Of a stretch of 54,284 nt of DNA, positions 1-54,284 are shown one piece after another. Both the position numbers and the translations under genes were made by a program. This DNA comes from Bacteroidales bacterium. GTDB lineage: Bacteria; Bacteroidota; Bacteroidia; Bacteroidales; WCHB1-69. Location: the NCBI GenBank assembly GCA_017540505.1, contig JAFYAW010000036.1:1-54284 (forward strand). The letters run 5' to 3'. A model generated the notes under the pieces. It ran no database searches and was not told where the DNA came from. It saw only the letters and a list, made by a program, of their open reading frames with translations. How positions within the stretch are numbered: position 1 is the first letter of the stretch; each line of letters opens with the position of its first letter.

Positions 1-13
1 AAAGCGAGTCAAC

Positions 14-403
14 ATGGAAAAATTAACAAAAGAGGAACGCATCAGGCGTCGTTTCAGCGAGAGCTTCAAAAGAAAGAAAGTCCTGGAAATAGAGAGCGGG
101 ATTTCCAAAATTGTCGATATTTGCCGCCAGTACCAAGTCCGCAGGCGCAGCATTGACCTGTGGCGTCAAAAATATGGAAGTATGCAAGAGAAAAAGGAAC
201 GTCTCATCATTGAGACGGAGAGCGACACGCTGAAGATCATTGAGTTACAGAAGCGAGTTGCGGAATTGGAGCGCATTGTCGGCCAGAAGCAGATAGAGAT
301 AGACTTCAAAGACAAGATGATCGACCTTGCGGAGGAGATGTACCACGTGGACATCAAAAAAAAACTTTCCACCCAGTCATCCAGTGGTTCAGAGAACATA
401 TGA
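14..403 (+). CDS. IS3-family transposase OrfA (helix-turn-helix protein)
   Basis: 129 aa. The N-terminal 60 residues are basic and look like the helix-turn-helix that binds the IS ends (RRRFSESFKRKKVLEIE, then ICRQYQVRRRSIDLWRQKYG). Residues about 70-110 form a heptad-rich coiled coil (LQKRVAELERIVGQKQIEID) of the leucine-zipper type used for OrfA multimerisation. Length and layout are normal for IS3 OrfA. Its last codons run through an A9 tract and its TGA overlaps the orfB ATG as ATGA, so it can be made alone or as the front half of an OrfAB fusion. Confidence 0.9.
   Translation: MEKLTKEERIRRRFSESFKRKKVLEIESGISKIVDICRQYQVRRRSIDLWRQKYGSMQEKKERLIIETESDTLKIIELQKRVAELERIVGQKQIEIDFKDKMIDLAEEMYHVDIKKKLSTQSSSGSENI
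356..364 (+). promoter_or_regulatory. A9 slippery tract for -1 frameshift (orfA to orfB)
   Basis: Nine consecutive A residues give the zero-frame heptamer A AAA AAA at 358-364. The orfB frame is -1 relative to orfA and stays open from the tract to the orfB ATG at 400, adding THE FHPVIQWFREH-type linker residues (frame reads T-F-H-P-V-I-Q-W-F-R-E-H before M-M-D-Y). This is the known arrangement for IS3-family OrfAB synthesis. Frameshifting itself is inferred. Confidence 0.6.
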
Positions 404-1272
404 TGGATTACCCATATTCAATGAATGCAATGTATAGGGTGTTGAATATCAGCAAGCAGGCGGTTCACAAGCACCGGGTGGCGGTGGACCGCAGGATGGA
501 GGAACTCGCCTATGTGAGCATGATTGTGGAACAGGTTCGAGCCGACCATCCCACCATGGGCGTGCGCGACATTTACCACATGATGCTTCCGGAGGGCATC
601 GGACGCGACCGGTTCGAGGAGTACTGCCGCGAGTTGCACCTGTTGTCCACCCGTACGGCGAACCCGTGCCGGACGACAGACAGTAGCGGGGTCGTCCGCT
701 TTCCGAATCTGCTGCAGGGTCTGACGACAACGCGGCTCAACCAGGTGTGGCAGAGCGATATAACCTATATTGCGGTCAACAGGAGGTTCTGTTACATAAC
801 GTTCATAATGGATGCCTTCTCCCGTATGATTGTTGGTTACAGCGTGTCGCGGAGGCTTTTCACGGAGGACACGGTCTTGCCCGCATTGGAGATGGCGGTC
901 GGATTTCGCAAAGGGCTTTCTCTAGACGGACTGATCTTCCATTCTGACGGAGGCGGCCAGTACTATTCCAAGAAATTCCTGGAGTTGACCGGCAAGCTCC
1001 ACTTCAAGAACAGCATGTGTCAGTACTCCTGGGAGAACGGGAAGGCAGAGAGGGTCAATGGTGTGATAAAGAACAACTATCTGGTACATTGGGACATTAA
1101 CAGCTATGATGAACTCGTTGCCGGGGTTGACCGTGCTGTGGTTCTTTACAACAATGAGAAACCTCACATTAAGCTGCATAGGATGTCCCCCGTACAGTTC
1201 GAAAAAAAATTTACTTTTGCAGTGTCTGATATACCAGTCCCCCGGGGCCGTCACATCAAACTCTGCAATTAA
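400..1272 (+). CDS. IS3-family transposase OrfB (rve integrase core)
   Basis: 290 aa. An HTH_21-like N-terminal region (RADHPTMGVRDIYHMM) precedes a retroviral-type integrase core. The three acidic residues are visible: first Asp in WQSDITYI, second Asp in FHSDGGGQYYS, Glu in NGKAERVNGVIKNNY. The C-terminus NNEKPHIKLHRMSPVQFE is the usual IS3 end motif. It starts at an ATG overlapping the orfA stop; the catalytically relevant product is probably the OrfAB fusion made by frameshift at 356-364. No disruption is seen. Confidence 0.92.
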   Translation: MMDYPYSMNAMYRVLNISKQAVHKHRVAVDRRMEELAYVSMIVEQVRADHPTMGVRDIYHMMLPEGIGRDRFEEYCRELHLLSTRTANPCRTTDSSGVVRFPNLLQGLTTTRLNQVWQSDITYIAVNRRFCYITFIMDAFSRMIVGYSVSRRLFTEDTVLPALEMAVGFRKGLSLDGLIFHSDGGGQYYSKKFLELTGKLHFKNSMCQYSWENGKAERVNGVIKNNYLVHWDINSYDELVAGVDRAVVLYNNEKPHIKLHRMSPVQFEKKFTFAVSDIPVPRGRHIKLCN

Positions 1273-1372
1273 AAAAAAACTGCAAAAAAATAGAGAATTA
1301 AATCAAGTGAATCAAATAAGAAGAATGGGACAAACGGTCAACCTTATTCAGGCATTAACAATTAACATATGT

Positions 1373-1421
1373 CCCAAATTCCAATTCCCAACACCTAATC
1401 TCCAATCATAAACCGCAAATC
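1373..1421. repeat. Degenerate heptamer tract (about 7 units)
   Basis: Read in steps of seven from 1373 the sequence gives CCCAAAT, TCCAATT, CCCAACA, CCTAATC, TCCAATC, ATAAACC, GCAAATC. The units are imperfect but keep a 7-nt period, as in the clearer tracts at 2822, 27584 and 51685. Confidence 0.5.
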
Positions 1422-1432
1422 GAAAAAAACAC

Positions 1433-1440
1433 TATCTTTG
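1433..1440 (+). promoter_or_regulatory. Bacteroidota -7 promoter box TATCTTTG
   Basis: Exact match to TAnnTTTG directly after the heptamer tract. It would drive the secreted-protein / VTC cassette starting at 1617. No convincing -33 TTTG was found. Confidence 0.45.
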
Positions 1441-1479
1441 CCCCCGAAATGCTGAGGCATATTCAATTTTAATCCCGGT

Positions 1480-1508
1480 ACCGCCAAACCATTTTGACGG
1501 TGCTTTTT
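1480..1508 (+). terminator. Hairpin with T run (terminator-like)
   Basis: Arms ACCGCCAAA and TTTTGACGGT pair with one mismatch across a short loop and are followed by TTTTT at 1504-1508. It could end transcripts leaving the IS, or act in the leader of the 1433 promoter. Confidence 0.35.
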
Positions 1509-1616
1509 GAACCCAATTTGTATGATGTTTGTTTTTGGAAGTGTGTATTAATTTGAATATCAGTTGGATATAAAAATTAGATTAACCCAATAGTTACAAT
1601 TATATATAATAGAGAA

Positions 1617-2018
1617 ATGAAAAAAATGCTGATCATAATGGTGCTTCTGCTCTTGTGTGTGGGCGCATTTGCGCAGACATCCAAGCAGGAGGCCCGCAAG
1701 AACCTGACTGTCAAGGAGTGGAACCGCGGCGATGCCGGCAAAGGCCCCCGATTCCTGGACCATGTGACCAAATACGATGCCAAGGGACGTAAGATCGAGG
1801 ATGTAGAATACACATCCTCCAACACGATGAAGGCCCGCTGCACGTACGAGTACGGCGATAACGGAAAAGTGTCGCGGGAAGTGGTCTATAACGAGCATAA
1901 CAAGCCGGTGCGTATCCGTAAATTCGAGTATAATGCCGATGGCACGAAAAAGAAACAGTATAATTACGCTCCGAATGGTAAGTTGCAGTCGGTGAAGGAG
2001 TTTGAATATATCCGATAA
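1617..2018 (+). CDS. Small secreted protein with YD/MORN-like repeats
   Basis: 133 aa. The N-terminus MKKMLIIMVLLLLCVGAFAQ is a clear signal peptide. The mature part consists of short strand-turn units of the type KYDAKGRKIEDVEYT, TYEYGDNGKVSREVVYN, EYNADGTKKKQYNY, with a Y-D/N-x-x-G-K turn repeated about every 20 residues, as in YD or MORN-type toxin-like repeats of Bacteroidota. No catalytic motif is visible. It ends 1 nt before the VTC gene ATG, so the two are probably co-transcribed, which suggests an exported partner for the VTC/DUF4956/DUF2490 cassette. Specific function unknown. Confidence 0.75.
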   Translation: MKKMLIIMVLLLLCVGAFAQTSKQEARKNLTVKEWNRGDAGKGPRFLDHVTKYDAKGRKIEDVEYTSSNTMKARCTYEYGDNGKVSREVVYNEHNKPVRIRKFEYNADGTKKKQYNYAPNGKLQSVKEFEYIR

Positions 2019-2019
2019 G

Positions 2020-2838
2020 ATGTTTTTGCAGGATGCCCACACGGATTCGGACGCCATACGGGCGGTGAAGACCATCCTGGAAGGGATGGACTCTTTGTCG
2101 TTGGAGGAGATGGGGGCGGTGAAGCTGATGAACCGTACCGACACCAAGTACCTCCTCAACGAACAGACGCTTTTGCGGCTGGCCGAAGGCTGGTCCGACC
2201 TGTTTTATGTGCAGGAGATCGCTGGCAGACGTGTTGCCTCGTACAAGACCCTTTATTTCGATACGGAGGATGCGGTGACCTACACAATCCATCACAACCG
2301 CCAGCTGCACCGTCAGAAACTTCGCCAGCGCGAATATGTGGATTCGGGTGTTTGTTTCTGCGAGATCAAGAACAAGATGAACACCGGACGCACGAAAAAG
2401 AAACGCATCGAAATTCCCCAATCACAATGGGGTGGCATTTATGAATATCCGGAAACGGAGGCTTTTGTGAAGGAACGTTTCTGGGTTACCGATAAGCCGA
2501 TGAGTCCGCGCCTGCAGAACCAGTTTCATCGTATCACATTGGTTAACAGGGCAAAGACCGAGCGCATCACCATTGATTATGATGTGAAATTCAAAAACCT
2601 GAAATCCCAAAACGAAGCGGATGCCTCCGGACTTGTCATCGTAGAAGTGAAACAGGACGGGAACCAGTCGTCCGACTTCAAACGTCTGCTCCGTGACGCA
2701 CGCGTGCAGCCCAAGGGCCTCAGCAAGTATTGCTTCGGTATGATCCTCACCGACAATCATATAAAATACAACCGTTTCAAGGAGAAGGTGCGGTATGTGA
2801 ACCGGATCCTTGGGCGGACGTTAGAGTATAGAGTATAG
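2020..2838 (+). CDS. VTC-domain protein (polyphosphate polymerase-like)
   Basis: 272 aa. VTC domains form a tunnel that in yeast Vtc4 polymerises ATP gamma-phosphate into polyphosphate. Visible hallmarks are RTDTKYLL (about residues 39-46), KTLYFDTED, RQREY, CEIKNK, the basic KKRIEIP segment and VIVEVKQ near the C-terminus, with the alternating acidic and basic strand residues that line the tunnel. The ATG at 2020, right after the upstream TAA, was preferred over an in-frame TTG at 2002. The last codons and stop fall inside a TAGAGTA heptamer array. The partner DUF4956 gene follows. Polymer product and activity are inferred from family. Confidence 0.85.
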   Translation: MFLQDAHTDSDAIRAVKTILEGMDSLSLEEMGAVKLMNRTDTKYLLNEQTLLRLAEGWSDLFYVQEIAGRRVASYKTLYFDTEDAVTYTIHHNRQLHRQKLRQREYVDSGVCFCEIKNKMNTGRTKKKRIEIPQSQWGGIYEYPETEAFVKERFWVTDKPMSPRLQNQFHRITLVNRAKTERITIDYDVKFKNLKSQNEADASGLVIVEVKQDGNQSSDFKRLLRDARVQPKGLSKYCFGMILTDNHIKYNRFKEKVRYVNRILGRTLEYRV

Positions 2839-2856
2839 AGTTTAGAGATTAGAGTT
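2822..2856. repeat. TAGAGTA heptamer array (5 units)
   Basis: Units TAGAGTA, TAGAGTA, TAGAGTT, TAGAGAT, TAGAGTT. The array begins inside the VTC coding sequence and supplies its last codons and its TAG stop at 2836-2838. Confidence 0.8.
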
Positions 2857-2863
2857 AACAGCC

Positions 2864-2933
2864 AAATCGTAAATCCCAAATCGTAAATCGTAAATCCCAA
2901 ATCGTAAATCGTAAATCGTAAATCGTAAATCGC
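2864..2933. repeat. AAATCGT heptamer array (10 units)
   Basis: Ten consecutive 7-nt units, seven AAATCGT, two AAATCCC and a final AAATCGC, ending 1 nt before the ATG of the DUF4956 gene. With the array at 2822 it fills the whole VTC-DUF4956 gap, leaving no room for a normal ribosome-binding site. Copy number could vary by slippage. Confidence 0.9.
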
Positions 2934-2934
2934 C

Positions 2935-3666
2935 ATGCTACAATCCTCATTCCCAGAGTATGATCCCGAAATTATGCGGGAGTTCGGTATGGAGACCGTC
3001 AACAGCGCGGGCCAGCTGTTCGGTATTCCCTTTTTTGATGGTCCGTCGTTGTGGCAGATGCTGCTCCGCTTTGCCCTTAACCTGCTCTTTTGCTGGGTGA
3101 TTATCGGCGGATTCTACTATCGCAAGAGCCGCCGTCGCGACTATTTTTTCACCTTCATGCTGTTTGCCATCATTATCTTCTTTCTGATTTTCCTGATGGA
3201 CAATGTGAAGGTGCAGATCGGCTTCGCCTTGGGATTGTTTGCCATCTTCGGCATGATCCGCTACCGGACGGAGCAGATTCCCATCCGCGAGATGACCTAT
3301 CTGTTTGTGGTTATCGGCACCTCGGTAATCAATGGTTTGGCCATGACGGTCAGTTATACGGAGCTGTTAGTCACCAACTTGTTAGTGGTGGTTGCCGTCT
3401 GGCTGTTCGAGTTCTTGGGCGAGCGTCACCGCGTTGACACGAAAATCATCCTGTATGAGAAAATCGAGTTGGTGAAGGCGGGACGGGAAGCCGAGCTGAA
3501 GGCGGACTTGGAAGAGCGTACCGGTCTGAAAATCCTGAAAGTGGAGGTTGGCCATATCAATTTCCTGAAAGATACTGCATATCTCAAAATTCATTACACA
3601 CCGGCCAAAGGGGAGTATAATACAGTCAATACGATGACCAAGGTGAAGTCGGACAACTACTTTTAA
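2935..3666 (+). CDS. DUF4956 integral membrane protein
   Basis: 243 aa. Five hydrophobic segments: about residues 42-62, 72-92, 97-113, 121-138 and 143-160. The most conserved stretch, LGLFAIFGMIRYRTEQIP, is characteristic of DUF4956. A cytosolic C-terminal domain follows (KADLEERTGLKILKVEVGHI, ferredoxin-like strand pattern). DUF4956 genes are commonly paired with VTC-domain genes, as here, which suggests a membrane partner or channel for the polymer or its substrate. It is followed after 3 nt by a DUF2490 gene. Molecular activity of the family is not established. Confidence 0.85.
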   Translation: MLQSSFPEYDPEIMREFGMETVNSAGQLFGIPFFDGPSLWQMLLRFALNLLFCWVIIGGFYYRKSRRRDYFFTFMLFAIIIFFLIFLMDNVKVQIGFALGLFAIFGMIRYRTEQIPIREMTYLFVVIGTSVINGLAMTVSYTELLVTNLLVVVAVWLFEFLGERHRVDTKIILYEKIELVKAGREAELKADLEERTGLKILKVEVGHINFLKDTAYLKIHYTPAKGEYNTVNTMTKVKSDNYF

Positions 3667-3669
3667 CCC

Positions 3670-4347
3670 ATGCGGCAGATACGGGCCATCATATTGATTT
3701 TCTGCGGATTGTTTCCGATGTGGTTGTGCGCGCAGACGTTTGAGACGGGCGGCGTGCTCGGGGTGGGGTATGAGCTGAAAATCATGAAGGGGTGGCATTT
3801 TTTTGCGGAGGGCGATGTGCGTTTCGATGCCAATTTCACCCATTACGCACGCGGAAAAGTCGGGGTGGGCACGGATTACACCTTCTGGAAAAAACGGTTG
3901 AAAGTGGGGGTGGAGTACGACTTCCTGAACTACCATGACCGGGAGGACCAGCTTTTCGACAACCGTCATCGTATCAAGGGCTTTGTGACTGTTGCGCCAA
4001 AATTCGGGGCCTGGAAGGTGGGGTGGCGTTGCATGGCGCAGACCACGTTCCGCGATGAGCGGCGCGGCGATTACAAGTTCAATCCAAAGACCTATCTGCG
4101 TAACAGACTGTCTGTTGCGTGGTCCATTCCCCAGACGAGACTCAAGCTGCATCTGTCCGAAGAGTTCTGGTGGCGGCTTTACAAACCCGGTGACAACATC
4201 ATCGACCAGCTCCGTTCCGTCGTCGGCTTAGAGTATAAAATCAACAAGCATCACTCGTTGGATTTCTTCCTTCGCTCTGACAACGAGGTCCAGGTGAAGA
4301 ATCCGGAGAATGTGTTGTATGTGGGCGTGGCGTACACGTTTGATTAA
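3670..4347 (+). CDS. DUF2490 outer-membrane beta-barrel protein
   Basis: 225 aa. Signal peptide (IRAIILIFCGLFPMWLCAQ) followed by alternating amphipathic strands ending in an aromatic C-terminus (LYVGVAYTFD), the pattern of an 8-10 strand outer-membrane barrel. Strand features such as RVDFRF-like FFAEGDVRFDAN, VGVEYDFLNY and LRNRLSVAWSI fit DUF2490. It starts 3 nt after DUF4956 and is the last gene of the cassette. A role in envelope polymer handling is suggested by neighbours only. Confidence 0.8.
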   Translation: MRQIRAIILIFCGLFPMWLCAQTFETGGVLGVGYELKIMKGWHFFAEGDVRFDANFTHYARGKVGVGTDYTFWKKRLKVGVEYDFLNYHDREDQLFDNRHRIKGFVTVAPKFGAWKVGWRCMAQTTFRDERRGDYKFNPKTYLRNRLSVAWSIPQTRLKLHLSEEFWWRLYKPGDNIIDQLRSVVGLEYKINKHHSLDFFLRSDNEVQVKNPENVLYVGVAYTFD

Positions 4348-4500
4348 TAGTGTTTTCTTTTTCAAAGTTGCCGAGAACGATGTTTTTATTCAATTGGGGA
4401 CAAATAGCGTATCGCTAATCTGCCACGAACGATATTTTTGTTTAATTGAGGATAAATAGTGTGCCTTTGTTTTGCCGTGAACGAATTTTTTGTATTTTTG
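4348..4500. repeat. 52-bp tandem repeats, three degenerate copies, with promoter boxes
   Basis: The anchor GCCnnGAACGA recurs at 4370, 4422 and 4474, exactly 52 bp apart. Each anchor is followed by a T-rich block; the first two then continue to AATTGnGGAnAAA and the next TAGnGT (4405, 4457; first copy TAGTGT at 4348). Copies 2 and 3 contain TATTTTTG, a match to the -7 box. The array begins at the base after the DUF2490 stop and ends 24 nt before the ATPase start. Confidence 0.75.
4493..4500 (+). promoter_or_regulatory. -7 box TATTTTTG for the ATPase gene (last repeat copy)
   Basis: Matches TAnnTTTG 24 nt before the ATG at 4524. The same octamer occurs in the preceding repeat copy at 4433-4440, so two tandem starts are possible. 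Confidence 0.5.
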
Positions 4501-4523
4501 CGGCGGAATAAAAACAATTAACT

Positions 4524-5969
4524 ATGACTAATATGATTGGAAGAGTTGCTGAAAAAGAGGAACTTATGACCTTATATCGAAGTGGAAAGCCTGAATTTGT
4601 GGCGGTATATGGACGTAGAAGAGTGGGGAAGACATTCCTTATAAAGGATGTTTTCGAAGGTAAGATGGCGTTTTACCATACGGGTATCTCCCCATTGGAG
4701 TCTCGGAATTCTAATCTGCTTCAAGATCAATTGAAGAGTTTTCATCATTCTTTGGTTAAATATGGGTTGGAAGCTTCAATCCCTCCCACAAATTGGCTTG
4801 ATGCTTTTTTTCAGTTGGAGGAATTGCTGGAAAGTTTGGATAATCAGCAGCGTCAGGTGGTCTTTATTGATGAGTTGCCTTGGTTAGACACCCCGCGTTC
4901 GGGCTTCATGTCGGCGTTCGAGCATTTCTGGAACGGATGGGGCTCCGGTCGTGATAATCTGATGTTGGTGGTTTGTGGTTCCGCGACTTCATGGATAGAG
5001 GATAATCTCATCAATAGTCATGGCGGATTGTATGGTCGTCTCACCTACGAAATCAAATTGTCGCCTTTTACGTTACGCGAGTGCGAGGAGTATTTCCAAG
5101 CTGCAGGGCTTCAGCTTACCCGTTACGATGTCGTCCAAGCCTATATGTCAGTTGGTGGAATCCCCTATTATTTGGGATTTTTCCGTAAGGGTCTCAGTAT
5201 AGGACAAAACATTGATACTCTCTTTTTTGCAAAAAATGCAAAATTGAATAACGAGTTTGACAGATTATTTTCCTCTCAGTTTTCCAATCCGGAAACATAT
5301 AAGAAGATAATCCATCTGTTAGCTTCCCGTCATAGTGGTTTCACAAGAGAGGAAATTGCAGACAGAACAGGTATTCCCAAAGGGGGTGGATTATCTAAAA
5401 TGCTGGCTGCACTTGAAGCTGGGGATTTTGTCGCGAAATATGTGCCTTTCGGTGGGAAAAAACGAGAGGAACGTTACAAATTGGTGGATAATTTTTGTCT
5501 CTTTTATTCAAAATTCAAGGAGGGTCTTGACATCCGTGATCCGGATTTTTGGGAGAAAAACCAAAATGCTCAATCGATTTCTTCGTGGAAAGGTGTGGCA
5601 TTCGAGGAAGTGTGTTTCACTCATATCCAGCAGATAAAGAATGCGTTAGGTGTTGGTGCAGTGACTTCTCGTGAGTCTGCTTGGAATATACAGGGGGATG
5701 ATGGATTATCCGGTACGCAGATCGACATGCTCATAGACAGAGCCGATCGTGTGGTGAACCTTTGCGAGATGAAATTCTATAAATCAGAATTCACTATCGA
5801 CAAGGCCTACGATGCCAAACTCCGTCAGCGCACGCAGTTACTGGTGGAAAATCTGCCGCGTAACAGGGCTGTGCATCTGACGATGATTACTACTTTCGGC
5901 CTGACCTACAACGAATATTCCGGACATATACAAAAACTATTGACATTGGATGACTTGTTTGAGAAGTAG
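4524..5969 (+). CDS. AAA ATPase with DUF234-type C-terminal domain
   Basis: 481 aa. Walker A GRRRVGKT (residues 30-37) and Walker B VVFIDELPW (112-120) mark an ATPase_2-type P-loop domain. A winged-helix region follows (about 265-330: HSGFTREEIADRTGIPKGG). The C-terminal region carries an Asp followed by EMKFY (about residues 405-425), resembling a PD-(D/E)xK nuclease core as in DUF234. These stand-alone ATPases are scattered through Bacteroidota and archaea; their role is not known. The gene is more AT-rich than its neighbours and preceded by a private 52-bp repeat array, which suggests acquisition. An antiphage or mobile-element role is speculative. Confidence 0.85.
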   Translation: MTNMIGRVAEKEELMTLYRSGKPEFVAVYGRRRVGKTFLIKDVFEGKMAFYHTGISPLESRNSNLLQDQLKSFHHSLVKYGLEASIPPTNWLDAFFQLEELLESLDNQQRQVVFIDELPWLDTPRSGFMSAFEHFWNGWGSGRDNLMLVVCGSATSWIEDNLINSHGGLYGRLTYEIKLSPFTLRECEEYFQAAGLQLTRYDVVQAYMSVGGIPYYLGFFRKGLSIGQNIDTLFFAKNAKLNNEFDRLFSSQFSNPETYKKIIHLLASRHSGFTREEIADRTGIPKGGGLSKMLAALEAGDFVAKYVPFGGKKREERYKLVDNFCLFYSKFKEGLDIRDPDFWEKNQNAQSISSWKGVAFEEVCFTHIQQIKNALGVGAVTSRESAWNIQGDDGLSGTQIDMLIDRADRVVNLCEMKFYKSEFTIDKAYDAKLRQRTQLLVENLPRNRAVHLTMITTFGLTYNEYSGHIQKLLTLDDLFEK

Positions 5970-6015
5970 GCGGGTGTCCTAACAACAAATTCAGACGCTA
6001 AAACATTTCAGTCTT

Positions 6016-6861
6016 ATGGAAAAAACAACTCTTACCACTTGGGAGTCTTTCGCCGGCGGGGCGAAGCAATTCTTAAACAATATCGTGTTCCAGTACGTGC
6101 CCAAGCTGATTGTGGCCTGCATCGTGCTGTTTGTGGGCTGGAAGCTCATCAACCTGCTGAACCGTTTCATGAAGCGGACGTACGACCGCCACAAGGTCGA
6201 TGCGTCGTTGCAGCAGTTCCTGCACTCGCTGATTGACATCATCCTGAAGGTGCTGCTCGTCCTCACGGTGATGGGCATCCTCGGCATCCAGATGACCTCG
6301 TTCATCGCCATCCTTGGTGCCGCCGGTGTGGCCATCGGCATGGCGTTGCAGGGCACGTTGCAGAATTTCGCCGGCGGGGTCATCATCTTGTTGCTCAGAC
6401 CTTTCAAGGTGGGCGACTACATTGAACAGGGATCGTATGCGGGTTATGTGGATAACATCCAGATATTCAACACCACGCTGCGCACGTACGATGCTCGCAA
6501 AATCATCGTGCCCAACACCGAGCTAGCCACCAAGTCGCTGGTCAACCATTTCAATTTGCCGCAACGCCGCGTGTCCATCGACGTGGGGCTGGCCTACGGC
6601 ATGTCCGTGGAAAAGGCCAAGGCTGTGATGCTGCGCGTGGCCGCCGAGAACCCTTTGGTGCTGCAGGAGCCCGCCTCGTTCGCCACGCTGGAGAATTTCG
6701 GCGACAGCTCCCTCAACATGCGCCTGTACGCATGGACCCTTCCGGAGAACTATTGGAAGGCCATCTTTTCCCTTAACGAGGGCATCTACAACGCTTTCCG
6801 CGAGGAGGGTTTGGAAATACCGTTCAACCAGATGGATGTGCATATAAAAAACGAGGCGTAA
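6016..6861 (+). CDS. mscS: MscS-family mechanosensitive channel
   Basis: 281 aa, close to E. coli MscS (286 aa). Inner-membrane channel that opens on hypo-osmotic shock. Three predicted membrane helices: about 28-48, 72-95 and the pore helix near 103-130, which has the Gly/Ala-rich GAAGVAIGMALQGTLQNFAGG pattern split here as GAAGVAIGMALQ then GTLQNFAGG. The beta domain follows (FKVGDYIEQGSYAGYVDNIQ, then RKIIVPNTEL), then the cytosolic alpha/beta domain. Monocistronic by appearance; no obvious -7 box in the short upstream gap. Confidence 0.93.
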   Translation: MEKTTLTTWESFAGGAKQFLNNIVFQYVPKLIVACIVLFVGWKLINLLNRFMKRTYDRHKVDASLQQFLHSLIDIILKVLLVLTVMGILGIQMTSFIAILGAAGVAIGMALQGTLQNFAGGVIILLLRPFKVGDYIEQGSYAGYVDNIQIFNTTLRTYDARKIIVPNTELATKSLVNHFNLPQRRVSIDVGLAYGMSVEKAKAVMLRVAAENPLVLQEPASFATLENFGDSSLNMRLYAWTLPENYWKAIFSLNEGIYNAFREEGLEIPFNQMDVHIKNEA

Positions 6862-6876
6862 ACCGTTTTCCCCCCT

Positions 6877-6908
6877 CTTGTTTTTATGCCGAAAAAAAGT
6901 TATTTTTG
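6877..6908 (+). promoter_or_regulatory. Promoter of the methylmalonyl-CoA decarboxylase operon
   Basis: CTTG at 6877-6880 (one mismatch to TTTG) is separated by 20 nt from TATTTTTG at 6901-6908, the spacing expected for a Bacteroidota sigma factor -33/-7 pair. It precedes mmdA by about 66 nt. Confidence 0.6.
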
Positions 6909-6974
6909 CAGCTGGTATAATATTTACAAAAATCGAATATTATTTTATTACAAATTACTAAATATCAATAATTT

Positions 6975-8534
6975 ATGACAATGCAAGATAAAATCAACGA
7001 GCTGCTCTCCCTGCGCGAGAAGGCTCGTTTGGGCGGCGGTCAGGACAGAATCGAGAAGCAACATGCCAAAGGCAAGTATTCTGCCCGTGAACGCATCCTG
7101 ATGTTCCTCGACGAAGGCAGCTTCGAGGAGTTCGATATGTTTGTTCAACACCGTTGCCAGAACTTCGGTCTGGAGAAGGAAAAATACCTCTCCGATGGTG
7201 TCGTCACCGGTTACGGTACCGTCAACGGCCGTCTGGTCTATGTGTTCTCCCAGGATTTCACCGTGTTCGGAGGTTCTCTTTCCGAGACCTTCGCGTTGAA
7301 GATCTGCAAGGTGATGGACCAGGCCATGAAGGTGGGTGCTCCGGTGATCGGTTTCAACGATTCCGGCGGTGCCCGTATCCAGGAGGGTGTGAACAGCTTG
7401 GCCGGTTATGCCGAGATTTTCCAACGCAACATCTTAGCTTCCGGCGTGATTCCGCAGATTTCCGCCATCTTCGGCCCCTGTGCCGGTGGTGCGGTCTATT
7501 CCCCCGCCCTTACCGACTTCATCATGATGACCAAGAACACGAGCTATATGTTCGTGACGGGTCCCAAGGTGGTGAAAACGGTGACCAACGAGGATGTGAC
7601 CACGGAAGACCTTGGCGGTGCCACGGTGCATTCCAAGAAGTCCGGTGTGGCCCATTTCGCGGTGGAGAACGAAGAGGAGGGTATCGCGATGCTGCGTGAG
7701 CTCATCAGCTATATCCCGTCCAACAACATGGAGGAACCGCCTTACGAGCCGACGGAGGATCCGATCAACCGTCTGGAGGACAGCCTCAACTCCATCATTC
7801 CCGACAATCCGAACACGCCGTACGACGTGAAGGATGTGATCAACGGCATTGTCGATGATGGCAAGTTCTTGGAAATCCAGCCGTTGTATGCTCCCAATAT
7901 CGTGATCGGCTTCGCCCGCTTCAACGGAATGTCGGTCGGTATTGTGGCCAACCAGCCCAAATATCTGGCCGGTGTGCTCGACATCAACGCCTCCCGCAAG
8001 GGTGCGCGTTTCGTGCGTTTCTGCGATGCGTTCAACATTCCCATCGTGACGTTGGTGGATGTGCCCGGCTTCCTGCCTGGCACGGGCCAAGAGTACGGCG
8101 GCATCATCCTGCATGGTGCCAAGCTGCTGTATGCTTACGGCGAATGCACCGTTCCCAAAGTCACCATCACCCTGCGTAAGAACTATGGTGGTGCCTACTG
8201 CGTGATGAGCTCCAAGCATCTGCGTGGCGACATCAACTACGCATGGCCTACGGCTGAGATCGCCGTCATGGGTGGCAGCGGTGCCGCTGAGATTCTGTAC
8301 GGTTCCCAGATGAAGAAGATCGAGGATCCGGCAGAGAAGGCCGCCTTCCTTAACGAGAAGGTGGAGGATTATCGCAACAAGTTCTCCAACCCGTACGTGG
8401 CTGCCCAGTACGGCTACATGGATGATGTGATTGAGCCGCGCAACACCCGCTTCCGCGTGATCCGCGCCCTCGAATCCCTCAAAAACAAACGTCTGGAGAA
8501 TCCGGCTAAAAAGCACGATAATCTGCCGTTGTAA
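6975..8534 (+). CDS. mmdA: Methylmalonyl-CoA decarboxylase alpha subunit (carboxyltransferase)
   Basis: 519 aa, typical length for acyl-CoA carboxyltransferase subunits. It moves the carboxyl group of (S)-methylmalonyl-CoA to biotin on the carrier subunit. The two crotonase-like halves are visible: the oxyanion-hole segments [14 protein letters not shown] and [13 protein letters not shown] in the N half, and [15 protein letters not shown] and [15 protein letters not shown] in the C half. Propionyl-CoA carboxylase beta subunits look the same. The downstream OadG-type, biotin-carrier and sodium-pump subunits favour the sodium-translocating decarboxylase of the succinate-propionate pathway. Confidence 0.92.
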
Positions 8535-8542
8535 CATAAACC

Positions 8543-8570
8543 GTAGAGACGCAATGCATTGCGTCTCTAC
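8543..8570. repeat. 28-bp perfect palindrome (GTAGAGACGC family)
   Basis: Arms GTAGAGACGCAATG and CATTGCGTCTCTAC are perfectly complementary with no loop. It starts 8 nt after the mmdA stop inside the mmd operon. A related element lies at 53131-53160. The layout resembles REP-type dispersed palindromes. Confidence 0.8.
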
Positions 8571-8597
8571 ACATTAACCCAAATATTCGAACATTTT

Positions 8598-9560
8598 ATG
8601 AAATCATTTACCAAATATCTGGTCTTGTTTGCAGCCCTGCTCATCGCCGGCTCCACTTTCGGACAGTCGGTGCGCGACCTGCGCTTCAACGAGATTCTGA
8701 TTAAGAATACAGACAACTTTGACGATGAATACGGTCGTCATGTGCCTTGGGTTGAGATTTTCAATACGGCCTACAACACGGTCAACCTCGCCGGCTGTTA
8801 TCTGACCGACGACACGACCGGTTTCGCTGCGGGAAAGAAGAAAGGCGGCGTGGAGCCGGAGCATTGGTACCGCATCCCGAAGACGGACATTAACACCAAT
8901 ATGCCCCAGCGTACCTACATTGTCTTCTATCTGGATGCCGAGCCGCTGTATGGCACTTTCCACGTGAATTTCGACCCTCGTACTTCCAAAACCAATTATA
9001 TCGCCATTATTTCCGCTGACGGAAAGGATCTGATCGACTTGATGTATTACCCGAAGGAGCAGTTGATAGACACTACGCTCTCATACGGTCTGTTAGAGGA
9101 TGGAATCACCGATAACGCAGGATTCCTCAATCAGTTCACGCCGGGTTCTTCCAATGTCACCAGCACCAAGGTCTCCAAACAGGAGCGTCTGAAACGCGAT
9201 GATCCGTACGGTATCGGTCTGGCTATCATCTCCATGTCAGTGGTGTTCACGGCTTTGATTCTTATCTTTGCGATGCTGAAGCTGTTCGGCTGGAGCTCCA
9301 AGAAGCTGGCGCAGAAGAATGCCAAGAAGACGGAGCCCCCGACCGTGGCCAATGTGGCGGATGTGAAAGAGAATAAGGAGGATGATGAGCAGCTTACCGG
9401 TGAGGAGGCTGCCGCCATCGCCACTGCGTTGCATTTGCATTTCAACAGCATGCACGACGAGGAGAGCGAGGTCATCACCATCAACATGCCCTCCAAGCAT
9501 TATTCTCCGTGGGCTCAGAAGGAACTCACCATGAAGAGAACCCCGTTAAAAAGAAAATAA
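8598..9560 (+). CDS. LTD-OadG fusion, decarboxylase delta/gamma-type subunit
   Basis: 320 aa. Signal peptide (residues 1-22), then a lamin-tail-like domain at about 24-185 (RFNEILIKN, WVEIFNTAYNTVNLAGCYLTDD, TPGSSN), then one membrane helix at 206-230 (GIGLAIISMSVVFTALIL) and an OadG-type charged tail. OadG subunits normally have about 80 aa and anchor the carboxyltransferase to the sodium pump. The long extracytoplasmic LTD extension is the Bacteroidota form. ATG at 8598 was chosen because it begins the signal peptide; an upstream TTG lies in the palindrome at 8543. Second gene of the mmd operon. Confidence 0.85.
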   Translation: MKSFTKYLVLFAALLIAGSTFGQSVRDLRFNEILIKNTDNFDDEYGRHVPWVEIFNTAYNTVNLAGCYLTDDTTGFAAGKKKGGVEPEHWYRIPKTDINTNMPQRTYIVFYLDAEPLYGTFHVNFDPRTSKTNYIAIISADGKDLIDLMYYPKEQLIDTTLSYGLLEDGITDNAGFLNQFTPGSSNVTSTKVSKQERLKRDDPYGIGLAIISMSVVFTALILIFAMLKLFGWSSKKLAQKNAKKTEPPTVANVADVKENKEDDEQLTGEEAAAIATALHLHFNSMHDEESEVITINMPSKHYSPWAQKELTMKRTPLKRK

Positions 9561-9580
9561 CCTAAAAAAGATTTTGAAGT

Positions 9581-10033
9581 ATGAAAAATTATAAATTTAC
9601 GATCAACGGTAACAAGTATTCCGTCGAAGTTGGTGATATAGAAAACAATGCTGTCAATGTGGAGGTCAACGGAACCCCTTATACGGTGGAACTGGAGACG
9701 GAGGTTAAGGCTCCCGTGAAGGTGAAGCCCGTGGTGATGGTGAATGCCGGTGCCCAGAAGAGTGCACCTGCCGCCGCCCCGGCCAACGTGAAGAGTGCGC
9801 CCGCTGCCGCTACATCCGCCGGTGCCACGCTCAAGTCGCCGCTGCCCGGCACCATTTTGGACGTCTTCTGCAAGGAGGGCGATGCCGTGAAGGCCGGCCA
9901 ACGCCTCTTCCTCCTCGAGGCCATGAAGATGGAGAACAACATCGATGCCGAGAAGGATGGCGTAATCAAGGAGGTGAGAGTGCACCGTAGCGACTCTGTC
10001 ATGGAGGGCGATGTACTCGTGGTTTTTGAATAA
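9581..10033 (+). CDS. mmdC: Biotin carboxyl carrier subunit of methylmalonyl-CoA decarboxylase
   Basis: 150 aa. An N-terminal beta-rich region (1-50) and an Ala/Pro-rich flexible linker (about 58-83) lead to a biotinyl domain whose motif EAMKMENN places the biotinylated lysine at residue 116. It carries carboxyl groups from the mmdA product to the membrane subunit that releases CO2. Third gene of the operon, 20 nt after the OadG-type gene. Length and linker match mmdC / gcdC-type carriers rather than AccB. Confidence 0.92.
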   Translation: MKNYKFTINGNKYSVEVGDIENNAVNVEVNGTPYTVELETEVKAPVKVKPVVMVNAGAQKSAPAAAPANVKSAPAAATSAGATLKSPLPGTILDVFCKEGDAVKAGQRLFLLEAMKMENNIDAEKDGVIKEVRVHRSDSVMEGDVLVVFE

Positions 10034-10075
10034 TCCAACGTTTAACAACAAGTTACACAACTAAATCAGAAAGAA

Positions 10076-11221
10076 ATGTTTGAATTTTTTAAAGAGGGTC
10101 TCATCCAGTTCTTCGGCTATTCCGGTTTCGGAAACTGCACGTGGGGCCATATCATCATGATTTGTATCGGCTTGTTCTTTATCGCGTTGGGTGTGATCAA
10201 AGAGTTTGAGCCGATGCTTCTCGTGCCCATCGGATTCGGTATGATTATCGGTAACATCCCGTTCACTGACGGTCTGCAAATCGGTGTGTATGAGAACGGC
10301 GCCGTGCTGAACTATCTGTACTTCGGCGTCATCAAGGGCTTCTATCCGCCATTGATATTCCTCGGTATCGGGGCCATGACGGACTTCTCGGCCCTGATAT
10401 CGAATCCCAAGTTGATTTTGGTGGGTGCTGCCGCGCAGTTCGGCATCTTCGCTGCCTACGCCACCGCTTTGCTCCTGGGCTTCACGCCTATGGAAGCCGG
10501 TGCTATCGGTATCATCGGTGGTGCTGACGGTCCTACCGCCATCTTCTTGTCTTCCAAGTTGGCTCCGAGCCTGATGGGTGCCATCGCTGTGTCGGCCTAC
10601 TCCTACATGGCCTTGGTGCCGGTGATCCAACCGCCCATCATGCGTCTGTTCACCAACGAGAAGGAGCGTCTCATCCGCATGCGCCCGCCTCGCGCCGTCA
10701 CGCATCGTGAGAAAGTGCTCTTCCCGCTGTTCTGTATTCTGCTCACCGCTTTCCTCGTGCCGTCCGGTATCCCATTGTTGGGTATGCTCTTCTTCGGCAA
10801 CCTGCTGAAAGAGTGTGGTGTGACCAAACGTTTGGCCAACACGGCCTCCGGTCCACTGATTGACATCGTGACCATCCTCATCGGTCTTACGGTGGGTGCC
10901 TCCACGCAGGCCACCAACTTCCTCACGCCGAAGTCCATCCTGATCTTCGTGCTGGGTGCCTTCTCCTTCGTGGTGGCAACGGCTACGGGTGTGCTTTTCG
11001 TGAAGTTCTTGAATCTCTTCTTGAAAGAGGGCAACAAGATCAACCCGCTTATCGGTAACGCCGGTGTCTCCGCCGTGCCCGATGCCGCCCGTGTGTCTTA
11101 CGTGGAGGGCATGAAGTACGACAAGACCAACTATCTGCTGATGCACGCCATGGGTCCCAATGTGGCCGGTGTGATCGGTAGTGCTGTCGCCGCCGGTATC
11201 CTGTTGAGCTTCTTATATTAA
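10076..11221 (+). CDS. mmdB: Sodium-translocating decarboxylase beta subunit
   Basis: 381 aa polytopic membrane protein of the OadB/MmdB/GcdB family. It decarboxylates carboxybiotin and uses the energy to export Na+. Family signatures include GGADGPTAIFLSSKLAPSL in the middle, with the conserved Asp needed for Na+ binding, and GNAGVSAVPDAARV with MHAMGPNVAGVIGSA near the C-terminus. Multiple hydrophobic helices are apparent. Last gene of the operon, followed by a strong terminator. Confidence 0.95.
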   Translation: MFEFFKEGLIQFFGYSGFGNCTWGHIIMICIGLFFIALGVIKEFEPMLLVPIGFGMIIGNIPFTDGLQIGVYENGAVLNYLYFGVIKGFYPPLIFLGIGAMTDFSALISNPKLILVGAAAQFGIFAAYATALLLGFTPMEAGAIGIIGGADGPTAIFLSSKLAPSLMGAIAVSAYSYMALVPVIQPPIMRLFTNEKERLIRMRPPRAVTHREKVLFPLFCILLTAFLVPSGIPLLGMLFFGNLLKECGVTKRLANTASGPLIDIVTILIGLTVGASTQATNFLTPKSILIFVLGAFSFVVATATGVLFVKFLNLFLKEGNKINPLIGNAGVSAVPDAARVSYVEGMKYDKTNYLLMHAMGPNVAGVIGSAVAAGILLSFLY

Positions 11222-11256
11222 TAAGGTAGGGTAGAATCCCTGCTTTGAACACAATG

Positions 11257-11288
11257 ACACCCCGTTCCGAAAAGAGCGGGGTGTTTTT
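11257..11288 (+). terminator. Intrinsic terminator of the mmd operon
   Basis: ACACCCCG (11257-11264) pairs with CGGGGTGT (11277-11284), loop of 12 nt, then TTTT. It lies 36 nt after mmdB and close to the 3' end of the convergent tRNA gene. Confidence 0.8.
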
Positions 11289-11347
11289 GTCTTCCGTGCT
11301 GTATTAAAAACAAAAACGAGGGCTCATAACCCTCGCTCGTCGCCTTG

Positions 11348-11428
11348 TGCGGATGGGGGGACTCGAACCCCCACGGCTTTCGCCACCAGATCCTAAGTCT
11401 GGCGCGGCTACCATTACGCCACATCCGC
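11348..11428 (-). tRNA. tRNA-Leu (anticodon UAG)
   Basis: 81 nt on the minus strand. Acceptor stem GCGGATG / CATCCGC with discriminator A, anticodon stem CCAGA / TCTGG around the loop CTTAGGA (anticodon TAG), a long variable arm as in class II tRNAs (TGGCGAAAGCCG), and the T arm GGGGGTTCGAGTCCCCC. The 3' CCA is not encoded. Reads CUN leucine codons. Confidence 0.95.
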
Positions 11429-11446
11429 TCGTTTTTTTGAGCGGCG

Positions 11447-11454
11447 CAAAAGTA
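11447..11454 (-). promoter_or_regulatory. -7 box TACTTTTG for tRNA-Leu
   Basis: Minus-strand match to TAnnTTTG ending 18 nt upstream of the tRNA 5' end. Confidence 0.5.
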
Positions 11455-11502
11455 CAAAAAAATATGTTGCGAAATACTCTTTCAGACGATCTGGTTTCTT
11501 CT

Positions 11503-12903
11503 TTATTTCCCCAATGGGGTGCATACGATTTCCTTTGCCGGAATAGGGTAGTCTTTTAGTTTCAGGAACATGGGATAATCCTTGGTGGGGTCGCCAGTGC
11601 CAAGGTCGCAGTCATTTGCGAAGCGTATCGGATAGGCGTGCGGCTCGAAGCCGAAACGGGCATAATAGCACTGCAGCCCTTCGTCGGCGGGGATAAGGGC
11701 AACGGCGGCCATCTCCTGGCTGCGGGCGTGTGCGATGGCTTCTTGGGTCACCTGTGCCGCCAAACCTTGCCCCCGGTGCCTCTCGGCGGTGGAAATGCCA
11801 TAGAGATACCCTATTCTGCCCATTGGAGTGTCACACGGTATCAGCAGGCAGGAGGAGATGATCTTCCCGTCGGCTTTTCGCACAAACAGGCGCGAGTTGT
11901 CATAAAAGCGTGAAAGTACAGCGTGCAGGAAGGCTGTCTCGTCGTGGAAACAGTCGCGCCATAGTCGGATGATGTCATGCAGATCGTCGGTCAGGGGGCG
12001 GGCGCAGAATTTTTCTTCCAGACGTAGGGGCTGGTACGACAGCTTCGATTGGCGCAATCCGGCCAATCCCAAATCCTCCTCACGATTAACATACTGATAT
12101 TGAGGAGGAAGGTGCTGGGCGAAAAGCTGACTGACCATGGGGAATACCCCCTCATAACGGATGTCTGCCTTCTCAATGTGTATGTCAAAGGTGTTCCCGC
12201 TGACGGGGGAACCGAAGGTGAAAGCCACCAGATGATCATCCACAAACAGGGCTCCGCCGGTCAGTTCAAGATCCGCATAGTGATCAAAGAACAGGCGGAT
12301 GGCATTCTCCTCTTCACCCAACTGAACGCTGTCCTCATGCGCCTCGGAGCGCCATATTCGTTCCAACCGAAGGCATTCGCCAAACATGTCGGGGGTAAGT
12401 GTTTTATAATGATACGAATATAATGATTTGAACTTGTTCACGTGGTTGCGTTTGGCGGCCAGTTTCCGTCCGTGAAAAGAGTTGAAATCACTAATATTAT
12501 ATATGTAGTCCGCCATTTCGCGGGGCGAGTCAAACATGAATCGATCCGGCCAGAGCTGTTTGAGGTGTTGGGTCTCCTCCGGGGAAAGTTGTACGAGGCA
12601 GAAATCCCGAGTGTCGGCATCTTCCTCAATCAGACGGAGGATTTCCGGAAGCTGCGGGGTGAGAATGTCGGGTAGGATCATATACTTGGGGAGCTTGTCG
12701 TGCGCGGATGTGCGTGAGCGCACGATCAGACGGTCGCCGTATTCTGCCCATTGGTTGCCGAAGGTCTGCTGCCAGGCGAACAGGTTGGCAAAGGTGTGGT
12801 CGCATATTCGTCCCTTTCCCTGCATGATGCGCTGGAACAGGGATTTGTCTTGAATGTGGAAAGGGGTGAAGGAGAGCGGTATTTGCGTGTCTGTTTTTGC
12901 CAT
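11503..12903 (-). CDS. DUF2156-GNAT fusion protein (acyl/aminoacyl transferase-like)
   Basis: 466 aa. The N-terminal about 300 residues match the DUF2156 type (double GNAT fold, related to the C-terminal domain of phosphatidylglycerol lysyltransferase): FANLFAWQQTFGNQWAEY, FHGRKLAAKRNHVNKF, ALFVDDHLVAFTFGSP, YVNREEDLGLAGLRQSK. The last 150 residues are a separate GNAT acetyltransferase domain with the acetyl-CoA loop RHRGQGLAAQVTQEA and CYYARFGFEP. Substrate unknown. The ATG at 12903 was chosen because a -7 box sits just upstream; a longer frame to 13083 would run through that promoter. Confidence 0.85.
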   Translation of the reverse strand: MAKTDTQIPLSFTPFHIQDKSLFQRIMQGKGRICDHTFANLFAWQQTFGNQWAEYGDRLIVRSRTSAHDKLPKYMILPDILTPQLPEILRLIEEDADTRDFCLVQLSPEETQHLKQLWPDRFMFDSPREMADYIYNISDFNSFHGRKLAAKRNHVNKFKSLYSYHYKTLTPDMFGECLRLERIWRSEAHEDSVQLGEEENAIRLFFDHYADLELTGGALFVDDHLVAFTFGSPVSGNTFDIHIEKADIRYEGVFPMVSQLFAQHLPPQYQYVNREEDLGLAGLRQSKLSYQPLRLEEKFCARPLTDDLHDIIRLWRDCFHDETAFLHAVLSRFYDNSRLFVRKADGKIISSCLLIPCDTPMGRIGYLYGISTAERHRGQGLAAQVTQEAIAHARSQEMAAVALIPADEGLQCYYARFGFEPHAYPIRFANDCDLGTGDPTKDYPMFLKLKDYPIPAKEIVCTPLGK

Positions 12904-12921
12904 ATATTCAGAATCGGGGGG

Positions 12922-12929
12922 CAAAAATA
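12922..12929 (-). promoter_or_regulatory. -7 box TATTTTTG for the DUF2156-GNAT gene
   Basis: Minus-strand TAnnTTTG match 18 nt upstream of the ATG at 12903. It supports this start and implies a very short leader. Confidence 0.55.
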
Positions 12930-13043
12930 GGATTATTTTCGCTTGGTGGGTTTTGTGACATCGTGGAAAAATCGTCATTTTGCCAATATGGAAGATGTTG
13001 ACAAACATTTTTTTATTTGGCTTGGAAATCAAAATAAATTTTA

Positions 13044-13070
13044 TACCTTTGCACCCGCTTTCAAAAGCGG
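13044..13070 (+). promoter_or_regulatory. gdhA -7 box TACCTTTG with a 5'-end hairpin
   Basis: TACCTTTG at 13044-13051; TTTG at 13016-13019 is a candidate -33 box, with a somewhat long 24-nt spacer. Immediately downstream CCGCTTT (13055-13061) pairs with AAAGCGG (13064-13070), so the predicted transcript begins at or within a short hairpin. Confidence 0.5.
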
Positions 13071-13112
13071 AAAAAGTTATCACAACTAACCTAAATTTTA
13101 AATTTCAATAAT

Positions 13113-14456
13113 ATGAAAGTAAATGAAATCATGGCCAACCTGGAGGCCAAACATCCTGGTGAAAATGAGTATCTGCAGGCCGTTCGCGAAGTCCTGGAAA
13201 CCATTGAGGAAGAATACAACAAGCACCCCGAATTCGAGGCTGCCAAGATCGTGGAGCGCATCGTTGAGCCCGACCGTATCTTCACATTCCGCGTGACTTG
13301 GGTGAATGACAAGGGTGAGGTTTGCACCAACCTCGGCTACCGTGTCCAATTCAATGCTGCTCTCGGCGCATACAAGGGCGGACTTCGTTTCCACAAGGCT
13401 GTTAACGTCTCCATGTTGAAGTTCTTAGGTTTCGAACAGATCTTCAAAAACTCTCTGACCAATCTGCCTCTCGGCGGTGGCAAGGGTGGTTCCGATTTCG
13501 ATCCCGTTGGCAAGAGCGACGCTGAAATCATGCGTTTCTGCCAGGCCTTCATGTATGAATTGTGGCGCAACATCGGTCCGGATCAGGACAGCCCTGCCGG
13601 CGACGTGGGTGTTGGCGGTCGTGAGATCGGCTACCTCTATGGCGCTTACAAGAAACTGGCCCGCGAGCACTCCACCGGTGCCCTCACCGGCAAGAGCTAT
13701 GGCTGGGGCGGTTCCCTCATCCGTCCGGAAGCTACCGGCTTCGGCGCTATCTACTATGTGGAGCGCATGGTGAAACAACAGAACGACAAGATGGAAGGCA
13801 AACGTATCGCTCTCTCCGGCTTCGGCAACGTGGCTTGGGGTGCCGCTACGAAGGCTCTCGAACTCGGCGCTAAGGTTGTGGCCATCTCCGGTCCCGACGG
13901 CGTGTGCGAACTCCCGGAAGGCATCGATCAGGAAATGATTGATTACATGCTTGACATGCGTGCTTCCAACCGCAACAAAGTTCAAGACATGGCTGACAAA
14001 TTCCCTGGCAAAGCCAAATTCACGGCCGGTAAGAAGGCTTGGAGCGTGAAGTGCGACATCGCTATGCCTTGCGCTTTCCAGAATGAGCTCAGCGAAGATG
14101 ACGCTAAGGAACTTCTCGCCAACGGTGTGAAATACGTGGCTGAGGTTTCCAACATGGGTTGCCAACCCGGCGCTATCGCCGCTTTCCAGGCTGCCAAGGT
14201 TCCGTTCGGACCTGGTAAGGCTGTCAACGCCGGTGGTGTTGCTACCTCCGGTCTTGAGATCTGCCAGAACGCCGGCCACATCAACTGGACGGCTCCTGAG
14301 GTGGATGCCAAACTGCACAAGATCATGAACGACATTTACGACATGTGCGTTGAGCACGGTCGTGAGGCTGATGGTACCATCAACTATGTGAAAGGTGCCA
14401 ACATCGCCGGTTTCATGCGTGTTGCAAAAGCTATGTTAGCTCAAGGCATCATCTAA
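13113..14456 (+). CDS. gdhA: NADP-type glutamate dehydrogenase
   Basis: 447 aa, the length of the hexameric bacterial enzyme that makes glutamate from 2-oxoglutarate and ammonia. The glutamate-binding segment LPLGGGKGGSDFDP (residues 119-131, Lys124), the catalytic region QDSPAGDVGVGGREIGYL and the nucleotide-binding turn GFGNVAWGAA are all intact. Single-gene unit with its own promoter and a clear terminator. It is probably the main ammonia-assimilation enzyme. Confidence 0.96.
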   Translation: MKVNEIMANLEAKHPGENEYLQAVREVLETIEEEYNKHPEFEAAKIVERIVEPDRIFTFRVTWVNDKGEVCTNLGYRVQFNAALGAYKGGLRFHKAVNVSMLKFLGFEQIFKNSLTNLPLGGGKGGSDFDPVGKSDAEIMRFCQAFMYELWRNIGPDQDSPAGDVGVGGREIGYLYGAYKKLAREHSTGALTGKSYGWGGSLIRPEATGFGAIYYVERMVKQQNDKMEGKRIALSGFGNVAWGAATKALELGAKVVAISGPDGVCELPEGIDQEMIDYMLDMRASNRNKVQDMADKFPGKAKFTAGKKAWSVKCDIAMPCAFQNELSEDDAKELLANGVKYVAEVSNMGCQPGAIAAFQAAKVPFGPGKAVNAGGVATSGLEICQNAGHINWTAPEVDAKLHKIMNDIYDMCVEHGREADGTINYVKGANIAGFMRVAKAMLAQGII

Positions 14457-14480
14457 TCGACAGATTAGTCCCAAAAATGA

Positions 14481-14512
14481 AGAGGACAGCCGAATGGTTG
14501 TCCTCTTTTTTT
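14481..14512 (+). terminator. Intrinsic terminator of gdhA
   Basis: AGAGGACAGCC and GGTTGTCCTCT form an 11-bp stem (one G-U pair) around GAAT, followed by seven T. Confidence 0.9.
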
Positions 14513-14532
14513 GTTGCGATAAGGGGAGGAAA

Positions 14533-14588
14533 TTAAGGAGTTAAGAAATTAAGGAGTTAAGAAGTTAAGGAGTTAAGAAGTTAGGGGG
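14533..14588. repeat. TTAAGnAG octamer array (7 units)
   Basis: Units alternate TTAAGGAG and TTAAGAAG (one TTAAGAAA; the last is TTAGGGGG). The array ends 3 nt from the stop codon of the minus-strand GIN gene. Confidence 0.85.
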
Positions 14589-14591
14589 GGA

Positions 14592-15512
14592 TTACCACAC
14601 GAGCTTTCCTCCGCCGTGTATGGTTACATTCCCGATGCTCGTCTTGTTGGTGAGATAGGCGGTGTCCGTTACGGTTGCTATAACATTGCCGGAACCGCTG
14701 TGTGTAATATGCGCGGTTTTGACCTTCATAAGCTGGGTGTTAGTGGTGCCGGCACCGACACTGATGAGCGTCATTTCGTTCGCATTTCCATTCAGAAACG
14801 TCATGTTGCCGGGTCCCTGGTTCCGCAATTCCGCTCTTTTCGCCGAAACATTTTGAATGTTGATGTTGCCTGACCCTGTGTTTTGTAGTACTAATTCTTC
14901 GGTTGGGTTGCTTGTCAGGTTCACCGAAACGTTGCCCGCGCCTTTGTTGTTCACAATCAATGAATTGCTGACGGAACCTGCGCTAATGTTCACATTGCCG
15001 GCACCGGAGTTATTGATGAGCAGCGTCTCTTGCCAAATGGTGCCGGAATTGTGGACAAAGATGTTGCCTGTGCCCGTGTTGTGCAACTCTAAGGATTTTT
15101 CAACCGTTAGTGATAAAATGGTGCAAACGCCTGTTCCTGAGTTGATGATTGTCAGATTCTGTTCTTTCGCTCCGGCTAATTCCACATTTCCCGTGCCGCG
15201 TATGTACAATCCCTCCAAATGTGGCAGAAGAATTTCCATCTGGATGTTTGTATTCGTTTTCGAATTGAAAGAACCGGCCATGGTAATGAACAGTTTCCCT
15301 TTAACTACTTCAATATGTGTGTTCTCTATTAGGTTGTTGTCATTGGACTTTAGGGTGATTTGATGTCTTTCGGCACTTTGTCTGATAATTACATTTCCTT
15401 TAAATGTTAAATCCACAATAGTAAAAGCATCCAAATCCGAAATGATGCGCGACTGGGCTGATAACACGGCGACCGACAGTAGGATTGCGATGGTTAATAT
15501 TGATTTTCTCAT
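14592..15512 (-). CDS. GIN-domain (DUF2807-like) secreted adhesin-like protein
   Basis: 306 aa. Signal peptide (SILTIAILLSVAVLSAQ) followed by a right-handed beta-helix built from about ten short repeats that end in G-x-G-N (RGTGNVEL, NTGTGNIFV, NSGAGNVNI, NKGAGNVSV, NTGSGNINI, NQGPGNMTF, HSGSGNVIA). This is the pattern of the putative auto-transporter adhesin head GIN domain (DUF2807). Its start lies 89 nt downstream of a sigma factor gene and no own -7 box was found, so it is probably co-transcribed with and possibly controlled by that sigma factor. Ligand and surface location unknown. Confidence 0.85.
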   Translation of the reverse strand: MRKSILTIAILLSVAVLSAQSRIISDLDAFTIVDLTFKGNVIIRQSAERHQITLKSNDNNLIENTHIEVVKGKLFITMAGSFNSKTNTNIQMEILLPHLEGLYIRGTGNVELAGAKEQNLTIINSGTGVCTILSLTVEKSLELHNTGTGNIFVHNSGTIWQETLLINNSGAGNVNISAGSVSNSLIVNNKGAGNVSVNLTSNPTEELVLQNTGSGNINIQNVSAKRAELRNQGPGNMTFLNGNANEMTLISVGAGTTNTQLMKVKTAHITHSGSGNVIATVTDTAYLTNKTSIGNVTIHGGGKLVW

Positions 15513-15601
15513 GGGGCGGTTTTTAGATTTGAGACGTGAGCTTTTAGATTTTCGGAAACCTGAAACTTATGTTTTGAGCCTTCATATTTTAGAGATAATG
15601 A

Positions 15602-17017
15602 TTACAGTCTTACCTCTTCTCCCGTGATGCGATCGATTCTTGGAAGTTGGTCAATTCTTTTACGGGTCAATGGCACAATCTCGTTACCGGAAATGTCAAT
15701 GAAACCGTAAAAGTTGCCTTTTCGGACCAATGCTATTTTTTGACGCATATATGGACCTGTTTCTTGATATACGAAAGGTCCTATTTCCTCGTATTGCGGG
15801 TGTACCACTTCTTTACCAGACGTATCAACAAACCCTTTAAACCCGAATATCTCCACCATTGCCCAACCGGTCCTATATACGTCAAACGGCTGAATGTCAG
15901 TGTATTTCGGAGATACAACCTCATTTTTCTTTTCGTCTTGGAGACCGTAATAACCGTTGCGTTCGAATTTCTTCAGGCTATGATATGAAATCGGCACGGA
16001 CGGACGGGACTCTGTAGGCAATGGTGAAACAGATGATTCGGTTCCTTTTACTTGCTGTTCAGGATGTAAGGCTTGAGCGGATGCGCTGGGTCGCGTTCCG
16101 ATGTCGGTAGAATCAGATTCAATGAATTCTTTTTCAATAATGACGGTGTTGTCAACAGTTGTAGAATCCGTAATGATGCCTGTAGTTGATACAGGCTCGT
16201 GTGCAGTTGGAAGGGTTGACTGTTGGACGGGATGTGCTTGATATGCTATGACGGAGCCGGTTACGGCGGCGGCGACCACTCCTGTGGCAACGGTGGGGGC
16301 TTTGGCGGCGGTGATGGCCATCCAAACACCTGGTTTGGGTGCTGTGGCCCAATTGAGCGAGGACAATGGCGATGGCGTGTCGGGCGACAACGTCAGATGT
16401 TGCAGCTTTGCACGACACAACCGGTCCATGGCGTGCGATTTCCACGGAAGGATTGGAAGCAATATCATAAGGCCTTTCTTTTTCTGATGAACCATATCTT
16501 TCAATGTGTTTTGCAACTGTGTCCGAGCCTCCGACAGGTATCGCTTTGAACTGCGAACGCCAATCTGCATCATTTCGGATATTTTAGTATGTGTTTTGTT
16601 TTCAAAAACATACAGGTTGAATACTGTCCGTTGGCGTTCGGGTAGGGCACATACGGCATCCAGAATCTCCGATTCGGAAAGGTTGTTGAGCTGATACGTG
16701 AAATCCGATGTATCCTCAATAACCGCATCGGTTTGCTCAGACGCGACGAAAGTTGTCCCGACATCGGACTCTTCCACAGACAGGAATTGCGGCTGTCGGC
16801 GCAGGTAGTCGAGTGTGGTGTTGAGGTTGATGCGCATTAGCCACCCGTCAAAACTGCCAATACGACGGTAGCTTTCCGACTTTTCAATGGCCTTCAGGAA
16901 TGCTTCATGCGCAAGGTCTTCAGCCACAACCCGGTTTCCCACGTAGCGGTAGCATGTCCCGATCATCTTCCCGATGTTCCGTTGATACGCCTTCGTCCAA
17001 AACTGTTTTGCCTGCAT
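15602..17017 (-). CDS. ECF sigma factor fused to membrane segment and WG-repeat domain
   Basis: 471 aa, more than twice the usual 170-200 aa of an ECF sigma factor. Residues about 10-75 are sigma region 2 (VAEDLAHEAFLKAIEKSE, FDGWLMRINLNTTLDYLRR); about 115-170 are region 4 (ALPERQRTVFNLYVFEN, KISEMMQIGVRSSKRYLSEA). An Ala/Val-rich segment at 238-258 may cross the membrane. A Ser/Thr/Pro-rich linker (260-345) leads to three WG-type repeats (350-471: NGYYGLQDEKK, FGFKGFVDTSGKEVV, GNFYGFIDISGNEIVP). ATG at 17017 was chosen because the upstream TTG lies in a -7 box. The GIN-domain gene follows. No separate anti-sigma gene is present. Confidence 0.85.
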   Translation of the reverse strand: MQAKQFWTKAYQRNIGKMIGTCYRYVGNRVVAEDLAHEAFLKAIEKSESYRRIGSFDGWLMRINLNTTLDYLRRQPQFLSVEESDVGTTFVASEQTDAVIEDTSDFTYQLNNLSESEILDAVCALPERQRTVFNLYVFENKTHTKISEMMQIGVRSSKRYLSEARTQLQNTLKDMVHQKKKGLMILLPILPWKSHAMDRLCRAKLQHLTLSPDTPSPLSSLNWATAPKPGVWMAITAAKAPTVATGVVAAAVTGSVIAYQAHPVQQSTLPTAHEPVSTTGIITDSTTVDNTVIIEKEFIESDSTDIGTRPSASAQALHPEQQVKGTESSVSPLPTESRPSVPISYHSLKKFERNGYYGLQDEKKNEVVSPKYTDIQPFDVYRTGWAMVEIFGFKGFVDTSGKEVVHPQYEEIGPFVYQETGPYMRQKIALVRKGNFYGFIDISGNEIVPLTRKRIDQLPRIDRITGEEVRL

Positions 17018-17041
17018 CTCTGCTGTTTTATAATGATGACG

Positions 17042-17049
17042 CAAAGATA
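17042..17049 (-). promoter_or_regulatory. -7 box TATCTTTG for the sigma factor / GIN unit
   Basis: Exact TAnnTTTG on the minus strand, 24 nt upstream of the ATG at 17017. Its TTG would otherwise be read as an upstream start codon, so it decides the start. Confidence 0.6.
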
Positions 17050-17084
17050 TAAAAAGGGGCCAAGGTGCGGGGAAGGGGAAGGAG

Positions 17085-17124
17085 TTAAGAAGTTAAGAAG
17101 TTAAGAAGTTAAGGAACTAAGAAG
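17085..17124. repeat. TTAAGAAG octamer array (5 units) overlapping the folC stop
   Basis: Units TTAAGAAG x3, TTAAGGAA, CTAAGAAG. The last unit contains the complement of the folC stop codon (17117-17119), so the folC 3' end lies inside the array. Confidence 0.8.
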
Positions 17125-18403
17125 TTCGAAGATGTGATAGTAGTTCGCCTACTACGAAGCAGCTGCCGCCGATGAAGATAAGGTCGTCGGGTGCGGCATC
17201 ACTGTTGGCTTTCCGGAAGGCCTCATATACATCGGGAATGGTGGTGCACGACAATCCGAGCGCTGTCAGGCGAGTGGTTAAATCCTTTGCAGCTATGGCA
17301 CGGTTGGTGGGTGCCTGACAGATGTAATATTTGGCTTTTTGGGGCAATAGTGGTAGGATATGGTCAAGGTCCTTGTCGGCGGCCATGCCGAAGACCATGC
17401 GCAGTTGCCGGCAGGGCATGTCGGCCAATTGCTTCATGGTGAGGGTCAACCCGCCGAGATTGTGTCCCACATCGCAGATAGTGAGCGGCTCGCGGCGCAG
17501 CACCTGCCAGCGTCCGCAGATGCCGGTGTTGGAAGCCACCCGCTCGATGGCCGGCACGGTGATGTCCTTGTCGTAAGGCATGATTTGCTGGAGCAGCTCC
17601 GCCACTTGCAGGAAGGTGACGAGGTTCTTGCGTTGGTACTCGCCTTCAAGGGGCGTATGCACGTGCTCGTATAGGGTATTGCCTTCCACATCGAGGATTT
17701 TGCAGTCGGACAGGTTGCCTTCCACGGTGAAATTATTTTCCGCGAGGAAGAGCGGGGCGTTCTTCTGGTTGGCAATGTCGGTGAAGACGGGATAGCTCTC
17801 CGGATGGAACTCGCCCACGACCACGGGGGTGTCCTGTTTGATGATGCCGGCCTTTTCGAAGGCGATTTTGGCGATGGTGTCGCCCAACAGGTTGGTGTGT
17901 TCCAGCGTGATGTTGGTGATGACGGAGAGGATGGGGGAGAGCACGTTGGTGGCGTCGAGCCGTCCGCCGAGGCCCACTTCCACCACGGCGATGTCCACGT
18001 GTTTCTCGGCGAAATACCAGAACGCAAGTGCGGTGGTCATCTCAAAGAAGGAGGGCTCGAGTTTGTTGAAGGAGGGTTTGAATTTCTGGAAGAATTCGAG
18101 CACCTTTTCTTCGGAGATCATCATCCCGTTGATACGGATGCGTTCGCGGAAGTCCACCAAATGTGGGGAGGTGAAGAGGCCGGTCTTCAGTCCGCGTTCC
18201 TGGCAGTAGGAGGCGGTGAGATGGGCCACGGAGCCTTTGCCGTTGGTGCCGGCGATGTGGACGGCCTTGAGTCTCTTTTCGGGATTGCCTACGATTTGCA
18301 GTAGGGCTTCGATGTTCTCGAGGCCCTCTTTATACGCCGCCGACCCGATTTTGTGGTACATGGGGTAGGCGTGGAATATTTCTTCGAGGAGGGAGTTGTA
18401 CAT
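17117..18403 (-). CDS. folC: Dihydrofolate synthase / folylpolyglutamate synthase
   Basis: 428 aa. Mur-ligase-like enzyme that adds glutamate to dihydropteroate and to folates. The P-loop GTNGKGSVAH (residues 52-61) and the folate/Mg region SPHLVDFRERIRING are intact; the central domain has VEVGLGGRLDATNV and TNITLEHTNLLGDT, and the C-terminal ligase domain has ICDVGHNLGG. ATG at 18403 was preferred to a TTG three codons upstream that lies at the edge of the nonamer repeat. Length is normal. Confidence 0.95.
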   Translation of the reverse strand: MYNSLLEEIFHAYPMYHKIGSAAYKEGLENIEALLQIVGNPEKRLKAVHIAGTNGKGSVAHLTASYCQERGLKTGLFTSPHLVDFRERIRINGMMISEEKVLEFFQKFKPSFNKLEPSFFEMTTALAFWYFAEKHVDIAVVEVGLGGRLDATNVLSPILSVITNITLEHTNLLGDTIAKIAFEKAGIIKQDTPVVVGEFHPESYPVFTDIANQKNAPLFLAENNFTVEGNLSDCKILDVEGNTLYEHVHTPLEGEYQRKNLVTFLQVAELLQQIMPYDKDITVPAIERVASNTGICGRWQVLRREPLTICDVGHNLGGLTLTMKQLADMPCRQLRMVFGMAADKDLDHILPLLPQKAKYYICQAPTNRAIAAKDLTTRLTALGLSCTTIPDVYEAFRKANSDAAPDDLIFIGGSCFVVGELLSHLRTS

Positions 18404-18407
18404 GATA

Positions 18408-18434
18408 CGCAAAGGACGCGAAGGAGCGCAAAGG
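18408..18434. repeat. Left nonamer array beside the GxxExxY gene (CGCAAAGGA type)
   Basis: Three units of about 9 nt: CGCAAAGG, ACGCGAAGG, AGCGCAAAGG. It begins 4 nt from the folC ATG and is the inverted counterpart of the array at 18918-18954. Confidence 0.7.
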
Positions 18435-18537
18435 TTTATGGGGATTAGTAAAATTATTTTAAGTTTTATTGTTTTTGATACAATAATTTAATGATATATA
18501 TGTTTTATATATAGTGTTATGTTAAAAATGGTTGGTT

Positions 18538-18915
18538 ATGAGCGAGAATGAATTGGCGCGGATTATTGTGGATGCTGCGGTGAAAGTACATAAGTATCTG
18601 GGACCGGGATTGTTGGAGAAGACATATCAGGAATGTATGTTTTATGAGTTGCTATCTCGAGGTTTGCGGGTAGAGAAGGAAAAATATTTACCTATAATAT
18701 ATTACGATATCGTTATTGAGCACGCCTTTCGGATTGATTTATTAGTTGATCAGAAAGTGGTGATTGAAACAAAAAGCGTGGCTGCTTTGGCAGGTATTCA
18801 CATGGCGCAAACGTTGACATATCTTCGACTTGGAGGCTATAAGTTGGGATTGTTGATGAACTTCAATGTGGAATTGATGAAGCAGGGAATTAAGCGGATT
18901 GTGAATGGTCTATAA
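18538..18915 (+). CDS. GxxExxY family protein (PD-(D/E)xK nuclease-like)
   Basis: 125 aa. The defining motif GLLEKTY is at residues 24-30. The core FRIDLLVDQKVVIETKSV carries an Asp and an E-x-K pair typical of a PD-(D/E)xK fold. Family members are small stand-alone proteins of unknown function, widespread in Bacteroidota. The gene is AT-richer than its neighbours and sits between inverted nonamer arrays, with an AT-rich 100-bp leader, as if inserted as a unit. ATG at 18538 chosen over a TTG two codons earlier. Confidence 0.88.
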   Translation: MSENELARIIVDAAVKVHKYLGPGLLEKTYQECMFYELLSRGLRVEKEKYLPIIYYDIVIEHAFRIDLLVDQKVVIETKSVAALAGIHMAQTLTYLRLGGYKLGLLMNFNVELMKQGIKRIVNGL

Positions 18916-18917
18916 AG

Positions 18918-18954
18918 ACTTTGCGAACACTTTGCGTCCTTCACGCCCTTCGCG
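18918..18954. repeat. Right nonamer array beside the GxxExxY gene (inverted)
   Basis: On the minus strand the units read CGCGAAGGG, CGTGAAGGA, CGCAAAGTG, TTCGCAAAGT. This is the same family as 18408-18434 in opposite orientation. It starts 3 nt after the GxxExxY stop. Confidence 0.7.
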
Positions 18955-18958
18955 TTTA

Positions 18959-19654
18959 TTAATGGAATAAAATTATTCTTAATTCCTCTTTCCCGGGTTT
19001 GTAGTGAGCCCGTTTTGCTTCCTGAACGCATTGCTGCTGTATGAGGCGGTTGGTAATGGTAGTTTTGTTTTTCGAAGTATTCACCACGCGGGCCTCGCTA
19101 ACGGTACCGTCTGCCATCACATGAACCTCCACACTTACTTGTCCCTCTTCAGAAACAGTTGTATTAATGACGTTTGTCATCCCTCTGCTGCCCGTGCCGT
19201 AGCCGATGCCGCCGCCGGAGCCGCCACCTTCACCGGGACCGAGGCCGGAGCCTGTGCCCGTGCCGATGCCGGACCCTTGGCCGCCACCGCTGCCACTACC
19301 GCCCTTGCCGCCCTTGAAGATGGCGGACTGGTCCACTTTAGGTTGTGCGGGAGTCGGGGTGGTGGATTTCTGGGTGGAGTGTGCCACGGAGGGCGCGTCC
19401 TGTGCGTTCTGGGTGGCGTAGTTGGGTGCCGAAGGTTGGCGGGAATGGGTGGGCGAGGGAGCGTCCATGCCACCGCCGCCGCCACCACCCGTCGGAGCTT
19501 CCAGTTCTACGTAGAAGGTCTTCTTGGGCGGTGGAGGTGGAATCTGGGACTTCAGGCCGAAGGCAAGCAGCAGCACGATGATGAGTGCCATTGTGCCGAC
19601 CGTCGTTCCCCAGGATACGATAGTGTCTTTTCTATTCTCGTTCGATTCTCTCAT
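18959..19654 (-). CDS. TonB-family energy transducer
   Basis: 231 aa. One N-terminal membrane helix (about 15-35), then a Pro run (IPPPPPKKTFYVELEAP), a long periplasmic linker with a poly-Gly stretch and repeated G-S/T-G segments (about 115-155), and a TonB C-terminal-like domain (SVEVHVMADGTVSEARVVNTSKN, then AKRAHYKPGKEE). It couples the proton-motive force harvested by ExbB/ExbD to outer-membrane transporters. The start overlaps the exbD stop by 4 nt (ATGA). The C-terminal domain is short compared with classical TonB, so a TolA-like role is an alternative. Confidence 0.82.
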   Translation of the reverse strand: MRESNENRKDTIVSWGTTVGTMALIIVLLLAFGLKSQIPPPPPKKTFYVELEAPTGGGGGGGMDAPSPTHSRQPSAPNYATQNAQDAPSVAHSTQKSTTPTPAQPKVDQSAIFKGGKGGSGSGGGQGSGIGTGTGSGLGPGEGGGSGGGIGYGTGSRGMTNVINTTVSEEGQVSVEVHVMADGTVSEARVVNTSKNKTTITNRLIQQQCVQEAKRAHYKPGKEELRIILFH

Positions 19655-20091
19655 TTCCCTTCGGTGGCTAAAACCATTTTATAGCGTTCCCCTTCCGGGT
19701 AGGCTTCGTTCATTTCGTTGAGCACGTCCATGAGGGCAACCACATTCTCCACGGGCACGCTCTTGTCGGCGCGCAGCACGATGGATTTCATGTCGGAGTT
19801 GTCCTTGGCGGCAGCATCCTGAAGGGCGGGCAGCAGCTCCTCGTAGGGGATGGGCTGCGCCTTGGAGCCTTCGGGATTGACAAAGTAGAGGAGGTCCTCG
19901 TTGATATAGACCTCAATATTCTTGGATACGAGCTGCTTGTCCGTGTTGCTTTTCGGCAGCACCAGATTGATGGCGTTCGGGGAGACCATCGTGGAGGTGA
20001 GCATGAAGAAAATCAACAACAGGAACACCAAGTCCGACATGGAGGTGGCGCTGAACGTCGTATCGATTTTGTTTTGCATCTTGATAGCCAT
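19651..20091 (-). CDS. exbD: ExbD/TolR biopolymer transport protein
   Basis: 146 aa. One N-terminal helix (DLVFLLLIFFMLTSTMVSP, about 20-38) whose Asp at the start is the conserved proton-carrying residue, followed by the periplasmic domain (INEDLLYFVNPEG, SIVLRADKSVPVENVVALMD). Second gene of exbB-exbD-tonB; 12 nt after exbB and overlapping the TonB gene. Confidence 0.93.
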   Translation of the reverse strand: MAIKMQNKIDTTFSATSMSDLVFLLLIFFMLTSTMVSPNAINLVLPKSNTDKQLVSKNIEVYINEDLLYFVNPEGSKAQPIPYEELLPALQDAAAKDNSDMKSIVLRADKSVPVENVVALMDVLNEMNEAYPEGERYKMVLATEGK

Positions 20092-20103
20092 GGCGGAGCG
20101 TTT

Positions 20104-20802
20104 TTAGACGTTCTCATGGAGCAGGTCCATGAATTCGGTGGTGCGGACCTCCAGCATATAGACCACGTTGGAGATCTTGGAAACGATCATGTTGTGGAAC
20201 ACCAGAGCGATGACGCCGACGATAAGACCGGCCACGGTGGTGATCATGGCGGTGTAGATGCCGGATGACAGGGTGCCAATGTTGAAGTTGTTGGGGTCGG
20301 CGGCCATGTTGTGGAAGGCGGAAACCATACCCACTACGGTGCCGAGGAAGCCGAGCATCGGGGCGATGGCGGCGATGGTGGCCAGCGCGGACACACCCTT
20401 CTCCAAACGGCCCACTTCGATGTTGCCCTCATTCTCAACGGCGGTGCGCACGTCGTCCAACGGACGGCCGATGCGCGTGAGGCCCTTCTCAATCAGGCGG
20501 GCCGACGGGTTGTCGTTGCCCTTGCAGAGCGCCATGGCGGAATCCAGCTTGCCATCGTGGATGAAGTCGCGGATGTTGTTCATGAAGTTGTATTCCTCCT
20601 TGGAGGCACGGTTAAGCACCATCAGCTTTTTGACAAACAGGTAGATGGCGAAGCCTAACATGAGGAACAGCGGAATCATGATCCACAAGCTGTTGAGCGC
20701 GAATACAAGTTGGAAATAGGAGGTCTCCTGCACTTGGGAGGCCTGCTCGGCAACAACCGGCATGGCACCGGAATCGGCCTGTAATAACAATAAATGATGC
20801 AT
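20104..20802 (-). CDS. exbB: ExbB/TolQ/MotA proton channel protein
   Basis: 232 aa. Three membrane segments: about 35-55, 128-150 and 170-195. The MotA/TolQ/ExbB signature is present (VSALATIAAIAPMLGFLGTV, then GMVSAFHNM and GIYTAMITTVAGLIVGVIAL). First gene of the operon. An internal Met at residue 14 is an alternative start. The short distance to exbD and the shared TonB-like partner make this a complete energy-transduction unit of the inner membrane. Confidence 0.93.
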   Translation of the reverse strand: MHHLLLLQADSGAMPVVAEQASQVQETSYFQLVFALNSLWIMIPLFLMLGFAIYLFVKKLMVLNRASKEEYNFMNNIRDFIHDGKLDSAMALCKGNDNPSARLIEKGLTRIGRPLDDVRTAVENEGNIEVGRLEKGVSALATIAAIAPMLGFLGTVVGMVSAFHNMAADPNNFNIGTLSSGIYTAMITTVAGLIVGVIALVFHNMIVSKISNVVYMLEVRTTEFMDLLHENV

Positions 20803-20818
20803 AGCTAAAAATTTTGAG

Positions 20819-20826
20819 CAAAAATA
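20819..20826 (-). promoter_or_regulatory. -7 box TATTTTTG for exbB-exbD-tonB
   Basis: Minus-strand TAnnTTTG, 16 nt upstream of the exbB ATG. Confidence 0.55.
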
Positions 20827-20928
20827 ATATCAATGAGCCGAATAGAATCCTATCTGACCTGTTTTTTTCTAACATGGATATGTTCATATTCCGAATAACA
20901 TAACGATATTAGTAAGATAAAATTATAC

Positions 20929-20936
20929 TAATTTTG
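20929..20936 (+). promoter_or_regulatory. -7 box TAATTTTG for ftsK
   Basis: Plus-strand TAnnTTTG, 47 nt upstream of the ftsK ATG and divergent from the exbB promoter. Confidence 0.5.
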
Positions 20937-20983
20937 CGTCATAATAGAATATTTTCCTCATTTTTATAAATTTTCCTGTGTAA

Positions 20984-23581
20984 ATGAAAGTTACCAGCCA
21001 AGTCATTACCCGAAACTCCAAGGCGGCAAAGCCTGTAAACACTCGCCATGCCAAGGTCCGCAAAGGCTCCACCCCGAAAGGCAAACGCAAGAGCAGCCCG
21101 AAATCGTCGGGGGGAGGCTCCTTTTTCCAGCAGCTGAAAAGCCCGCGCATGATTCAGGTCTATGGCGTGCTGCTGATGTGCTTCGCCCTGCTGCTTTTCG
21201 TGTCCATCGTGTCGTTTTACTTCCATGCGCACAACAACATCCACTTCGTCTTGTCGGATGGGCAGGATGCATCGCACAACATCGCCCGCACGGTGGGTGC
21301 CTATCTGGCCTACTTCTTCGTCAACGACCTCTTTGGCGTCAGCTCCATTGGCTTCGCATTCCTTTTCTTCCTCTATGGATGGCGTCTGACTGTAGGCAAG
21401 TCCCCCGTGAATCTGCTGAAGACAACGATCAACGTGATACTTACCATGGCCTGGCTCTCCATGTTCCTGGGCCTCTTTGTGCGCCCCGATGGTGACTATG
21501 CCTTCGTGGCCGGCTATTTCGGCACGCTGGTGGACACCTTCCTGCTCGCCTCAGTGCAGAAGGTGGTTACCTACCTCATAGTTGCCGTGCTGTTAGTCAT
21601 CATCCTTATCTTATGTTACGACATACCCCTGAGTGAATGGTTCGGTCGTATCCAGACCTCTATCGAGGAGCGGAAACAGAACCCGCCGGCGGAACGCAAG
21701 ACCTGGAAGCAGTGCAAACAAACCACCGATCAAGAGACGGAAACCCGGCATAAGGACTTGGACGACCTCTATGTGAGCGACCACGGCTGCCTCAGCAAGG
21801 AGTACCATGGGGCCAATGTGGTGGAGTTTGAAACAGAAAAGAATATGGATATCCGGACGGAGAATCTGGAATCACCGTTCACGCCGGTGAAGGATGAGAC
21901 GGAAGTTCCCTTTGAGTTGGTTTCCAATGAGATGAAAGAGGAGACGCTTGACTTGGAGGATGATTTTGAGGAGGAGGGCGAAGAGCCGACGGATGAAGAG
22001 CGTCCGCTCACGCCGGAGGAGGTCCAGAATCTGGAACCATACGATCCGCGCAAGGAATTGTCCACTTACGAGTTCCCGCCGATAGACTTGCTGAACGACT
22101 ATCCTGCCAAGGAGGCTACGGAGGAGCTGATGAAACGCGAGTTGTTAGACAACAAGAAGCGCATCGAGGCCACACTGAAGAGTTTCGGCATCCCAATCCG
22201 GAAGATTACCGCCACCATCGGACCTACGGTGACCTTGTACGAAATCATCCCCGATGAGGGTGTGCGTATCAGCAAGATCAAGAATCTGGAGGATGATATC
22301 GCTTTGAGCCTGGCCGCATTGGGAATCCGTATCATCGCCCCGATACCCGGTCGTGGTACCATCGGTATTGAGGTTCCTAACAAGAATTCCAACATCGTCT
22401 CCATGAAGGAGATTATCGCCTCTGACAAGTTCCAAAACAACAAATATGAGTTGCCCATCGGTCTCGGACGCACGATCAGTAACGAGGCGTTTGTGGTGGA
22501 TTTGGCCAAGATGCCGCACCTGTTAGTGGCCGGTGCCACCGGTCAGGGCAAGTCCGTGGGCCTCAACGCCATCATCACATCACTCCTCTACACCAAGCAT
22601 CCGGCGGAGATGAAGTTTGTGCTCATTGACCCCAAGAAGGTGGAGTTCACGCTCTATTCGGCCATTGAGAATTACTATTTGGCCAAGCTGCCCGATGAGG
22701 AGGAGGCCATCATCAACGATGTGAAGAAGGTGGTGCACGTGCTCAATTCGCTGTGCAAGGAGATGGACGACCGTTACGATTTGCTGAAAATGGCGCGTAT
22801 GCGCAATATCAAGGAGTACAACGCCAAATTCTGTTCCCGCGGGCTGTCGCCTGCGATGGGGCACCGCTATCTGCCGTATATAGTGTTGATTATCGATGAG
22901 TTCGGTGACCTGATTATGACTGCGGGCCGCGAGGTGGAGCAGCCGCTTGCCCGTTTGGCACAGCTGGCCCGCGCCATCGGTATCCATCTGGTCATCGCCA
23001 CCCAGCGTCCGTCGGTCAACATCATCACGGGCAGTATCAAGGCCAACTTCCCGGCCCGTATCGCCTTCCGCGTGCAGTCGGGTGTGGACTCCAAGACGAT
23101 TCTCGACACCACTGGTGCCAACCAGCTCATTGGCAAGGGCGACATGCTCATCTCCACGGGTAGCGACCTCATCCGTCTGCAGTGTGCCTTCGTGGACACG
23201 CCGGAGGTGGAGAAGATTGCCAATTACATCCAGGAGAAGTCCGAGCTGAGTCCGCTGTTGCATCCATACGAGTTGCCTGACGTGCCCGATCCGGCGACAG
23301 GCGATGCCGGCAATTTCGATGATGGGGACGATGATGCGGGTGGCGACGCGATAGACCCGCTGTTCGTGGATGCCGCCGTGCTGGTCGTGCAGACGCAACA
23401 GGGCTCCACATCCCTGATACAACGGCGTATGAAGTTAGGATATAACCGTGCCGGACGTATCATGGACCAGCTCTCCGAGTTTGGCATTGTGGGCAAGGCC
23501 AACGGCAGCAAGCCCCGCGAGGTGCTGATGAAGACCGAAGCCCAGTTGCGCGATTTGCTGGCCAGCAAGGGACTGCTTTAA
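20984..23581 (+). CDS. ftsK: FtsK/SpoIIIE DNA translocase
   Basis: 865 aa. Septum-anchored motor that pumps chromosome termini during division. The N-terminus has four membrane helices (first about 49-70), followed by an acidic linker (about 285-350: DLEDDFEEEGEEPTDEE). The motor has Walker A GATGQGKS near residue 517 and Walker B VLIIDEFGDL, then the ATQRPSVNIITG segment. The C-terminal gamma winged helix, which reads KOPS-type sites, is present (STSLIQRRMKLGYNRAGRIM). Complete, with a LolA-like gene downstream as in many Bacteroidota. Confidence 0.96.
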   Translation: MKVTSQVITRNSKAAKPVNTRHAKVRKGSTPKGKRKSSPKSSGGGSFFQQLKSPRMIQVYGVLLMCFALLLFVSIVSFYFHAHNNIHFVLSDGQDASHNIARTVGAYLAYFFVNDLFGVSSIGFAFLFFLYGWRLTVGKSPVNLLKTTINVILTMAWLSMFLGLFVRPDGDYAFVAGYFGTLVDTFLLASVQKVVTYLIVAVLLVIILILCYDIPLSEWFGRIQTSIEERKQNPPAERKTWKQCKQTTDQETETRHKDLDDLYVSDHGCLSKEYHGANVVEFETEKNMDIRTENLESPFTPVKDETEVPFELVSNEMKEETLDLEDDFEEEGEEPTDEERPLTPEEVQNLEPYDPRKELSTYEFPPIDLLNDYPAKEATEELMKRELLDNKKRIEATLKSFGIPIRKITATIGPTVTLYEIIPDEGVRISKIKNLEDDIALSLAALGIRIIAPIPGRGTIGIEVPNKNSNIVSMKEIIASDKFQNNKYELPIGLGRTISNEAFVVDLAKMPHLLVAGATGQGKSVGLNAIITSLLYTKHPAEMKFVLIDPKKVEFTLYSAIENYYLAKLPDEEEAIINDVKKVVHVLNSLCKEMDDRYDLLKMARMRNIKEYNAKFCSRGLSPAMGHRYLPYIVLIIDEFGDLIMTAGREVEQPLARLAQLARAIGIHLVIATQRPSVNIITGSIKANFPARIAFRVQSGVDSKTILDTTGANQLIGKGDMLISTGSDLIRLQCAFVDTPEVEKIANYIQEKSELSPLLHPYELPDVPDPATGDAGNFDDGDDDAGGDAIDPLFVDAAVLVVQTQQGSTSLIQRRMKLGYNRAGRIMDQLSEFGIVGKANGSKPREVLMKTEAQLRDLLASKGLL

Positions 23582-23686
23582 TCGGAACGGCTGTTAAACA
23601 TTTGCCACAATAAAGCATCCTATTCCGCGTTTTTTTCGCAATTCGGTTTTGCAAACCTTATAAGGAACTTTTTTGAAACAACGATT

Positions 23687-24331
23687 ATGAAAAATACCCT
23701 TTTCCTGTTCATCGCTATTCTTTTGGCATGGAATGTGCCGGCTCAGAATGTGGACGGCGGTGCTGGCGACCTGCTGAAGACTGTCTCCACCAAGTACCAG
23801 TCATACACCTCCATGCAGTTCCATTATACCTTGAAAGCGACAAAGGATAATAAGACCTTGAACACATTCCAAGGCGATTTCGCCATCAAAGGGGACAAAT
23901 ACCGCACATCCTACAATGGGCAGTCTTTCTTTTGTGACGGGAAAAACATCTGGAATTACCAGAAATCCACCAATGAGGTCTCCATCTATGAGTATGATCC
24001 GGAAGATGATGATAATATGATGAATCCGCAGCGCATTCTGCGCAATTGGGACCGTCATTTCCGGGCCAAATTCATACGGGATGAGTTTGTCGGCAACCAG
24101 TCGGTCTCGTTAGTGGACCTCACCCCCAAGACGAACCAGTCGTATTACCGTATCCGTTTGTTTGTCAACAAAGCCAACCATAATATCCTGCGTATCGCGA
24201 TGTATGACAAGGACAATACGGTATATACCTATTATATAGAGCAATTCAAGCCCAATGTCACTTTGTCGGACAGCTATTTTGTGTTCGACAAGAGCCAACA
24301 CCCGGGGGTGGAGGTGAACGACATGCGGTAA
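23687..24331 (+). CDS. LolA-like outer-membrane lipoprotein carrier protein
   Basis: 214 aa. Signal peptide (NTLFLFIAILLAWNVPAQ), then an 11-strand half-barrel pattern typical of LolA: LLKTVSTKYQSYTSMQFHY, GDFAIKGDKYRTSYNGQSFFCDG, IWNYQKSTNEVSIYEYDP, YYRIRLFVNKANHNI. LolA shuttles lipoproteins across the periplasm. Sequence drift from proteobacterial LolA is large, so a general sterol/lipid-carrier role is possible. Downstream of ftsK and closed by a terminator. Confidence 0.85.
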   Translation: MKNTLFLFIAILLAWNVPAQNVDGGAGDLLKTVSTKYQSYTSMQFHYTLKATKDNKTLNTFQGDFAIKGDKYRTSYNGQSFFCDGKNIWNYQKSTNEVSIYEYDPEDDDNMMNPQRILRNWDRHFRAKFIRDEFVGNQSVSLVDLTPKTNQSYYRIRLFVNKANHNILRIAMYDKDNTVYTYYIEQFKPNVTLSDSYFVFDKSQHPGVEVNDMR

Positions 24332-24376
24332 CCATACAACGGCATTACTGCTTTTTCATGCGATAAATGGTTTTAG

Positions 24377-24408
24377 GCGGAGGCGTTCGATGAAATGCCT
24401 CCGCTTTT
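24377..24408 (+). terminator. Intrinsic terminator after the LolA-like gene
   Basis: GCGGAGGC (24377-24384) pairs with GCCTCCGC (24397-24404), loop 12 nt, then TTTTGTTTT. Confidence 0.85.
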
Positions 24409-24417
24409 GTTTTCGTG

Positions 24418-24449
24418 GTTGGAGCGTTTTTGAAAATTATGTACATTTG
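24418..24449 (+). promoter_or_regulatory. lpdA promoter (GTTG, N20, TACATTTG)
   Basis: TACATTTG at 24442-24449 matches TAnnTTTG; GTTG at 24418-24421 lies 20 nt upstream as a near -33 box. The ATG follows 38 nt later. Confidence 0.55.
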
Positions 24450-24487
24450 CAGGCTTTTTCAGAATTAATCCAATAAAATGCAGAAAT

Positions 24488-25885
24488 ATGAATACGTATG
24501 ATTTAATCGTGGTCGGAAGCGGCCCCGGCGGTTATGTGGCTGCCATTCGCGCTTCGCAGTTGAATATGAAGGTTGCCGTTGTGGAACGTGCCGAATTGGG
24601 CGGCATCTGCCTCAATTGGGGCTGTATTCCCACCAAGGCGCTGCTGAAGTCGGCCCAAGTGTATAAGTATATGTCGCATGCCGCCGAGTACGGCTTGCAG
24701 GTGGAGGGTGCCGTGAAGCCGGACTTCGAGGCGGTGGTGAAACGTAGTCGCACGGTGGCCGAGACGATGAGCAAGGGGGTTCAGTATCTGCTCAAGAAAA
24801 ACAATGTGGAGGTCATCGCCGGCTTCGGCAAACTGCTGCCGGGCCATCAGGTGGAGGTGACTGCCGCTGACGGCACGGTGACGGTCTATGAGGCCGCCCA
24901 TGTGATTCTGGCCACGGGCGCCCGCTCGCGCAGCCTGCCCAACGTGCCGCAGGACGGCAAGAAGATTATCGGCTATCGCGAGGCCCTCACGCTGCCCGCG
25001 CTGCCGGAGACGATGGTGGTGATGGGCTCCGGTGCCATCGGCAGCGAGCTCGCCTACTTCTATGCTACGATGGGCACCAAGGTTACAATCGTGGAATACA
25101 TGCCCCGCTTAGTGCCCGTGGAGGACGACGACATCGCCGCCACGCTGGCCCGCTGCTTCCGCAAGGCCGGCATCAAGACCATGACCGCCGCCGCAGTGGA
25201 GAAGGTGGACCTTGTGAACGACAAATGTGTGGTCACCGTGAAGGACGCCAAGGAGAAAATTACGGAGATTGAGTGCGACATTGTGCTTTCCGCTGTGGGT
25301 GTGGCCACCAATATTGAAGGTATCGGCCTTGAAGAGTGCGGCGTGCAGACCGAACGCGGCAAGGTGGTGGTGGACGACTTCTACCGGACGAATGTGGATG
25401 GTGTGTATGCCATTGGCGACATTGTGCATGGCCCCGCGCTTGCGCATGTGGCTTCGCATGAGGCCGAGGTGTGCGTGGAGAAAATCGCTGGTCTGAATCC
25501 CGAACCCGTTGATTATGGCAACATTCCGGGCTGTACCTATACCACACCGGAAATCGCATCCGTGGGCCTCACCGAGCGCGCCTGCGTGGAACAGGGCCGT
25601 GAGGTGCTGATTGGCAAGTTCCCGTTCACCGCCTCAGGTAAGGCTACGGCTGCTGGCAGTCGCGACGGCTTGGTGAAGGTGATCTTTGACAAACAGACGG
25701 GTGAATGGCTCGGCTGCCACCTCATTGGCGACAACGTGACTGAGATGATCGCCGGTGCCGTGATGGCCCGCCGCAACAAGATGACCGGCGAGGAAGTGAT
25801 CCGCTCCGTGTTCCCGCACCCCACCATGTCGGAAGCCATTATGGAGGCCGCCGCCGATGCCTACAAGGAGTGCGTCCATCTGTAA
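24488..25885 (+). CDS. lpdA: Dihydrolipoyl dehydrogenase
   Basis: 465 aa flavoprotein that reoxidises dihydrolipoamide with NAD+. FAD-binding GSGPGG (10-15), redox-active disulfide CLNWGC (Cys41 and Cys46), NAD-binding VVMGSGAIGSEL, the YAIGDIV FAD segment, and the active-site HPT in VFPHPTMSEAI are all present. It stands alone: no 2-oxo acid dehydrogenase E1/E2 or glycine-cleavage genes are adjacent, so its complex cannot be assigned from context. Confidence 0.95.
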   Translation: MNTYDLIVVGSGPGGYVAAIRASQLNMKVAVVERAELGGICLNWGCIPTKALLKSAQVYKYMSHAAEYGLQVEGAVKPDFEAVVKRSRTVAETMSKGVQYLLKKNNVEVIAGFGKLLPGHQVEVTAADGTVTVYEAAHVILATGARSRSLPNVPQDGKKIIGYREALTLPALPETMVVMGSGAIGSELAYFYATMGTKVTIVEYMPRLVPVEDDDIAATLARCFRKAGIKTMTAAAVEKVDLVNDKCVVTVKDAKEKITEIECDIVLSAVGVATNIEGIGLEECGVQTERGKVVVDDFYRTNVDGVYAIGDIVHGPALAHVASHEAEVCVEKIAGLNPEPVDYGNIPGCTYTTPEIASVGLTERACVEQGREVLIGKFPFTASGKATAAGSRDGLVKVIFDKQTGEWLGCHLIGDNVTEMIAGAVMARRNKMTGEEVIRSVFPHPTMSEAIMEAAADAYKECVHL

Positions 25886-25915
25886 CGGATACCGTTTTTA
25901 CAATAAATATATTAT

Positions 25916-26884
25916 ATGAGGAAACTGATTCTGCTAACCGTGACAAGCCTGCTCACGCTGTCCCTTTTTGCCCAGCCGGAGCAGGAGGTTATACCCATCC
26001 ATTTCTCCGACACCACCTGGTGCGATCGGGGCTTCGATTTCTATATCGGAGGCGGTATGTTCATCGGTAATAAGTTCAATGCCAATTATTATAATGGCAG
26101 CAATCTGAATGAAAATAACCTGTACTACATCTTTTCAAATCAATATTGGAAAGATGAGATGGATCAGGTTATAAATGAATATTATCATGATTTGCAAATG
26201 GGTAGTGCATCTTTGGAATTGGATCCCGGTTCGGATATATACAATTGGGATAACCACTACAAGTTGAGCATGTTGATTGCCTTGGGCATGCGCTACAAGA
26301 TTCGCAAAGGATGGGGGTTGTCGTTGTCGTACTCCTTCAGCCGCCTGACCTCATCGGCCCAGTGCCTGCTTTCTTCCGATCAGCTGTTGGGTAATGAGAT
26401 GCGTCTTCCTGTGATGGCAATAGTGGGTAAGGAGGATCGTTCCACCATTGATTTTTCAGCTTCTTATCTTTTCTCTAAAGTACATAAAAATGTAAAGCCT
26501 TTCTTGGAGTTGGGTGTCCAGTTCAACTATGCGAAAGCCAAATCCTTTAAAGCTGTGCTGTTGGATAAAAACGGGAAGGCGGTCGGACAGGAATATACTT
26601 TGTTGGATCCCTATAATGGTGAGTCGTATTATCCTGGGGCGCAAACGTACGATATTACATACGGTGGTCCCGGCTTCGGATTCTCTGGTGCGGCGGGATT
26701 GAAGATAGCCTTCAACAAGCGCGTGTCCATTGATCCCACCTTCTATTGCTATATGGGGCGTACGGGCATTTATCAGATGAAAAACTCACCGAACCCCGAA
26801 TTTCGGGATGGCAATAAGTTCACGTTCAACTATGGTGTGCTGGTGCGCGTCGTGATGAGCGACTTCTTCTTCAGCAGACGGTAA
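25916..26884 (+). CDS. Secreted outer-membrane beta-barrel protein, family not recognised
   Basis: 322 aa. Signal peptide (LILLTVTSLLTLSLFAQ). The mature part has alternating strands with Gly and aromatic residues (FDFYIGGGMFIGNKF, LSMLIALGMRYKIRKGWGLS, VHKNVKPFLELGVQFNYAKA, FNYGVLVRVVMSDFFF), as in small outer-membrane barrels of the porin/OmpW-like fold. No enzyme motif was found. It starts 30 nt after lpdA, possibly by read-through, and converges on the PrsW gene with a 6-nt gap. Function unknown. Confidence 0.65.
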   Translation: MRKLILLTVTSLLTLSLFAQPEQEVIPIHFSDTTWCDRGFDFYIGGGMFIGNKFNANYYNGSNLNENNLYYIFSNQYWKDEMDQVINEYYHDLQMGSASLELDPGSDIYNWDNHYKLSMLIALGMRYKIRKGWGLSLSYSFSRLTSSAQCLLSSDQLLGNEMRLPVMAIVGKEDRSTIDFSASYLFSKVHKNVKPFLELGVQFNYAKAKSFKAVLLDKNGKAVGQEYTLLDPYNGESYYPGAQTYDITYGGPGFGFSGAAGLKIAFNKRVSIDPTFYCYMGRTGIYQMKNSPNPEFRDGNKFTFNYGVLVRVVMSDFFFSRR

Positions 26885-26890
26885 TCATTG

Positions 26891-27580
26891 TTATTGTCCC
26901 GACATCGTGTTGATACGTCGGGCGGCGACTTTCCATACGAAGATGAAGAAGATGTAGAAAACGATGTTCAGCAGGGCGGCTACGGCGGTGTTGGTCTCCT
27001 GGATGAGGTTGTTGTACATCAGGATGAAATCGTAGATGCCGTGCAGGATGACCGGGCAGATGTATGCCAGCACCAAATAAGTGCTCTTCTTCCAGGGTCT
27101 GAATTTGGCGAAGGCGAAGAAATAGCCCATGATGATGGCGAAGAAGAAATGGGCGGGTACGGCGAACAGCGCGCGCCCCACCGCCACCGAAATTCCCCCT
27201 TCCAGAACATACATGAGATTCTCCAATCCGGCAAATCCAAGGCCCACGCAGGCTGCATATTCGAGGCCGTCATAGTATTCGTCGAAATAGCGGCTTTTCC
27301 AGACAAACAGATAGAGGAAGAAGAGCTTGCAGAACTCCTCGGGCATGGCCGCCTGGTAGAATGCCTGGTACAAAGCATTTTGAAGCTCGTTAGAAAAGGT
27401 TGTGATTCCCGCGAACCGGAAAGTCGTAAGGAGGATGATGTCTAAAATGCCGGCCAGCACGCCGCCCAACAGGGCTTTCAGCAGCATGGGTAACGGTTCT
27501 TTCTGGTATTTGTCTTTTCGATAGATATATACCAGAAGAACGATGACGGGCAGCAGGGAGGCAGCAAGAATTATTAGCAT
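26891..27580 (-). CDS. PrsW-family intramembrane metalloprotease
   Basis: 229 aa, seven to eight membrane helices. Key family features: AAMPEEFCK (Glu81-Glu82), GLGFAGLENLMY (about 113-124) and two membrane His residues (PAHFFF near 144 and LHGIYD near 180), expected to bind the metal. In Bacillus PrsW makes the first cut of the anti-sigma factor RsiW. Here there is no adjacent anti-sigma gene, but the window holds a sigma factor with a possible membrane segment (15602-17017); any link is conjecture. Confidence 0.88.
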   Translation of the reverse strand: MLIILAASLLPVIVLLVYIYRKDKYQKEPLPMLLKALLGGVLAGILDIILLTTFRFAGITTFSNELQNALYQAFYQAAMPEEFCKLFFLYLFVWKSRYFDEYYDGLEYAACVGLGFAGLENLMYVLEGGISVAVGRALFAVPAHFFFAIIMGYFFAFAKFRPWKKSTYLVLAYICPVILHGIYDFILMYNNLIQETNTAVAALLNIVFYIFFIFVWKVAARRINTMSGQ

Positions 27581-27583
27581 AGG

Positions 27584-27618
27584 GTTTAAAGTTTAGGGTT
27601 TAAAGTTTAGAGTTTAGA
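27584..27618. repeat. GTTTARR heptamer array (5 units)
   Basis: Units GTTTAAA, GTTTAGG, GTTTAAA, GTTTAGA, GTTTAGA, just upstream of the PrsW start on the minus strand. Confidence 0.75.
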
Positions 27619-27637
27619 GTGGGATTTGTGAAAAATC

Positions 27638-27665
27638 TCTCAACTCTAATCTCTCATCCCTCAAC
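27638..27665. repeat. TCTCAAC-type heptamer array (4 units)
   Basis: Units TCTCAAC, TCTAATC, TCTCATC, CCTCAAC. On the minus strand it begins 5 nt after the fumC stop. Confidence 0.65.
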
Positions 27666-27670
27666 TGTTA

Positions 27671-29044
27671 TTAATCCATTTTCATTACCTTGTCGAAGTC
27701 TTCTTCGCTGATTAGTTTGAGTTCCAGGGCGGCTTCGCGGAGGGTGAGTCCTTCTTTGAGGGCGTGTTGCGCAATCTTGGCCGCATTGTAGTATCCGATG
27801 ATGGGGTTCAGCTTGGTGACCAGCATGAGGGAGTTGTTGAGGTGCATCCGGATGCGTTCGCGGTTGGGGGTGATGCCTTTCAGGCAATGGTCGTTGAAGG
27901 AGCGGATCACGTCGGCCAGCAGACGGGAGGACTGCAGCAGGTCGCGTCCTATGAGGGGCATGAAGACGTTGAGCTGCAGATGTCCCTGCATGGCACCCGT
28001 GGTGATGGCCACATCGTTGCCGATGACCTGGCAGCACACCTGCGAGAGAGCCTCGCACTGTGTGGGGTTCACCTTCCCGGGCATGATGGAAGAACCGGGC
28101 TCGTTGGCAGGCAGCACCACTTCGCCGATACCGCAGCGCGGGCCCGAGTTGAGCAGCCGGAAGTCGTTGGCGATTTTCATGAAGGAGATGGCCAAGCGTT
28201 TCAGTGCACCGGAGACTTCCGCCAGCGAGTCGTGGGAGGCCATAGCCTCGAATTTGTTGGGCGTGTTCACGAAATCCAGTCCAGTGAAGGTGTTGATGTA
28301 CTGGAGGGCCAGCTTGTCGTAGCCTTCGGGGGCGTTGATGCCGTTGCCCACTGCCGTGCCGCCGATGGGCAGCTCCTTGAGGTGTTCCATGCTCTTCAGC
28401 AGCGTGTCCAGGCCGTGCTCGATTTGCGACAGGTGGCCGGAAAGCTCCTGCCCGAGGGTGAGCGGGGTGGCGTCCATCAGGTGCGTGCGCCCGATCTTGC
28501 GTATGTCGGCATACTCGACAATCTTCTCCTGATAGGTTTTCATGATGTCCAGAATGGCTGGTATGGTGTGCATGAGCAGCATCTTGGTGGCGGCGATACG
28601 CATGCCCGTGGGGAAGATGTCGTTGGTGGACTGCGACTTGTTGACATCGTCATTGGGCGAGAGGTAGAGCGGATAGTCGTCCAGTTTCCCGCCATGCAGC
28701 TGCTGGCCGCGGTGGGCAATCACCTCGTTGACGTTCATATTGGTTTGCGTGCCCGAACCGGTCTGCCAGATGTGCAGTGGGAACTGGTCGTCCCATTGGC
28801 CGGTCAGGATCTCGTCGCAGGCGGCCACGATGAGGTCGCGCTTGTCGATGGGCAGAACTCCGAGGTCGCAGTTGGCGCATGCAGCAGCCTTCTTGGCCGT
28901 GGCGATGCCGTAGATGATCTCAATGGGCATCTTCTTCTTGCCGATGACGAAGTTCTCCATGGCGCGCTGTGTCTGCGCACCCCACAATTTGTCCGCTTCA
29001 ACGCGCATCTCGCCAAGCGTGTCTTTTTCGATTCGATAATTCAT
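27671..29044 (-). CDS. fumC: Fumarate hydratase class II
   Basis: 457 aa. Iron-independent fumarase interconverting fumarate and malate, here on the route to succinate. The superfamily signature GSSIMPGKVNPTQ is intact, as are SGSGTQTNMNVNEV-type residues (WQTGSGTQTNMNVNEV) and the GRTHLMDATPLTLGQE active-site segment. Length is standard. No exact -7 box was seen upstream; TACTTTTA in the leader is a near match. Confidence 0.96.
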   Translation of the reverse strand: MNYRIEKDTLGEMRVEADKLWGAQTQRAMENFVIGKKKMPIEIIYGIATAKKAAACANCDLGVLPIDKRDLIVAACDEILTGQWDDQFPLHIWQTGSGTQTNMNVNEVIAHRGQQLHGGKLDDYPLYLSPNDDVNKSQSTNDIFPTGMRIAATKMLLMHTIPAILDIMKTYQEKIVEYADIRKIGRTHLMDATPLTLGQELSGHLSQIEHGLDTLLKSMEHLKELPIGGTAVGNGINAPEGYDKLALQYINTFTGLDFVNTPNKFEAMASHDSLAEVSGALKRLAISFMKIANDFRLLNSGPRCGIGEVVLPANEPGSSIMPGKVNPTQCEALSQVCCQVIGNDVAITTGAMQGHLQLNVFMPLIGRDLLQSSRLLADVIRSFNDHCLKGITPNRERIRMHLNNSLMLVTKLNPIIGYYNAAKIAQHALKEGLTLREAALELKLISEEDFDKVMKMD

Positions 29045-29125
29045 TGTTTATAATGTTTGTAATATGTAAAAGTATTTAAAATGACAATGTGTTGAGCTCT
29101 ATTGTGAAGCTTATTGTTTTAATTG

Positions 29126-31027
29126 TTAATCATAGAATTTCCACGTAATACCGACTTCGAAGTTCAGGCCTTGCATCGGGTAGTTGGGGGTGGTGCAGTA
29201 GTCGTAGCCGAAGGCTCCGGCGATGATGTTGCCGGCACGGAAGAAGAAGGCGATGCGCTGCACCTGCATCGTCAGGTTGGCGTCAAAGTAGAGGTAGTTG
29301 CCCACCTTCTCACTCTCCTGGTGGTAGAATTGGTGTAGTAGCGGATTGTAGGCATCGGCATAGTACGAGGTGTTGTACATGATGTCGCCGCCGACCATGA
29401 GTTTCAGGCGGTTGCGGAAGATGCGAAAACAGTATGCGGCGTACAGCTTGCCGGTGAACAGCGGCACCGCCACGTAGGATTGGGTGGCGTGCTGCAGTGA
29501 CATGTTGACGTCCATCTTGAAATTTTTCAGCCGCAAGGGTGCGAACAGGTTGAGCTGTACCACGTTGATACTCTTTTCGGAACGTTGCGGAAGATAGTCT
29601 GAATTGATGAACAGGTAGTTGTTCAGCATGAAGTAATTGAAACTCAGCTTATAGTCAAAGATGGTGTAGAAGGCACTGAGTTTGAGGTTGTTCTCTTTAG
29701 GCCACTCGTGGTACCAGTAGTTGTTGTTCCCATAATAATGGGTGAAGAAAAAATCGGGCGACACGCGGTAGAAGCCGGCGGCAAAGCCGAGGTAGTGCCG
29801 CCATTTCCGGTTGAGGGCGAAGGTGGCTGACACGTCCGCGATGGCATCGTCTTTCGTATAATTCAGGAACGAGTAGGAGATGGATCCGTAAATGTCCCAC
29901 ACCTTGAAAAGTCGGATATGGGTGCGGGCGAACAACGAGAAATGGTTAGCGATGTAACGGGGCAGGCGGGATTTCACAAACTCATGCTGGATGCCGCCCG
30001 CAATGTGCAGGGCGTAGTTTTTCTCGCTGATTCTCGTCAACGGGTCGAAGTTCGACCATTGAAGCGTGTTGATATAATGGTGGTAATAGAGCGTGTCGTA
30101 GGTGGTGTCTGTGCTGAGAAAATAGCGGTCCTGATAGAACTCATTGTTCAGATTCTCGTCCAAAAAGGAACATTTGGTGGCTTTGAACTGGAAACTGTGG
30201 CTCAGCGTGCCGTAGTAGCGGTCCTTCTTGTCTTTGATGTTCACGTATTGCTGGAATAGCAGGTCGTGGGTAAGGATGGTAGAGGCGGCTTCCTTGAACA
30301 CCACGCTGTAACTGCCCAGTCGCGGCATGGCGTTGGTGTCACGCGCGGGACGGTCGGCAAAGGAGTGGTAGTCGCTCAGACCGCCGTTCTCCTGGTATTT
30401 GCTCCGGTTGAAGATGTAGGAGGTGGTGAATCCGTATATGTTGCGGGGTGTCTGGTAATGCAGCAGCAGGTCAAAGGCCATCAGGTTGGTGCCCTGTCGC
30501 ATGAAATAACCTTTGTTGCTGTATCCGAACAGGTTGCCGGCAAAGCTCACATGTTTGAAGTTCTGCGCGTGAGTGGCTCGGAAGTGATGCTCGCTTGTCA
30601 GCTCTATCGTGGTTCCGTAGGTGTAGGCGAGATTCGTGAAAGAGGTTTCCAAATCGTAGAATTTCAAGTCTTTCTGCGTTTTGAAATAAAGAGGATATGG
30701 CAACGTGATCAGCGAGAATCCGATTTCGCGGTCGTATCCGAAAATCATGTTTTTATGGGCTTGGCCTATGATGCCGAGGGTCTGGTACAGGTTCTGTGTG
30801 TGGTAGAAGGGATCGTAGTCGGAGGTGTGGAAGATGGTGGTGTCGATGGGTTCGTACTGCAACGGGAGGAAGAAGGTGCCGGACAAGGAGGCTTCCGAAA
30901 CGGGCATGTAGGCGGGCGAGATGGCCATCGCCGAGTCAATCTTCGGCGTCTCTGTCGGTTTGTCATCCTGCGCATAGGCTGACAAACCAGTCAGGCATAG
31001 CATCATCCAACACAGCACTCTTTTCAT
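29126..31027 (-). CDS. Putative porin (Porin_10 type outer-membrane barrel)
   Basis: 633 aa. Signal peptide (VLCWMMLCLTGLSAYAQ), a short periplasmic stretch, then a long barrel of alternating aromatic strands (YTYGTTIELTSEHHF, IYGFTTSYIFNRSKY, YYGTLSHSFQFKATK, LNFEVGITWKFYD at the C-terminus). The repeated amphipathic strand pattern and length match the Bacteroidota putative-porin family. The ATG at 31027 overlaps the stop of the ABC permease gene (ATGA); the open frame continues upstream, but only through that gene. Last gene of the DUF4290-ABC operon, suggesting an outer-membrane outlet for the exporter or simple co-expression. Confidence 0.82.
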   Translation of the reverse strand: MKRVLCWMMLCLTGLSAYAQDDKPTETPKIDSAMAISPAYMPVSEASLSGTFFLPLQYEPIDTTIFHTSDYDPFYHTQNLYQTLGIIGQAHKNMIFGYDREIGFSLITLPYPLYFKTQKDLKFYDLETSFTNLAYTYGTTIELTSEHHFRATHAQNFKHVSFAGNLFGYSNKGYFMRQGTNLMAFDLLLHYQTPRNIYGFTTSYIFNRSKYQENGGLSDYHSFADRPARDTNAMPRLGSYSVVFKEAASTILTHDLLFQQYVNIKDKKDRYYGTLSHSFQFKATKCSFLDENLNNEFYQDRYFLSTDTTYDTLYYHHYINTLQWSNFDPLTRISEKNYALHIAGGIQHEFVKSRLPRYIANHFSLFARTHIRLFKVWDIYGSISYSFLNYTKDDAIADVSATFALNRKWRHYLGFAAGFYRVSPDFFFTHYYGNNNYWYHEWPKENNLKLSAFYTIFDYKLSFNYFMLNNYLFINSDYLPQRSEKSINVVQLNLFAPLRLKNFKMDVNMSLQHATQSYVAVPLFTGKLYAAYCFRIFRNRLKLMVGGDIMYNTSYYADAYNPLLHQFYHQESEKVGNYLYFDANLTMQVQRIAFFFRAGNIIAGAFGYDYCTTPNYPMQGLNFEVGITWKFYD

Positions 31028-32349
31028 TTTCTCAACCATTTGAAAATCTCCCGCCAGCTGACTTTCTTCCCGTACATCAGGATGCCCATCCGATAGACTT
31101 TGGCGGCGAACCAGATGCAGAAGACAAGGAAGGCGACGGCCAGTCCCATAGAGAGAAACACCTGCCATAAGGGTACGCCGGCGGGCAGGCGCACGAGCAT
31201 GGAGACTGGCGAAGTGAGCGGAATCATAGAAAACCAGAACGCCAAACTGCCGTTGGGGTTGTTGGCGATGGAGGGTACCACAATGATGGAAAGCAGTAGC
31301 GGTAGGGTAATGGGCAGCGTGTATTGCTGCGAGTCGCTCTCGTTGTCCACCACGGAACCCATGGCGGCGTATAGGGAGGCGTAAATCAGGTATCCGACCA
31401 CAAAGAAGAAGAAGAAACACAGGATGATTTCGCCAAAGGAGACGGAGAAATACTCGTTGATCTTCTGGAAGATACTGAAGTCGGCGGGCAGAGTGTCGGC
31501 GGCAATCTCAGCACCCGGGACGGCGGTTTCGGGAACGGAACCGGACATCAGCGACGGGGCGGCTATCTGCGCCACGAGCAGGATGCCGAAGGTGAGCATG
31601 ACCCAGATGACAAACTGCGTGATGCCGACCAGGGCGATGCCGACAATCTTGCCAATCAGCAGCTGGACAGGTTTCACCGAGGAGACGATGACCTCCACAA
31701 TACGGCTGGTCTTCTCCTCCAACACGCCGCGCAGCACCTGACTGGCGAAGATAATGATAATGAAGTAGATGAAGAAACCGCACACCATGCCGATGACCTC
31801 GTTGATTTCGGCGATGTTCTCGCGCTCGTTGCCCTTGTCATCCATCTGGATGGTGGTCACATCGGCTTTGGTGAGCTCCTGGAGCTTCTCGAATTGGGCC
31901 GGATTGATGTGCAGCGAGTCCTGCAGGATGCGGTCGAAGAAGATGTCATCCATCTGCCGCTCAATATAGGAGGGCAGGCTGTTCGGCACTTTGTCTTTGT
32001 AATAGAGGTTCGATTTCAGGGCCTGCGAATTGTCAAGGATGTGCAGGATGCAGTTGTACTTGTCGTTCTGGAGGATATCCTGCTTGAAGGTGTTGATGTC
32101 ACCGGAGGCGTAGCTGAACGTGACGTTGTCGTTCGGTTCAAACGCATTGAGGAAAATCTCCGTTTCATCCACCACCAGCACATGGGTGTGCTGCTTTTTC
32201 TCGCTGTTGATCATAAGGAGGACCGGCAGCATGATGATGGCCGCCATCAGGATGGGCAGCAGGATGGTCAGCAGGATGAAGGATTTCTTCCGTACACGTG
32301 TGAGATATTCTCGTGCGATGATAAGCAGGACGGGGTTATTCTTTTTCAT
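31024..32349 (-). CDS. ABC-2 type exporter permease (NatB-like)
   Basis: 441 aa. First membrane helix at about 25-50 (ILLTILLPILMAAIIMLPVLL), a large extracytoplasmic loop (about 50-175), then five more helices in the C-terminal half (GFFIYFIIIIFASQVLRG with the EEKTSRIVEVIVSS motif after it, typical of NatB/YhaP permeases). It overlaps the ATPase gene by 14 nt and the porin gene by 4 nt. Substrate unknown; NatAB of Bacillus exports Na+, and other members export small hydrophobic compounds. Confidence 0.88.
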   Translation of the reverse strand: MKKNNPVLLIIAREYLTRVRKKSFILLTILLPILMAAIIMLPVLLMINSEKKQHTHVLVVDETEIFLNAFEPNDNVTFSYASGDINTFKQDILQNDKYNCILHILDNSQALKSNLYYKDKVPNSLPSYIERQMDDIFFDRILQDSLHINPAQFEKLQELTKADVTTIQMDDKGNERENIAEINEVIGMVCGFFIYFIIIIFASQVLRGVLEEKTSRIVEVIVSSVKPVQLLIGKIVGIALVGITQFVIWVMLTFGILLVAQIAAPSLMSGSVPETAVPGAEIAADTLPADFSIFQKINEYFSVSFGEIILCFFFFFVVGYLIYASLYAAMGSVVDNESDSQQYTLPITLPLLLSIIVVPSIANNPNGSLAFWFSMIPLTSPVSMLVRLPAGVPLWQVFLSMGLAVAFLVFCIWFAAKVYRMGILMYGKKVSWREIFKWLRK

Positions 32350-33274
32350 GGCATTGTTGGTTGAAATGTTCTACTTGTTCGATGAAAATCTCGTTCATGG
32401 AGGGAAGTGTCTCGTGGAAGGAGAGGATGTTGCTGTGGCGCATACAGGCGTTGAGCAGGTCGTTGGCCGTCTTGTCTTCCGGCAGGCGTATGTCGTAGCG
32501 GATGGAGTGGGGGAGTGCCTGCCGTTGGATGACCTCGAAATCATGTTGGAGGTTGTCGGCCAAGGTGTTCTCTTCGTTTGCCACTTCCACAGCGAAGATG
32601 TTCTTTTTGAATCGGTTTTTGATTTCAAAGAGATTGCCCTCCAGAATCTTTTGTGCCTGGTTGATGAGGGCTATTTCGTCGCAGATCTCCTCCACCGAGG
32701 CCATATTGTGCGTGGAGAGGATGATGGTGGTGCCGGAGGCCTTGAGTTTCAGGATCTCCTCTTTCAGCAGGTTGGCGTTGATGGGGTCGAAGCCGCTGAA
32801 GGGCTCGTCCAGAATCAGGAACGCCGGCTGGTGGATGGTGGTGGTGATGAACTGCACTTTTTGCTGCATTCCCTTGGAGAGCTCTTCCACGGGACGGTTC
32901 CACCAGTCCAGAATGCCGTACTCCTCGAATTTGTGGTGCAGGCGGTTGAGGGCCTCCATACGTTCCATGCCTTTGAGGCGGGCCAGATAGAGGGCCTGCT
33001 CGCCGGCTTTCATCTTCTTGTAGAGGCCGCGCTCTTCGGGAAGATACCCAATCTGCCGCACGTCGTCTGCCGACAAGGGCTTCCCTTTGAACAGGACATT
33101 GCCGGAGTCGGGGTATATGATTTGGTTCAGAATGCGGATAAGCGTGGTCTTGCCCGCCCCGTTGGGACCGAGCAGGCCGAAAATCACACCCTCCCGCACA
33201 CTGAGGGAAACCCTGTCCAGTGCCAGATGACGGGCGTATTGCTTGCTAACGTCGTTTACGTCAAGGATGTTCAT
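32336..33274 (-). CDS. ABC transporter ATP-binding protein (NatA-like)
   Basis: 312 aa. Walker A GPNGAGKTTLI, Q-loop region YLPEERGLYKKMKAGEQ, signature VEELSKGMQQKVQF (LSKGM in place of LSGGQ, as usual in this subfamily), Walker B FLILDEPFSGFDPIN and the H-loop LSTHNM. The C-terminal about 90 residues form the extra domain seen in DrrA/NatA-type ATPases. Partner of the following permease gene. Confidence 0.93.
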   Translation of the reverse strand: MNILDVNDVSKQYARHLALDRVSLSVREGVIFGLLGPNGAGKTTLIRILNQIIYPDSGNVLFKGKPLSADDVRQIGYLPEERGLYKKMKAGEQALYLARLKGMERMEALNRLHHKFEEYGILDWWNRPVEELSKGMQQKVQFITTTIHQPAFLILDEPFSGFDPINANLLKEEILKLKASGTTIILSTHNMASVEEICDEIALINQAQKILEGNLFEIKNRFKKNIFAVEVANEENTLADNLQHDFEVIQRQALPHSIRYDIRLPEDKTANDLLNACMRHSNILSFHETLPSMNEIFIEQVEHFNQQCHEKE

Positions 33275-33912
33275 TGGGTGATGGGCGTTTTCTTCTTTTT
33301 GTCGGGAGTGACGTAGAAGGCCATGTTGCTGTTGGCTGTTTGCAGCAGCTCACCGGTGGTGGCGAAGACAAAGCCTTCGGGTACGGTGATTTTCTCTCCA
33401 GACAATTCGAAGATCTGTCGGGCGATGAGGGCGTCGTTGACGGAATCGCGGTTGTAGGTCAGGTACATCATTTTGAGGTGGTTGGCCAGCTGGGCGACCA
33501 TGCGGTCACGCTCCGGCGCAGGGTATCCGGCCACCTCCTTGAGTATGTTTTCCATGTTGCGCCCATACGTGCGCAAGGCGATATGATGCTTGTTGTAATC
33601 CGGTTTCACCACTGTTTTCTCCGTCACATCCGGCACCGGTTTCGGGAACGGGGCGTCCACGTCCAGCTTGTAGTCCGACATGATGAAGAGATGGTCCCAT
33701 AGTTTGTGCCAATAGTCCAGAGATTCCTTCTTGTTGGCAACGGACGGGTCTTTCACCTCGCTCAGCTGGGCCATGACACGTACGATGGCGCGCGCGGTCT
33801 CGTTCCGTTTCTCGCGGTCCGGGATGGCCATCGCATCTTCCACCATCTTCTGGACGTTGCGTCCGTACTCCCGTATGGCGAGCTTATTCCGTTTGGTGTT
33901 GTATTCAATCAT
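33271..33912 (-). CDS. DUF4290 domain protein
   Basis: 213 aa, soluble, no signal peptide. The family hallmark EYGRN occurs early (LAIREYGRNVQKMVEDA) and a second version occurs mid-protein (LRTYGRNMENILKEVA), so the fold seems to contain two related helical halves. DUF4290 is confined to Bacteroidota and has no known function. First gene of the operon, overlapping the ABC ATPase gene by 4 nt, which ties it to the exporter. Confidence 0.88.
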   Translation of the reverse strand: MIEYNTKRNKLAIREYGRNVQKMVEDAMAIPDREKRNETARAIVRVMAQLSEVKDPSVANKKESLDYWHKLWDHLFIMSDYKLDVDAPFPKPVPDVTEKTVVKPDYNKHHIALRTYGRNMENILKEVAGYPAPERDRMVAQLANHLKMMYLTYNRDSVNDALIARQIFELSGEKITVPEGFVFATTGELLQTANSNMAFYVTPDKKKKTPITQ

Positions 33913-33959
33913 ATAATGAGATACTTGTAGTAATATAATTCTGTTCTTGTAATTTTGCG

Positions 33960-33967
33960 CAAAAGTA
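33960..33967 (-). promoter_or_regulatory. -7 box TACTTTTG for the DUF4290-ABC-porin operon
   Basis: Minus-strand TAnnTTTG, 47 nt upstream of the DUF4290 ATG, beside a TTTTGCGCAAAA palindrome (33953-33964). Confidence 0.55.
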
Positions 33968-33969
33968 CA

Positions 33970-35844
33970 TTATTTTTCGATTCCCTCCATGTCGGCCAGT
34001 GCGGTCAGACTGTCGGTGACGGCTTTGGCGATGCTGTCGTTGTGGGCCCGCTGCGCCGCCCGGTAGCGGTTTTTGTAGAAGGCCACAATGGGTTTGTTTT
34101 CAATGTCAAGGGTGGTGAACGGCGTGTCCACTGGCCACATGCCGTTGCGCAACTGCGTGGCGGCAATGTCATGGCAGAAATACAGATAATAGTCCCAGGT
34201 GGTGTCGTTGGCAAGGAAGGGCGTGTGGACAAGGACGATGTTGCTGTCAGCGTGGAAAAACATGTCGCAGGCCGCGTTGCCGTTGGTGGCCAGCAGGAAC
34301 GGCTCCTGACTGACGTGCTGCCCCACATCCTCATGGTGGATATATGTCTGCATGGACTGACATGCCTTTTTGTTGCATTGGTCGTTGTAGTCCAGCTCGT
34401 ATTTGGCGTAGGCATTATGGATACCTCCGGACAACTCGTTGAAATAGAGGGTGGTTAGTGGATGGTTGTAGGCAATATGTCGGATGGGCATGAAGGATAG
34501 CAGGCCGATGATGGCGATGATGACGAAGTTGGTGTACCGGTCCTGGATGCTTTCCAGTGTGCATTCGATACCGCTGACGGCGATCAGCATGAAGAGCGGG
34601 TAGATGAAATAGTAGATGGCCCATGCCGTGTCGGGATTCATGTAGAGGTTTTTCACCTTCATGATGCAATAGCAGAAGGCGTACAGGAAGATGAAGATGG
34701 AGTAGGGTTTCAGATTCCGGACAGCCGTTTTGAAGAAAATGAAGAACAGGAGGAAACCCATGAGTACGACCGATGGGATGGTGATGAAAAGGTACTGGAT
34801 GAGGTAACGGCGCGGGAAGTTGTCCGGTCCGATCTCATGGCCGGCGAAGAGCTGGTTGTCGGACAGCGGGTAGTTGTTGGCCAACAGGACGAAAGCCTGG
34901 CGCGGCGGCACCATCGAGGTGGTGAGAAAGAGCGTGCAGAGACAGTGTATGCAGATGATCAGCAGGGAGATGCCGTACACCACCCCGAGCAATTGCAGAA
35001 GCGGTTTCAGGTATTCCCATTTGTAGAATTTCTTTATGGGGTTGTAGAGAAGGAAGTTCAGGAGAGTGAAGATAAACAGGAAATGCAGCAATACGAATCC
35101 GGCGTTATAGGTGGAGAGGGCTATCAGCGTGCCTATTACTATTTTGACGATGCGGTAGATGCGTATGGTGGGCAGCTCGCGGCAGAAATAGTAGATCTGT
35201 GTGATGGCAAAAATGAAGCCGAAGGCGAAGGTCACATCCACCACGTTGCAGAGGGAATATCCGAGAAAACGGGGCGATATGAGGAGGAAGAATGCGGTGA
35301 AAAACGCCGCCCGCCAACGGAATGCCCTCAAAACCAGAATGGACAGATACAGGATGAGTAACCATCCGAAAATGGCACTGGTGATGTGCTTGACCATAAA
35401 GATGTCCTGGATATTCAGTGCCTTGCAGAACGAGAAGAGGATAAGGTCTATGTATTGCGCCTGGGTGGAGGAGAACGGATGCTCCTTGTAGGCTTCTGTG
35501 TCGCCGATATGGTGGAAATGGTTGTAAACCAGCTCGGAATAATGGTTCTGCTCCAGCTCGCGGGTGGAGACTCCCACGGTTCGGCTCATGAGCACCATGT
35601 TGATGAGCATGGCCGCCATGACGATGATGAACAGGTATTTGTAAAAATCATCGGCCTCTTTGAAGGAAAAGGCGAAAAGCCTCTTGTGCAGGGACGCGTA
35701 TTTGTCCTTCTGCCGGAACTGCTTCGACACCCGCAACTTCCACACGTCATCGGCAAACAAGTCTTTGGAATAGGTGAGCTTGTCCACCAGTTGTTTCATC
35801 AGATGGAAGATGCGTTCTCCGAAATTCAGGTTCGTTTTTTTCAT
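33970..35844 (-). CDS. Polytopic membrane protein, glycosyltransferase-39/ArnT-like
   Basis: 624 aa with about eleven membrane helices. After a cytosolic start of about 65 residues comes a helix, then a periplasmic loop with HFHHIGDTEAYKEHPF; helices continue to about residue 480, and a soluble C-terminal domain follows. This resembles GT-C-fold lipid-linked sugar transferases (PMT/ArnT), although the acidic DE-type motif after the first helix is not obvious. It overlaps the WbqC gene (TGATG), and WbqC proteins are often in surface-glycan loci. Assignment to GT-C is tentative. Confidence 0.55.
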   Translation of the reverse strand: MKKTNLNFGERIFHLMKQLVDKLTYSKDLFADDVWKLRVSKQFRQKDKYASLHKRLFAFSFKEADDFYKYLFIIVMAAMLINMVLMSRTVGVSTRELEQNHYSELVYNHFHHIGDTEAYKEHPFSSTQAQYIDLILFSFCKALNIQDIFMVKHITSAIFGWLLILYLSILVLRAFRWRAAFFTAFFLLISPRFLGYSLCNVVDVTFAFGFIFAITQIYYFCRELPTIRIYRIVKIVIGTLIALSTYNAGFVLLHFLFIFTLLNFLLYNPIKKFYKWEYLKPLLQLLGVVYGISLLIICIHCLCTLFLTTSMVPPRQAFVLLANNYPLSDNQLFAGHEIGPDNFPRRYLIQYLFITIPSVVLMGFLLFFIFFKTAVRNLKPYSIFIFLYAFCYCIMKVKNLYMNPDTAWAIYYFIYPLFMLIAVSGIECTLESIQDRYTNFVIIAIIGLLSFMPIRHIAYNHPLTTLYFNELSGGIHNAYAKYELDYNDQCNKKACQSMQTYIHHEDVGQHVSQEPFLLATNGNAACDMFFHADSNIVLVHTPFLANDTTWDYYLYFCHDIAATQLRNGMWPVDTPFTTLDIENKPIVAFYKNRYRAAQRAHNDSIAKAVTDSLTALADMEGIEK

Positions 35845-36482
35845 CAGCAGGAGGTGTAAGGGTCCGTTTGTGCTTTCATGTAGGAGGGTGCGTCAGGGCC
35901 GGTGTTGAACAGCAGGTCGAGGATGGAGAGATTCGGGACAAAACCGTAGCGGTCTTCAAAAACTTGGTAGTATTTGTTTCGCAGTCGGAATGGGTAGTCT
36001 GGTTGCGAGGCGTTCTTCGGATGGATGACTTCCCGCAGGTCGCAAGTTGTCGGGGGAGTGTTCTCATCCGTCAGATGCAGGTCCGCAGGGATGCGCATCA
36101 TGCGCAGGATAGTATCAGTCAGTTGCAGGTTATAGTCGAACAGGAATTCGAAATGTTTCTCGTAGAAGGGCTTCAGTGCGTCGAGGTAGTAGAGGAGGTA
36201 GGGGCTGTTGCCGTATGCGGAGACGATGGTGCGCCAGTGTGTGCGCTGCCAGGGCATCTTGTAGTCGATGCGGGCATCGCGGATGGGAGTTGGCCCGGTA
36301 CGATGCTCCACAGGTACGGTGAGCGTCTGGACACCGTTGCCGGTAAGGATGCAGGCCCGGTTCCGGTAGCTCTGTTTGTGGTAGCGCTCGCGGGTGTCCA
36401 CCCATGCCGTACCCCGTATCAGGCAGGCAAAGTATTCTATGGGCGGGAGATAGGCCGTTGAAAGGAGCGTTGTGCTGTCCAC
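35844..36482 (-). CDS. WbqC family protein
   Basis: 212 aa. Starts with the family motif STAYLPPIEYFACL and continues with ERYHKQSYRNRACILTGNG, LTVPVEH, WQRTHWRTIVSAYGNSPYL and FEFLFDYNL. WbqC proteins are found in O-antigen and glycolipid clusters; activity is not established. Starts 2 nt after the protease stop and overlaps the downstream membrane protein gene, so all three may share one transcript from the 38144 promoter. Confidence 0.88.
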   Translation of the reverse strand: MDSTTLLSTAYLPPIEYFACLIRGTAWVDTRERYHKQSYRNRACILTGNGVQTLTVPVEHRTGPTPIRDARIDYKMPWQRTHWRTIVSAYGNSPYLLYYLDALKPFYEKHFEFLFDYNLQLTDTILRMMRIPADLHLTDENTPPTTCDLREVIHPKNASQPDYPFRLRNKYYQVFEDRYGFVPNLSILDLLFNTGPDAPSYMKAQTDPYTSC

Positions 36483-36484
36483 TT

Positions 36485-38119
36485 CTAACGGGTGATCACC
36501 ATTTTGCTCTTGTATGTGTGTGTGCCGCCCAAGATTTCCACCACGTAGATGCCGCTGGGAAGGTCGTTGAAGCTCATGGAGAAAGAAGGTTCGAGGTTCA
36601 CATTGTAGGAGCCCAGTTTCGCCCCCATCATATTGTACACGTTGCAGATACCCTGCTCGGCATCGAAGTGCCCTTGGATGGAGACTTGGCCCGTTGAGGG
36701 GTTCGGGTAGATGCTGAAGGTGCGGATGTCAGCATCGTGCTGCTCCACACCCACGATGGTGCCGTCATAGCGCATGCCTGGAATCCAGGTTACACCGGTG
36801 TTGTCAGGATCCAGCCAGGGTTTGAGCTTTTTCGCGTTGTTATAGTTGTTGTTGTTCGTCCAAGAATAGGATATCTTACCGTAGTTGTCAGTGCCCCAAG
36901 GCTCACTGCAGGAGGAGGATCCGTTACTGAGGTCTCCGATGATGAGCTTCTTGCCATTAAACAGGGGCGATCCGGAGGAACCTTGTTCTGTGCAGCCCTT
37001 TTGGGGGTTGACGTACCAGCTTGTCGTCCAGTAGCCGTTGTAATAGTTGGAGGATACGGCCTTAGGGATACTCAACTTCTTGAAGTCACCTGCCGGGTGA
37101 TGGATGGCCATGCCCACGGAGGCAGCCCCACTGACATCCCATCCGGCGAAGAAGACATCGTCCAAGTTGATTCTGTTCATGTTGCCGGTGATCTTCAATA
37201 GCAGGAAGTCGGAACTGTTTTGAAGCCCGTCGGTGGCGACGATGGCACCGCCTTTCACCCATTGGTTGACGAATCCGTATTCGTTCACATCGCAGGATGT
37301 CGTTTCATATTTGAAGAAGAATTTGAATGTGCTGTTCATGTCATCATTAAGGCAATGGTTGGCGCTGAGCACGTAAAGGGTCTTGTCATAACGTGTGTTG
37401 TTGATCAGGGCGCCAGAGCAGAGATAGGTGCCGTCAGAGCAGGTGATTTCAATTCGGACCACCGAGTTGATCTGGTCACGCCAGCCGTTGCCTTCCGGAC
37501 AGGAGGCGTTGAAATGACAGCTTCCTGAGAGTGCTTTATCGTTATCCGACATGGGTATTTTGCTGATGTCGCGGTAACGGTGGCTGATACGGTCGATCAT
37601 AATGGTGCCGTGGTATAGCACATCGGCAGGCTCGTAGTATTCGATGACCAGATTGTCGTCGTCGATGTCGTCAGACACAAGAATGCCATTCTGCTGGATG
37701 TCGGCATTGGTGTATGTGCCAGTGACTTGGGAACGGTCGCCGTTGTATATGTGCAGGGTGGCCCCTTCCGGGATGTTGAATTGGGAGAAATAGACGGACA
37801 GGGAGACGGCCCCTTCCGATTTGATCCCCAGTCGCCACAGTTTCGCGCCATTGGACAGTATGTCTGTGCGTCCGCAGTTGTCGAACGTGTAGCCAACATG
37901 GTGGTTGACGCCGATACGCATGGGGGTTCCGTTCTTGATGTTCTGCGCATCTTCCGAGAGCAGTGCTTCGCGGTTCACTGCGGGCAGCGTCATCTCGTCA
38001 ATGGAATAGGATACATCTTTATGGGTGAAAGAATACGGAAGAGCCGTAACATCTTCCTGAGCGTTGGCGATCCATGCCAACGACAAAACCGTCAAAAAAA
38101 AGAGTACTTTTTTCATCAT
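36485..38119 (-). CDS. Secreted trypsin-like (lysyl endopeptidase-type) protease with T9SS tail
   Basis: 544 aa. Signal peptide (1-20), an N-terminal beta-rich prodomain with jelly-roll strands (YTFDNCGRTDILSNGAK, GATLHIYNG), then a chymotrypsin-fold domain. The triad is readable: His255 in LSANHC, Asp304 in SSDFLLL, Ser382 in GSSGSP. Cys residues suggest disulfides, as in Achromobacter lysyl endopeptidase. The last about 75 residues (FSIYPNPSTGQVSI to the end) are a T9SS type A sorting domain, so the enzyme should be exported to the surface or medium. Confidence 0.9.
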   Translation of the reverse strand: MMKKVLFFLTVLSLAWIANAQEDVTALPYSFTHKDVSYSIDEMTLPAVNREALLSEDAQNIKNGTPMRIGVNHHVGYTFDNCGRTDILSNGAKLWRLGIKSEGAVSLSVYFSQFNIPEGATLHIYNGDRSQVTGTYTNADIQQNGILVSDDIDDDNLVIEYYEPADVLYHGTIMIDRISHRYRDISKIPMSDNDKALSGSCHFNASCPEGNGWRDQINSVVRIEITCSDGTYLCSGALINNTRYDKTLYVLSANHCLNDDMNSTFKFFFKYETTSCDVNEYGFVNQWVKGGAIVATDGLQNSSDFLLLKITGNMNRINLDDVFFAGWDVSGAASVGMAIHHPAGDFKKLSIPKAVSSNYYNGYWTTSWYVNPQKGCTEQGSSGSPLFNGKKLIIGDLSNGSSSCSEPWGTDNYGKISYSWTNNNNYNNAKKLKPWLDPDNTGVTWIPGMRYDGTIVGVEQHDADIRTFSIYPNPSTGQVSIQGHFDAEQGICNVYNMMGAKLGSYNVNLEPSFSMSFNDLPSGIYVVEILGGTHTYKSKMVITR

Positions 38120-38143
38120 TTCAGATTGTGTTTTTTAGGGCTG

Positions 38144-38151
38144 CAAAAATA
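38144..38151 (-). promoter_or_regulatory. -7 box TATTTTTG for the T9SS protease
   Basis: Minus-strand TAnnTTTG, 24 nt upstream of the protease ATG, and divergent from the rsfS promoter 12 nt away. Confidence 0.6.
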
Positions 38152-38163
38152 TAAAAAAAAATG

Positions 38164-38171
38164 TACCTTTG
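38164..38171 (+). promoter_or_regulatory. -7 box TACCTTTG for rsfS-ftsH-LUD-cdsA-uvrA
   Basis: Plus-strand TAnnTTTG, 15 nt upstream of the rsfS ATG at 38187. The TTG at 38169 is part of this box, not a start codon. Confidence 0.6.
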
Positions 38172-38186
38172 CCCGCTAAAATAAAT

Positions 38187-38576
38187 ATGAAGGTAATGAC
38201 CGTAAGAAAAAAAGTCAAATTTGAAGGAACTCCCTATGAGGGGAATATTGATGAGCTTATAATTCAGGCACTTATTGAAAAGCAGGGTGTTGATATAAAA
38301 TGTATCAACCTGAAAAAACTCAACCATGTTTTTTTCGACTATTTCATCATCTGCACGGGAAATTCGAAACCCCATGTGGAAACGTTGTGCGATTATGTTC
38401 AGGAGCAGACACAACGTGTTGCGGGCACGAAACCCGTCCATGTGGAGGGACTGGAGAACTGTGAATGGATTCTGCTGGACTATTTCAATGTGCTGGTGCA
38501 CATTTTCCAACCCGAAGCCCGAGCCTATTACAACATTGAGTCGCTCTGGAGTGATGCCGATGTCCAATCTTTCTAA
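38187..38576 (+). CDS. rsfS: Ribosome silencing factor RsfS
   Basis: 129 aa. Binds L14 on the large ribosomal subunit and blocks joining in poor growth conditions. Family motifs: LIIQALIEKQGVDIKCINLK, FDYFIICTGNS, VETLCDYVQEQ, EGLENCEWILLDYFNVLVHIF and the C-terminal YYNIESLW. ATG at 38187 chosen; a Met three codons later is possible. First gene of a conserved Bacteroidota run with ftsH. Confidence 0.95.
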   Translation: MKVMTVRKKVKFEGTPYEGNIDELIIQALIEKQGVDIKCINLKKLNHVFFDYFIICTGNSKPHVETLCDYVQEQTQRVAGTKPVHVEGLENCEWILLDYFNVLVHIFQPEARAYYNIESLWSDADVQSF

Positions 38577-38595
38577 CCTCTCAATCTGAAACCCT

Positions 38596-40677
38596 ATGCC
38601 GATTAATAATCCGCAACGCAACAACAGAGGGGGCAACTCGCCGTTTGGATCCGGTCAGAACAAAGATTCCAAACGGAAAATCCCCGTCGTCACTATCATC
38701 TATGCCCTCCTTGGCATCGCCCTGATCACCTATTGGATGTATGCCGCAGGTGGCGTGCAAGCGGTGGAAACCGATGACATGTCGTTCAAACACATGGTGC
38801 AGAACAAGGAAATCGACCATTTGGAATATGTCCGGAAAGATGACCGCATCAATGTGTTCCTGAAAAAGGAGGCTCTGCAGGGCAATCCCGCCTATGAGAA
38901 AATCAAGGAAAATGTGAACGGTCCGCAGTACTACCTCACCGTGACCGATTTGCAGGTTTTCAATGAGAACCTGAAGGATGTGAAGGCGCAGGCAGTGCAG
39001 GAGGATCTGGCCTCGGACAGCACGCTGAATGTGAATGAGGTGGCCCGTGAATATGACTTCCCCACCAAGCAGGACAATAGCAAGAGCTGGGGCGTTGATC
39101 TTGTCTTTTGGATCCTGCCGCTGGCGATGCTTCTGCTTCTGTTCTATTTTTCCACGCGTCTCATGCGTGGTGGCGGCCCGGGGGGCGGCAGCAGCATCTT
39201 CAATATCGGCAAGTCGCGGGCGCAGGAGTTTGACGAGAAGTCGGGCCAGCTGGTCACGTTCAAGGATGTGGCCGGTCTGGAAGGGGCCAAGTTTGAGATT
39301 GAAGAGGTGGTGGACTTCCTTAAGAATCCGCAGAAATATACCGTCTTGGGCGGCAAGATACCCAAGGGCGTACTCCTTGTGGGCCCTCCGGGAACAGGTA
39401 AGACCCTCTTGGCAAAGGCTGTCGCCGGCGAGGCCAAAGTGCCCTTCTTCTCCCTGTCGGGTTCCGATTTTGTGGAGATGTTCGTGGGCGTGGGTGCCTC
39501 CCGCGTGCGCGACCTCTTCAAAACAGCAAAAGAGAAGGCCCCCTGCATCATCTTCATCGATGAGATTGACGCTATCGGTCGCGCCCGCGGCAAGAACGCT
39601 ATGTCCAGCGTCAATGACGAGCGCGAGAGCACTCTCAACCAGTTGCTTACCGAAATGGACGGCTTCTCCACCAACGCCGGTGTCATCATCATGGCCGCCA
39701 CCAACCGCGCCGACATCCTCGACCGGGCCTTGTTGCGCGCCGGGCGTTTTGACCGCCAGATCACAGTGGAGCTGCCTAACCTCAACGAGCGTCGCGGCAT
39801 CTTCGGCGTGCATGTGCGCAACCTCAAACTCGGTCCCGATGTGGACTTGGAATTCTTCGCCAAACAGACCCCTGGTTTTTCTGGTGCCGACATTGCCAAT
39901 GTGTGCAATGAAGCGGCCCTGATTGCCGCCCGTAATAACAAACCGCATATTGAAAAGGCCGACTTCCTGGCCGCCGTGGACCGCATCATCGGCGGTCTGG
40001 AACGCAGGGGCAGTGTCTTCACCCCCGAGGAGAAGAGAGCCATCGCGTACCATGAGTCCGGCCATGCCTGTGTGAGCTGGCTGCTGCGTTACGCCTCGCC
40101 GTTAGTCAAGGTCACCATCGTGCCGCGTGGCAAGGCCCTCGGCGCGGCCTGGTATCTGCCCGAGGAACGCCAGCTGACTACCTACGACCAGCTGCTGGAT
40201 GAGATGACGGCTCTCCTGGGTGGCCGCGCCGCCGAGGATGTCGTATTCGGACAACTCTCCACCGGCGCCCTCAACGACTTGGAGCGCGTCTCCAAGCAGG
40301 CGTATGCCATGGTCGTTTATTATGGCTTGGATAAAAAAATCGGAAACATCAGCTATTATGATTCCACGGGACAACAGGAATACGGTCTTACCAAACCCTA
40401 TAGCGAGGCGACCGCCCGCGAAATCGACGAACAGGTCCATACGTTGATAGAATCCTGCTACCAGCGTGCCAAAGATATTCTTTCCACTCACAAAAATCAA
40501 CTGGATGAACTGGCCTCCCTGCTGATTGAGCGCGAGGTTATCTTCACGGAAGATGTGGAGCGTATCTTGGGACCGCGTCCATTCCAGAAGGATGCACCCT
40601 CTGAGGCACAGGATGAACCGTCAATTCCTGATGGGAACGCAGACATCATTGTTACAGAATCAGATAAAAACGAATAG
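38596..40677 (+). CDS. ftsH: ATP-dependent zinc metalloprotease FtsH
   Basis: 693 aa. Membrane-anchored AAA protease. Helices at about 36-56 and 172-190 flank a periplasmic domain. The AAA module has Walker A GPPGTGKT (about 263-270), Walker [12 protein letters not shown] and the SRH segment [19 protein letters not shown]. The peptidase has HESGH (residues 486-490) with a third zinc ligand expected in [12 protein letters not shown]. Ends in an acidic tail. 19 nt after rsfS. Confidence 0.97.
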
Positions 40678-40680
40678 AAT

Positions 40681-41421
40681 ATGGCAAGCAACAGCAATTC
40701 GATGGGAAATCAACTTCTGACGGATAAGGAGAATATCCGTCGGAACATTCGTAACGGCCTGGCCTATAAGAAAACCTATCCTACGGTGCCGCCGGATCTC
40801 AGTTCAGGATTGGGCGTCACATCGCAGGAGCATCCGCTGGTGGAGTTCGTCCGCCATTTCCGCGGCGCCGGCGGCAAGTACATCCCTTGCACCAAGGAGA
40901 ATCTGATTCCCCGCCTCATCAAGATTGCGCAGGGTCAGCAGTATGGTACGCTGTTGAACACCAGCCCCAATCTGGGCCAGTTCCTGCTGAAGCACCATGT
41001 GCGCCATGTCACGGCGGTGAACCCCATGGAGACGGTGGATGCCGCGCTTTTCTTCTCGGACATGCTGATTGCCCGTACCGGTGCCATCGGCTTCACGCCC
41101 TCTGTTTCACTTTATCCCTCCGTCCGGAACCTCGCCCGCGACATCATCGTGGTCTCCCGCGAGCGTTGCATCTTCCGGGATATGGAGGATGCCCTGACGT
41201 ACCAGCTCTCCCGTAATAACAACACTCCGAACACTATCACGGAGTTCATCTGCCCGTCGCAGCCGGAAAAGGCGGACGGTGCCGATGTGTTCACCCCGCA
41301 GAATCCGCGTTTTATCCTGATGATGGTGGAGGAGAGCCATCCTCAGGAATCCGCCCAACCCGAATCGAATAACTCAAACGAAACGCAATATGAATCCCAA
41401 ACTGAAGAATCTGATCGTTAG
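40681..41421 (+). CDS. LUD-domain protein
   Basis: 246 aa. LUD (lactate utilisation, LutB/LutC-like) fold: NIRNGLAYKK near the start, VEFVRHFRGAGGKYIP, then VDAALFFSDMLIARTGAIGFTPS with the conserved TG..(S/T) turn. True LutC proteins act with iron-sulfur LutA/LutB, none of which is here. In Bacteroidota this gene lies between ftsH and cdsA, so a separate membrane- or stress-related role is likely but unknown. Starts 3 nt after ftsH. Confidence 0.85.
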   Translation: MASNSNSMGNQLLTDKENIRRNIRNGLAYKKTYPTVPPDLSSGLGVTSQEHPLVEFVRHFRGAGGKYIPCTKENLIPRLIKIAQGQQYGTLLNTSPNLGQFLLKHHVRHVTAVNPMETVDAALFFSDMLIARTGAIGFTPSVSLYPSVRNLARDIIVVSRERCIFRDMEDALTYQLSRNNNTPNTITEFICPSQPEKADGADVFTPQNPRFILMMVEESHPQESAQPESNNSNETQYESQTEESDR

Positions 41422-42253
41422 AACGTTGGCGGGTGCCGTGTATGTGGCCCTGATGATTGCCGGTGTTTTTTACCCTGTGCTGATGGATGTCCTCCTCTGC
41501 GTGGTGGCCTGCCTCGGATTGTATGAGTTCTCGAAGATCACCTGCGGTCCTGAAGATAAGCCCGCTCTCTATATTATGATGGCCTTCAGCGTGTTCTTGT
41601 TCGCCGTGGCCTGCTATTACATGCTCCAGCCACGCACATTCCTGTTTACGCCGGGCATGAAAACCCTGATGTCCGTCTTTCTCATGATTCCGCTGTTGAT
41701 GATGTTGCTCTCGATCGTCCTCTCTATCGTGGAGATCTTCCGCCGCAGGGCTTGTCCGGTGGAGCAGATCGGCAAGTCTCTGTTCGGGTTCATCTGGATT
41801 GTCGTGCCGTTGGCGATGATGGTCGCTTTTGCCGTCTGGTGCAAGCCGATGGCATTAGCATTTTTGCTTTTGATATGGATTAATGATACAGCCGCCTATT
41901 TGGGTGGTACATTATATGGCCGCACGAAGATGTTCGAGCGGATTTCCCCTAAGAAGACTTGGGAAGGGACGGTTACGGGGTTTGTCTTCACCGTGATAGC
42001 GGCGGTGGTGTTCCCCAGCATTCCCTTTTTCGGTCGTGTCCACATGCCGATATGGGCATGGGTCTGTTTTGCGGCTATCGTGGTCGTGTTCGGCACCTTT
42101 GGCGATTTGTTGGAATCCGCCTTCAAGCGGAACGCCGGCGTTAAGGATAGCGGTAAGGTCATCCCTGGCCATGGTGGGATGCTCGACCGTTTTGATTCCA
42201 TCCTGTTAGCCGTCATTCCGGCCATGCTATTCCTTTTCATAATTTTGAGTTGA
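41390..42253 (+). CDS. cdsA: Phosphatidate cytidylyltransferase
   Basis: 287 aa, seven to eight membrane helices. Makes CDP-diacylglycerol from phosphatidic acid and CTP. The signature near the C-terminus is present: GDLLESAFKRNAGVKDSGKVIPGHGGMLDRFDS (quoted here only by its parts GDLLES, KRNAGVKDSG and PGHGGMLDRFDS), along with NDTAAYLGGTLYGRTK. The start overlaps the LUD gene by 32 nt and the stop overlaps the uvrA start, indicating coupled translation. Confidence 0.95.
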   Translation: MNPKLKNLIVRTLAGAVYVALMIAGVFYPVLMDVLLCVVACLGLYEFSKITCGPEDKPALYIMMAFSVFLFAVACYYMLQPRTFLFTPGMKTLMSVFLMIPLLMMLLSIVLSIVEIFRRRACPVEQIGKSLFGFIWIVVPLAMMVAFAVWCKPMALAFLLLIWINDTAAYLGGTLYGRTKMFERISPKKTWEGTVTGFVFTVIAAVVFPSIPFFGRVHMPIWAWVCFAAIVVVFGTFGDLLESAFKRNAGVKDSGKVIPGHGGMLDRFDSILLAVIPAMLFLFIILS

Positions 42254-45093
42254 TGGGTCAGAAGGTGATTGAAGTTCGGGGTGCCAAGGTCAACAATCTG
42301 AAAAACATAGATGTTGACATACCGCGCAACAAGCTGGTGGTCATCACTGGTTTGTCGGGGTCGGGCAAGTCGTCGTTGGCTTTCGACACGTTGTATGCCG
42401 AAGGTCAGCGTCGCTACGTGGAGAGTCTCAGCTCCTACGCCCGCCAGTTCATGGGCCGGATGCACAAACCCGAAGTCCAATCCATCACGGGCATACCGCC
42501 CGCCATCGCCATCGAGCAGCATAGCATGTCGCACAACCCGCGCTCCACGGTGGGCACGGTGACGGAGATATACGAATACCTGAAGCTGCTCTTCGCCCGC
42601 ATTGGACGTACCATATCGCCAGTGTCTGGCAAGGAGGTGCGGCGTGAGCGCGTGTCGGACGTGTTGGCATACGTGCGGAACGTGCCGGAAGGCAGGAGAG
42701 TGTATGTGCTTGCCCCAGTGGTGCTGCCGTCAGGACGCACTTTGAAGGAACAGCTCGCCATCCTCAGCCAGCAGGGCTTCAGCCGTGTGGTCTATAACCG
42801 GCAGCTGCACGAGATTGACGAGTTCCTGAAAGGCCGCAAGGCCACCCGCGAGTCGGGCATGTTCGTGCTGGTGGACCGTTTCAAGTCGGAGAAGATAGCC
42901 GACAACATCGCCCGTCTGACGGACTCCATCCAGATAGCCTTCTCTGAAGGAAAGGGGGTGTGTGTCATCCAGACCGAGGGCGAAAACGTCTCTCAAAAGA
43001 CTTTCAGCGATCTCTTCGAGGCCGATGGAATGAGCTTCGAGGAACCGAGTGTCAACCTGTTTAGCTTCAACAACCCATACGGCGCGTGCAAGACCTGCTC
43101 CGGCACGGGCATGATAGAGGGCGTGGACCCGGATCTGGTGCTCCCGGACAAGACATTGTCGGTGGCCGATGATGCGGTGGCGTGCTGGCATGGCGACGTG
43201 CTCAGCGAGTGGAAACGCCAGTTCATCCGCCAGGCCTCCCGCCTCGATTTCCCTGTCCATAGGGCTATTGAGGATTTGAGCCAAAAGGAGTACGACCTTT
43301 TGTGGTATGGGGATGAGAAGCATCATGTGGATGGTATTGCGCAGTTTTTCCAGTTTGTGGCGGCCAACACGTTCAAGATACAATATCGGGTGCTGCAGGC
43401 CCGGTACCGCGGACGGGAGATCTGTCCCGACTGCCACGGGACTCGCCTGCGCAAGGATGCTCATTATGTGAAGGTGAAGGGACGTTCTATCATGGAGCTG
43501 ACGGCTATGCCCGTCTCGGAATTGAAAACCTTTTTCCAGGAGTTCAAATACAGCAGTGACTATGAGCGTGAGGTGGCATCCCGTTTGGTGAAGGAACTCG
43601 CCAACCGCGTGGCACTGTTGGATGATGTGGGCCTCGGCTATCTTACCTTGGACCGCTCCACATCGACATTGTCGGGCGGGGAGGCCCAGCGTATCAACTT
43701 GGCCACCTCCTTGGGTAGCAGCTTAGTGGGGTCCCTGTATGTGTTGGACGAGCCCAGCATCGGGCTGCATTCCCGCGACACGCAGAACCTGATACGGGTG
43801 CTGCAGAGGTTGCGTGACATTGGCAATACCGTGGTGGTGGTTGAACACGATGAGTCTATCATCCGTGCCGCCGACTGCATCATAGATATCGGCCCCAAAG
43901 CGGGACGTAACGGTGGTGAAATAGTTTTTTCCGGTGTGATAGATGATCTGATGAAGGTGCCGGACAACCTTACGGCCTCCTATCTGCGTGGGATGACAGG
44001 TGGTTATCCGCAGGAGCTGTGCCGTTATATTCCAATTCCCAAACGTCGCAGACATTGGCGTAATTATGTGGAAATCATTGGGGCTAAAGAGCATAATCTC
44101 AAGAATATAGATGTGAAAATCCCGTTGGAGTGTTTCACGGTCATCACGGGAGTCAGCGGATCTGGCAAAAGCAGCCTGATAGCGAATGTGCTGTACCCCG
44201 GCCTGCTGAAGATGCTCAACAAGGGGAATCTGAAACCCGGACGCTATTCGAGAATCGATGCCGACCTGACCAAGATTTCGGATGTGGTGTTCGTGGACCA
44301 GAATCCTATCGGACGCTCCAGCCGCTCCAATCCTGTAACCTACGTAAAGGCTTACGATTATATCCGTGAATTGTTTGCCAGCCAGCCTCTTTCCAAGCAA
44401 CGTAACTACAAGCCCAGCTTCTTTTCATTTAATGTGGCTGGTGGCCGATGCGAGGAGTGTGAGGGCGAAGGCGTTATCCGGATCAACATGCAGTTCATGG
44501 CGGATGTGGAGATGGTGTGCCCTTCGTGCAATGGAAGCCGATTCCGAGAGGAAGCCCAGGATATCAAGCTGAAAGACAAAACCATCACCGACGTTCTGAA
44601 TATGACGGTATCGGAGGCTCTCGACTTTTTCAAGGGCCTTCCTGTGAACGACATGACCACTAACATTATCCGCAAGCTGATGCCGCTGCAGGATGTGGGC
44701 CTCGGCTATCTGGTAATGGGCCAGTCCTCGGCTACGCTGTCCGGCGGCGAGGCGCAGCGTGTGAAGTTAGCCTACTATCTGTCGCTCAACGATGATGACC
44801 AGAATAAGCTCTTCATCTTCGACGAGCCTACTACGGGACTTCATTTCCACGATATAAATAAATTATGTGTGGCATTCAACCGCCTGATAGAACGCAATAA
44901 CACCATCGTGGTCATTGAGCATAATGCCGAAATCATCAAATGCGCCGACTGGATCATCGATATGGGGCCGGAAGGCGGGGACCAAGGCGGCAAGATCGTA
45001 TTCGAGGGTACGCCCGAGAAACTGGTGGAACGGAAACGGTCATATACGGCGCAAGTCATTTCGGAAAAATTGGCAATTAATAGTATAGAGTAG
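42253..45093 (+). CDS. uvrA: Excinuclease ABC subunit A
   Basis: 946 aa. Damage-recognition ATPase of nucleotide excision repair. Two ABC modules: Walker [10 protein letters not shown] near the N-terminus and GVSGSGKSS in the second half; signatures [14 protein letters not shown] and [14 protein letters not shown]; zinc-binding cysteines in CKTCSGTG / CPDCHGTR and in CEECEGEG / [11 protein letters not shown] at 42253 overlaps the cdsA stop (TGATG). The stop falls in a degenerate TWTAGAG heptamer tract. Confidence 0.97.
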
Positions 45094-45111
45094 AGAGATT
45101 ATAGTTTAGAG
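45084..45111. repeat. Degenerate TWTAGAG heptamer tract over the uvrA stop
   Basis: Units TATAGAG, TAGAGAG, ATTATAG, TTTAGAG. The uvrA TAG stop (45091-45093) is inside it, as for the VTC gene. The next 70 nt are AT-rich with loosely repeated CAAATCA/AAAATCT words. Confidence 0.5.
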
Positions 45112-45183
45112 ATGTTAATTCAAAAATCTTAAATACAATTCACAAATCAAAAATAACAAATCACAACTTAAAAACACACATTT

Positions 45184-45426
45184 ATGAAAGCAACAGAAAT
45201 TTTGGCGTTTGCCGCAGGTGCTGCAGCTGCAGTAGGTGTAACCTTGTTGTTCACCACAGAAAAAGGTAAGGAAATCCGTACCAATGTCTCCAAGAGAATG
45301 ACCAAGGAGGAGATTGACCGCATCATCGAGAAACTGAAAAGCAAGAGATGTGCTGCTCCCACCGAGGAGGAAGTGGAGATGGACGACCTGTTGGATGACA
45401 TGGAGGAAGAAGACGTTCAAGCGTAA
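45184..45426 (+). CDS. YtxH-like small membrane-associated protein
   Basis: 80 aa. Short N-terminal hydrophobic stretch (ILAFAAGAAAAVGVTLLFT) followed by a charged helix (EKGKEIRTNVSKRMTKEEIDRIIEKLKSK), the YtxH layout, and an acidic tail. First of three small genes with 8-12 nt spacing or overlap; the set resembles enterobacterial yqjD-yqjE-yqjK, where the first protein is a membrane-anchored ribosome-associated stress protein. Homology to YqjD is an inference from layout. Confidence 0.8.
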   Translation: MKATEILAFAAGAAAAVGVTLLFTTEKGKEIRTNVSKRMTKEEIDRIIEKLKSKRCAAPTEEEVEMDDLLDDMEEEDVQA

Positions 45427-45437
45427 TTTCCCGCCGG

Positions 45438-45878
45438 ATGGATATCTTCAGTCTATTTTCCAAAGATTCGCCACGTAACGCTCGGACAATCAAGGATGTG
45501 AAGACCTACTTGTCCCAGCGTTACGATTTGCTCAAGCTCGAACTGCTGGAGAAGTCGTCGCAGTTGTTGTCGGTGATCTTGTCCATGCTGATAGTCGTGG
45601 TGTGTGCGTTGGCGGTGCTCATCTACCTCTCATCCGCGCTGATCAGTTGGCTTACGCTGGCCTTGAATGCCGGATGGGCCTACACCATCGTGTGCGCCCT
45701 GTTTGTGGTCATCATACTGGTGGTGCTCCACTATAAGGATATGTTATTCGTAAAACCCCTGATCCGGAAGTTCAGCCGTATCCTCTATGGCCGTTCCGAA
45801 AAGGGAACCTCGGAACCGGAAGAAGCGCAAACGCCGGTGGAGGTTATTTTTGACAAGGAAGGAGATGACCATGACTAA
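45438..45878 (+). CDS. Phage-holin-family (YqjE-like) membrane protein
   Basis: 146 aa. Amphipathic N-terminus (DVKTYLSQRYDLLKLELLEKSSQ), two membrane helices (about 52-78 and 82-100) and a basic then acidic cytosolic tail. This is the layout of the Actinobacteriophage_holin superfamily III / DUF1469 proteins, most of which are chromosomal and not phage lysis proteins. There are no phage genes nearby. Confidence 0.82.
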   Translation: MDIFSLFSKDSPRNARTIKDVKTYLSQRYDLLKLELLEKSSQLLSVILSMLIVVVCALAVLIYLSSALISWLTLALNAGWAYTIVCALFVVIILVVLHYKDMLFVKPLIRKFSRILYGRSEKGTSEPEEAQTPVEVIFDKEGDDHD

Positions 45879-46194
45879 TCGCACCAAATCGTCGCCTTAT
45901 CAGAATTTGGAGGAGATAGCCCTCCGTAAGGCGCAGCTGCGCAAGCAGATAACCAAACAGGAAAGTCGTCTCAGTCGCGACTTTGATGCCTATCAGGATG
46001 ATGTGGACACCTTGAAGCGGCTCTGGAACCGTGTCGTCAGCATCGCCACATTCCGCAAACGGAACGTGCCCGACAATGTGTCGTCAGGATTGTCCAAAAT
46101 CTCGGCCCTGTCCAACAAGCCGGGCCTTGTGACGGCCTTGTCCGTGGGGGCAAAGGTGGTGGGATGGCTTTGGAAAAGGAAACATAAGAGATAA
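45871..46194 (+). CDS. Small basic coiled-coil protein of the YtxH/holin trio
   Basis: 107 aa, Lys/Arg-rich. A helical region (LEEIALRKAQLRKQITKQES) is followed by a Ser/Lys-rich part and a basic C-terminus (WLWKRKHKR). No domain recognised; position and size match YqjK of the enterobacterial set. The ATG at 45871 is preceded by AAGGAG with 6-nt spacing, an unusually good ribosome-binding site for this phylum, so it was preferred to the ATG at 45865. It overlaps the holin gene by 8 nt. Confidence 0.7.
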   Translation: MTNRTKSSPYQNLEEIALRKAQLRKQITKQESRLSRDFDAYQDDVDTLKRLWNRVVSIATFRKRNVPDNVSSGLSKISALSNKPGLVTALSVGAKVVGWLWKRKHKR

Positions 46195-46228
46195 TTTTTT
46201 GATTTACAATAAAAAACAGTAGAAAGAC

Positions 46229-47305
46229 ATGGAAAAGATTTTAAGCAAAGTGAAACCCGGAGTGGTTTACGGAAAAGATTTACAGGAAATTTTCAGAATC
46301 GCGAAAGCCGGTAAGTTCGCCATGCCCGCCGTGAATGTGGTGGGAACGAACTCTGTGAACGCTGTGCTGGAAGCAGCCAAGACGGTCAACTCCCCGGTGA
46401 TGATCCAGTTCTCCAATGGAGGCGGTGTCTTCTTCGGCGGGAAGTCTTTGAGCAATGACGGTCAGGCGGCAGCCATCCGTGGCACGGTTTCCGGTGCCAT
46501 GCATGTGCACACGATGGCCGAGATGTACGGCGTGCCCGTGGTGCTCCACACCGACCATGCCGCCAAAAAACTCCTTCCCTGGATTGACGGCCTTTTGGAT
46601 GCTGGCGAGAAATATTATGCCCAATACGGCAAGCCGCTCTTCAGCTCCCACATGCTGGACCTTTCGGAAGAGCCTCTGAAAGAGAATATTGAGATTTGCA
46701 AAAAATATCTCACCCGCATGGCCAAGATCGAGATGACCCTCGAAATCGAGCTCGGCATCACCGGTGGCGAGGAGGATGGTGTGGACAACACAGGTATCGA
46801 TAGTGCCCGTCTCTACACCCAACCCGAGGATGTGGCATACGCCTATGAGGAGCTGAGCAAGATCAGCCCGAATTTCACCATCGCTGCCTCTTTCGGCAAC
46901 GTGCATGGCGTATATAAACCTGGCAACGTGAAACTCGAGCCCATCATCCTGCACAATTCCCAGAAATACATCCAGGAGAAATATGGTACGGCGGAGAATC
47001 CCGTCAATTTCGTGTTCCATGGCGGCTCCGGCTCCGAACCGGCCAAGATCAAGGAAGCCATCAGCTATGGCGTCGTCAAGATGAATATTGACACCGATAC
47101 GCAATGGGCATTCTGGGAAGGCGTCATGAACTACTATAAGAAGAATGAGGCTTATCTGCAGGGCCAGATCGGCAACCCCGAAGGCGAGGACAAGCCGAAC
47201 AAGAAGTATTATGACCCGCGTGTCTTCCTTCGTGAAGGCGAGAAGTCCATGGTGGAGCGCCTGAAGGTGGCCTTCCAGGACCTCAACTGCGTGGATCGTC
47301 TGTAA
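46229..47305 (+). CDS. fbaA: Class II fructose-bisphosphate aldolase
   Basis: 358 aa, matching the E. coli class IIA enzyme. Zinc-dependent cleavage of fructose 1,6-bisphosphate. Visible: LHTDHAAKK (zinc His and catalytic Asp), the LEIELGITGGEEDGVDN loop with ligands, NVHGVYKPGNVKL, VFHGGSGS (third His and phosphate loop) and KMNIDTDTQWAFW. Single gene. Confidence 0.96.
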   Translation: MEKILSKVKPGVVYGKDLQEIFRIAKAGKFAMPAVNVVGTNSVNAVLEAAKTVNSPVMIQFSNGGGVFFGGKSLSNDGQAAAIRGTVSGAMHVHTMAEMYGVPVVLHTDHAAKKLLPWIDGLLDAGEKYYAQYGKPLFSSHMLDLSEEPLKENIEICKKYLTRMAKIEMTLEIELGITGGEEDGVDNTGIDSARLYTQPEDVAYAYEELSKISPNFTIAASFGNVHGVYKPGNVKLEPIILHNSQKYIQEKYGTAENPVNFVFHGGSGSEPAKIKEAISYGVVKMNIDTDTQWAFWEGVMNYYKKNEAYLQGQIGNPEGEDKPNKKYYDPRVFLREGEKSMVERLKVAFQDLNCVDRL

Positions 47306-47343
47306 TACATATTATATATTGTTGCATTTTTAAAATCAAGAAT

Positions 47344-49500
47344 ATGAAAAGAGACTCTCTTAACGGGCTGTTTGCCATAGTGGTCGGCATCCTGTTCGTT
47401 TTTATGGCCGGCAGGATGTCGGCGCAATCGGTTACGGCGGAGGAGGCTACCAAGGTCTGCCAGCGTTTCCTGACCGAGAAGACCTCCCCGGAGGCGGCTG
47501 CCGCTCTGTCGGCAACCCTGCAGGAATCCGTCGCGGATGCGGACGGTATGGTCTATCTGTACCGTTTCGCACTGGTTCCGCACGGCTTTGTGCTGGTTTC
47601 CGCCTCCAAGTCCGTGATGCCGGTGCTGGCCTATTCGCTGGAAGATGACTATGAGGCGATACCGCCCGTTAAGAGTGCCTTTGCCGGCTATGCGTCGGAG
47701 ACCCGCCGCGTGGAGGCGGCCAAGGTGGGTGCGCTTCCGCGCGATGCCGCCGATTGGGACCGCTATCTGGCCGACGAGTTCGTGCCGAAGGTCTCCAAGA
47801 TACCCGTCCGCGGCCCCCTGCTCACGACCCGCTGGAACCAGAACATGTACTACAATACCTACTGCCCGTGGGATGTGGCGTCGGGTCCGTATTACGACTT
47901 CCGCGTGCCCAACGGCTGTACGGCCTTGGCCACGGCGCAGATTATGAACTACCATCGGCACCCCAGACAGGGACAGGGCGCTTCGATGTATGCGGCTCAG
48001 GGCTATGGGATGCAGAGCGTGAACTTTGCCCATCACACCTACAACTGGGATGCCATGTGCAATGAACCGCTTTCCTATGCCAATGAGATTGCTAAGCTCG
48101 CCTACCATGTGGGCGTCTCCATCAAGATGAATTACAATCCCACAGGATCCGGCGCTTATACGGAGACCGCCGCCAGACGTTTGTATGAGAACTTCTTTTA
48201 CGACCAGAGCATCACCAAGTATGTGCGGGATTCCTACCCGGGTGCGCTTGTCTCAGAATATATCAGTGTGCTGAAGAGTGAAATTGACCACCGCCGCCCA
48301 ATCCTCTATTCCGGACATCCCGATGATGGCTCGGGCGGACACGCATTCGTGTTGGACGACTATGATGACAACGACCGCTTCCATATCAATTGGGGGTGGG
48401 GTGGAGGCTCCAATGCCTATTTTGCTATGGATAACTTCACCGTAGGCGGCAGCAGCTTCAATAGTGGCTGCATAGCCATCACGAACATTTTCCCGTCAGG
48501 GGCTATCACGCCCAGCACTTGTGTGCAACGCCAGCGCAATACGGCCACCTTCGGCTATGTGTCCGATGGTTCCCAGACGGCAAGACCTTACCAGCCGAAT
48601 CCCGACTGCTCTTGGATTGTGGCCGCGCCCGGAGCCAACAGCTACACGTTCTCCTTCGACCGTCTCGACCTGAAACCGAATGTGGACTATGTGACGATCT
48701 ACAACGGTCCGGAAGTCTCCTCCGGCGTGAAAGTCTCCCTTACCGGCAATCAGGTGCCCACCGCCACTTATACGGTGAATGCCGACAGCGTGCTGATTAC
48801 GTTCACCACAACGGGCAATGAGACAACGAATACGGATTATTATGGTTTCCTGATCAGTTATAAGAGCCAGCTGGGTGAATTCACGCCCTGCGATTTCATA
48901 ACCAATGTGACAGATTGGCATACGATTCTTTCCGATGGTACGGCGGTGGGCAAGGATTACTCGCCCGAAACCAATTGCACCTGGAATGTGTCCATAAATT
49001 ACATCAGCGGCTATGCTTTCGCGTTCCCGAAATTCGACCTCGGCAGCGGTGATTTTGTGGATGTGTATGACAATACCACCAACCCGCCCACTTTCTATAA
49101 ACGTTTCGATAACAATAACCTGCCGTCGGGCACATACAATGTCACTTTCCCGAAGATGCGTGTTGTTTTTGTGGCCGACAACTGGGATCAGAGCGACGGC
49201 TTTAATTTTGAGTATTACGCTATCGCTGGCGTGGATGATGAGCACGGCGTGCGTGATGCGCAGGTGTATCCAAATCCCGCTGCTGACTATCTCAACATCT
49301 CCTTCACTCTGGACGAGTCCACTACGGTGGATGTGAGACTTATGGATGCGTCGGGAAAGGTCGTCTCCTCGAAGTCACTGCCCTCCACGGTCGGGTACAA
49401 CCAGCATAGAATGGATGTGTCGCAGCTGTCGCAGGGTTTCTATCTCATGGAAATCGCCACGCCGAAAGGCCGCCTGATCCGTAAGGTGATGGTGCAATAA
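47344..49500 (+). CDS. C10-family cysteine protease with CUB-like domains and T9SS tail
   Basis: 718 aa. Signal peptide (to about residue 28), an inhibitory propeptide (29-155), and a streptopain-type domain with catalytic Cys192 (PNGCTALATAQIM) and His333 (GGHAFVLDDYD), plus the FHINWGWGGGSNAYF segment. CUB-like domains follow at about 390-515 and 516-630 (Cys-rich ends, YNGPEVSSGVKV). The C-terminus from about 637 (AQVYPNPAADYLNISF) is a T9SS sorting domain. Family members include Streptococcus SpeB and Porphyromonas PrtT. Probably a secreted peptide-scavenging enzyme. Confidence 0.92.
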   Translation: MKRDSLNGLFAIVVGILFVFMAGRMSAQSVTAEEATKVCQRFLTEKTSPEAAAALSATLQESVADADGMVYLYRFALVPHGFVLVSASKSVMPVLAYSLEDDYEAIPPVKSAFAGYASETRRVEAAKVGALPRDAADWDRYLADEFVPKVSKIPVRGPLLTTRWNQNMYYNTYCPWDVASGPYYDFRVPNGCTALATAQIMNYHRHPRQGQGASMYAAQGYGMQSVNFAHHTYNWDAMCNEPLSYANEIAKLAYHVGVSIKMNYNPTGSGAYTETAARRLYENFFYDQSITKYVRDSYPGALVSEYISVLKSEIDHRRPILYSGHPDDGSGGHAFVLDDYDDNDRFHINWGWGGGSNAYFAMDNFTVGGSSFNSGCIAITNIFPSGAITPSTCVQRQRNTATFGYVSDGSQTARPYQPNPDCSWIVAAPGANSYTFSFDRLDLKPNVDYVTIYNGPEVSSGVKVSLTGNQVPTATYTVNADSVLITFTTTGNETTNTDYYGFLISYKSQLGEFTPCDFITNVTDWHTILSDGTAVGKDYSPETNCTWNVSINYISGYAFAFPKFDLGSGDFVDVYDNTTNPPTFYKRFDNNNLPSGTYNVTFPKMRVVFVADNWDQSDGFNFEYYAIAGVDDEHGVRDAQVYPNPAADYLNISFTLDESTTVDVRLMDASGKVVSSKSLPSTVGYNQHRMDVSQLSQGFYLMEIATPKGRLIRKVMVQ

Positions 49501-49551
49501 TAGTGATGGCGCTTTTTAGATTTGGAAAGACATAAGATCAAAAAAATAGTG

Positions 49552-49559
49552 TATATTTG
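49552..49559 (+). promoter_or_regulatory. -7 box TATATTTG for the M13 peptidase gene
   Basis: Exact TAnnTTTG; TTTG at 49521-49524 could serve as -33 but with a long 27-nt spacer. The ATG follows 59 nt later. Confidence 0.5.
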
Positions 49560-49561
49560 CG

Positions 49562-49587
49562 CTCCCCTTGAAAGAGGGGAGTTTTTT
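49562..49587 (+). terminator. Terminator-shaped hairpin at the 5' end of the M13 peptidase leader
   Basis: CTCCCCT (49562-49568) pairs with AGGGGAG (49575-49581), followed by six T (49582-49587). It starts 2 nt after the -7 box, so it lies at the very start of the transcript. It may be the end of read-through from the C10 protease gene or a 5' stabiliser/attenuator. Confidence 0.55.
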
Positions 49588-49618
49588 ATTTTAAAACATT
49601 GATAATTAATAAGATTCT

Positions 49619-51679
49619 ATGAAAAAAAGTTGCCTTTTGACGCTGTCTCTTGCGGCTTTGTTTGTCGTTTTTTCAAGTTCTGCCCCTATGACCACCAAAG
49701 TGAAACCCAAAAAAGTCAAATCCGGTATCGTGGCTTCCAATCTGGACAATTCCGTGAAGCCCACTGTTGATTTCTACCAATATGCCTGCGGCGGATGGAT
49801 GAAGCTCAATCCGCTGGGCAATGAGTATTCCCGTTTCGGCAGCTTCGATGTGCTGGCTGAAAACAACCAGAAACAGCTTAAGGATCTGGTGCTGAAGCTC
49901 GCTTCGCAGAAAAATGCCGTCGGTACGGTGGAACAGAAGGTGGGTGATCTCTATAAGATTGGTATGGACACTGTGCAGTTGGAGAAACAGGGTGCCCAGC
50001 CCATACAAGGTGAATTGAAAGATATTGCCGCTCTGAATCGTGAGGGCATCACCAAAAAGCTGGCCTTGATGTCGTTGGAAGGTTTGAATCCTTTCTTCGG
50101 TCTTTTCGGCTCCTCCGATCCCGACAATAGCGATATGACCATCGCTTACCTCTGGCAGACGGGCCTCGGCATTGGCGACCGCGACTATTATTTGGATGCA
50201 GACCAGCAGCATATTCGCGACGAATATGTAAACCTTATGGCCAAGATGTTCCGGATTTCGGGTTATAGCCAGTTGGCCAACTGCCAGGGTCGCGAGAAAA
50301 TGCTCGCCAAACGCGTTTTGGCATTGGAAACTATGATGGCCAACTGCTTTGTGGACAAGATTACGCTCCGTGATCCGTATCAGACCATCCACAAATGTAC
50401 GCCGCTGGATTTCCAGAATATGATTCCCGCCATTGATGTCAATGAATATCTGCAAACTTTGAATCTTAAGAATATTGACACGCTGAATGTGGCCCAGCCC
50501 ACCTATTTCGCTGGATTGAACAACATCCTTTCGGTGGTTGATATGGAGGTGATACGTGCCTATCTGGCATGGAATGTCATCAACGCTGCGGCTCCGTATC
50601 TGAGCGACGATTTCGTGAATGCCGATTTCGAGTTTTACGGTAAGGTGCTCTCCGGCAAGCAGGAGAACAAACCCCGTTGGAAACGTGTGATTGGCACCGT
50701 GGATGGCTGCTTGGGTGAGGCTCTCGGCCAGATGTACGTGAAGAGCTATTTCCCGGCAGAGGCCAAGGCTCGCATGGAACAGCTGGTGAAGAACCTGCAG
50801 TGGGCTCTCGGCGAGCGCATCAAGGCTTCCACTTGGATGACCGATGTGACCAAAAGGAACGCTTTGGACAAGCTGGCTGCTTTCCGTGTGAAGATAGGCT
50901 ATCCGGACAAATGGAGAGACTACAGTGCCCTCAACATCACGAACGACAGCTATTATGCCAATGTGGTGCGTGCGCGCCGCTTCGAGAGTGCGTATCATCT
51001 GTCCAAAATCGGCAAGCCCGTCGATAAGGATGAGTGGCAGATGACCCCGCAGACGGTCAACGCTTATTATGAGCCGAATACCAACGAGATATGCTTCCCG
51101 GCAGGCATCTTGCAACCGCCCTTCTTCGACATGAACGCCGATGATGCGGCCAACTACGGTGCTATCGGTGTGGTGATTGGCCACGAGATGACGCACGGCT
51201 TCGACGATCAGGGCCGCAACTACGACCTGCACGGCAATCTCACCGATTGGTGGACGGAGCAGGATGCGGAGACCTTCAAATCGCGCGCCCAGCTGATTGT
51301 GGACCATTTCAATGCCATTGAGGTGGCCCCCGGCGTGTTCGGCAACGGCTCCTTTACGTTGGGTGAGAATATCGCCGACAACGGTGGTCTGAACGTCTCC
51401 TATACGGCATTCCAGAAGGCCAAGGCCGACGGTGCCGTGAAGGGCGATATGGACGGATTCACGCCCGAACAGCGCTTCTTCTTAGCGTATGCTGCCGTGT
51501 GGGCCGCCAACATCCGCCCGGAGGAGATTCTCCGTCGCACCAAAGAGGATCCCCATTCCCTCGGACGCTGGCGCGTGAACGGCACGCTGCCCCATATCGA
51601 CGCTTTCTATAAAGCTTTCAATATCCAGCCGGGCGATCCCATGTTCCTGGATCCTGCGAAACGGGCCAGAATCTGGTAG
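49619..51679 (+). CDS. pepO: M13-family zinc metallopeptidase (neprilysin/PepO-like)
   Basis: 686 aa. Signal peptide without lipobox Cys (LLTLSLAALFVVFSSSAPM). The N-terminal M13 domain has DFYQYACGGWM; the catalytic half has HEMTH at residues 522-526 (GHEMTHGFDDQGRNYD), the third ligand Glu about 583 (GENIADNGGL), and NPxxF-like NAYYEPNTNEICFPAG. It cleaves oligopeptides in the periplasm or outside. Together with the neighbouring C10 protease it fits a peptide-using lifestyle. Confidence 0.94.
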   Translation: MKKSCLLTLSLAALFVVFSSSAPMTTKVKPKKVKSGIVASNLDNSVKPTVDFYQYACGGWMKLNPLGNEYSRFGSFDVLAENNQKQLKDLVLKLASQKNAVGTVEQKVGDLYKIGMDTVQLEKQGAQPIQGELKDIAALNREGITKKLALMSLEGLNPFFGLFGSSDPDNSDMTIAYLWQTGLGIGDRDYYLDADQQHIRDEYVNLMAKMFRISGYSQLANCQGREKMLAKRVLALETMMANCFVDKITLRDPYQTIHKCTPLDFQNMIPAIDVNEYLQTLNLKNIDTLNVAQPTYFAGLNNILSVVDMEVIRAYLAWNVINAAAPYLSDDFVNADFEFYGKVLSGKQENKPRWKRVIGTVDGCLGEALGQMYVKSYFPAEAKARMEQLVKNLQWALGERIKASTWMTDVTKRNALDKLAAFRVKIGYPDKWRDYSALNITNDSYYANVVRARRFESAYHLSKIGKPVDKDEWQMTPQTVNAYYEPNTNEICFPAGILQPPFFDMNADDAANYGAIGVVIGHEMTHGFDDQGRNYDLHGNLTDWWTEQDAETFKSRAQLIVDHFNAIEVAPGVFGNGSFTLGENIADNGGLNVSYTAFQKAKADGAVKGDMDGFTPEQRFFLAYAAVWAANIRPEEILRRTKEDPHSLGRWRVNGTLPHIDAFYKAFNIQPGDPMFLDPAKRARIW

Positions 51680-51684
51680 GAATT

Positions 51685-51747
51685 GGGCCATTGGCCATTA
51701 GCTATTAGCTTTGACTACTCACTAATCACTAATCACTATTTACTATT
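51685..51747. repeat. Heptamer tract (9 units) after the M13 peptidase stop
   Basis: Units GGCCATT x2, AGCTATT, AGCTTTG, ACTACTC, ACTAATC x2, ACTATTT x2. The unit sequence drifts along the tract, but neighbouring units are pairwise alike. It begins 5 nt after the stop codon. Confidence 0.8.
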
Positions 51748-51786
51748 TACCGAACTTTACAAACCGTTATAAATTTTAAAAACTTT

Positions 51787-52740
51787 ATGACAAACAGCAA
51801 ACTCGCCGTTATTGCCTTTGGCGGCAATGCTTTATTGAAAAGCCATCAAAAAGGCACCTATCGTGAACAGATAGAGAATGTTACGGAAACTTGCAGATGC
51901 CTGGTCCCGATGTTGAAGGCGGGTTACCGCATGGTAATCGGGCATGGCAACGGCCCGCAGGTGGGCAATGTCATGCTGCAACACAAGGCTGGCAAGGAGA
52001 CTTTTGAGGTGGAGGACATGCCTTTGAATTTCTGTGTGGCGGAGACGCAGGGCTCCATCGGAGCTCTGATAGAGGAGGGATTCCGGCGTATCTTCGCTGA
52101 GGAGGGCTGGGACCGCGATACGGTGACGCTGCTCACTCATGTGGAGGTGGACGGCAACGACCCCCTGTTCCAGAATCCTACCAAACCTGTTGGCCCGTAT
52201 GTCACGAAAGAGGAGGCGGAAGCCTATCAGGCAGAGACCGGCGATGTGTATCGCGAGGACCCCAAGGGCAATGGTTGGCGCAAGGTGGTGGCTTCCCCGA
52301 AGCCCATCCGCATCCAGAACATCAAGTTAGTGCGCCAGCTGGCCGACCAGGGCATCATCGTCATCACGGTGGGTGGTGGCGGCATTCCTGTGGCCATGAA
52401 GGACGGCTATCTGAAAGGCGTGCAGGCAGTCATTGACAAGGACCTTGCCTCTGCCATCACGGCCGTGGAAATCAACGCCGACGAGTTCTACATCCTTACC
52501 GATGTGCCGAAAGTGTATATCAATTTCCGCAAGCCGGGTGAGAAGGCGTTGGATACCATCACGATATCCGAAGCCAAGCAATATCTGGCCGAGGGACAGT
52601 TCACGGAAGGCTCGATGGCCCCCAAGGTGCGTGCGGCCATCATGTTCGTGGAAAAGACGGGACATCCCTGCATCATCACGGAAGCGGGCCGCCTTGGCGA
52701 CGACACTTGCGGCACGCGCATTGTGGCGGACGGCGAATAA
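51787..52740 (+). CDS. arcC: Carbamate kinase
   Basis: 317 aa. Transfers phosphate between carbamoyl phosphate and ADP, giving ATP in arginine or purine/allantoin breakdown. Family motifs: AFGGNALL near the N-terminus, VIGHGNGPQVGNV, GSIGALIEE, VGGGGIPV and the AITAVEINADEFYILTDV segment. Adjacent arcA (deiminase) and arcB (carbamoyltransferase) genes are absent, so the source of carbamoyl phosphate is not shown here. Followed by a strong terminator. Confidence 0.95.
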   Translation: MTNSKLAVIAFGGNALLKSHQKGTYREQIENVTETCRCLVPMLKAGYRMVIGHGNGPQVGNVMLQHKAGKETFEVEDMPLNFCVAETQGSIGALIEEGFRRIFAEEGWDRDTVTLLTHVEVDGNDPLFQNPTKPVGPYVTKEEAEAYQAETGDVYREDPKGNGWRKVVASPKPIRIQNIKLVRQLADQGIIVITVGGGGIPVAMKDGYLKGVQAVIDKDLASAITAVEINADEFYILTDVPKVYINFRKPGEKALDTITISEAKQYLAEGQFTEGSMAPKVRAAIMFVEKTGHPCIITEAGRLGDDTCGTRIVADGE

Positions 52741-52764
52741 ACGCAATAGCAAATAATTTACAAA

Positions 52765-52794
52765 AAAAAAGGGAAGGGGATCCTTCCCTTTTTT
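52765..52794. terminator. Intrinsic terminator of arcC (bidirectional)
   Basis: AAAAAAGGGAAGG pairs with CCTTCCCTTTTTT around GGAT, giving a GC core with an A tract on one side and a T tract on the other, so it could stop transcription from either direction. Confidence 0.85.
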
Positions 52795-52824
52795 GTTTGG
52801 CGAAAGAGGTCTATTCATAAAAAG

Positions 52825-53083
52825 CAATGATATAGAAGTTGACCCAAGAAGATTATGGCGACATTTTTCCATTGTTAATAATGCTTGTGGCACCTTGGTG
52901 CCGCACGAAGTCAACTCCCCTTCTGCAACAGAAGGGGAGTTTTAAGATGCCCGCACGGATGTGCGGACAATGGATCGTTGCTGACACCCGCTCAATCATA
53001 GGTGAAGAACAAATCATTCAGCTATGATAATTGACATCCTGCGATGCCATAAGGATAATGATAGGTCAACTTCTATGTCATTG
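52825..53083. mobile_element. MITE-like element with 20-bp terminal inverted repeats
   Basis: The left end CAATGATATAGAAGTTGACC (52825-52844) and the right end GGTCAACTTCTATGTCATTG (53064-53083) are inverted copies with one mismatch. Inside are three hairpins: GGCACC/GGTGCC (52889-52902), a 13-bp perfect stem AACTCCCCTTCTG/CAGAAGGGGAGTT with loop CAA (52913-52941), and CCGCAC/GTGCGG (52951-52966). No coding frame and no clear target-site duplication. It could be a non-autonomous transposable element or a structured RNA locus. Confidence 0.5.
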
Positions 53084-53086
53084 TTT

Positions 53087-53120
53087 AAAAAAAACGGGCA
53101 CCGTTTTTAGCGGCACCCGT
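53087..53120 (-). terminator. Intrinsic terminator of dnaK
   Basis: On the minus strand ACGGGTGCCG pairs with CGGTGCCCGT (two G-U pairs) around a 7-nt loop and is followed by a run of seven T before TTAAAC. It lies about 50 nt after the dnaK stop. Confidence 0.75.
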
Positions 53121-53130
53121 TGGGGTGTTT

Positions 53131-53160
53131 TGTATAGACGCGATTCATGGCGTCTATACA
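53131..53160. repeat. Palindromic element (TGTATAGACGC arms) after dnaK
   Basis: Perfect 11-bp arms TGTATAGACGC and GCGTCTATACA flank GATTCATG. Arms and loop resemble the palindrome at 8543-8570 (GTAGAGACGC arms). It lies 9 nt beyond the dnaK stop. Confidence 0.8.
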
Positions 53161-53169
53161 GTGTGATTT

Positions 53170-54284
53170 CTAATGGACCTCCTCGAAATCAACGTCTTGG
53201 ACTTCTCCGTCGTTGCCGTTGTGGGTACCACCCTGCGGACCTTGTTGGCCAGCCTGCTGGTTGAATCCACCGGCGTTGAAGTCGGCGCCGGGCTGTTGGG
53301 CACCGCCCTGTTGGTACATCTTGGCGGAAGCGGCCTGCCAAGCGCCCTGCAACTCAGCCGTGGCGGCGTCAATGGCGGCGAAATCCTTGTTGTCGTGTGC
53401 GGTTCTCAGCTTGGCTGCCGCAGCCTCAATCTTGGCCTTGTCGTCAGCGGGCACCTTGTCGCCGAACTCCTTGAGCTGCTTTTCGGTCTGGAACACCAGG
53501 CTGTCGGCGGCGTTCAGCTTGTCGATTTCCTCCTTGGCTTTTTTGTCGGCATCGGCGTTGGCTTCGGCCTCGGCCTTCATCCGTTTGATTTCGTCATCGG
53601 AGAGGCCGGAAGAGGCTTCGATGCGGATCTTCTGTTCCTTGCCGGAGGCTTTGTCTTTGGCTGTCACACTGAGGATGCCGTTGGTGTCGATGTCGAAGGT
53701 GACTTCGATTTGCGGCACGCCGCGTTGTGCGGCCGGGATGCCGTCCAGATGGAAGCGGCCGATGCTCTTGTTCTGGGCTGCCATCGGGCGTTCGCCTTGC
53801 AGCACGTGGATTTCCACAGAGGTCTGGTTATCAACGGCCGTGGTGAACGTCTCCGTCTTCTTAGTCGGGATGGTGGTGTTGCTTTCGATGAGTTTGGTCA
53901 TCACGCCGCCGAGGGTTTCCAAACCGAGGGACAGCGGGGTCACATCCAACAGGAGGATGTCCTTCACTTCGCCGGTGAGCACACCGCCTTGGATGGCGGC
54001 GCCGATGGCGACCACCTCGTCGGGGTTGACACCCTTGGACGGGGTTTTGCCGAAGAATTTCTCCACAATCTTCTGGATGGCCGGGATACGGGTGGAGCCG
54101 CCCACGAGGATCACCTCGTCAATATCGGAGGTGGTATAGCCGGCGTCGGCCAGAGCCTTCTTGCACGGCTCGATGGTGGCGCGGATCAGGTCGTCGCACA
54201 GCTGTTCGAACTGGGCACGGGTGAGCGTGCGCACCAGGTGTTGCGGAACACCGTCGATCGGCATGATGTACGGCAGGTTGATTT
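53170..54284 (-). CDS. dnaK: Chaperone DnaK, C-terminal part (5' end outside window)
   Basis: 371 codons are visible; the frame stays open to the window edge ([14 protein letters not shown]), so the N-terminal about 265 residues are missing. Present are the end of the ATPase domain ([37 protein letters not shown]), the linker [13 protein letters not shown], the substrate-binding domain (TVDNQ-type [38 protein letters not shown]) and the helical lid. The tail is Gly/Gln-rich and ends DVDFEEVH, like the DnaK EEVD-type end. Hsp70 folding machine; grpE and dnaJ are not in view. Confidence 0.97.

Follow-up and report, generated by a model that had tools for sequence, protein, structure and literature searches.

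A conserved sigma/anti-sigma fusion with WG repeats, probably tethered to the membrane and encoded beside a secreted GIN-domain protein in Bacteroidales

The window analysed here (the whole stretch of 54,284 nucleotides) encodes a conserved, real fusion of an ECF sigma factor with an anti-sigma-like segment and a presumed WG-repeat sensor, and in the genus loci that we scanned this gene has a constant GIN neighbour. Its domain order, its conservation and its linkage are read directly from the genomes. We favour, with a probability of roughly 0.6, a protein that would be tethered to the membrane, freed by proteolysis and self-activating. The features of the locus are as follows:

15602..17017, minus strand: fused sigma / anti-sigma-like / transmembrane / WG gene, 471 aa, a single open frame as in 13/13 related loci
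16793..16987, minus strand: sigma region 2 (aa 11-75), Pfam Sigma70_r2, E 3.1e-14
16514..16669, minus strand: sigma region 4 (aa 117-168), Pfam Sigma70_r4_2, E 4.6e-11
16466..16471, minus strand: CTT-ATG at the junction (Leu183-Met184), constrained at the nucleotide level
16307..16468, minus strand: anti-sigma-like segment (aa 184-237), from comparisons of the tails with a separate membrane protein
16244..16300, minus strand: putative transmembrane stretch (aa 240-258), uncharged, Kyte-Doolittle 1.63 over 19 aa, which is marginal
15986..16240, minus strand: Ser/Thr/Pro-rich linker (aa 260-344), variable, with an apparent decayed palindromic repeat at aa 306
15605..15985, minus strand: three WG repeats and C-terminus (aa 345-471), Pfam WG_beta_rep, E 7.3e-16
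14592..15512, minus strand: gene of a secreted GIN/DUF2807 (Toastrack-type) protein, 89 nt downstream of the sigma gene, PF10988, signal-peptide-like start by eye
17038..17063, minus strand: ECF-type promoter TTGGCCC-N15-CGTC of the sigma gene, 0 mismatches

The gene begins with an ATG at 17017 and ends with a stop at 15602; upstream of it lies a Mur-ligase gene (17117-18412, minus strand; folC-like by eye). The coordinates, the domain order and the three repeats given in an earlier note on this DNA agree with Pfam and with our reading, and the strand, which it left unstated, is minus. A single WG stretch passes the WG_beta_rep cut-off alone, the three repeats being counted by eye from residue 345, and among solved structures the best match of the WG region reached only E 0.42. 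The protein qualifies as an ECF sigma-70 factor, with 53 bits for Sigma70_r2 (cut-off 24) and 42.6 bits for Sigma70_r4_2 (cut-off 25.7), and it scores under the curated cut-offs of two Bacteroidota sigma subfamilies, TIGR02985 (81.9; cut-off 126.4) and NF058625 (62.2; cut-off 130). In the open-access literature on sigma factors with WG repeats, we found no related description.

A scan of genome contigs returned 13 related loci, titled Bacteroidales or Bacteroidetes and several of them from ruminant samples, whose best segments are 63-67% identical; they encode 12 different proteins, since those of L004 and L013 are identical. Because all 13 loci carry a complete single frame, we regard the continuous frame claimed in the earlier note as biological, and the same domain order, sought in other genomes, was found fused in all 13 loci and in two genomes of another family. 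At least one copy of a gene with the window-type tail is present in 36 of the 40 genomes of the window's genus; across an order-wide sample this tail was found in 4/295 genomes, three of them within the genus. When a short-tail member from G229 was used as query, 10/295 order genomes matched at E 1e-40, a count to which unfused sigma genes contribute. By reading, fused forms outside the genus occur in five genomes (G082, G186, G220, G229 and G270), and two of these belong to another Bacteroidales family and carry WG stretches:

L194, 601-2910, plus strand: sigma-transmembrane protein with ten WG stretches, 769 aa, G186
L195, 1866-4169, minus strand: sigma-transmembrane protein with ten WG stretches, 767 aa, G082

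The G186 protein aligns end to end with the window protein at 27% identity (E 2e-57); beside its gene lies a putative esterase gene in place of GIN, which we count against our explanation. In the tree, a single clade (100/99) unites the WG types apart from one N-masked row. In the same tree, L054 is a WG row under another label, and five rows marked unfused (L031, L034, L036, L037 and L039) are genes that a locus end truncates. L013, as a duplicate, and L098, which is the window gene with a late start, are dropped or mislabelled rows, and loci L029-L041 repeat the genomes of L001-L012.

Fifty-four residues separate the sigma part from the transmembrane stretch in the window protein. In G120 (C58), a sister genome of the genus, a sigma factor of 173 aa stops and, three bases on, a protein of 432 aa (L196) starts, with the layout segment, helix, long linker. 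The C-terminal part of this protein is related to a partner protein, L199 (E 2e-18); both are without a Pfam barrel match, so that the label "barrel" rests on other partners. The fused L091 protein resembles the separate one at E 2e-8, a similarity that includes the low-complexity linker. By hhalign, a profile built from four short-tail tails and the separate G120 protein (A7) matched a profile of four WG and two short-tail tails (A2) at 97.2% and E 3.8e-11, and the separate protein alone matched A2 weakly (52.6% over 21 columns). The tree pairs the fused L091 with the split L141 as sisters at 100/99. Since the tails are related to the start of the separate G120 membrane protein, residues 184-258 appear to be a fused anti-sigma segment with its helix, and the gene is best read as a sigma/anti-sigma fusion. 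The earlier idea that the outer sensor simply replaces an anti-sigma protein has to be modified, as these residues are themselves related to such a separate protein. L199 (1029-2777, minus strand; about aa 105-133) and L196 (2219-3517, minus strand) also share an internal signal-peptide-like segment (MDSIK..GLA..APAQ), which stands before the C-terminal part.

The membrane segment had been placed at 238-258, which corresponds to the hydrophobic stretch 240-258. In an alignment of 60 family members, no other run of columns in which charged residues stay at or below 2% is as long as 242-259. Hydropathy at this stretch is 1.48-2.04 in WG rows, 1.51 to 2.28 in short-tail rows and 3.26 in L072; the best window of one short-tail row, L095, falls elsewhere (176). 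We observed that the 20 residues ahead of the helix are net positive in 26/27 WG rows and the 20 following are net negative in 25/27 (L098 left out of the count), and a clearer helix stands at the homologous place in some paralogues and in L197. The WG repeats by themselves are uninformative on location. Taken together, the hydropathy, the charge-free run, the charge bias and a TonB_C-like domain in L072 favour a C-terminus facing out. From these sequence features the fused sigma factor is probably membrane-tethered with an outward sensor, as had been proposed: the higher hydropathy at the homologous position in many paralogues, the charge bias, the GIN gene in 27/27 loci and the TonB-like domain speak for this, and the marginal helix against it.

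The secreted GIN-domain protein announced next door is confirmed, and PF10988 is found in the next gene on the strand in all 27 WG-type genus loci scanned. Four WG-type genes fall outside these scans: L013, L054 (G296, cut by N), L162 (G315) and the truncated gene of G330. In L004 the GIN gene is split into two frames, of which the first part was scanned, and the partner genes of L005, L038, L043 and L055 are cut by locus ends. The GIN protein may be a target of the fused sigma factor. We also considered an ancestral sigma/anti-sigma/GIN operon. For this purpose, 30 order-level GIN loci (L100-L129) were read by eye with flanks of about 1.5 kb, and L096 and L097 from the own genome were inspected too; only L111 and L129 of the 30 carry an anti-sigma-like gene beside GIN and only L129 has a sigma end as well, so that no clear precursor was seen.

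Short-tail paralogues, such as L015 and L016 in the own genome, are without WG, and the gene after them codes, in most cases, for a protein whose start resembles a signal peptide. Among 31 of these partners scanned at E 0.05, OMP_b-brl_2 was matched by 16 and OMP_b-brl by 15, the overlap being uncounted. A DTVYV-like motif occurs both at the end of the sigma tail and at the partner's N-terminus in 26/38 short-tail pairs; it is present in the partner in 37/38, missing from the tail in 11/38 and missing from both in one (L072). Neither member of the 28 WG pairs (26 genus, 2 other family) carries it. Another sigma-transmembrane member of this family, L072 (2420-3760, minus strand), closes with a TonB_C-like domain, which scores 17.8 bits (cut-off 24.6; E 0.0047). 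This C-terminus resembles the window's own TonB-like ORF at 18959-19654. Outside the order, L201 (1486, plus strand) and L202 (1483, minus strand) each show a sigma-transmembrane-tail gene and a partner with a DTIYV motif common to both, and this two-gene layout is possibly class-wide. In the own genome, proteins with a CHU_C type IX secretion signal domain (L019, 1998-2918, plus strand; L020, 561-1484, minus strand) are encoded beside unfused sigma genes.

Upstream of the WG sigma genes the sequence reads TTGGCCCYTTTTYRTAYYTTTGCGTC. With up to three mismatches, this promoter is the sole match of the motif in the own genome (G000), and 100 shuffles of the window gave none; the 40 genus genomes gave 57 matches in 33 genomes, and none to the reversed motif used as control. 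All 23 exact matches in the 40 genomes lie ahead of a WG sigma gene (22 placed by coordinates, and one by reading, at the truncated gene of G330). The other 34, with one to three mismatches, include six before WG sigma genes, five at short-tail sigma genes and 13 at two candidate targets. The latter (L163-L175) are a protein of 818-823 aa (six genomes) and one of 424 aa (seven genomes, the contig ending within the gene in two of them); both have signal-peptide-like starts and are candidate regulon members.

The -35 element is TGGC(C/A)C in the 24/24 WG rows printed. L006, L038, L042 and L052 are outside this listing; the motif was seen for L006, and the L042 and L052 genes show it as L089 and L084. 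A sister clade has TTTGCCC with GCATC in 8/8, several other subtypes have GTAAC or GTTAC, and the region 4 recognition helix varies with the -35 element (RSSKRYL, RTSK.. and NSK.. in WG and two other subtypes). By eye, no such -35 element was seen in the ten rows of the L016/L060 short-tail clade; for some rows of the family the motif lies outside the stretch covered. The spacing of -35, N15 and CGTC is that of ECF promoters; TAnnTTTG in the same promoter, which also fits a housekeeping -7 box, counts against our explanation. One ECF-type promoter is common to the WG genes, and several other subtypes carry one of their own; this speaks for self-activation, which would fit part of the family.

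A PrsW-type protease had been noted 10 kb away. Its gene (26891-27580, minus strand; E 2.3e-36) indeed lies about 9.9 kb from the WG sigma gene, and the genome, 91% complete, shows a single PrsW gene and a single M50 gene (RseP-type). PrsW is found in 36/40 genus genomes, three of which have no sigma-transmembrane match (G001, G316 and G325), and in the 25/25 relatives with both genes it is on another contig than the WG sigma gene, in assemblies fragmented enough for the two to be near each other. PrsW as a linked partner is therefore not supported: it is present nearby in the window, but it does not look like a dedicated protease.

In the mechanism that we propose, a Dma-like anti-sigma segment fused to the ECF sigma factor, together with a single transmembrane helix, would tether it to the inner membrane; a linker, probably disordered, and then the WG-repeat domain as sensor would lie on the periplasmic side. 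At rest, the tether and segment 184-237 would hold sigma off RNA polymerase. An envelope signal, probably passed on by the adjacent GIN/Toastrack protein, would change or free the WG domain. As with IutY, a site-1 cleavage in the linker and a site-2 cleavage in the Ala/Gly/Thr/Val-rich helix could follow, the RseP-type M50 protease or PrsW releasing the sigma half. The freed sigma would then read TTGGCCC-N15-CGTC at its own promoter, and this self-activation would raise sigma and, by read-through, GIN.

The junction of the sigma part with the anti-sigma-like segment suggests that the gene may yield two products. Met184 is kept in 56/60 aligned proteins and stands one codon later in three of the remaining four. 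The codon of Leu183 is CTT in 41/41 genes, in which CTT makes up 11.7% of Leu codons, and in 14/14 among 27 representatives under 80% identity; no other of the 255 columns stands out as far in codon conservation, its z being 11.0 against a mean of 1.3 and sd of 2.0 over all columns, shared descent included. The 18 bases before Met184 have an A+T of 0.66, equal to that before real sigma starts (0.66; 24 each) and higher than that before 174 other internal Met sites (0.46). An internal start at Met184 is the simplest reading of this constraint, recoding being another. Translation starting there too would give the fused sigma and a sigma-less anti-sigma/transmembrane/WG protein, their ratio setting the threshold. 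We regard this as possible but tentative, as real starts do not show CTT directly ahead of ATG, four other-family tails were aligned without Met at the junction, and a Lys-rich protein sequence by itself yields A-richness. The two-product reading and the tethered sigma can hold together. Equally speculative is its wider form, with the A-rich CTT-ATG signal producing two proteins whose outer part evolution may have exchanged (WG with GIN, short DTVYV tail with a barrel-like gene, TonB-like domain), promoter specificity diverging alongside. In a bolder form, recoding at CTT-ATG would free sigma without proteolysis: a +1 slip at CTT brings TGA next wherever the base after ATG is A, as in 18/24 representatives, a retention that follows largely from Met-Ile and so is not independent evidence. 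Slippage on poly-A is not favoured, since the A-run at Lys179-Lys180 has at most about six bases and other bases break it in several rows; AAA-AAA is there because Lys-Lys is encoded.

The other alternatives concern the membrane and the frame itself. The hydrophobic stretch might not be inserted, the WG part being a cytosolic protein-interaction domain like the TPR/WD40 extensions of ECF42/ECF57; its marginal hydropathy would allow this and WG repeats occur in cytosolic proteins too, but the secreted partner in 27/27 loci, the more evident helices that some paralogues and L197 have there, and the TonB-like domain of L072 make it improbable. Somewhat easier to accept, though still unlikely, is a sigma factor that stays tethered and uncleaved, acting membrane-bound or unmasked when the WG domain passes a conformational change on through the helix, in the way suggested for extended sigma factors such as ECF41/ECF42. 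According to a review, 15 of at least 26 sigma groups with extensions are still to be studied (PMC8999054), which leaves room for such a mode; against it, the anti-sigma-like segment and single helix match the IutY/Dma plan, and proteolytic release of IutY has been demonstrated (PMC5411451). The split sigma/transmembrane pair of G120 might recall an assembly or frame artefact joining two genes, yet the fused frame in 13/13 relatives and in two genomes of another family leads us to reject this, and we give it almost no credence.

A palindromic element, GTAGAGACG-N10-CGTCTCTAC, is inserted in frame into the two variable linkers that the sigma gene encodes, in all of the six relatives whose DNA was read (L002, L003, L004, L006, L008 and L011; for example at aa 98, 302 and 318 of L006), where it encodes VETxxxxSL peptides, some copies being imperfect; copies at aa 86 and 306 of the window protein look decayed. 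With perfect arms, we counted 45 copies in L001-L013 (131.6 kb), all 45 with N10, and one in the window at 8543. In G330 (L204, 625-1026, plus strand), the WG sigma gene is truncated just past the VETCHGASL peptide of such an element and runs into a neighbour resembling mutS.

Since the relatives keep the same build beside a secreted-protein gene, a single tethered switch could read cell-envelope signals. Sigma/anti-sigma fusions known so far are few, and the family sets beside them a natural series of split, fused and sensor-swapped forms; for the GIN/Toastrack proteins of Bacteroidales it proposes a signalling partner that can be tested. How sigma specificity diverges can be studied on these closely related sigma factors, whose -35 elements differ, and the constrained junction codon poses a concrete, directly testable question, one product or two.

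Fused sigma factors are already known (IutY, ECF48/52/53 and Dma3), and the version with WG and GIN is an added variant. A FecR-like periplasmic anti-sigma domain defines the IutY-type CSS sigma/anti-sigma hybrids; in the window protein Pfam found no FecR-like domain at E 0.001, only WG, and next door there is no outer-membrane receptor gene, GIN being there in the 27/27 loci scanned. In Pseudomonas putida, IutY (ECF243), which Prc and RseP release, likewise unites a sigma factor, a helix and a periplasmic part in a single chain (PMC5411451, PMC8999054), the helix and outward side of the window protein being predicted from sequence. It differs by its own type of periplasmic anti-sigma domain and its outer-membrane siderophore receptor partner, in place of which the window has WG and GIN (PMC5411451). 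ECF48, ECF52 and ECF53 of Actinobacteria (SCO4117) share a C-terminal helix and an extracytoplasmic sensor domain on sigma, but they belong to another phylum and have a zinc-finger anti-sigma domain, with a carbohydrate-binding domain in SCO4117 (PMC8999054); the window protein gave no Pfam match to a zinc-finger anti-sigma domain at E 0.001. DUF4097 and GIN/DUF2807 have been brought together under the name Toastrack, a domain that occurs in the Lia/PSP systems of envelope stress, and the window's neighbour gene is PF10988 too; in those systems the domain is often coupled to PspC or LiaI-LiaF-TM, whereas here it adjoins the putatively tethered sigma (PMC11237479). A further close plan is that of the Dma anti-sigma factors, described as an N-terminal anti-sigma domain, one helix, a long disordered tether and a C-terminal beta-barrel, with a separate ECF21 sigma gene next door, a layout which the split 432-aa G120 protein resembles (PMC13088901). 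The window protein, also from Bacteroidota, has a putative anti-sigma segment, a putative single helix and a long, variable Ser/Thr/Pro-rich linker in the corresponding places, a likeness by published description only; unlike Dma, it has sigma within the same protein, as reported for the N-terminus of Dma3, and it carries WG repeats instead of the barrel, with GIN as its neighbour (PMC13088901).
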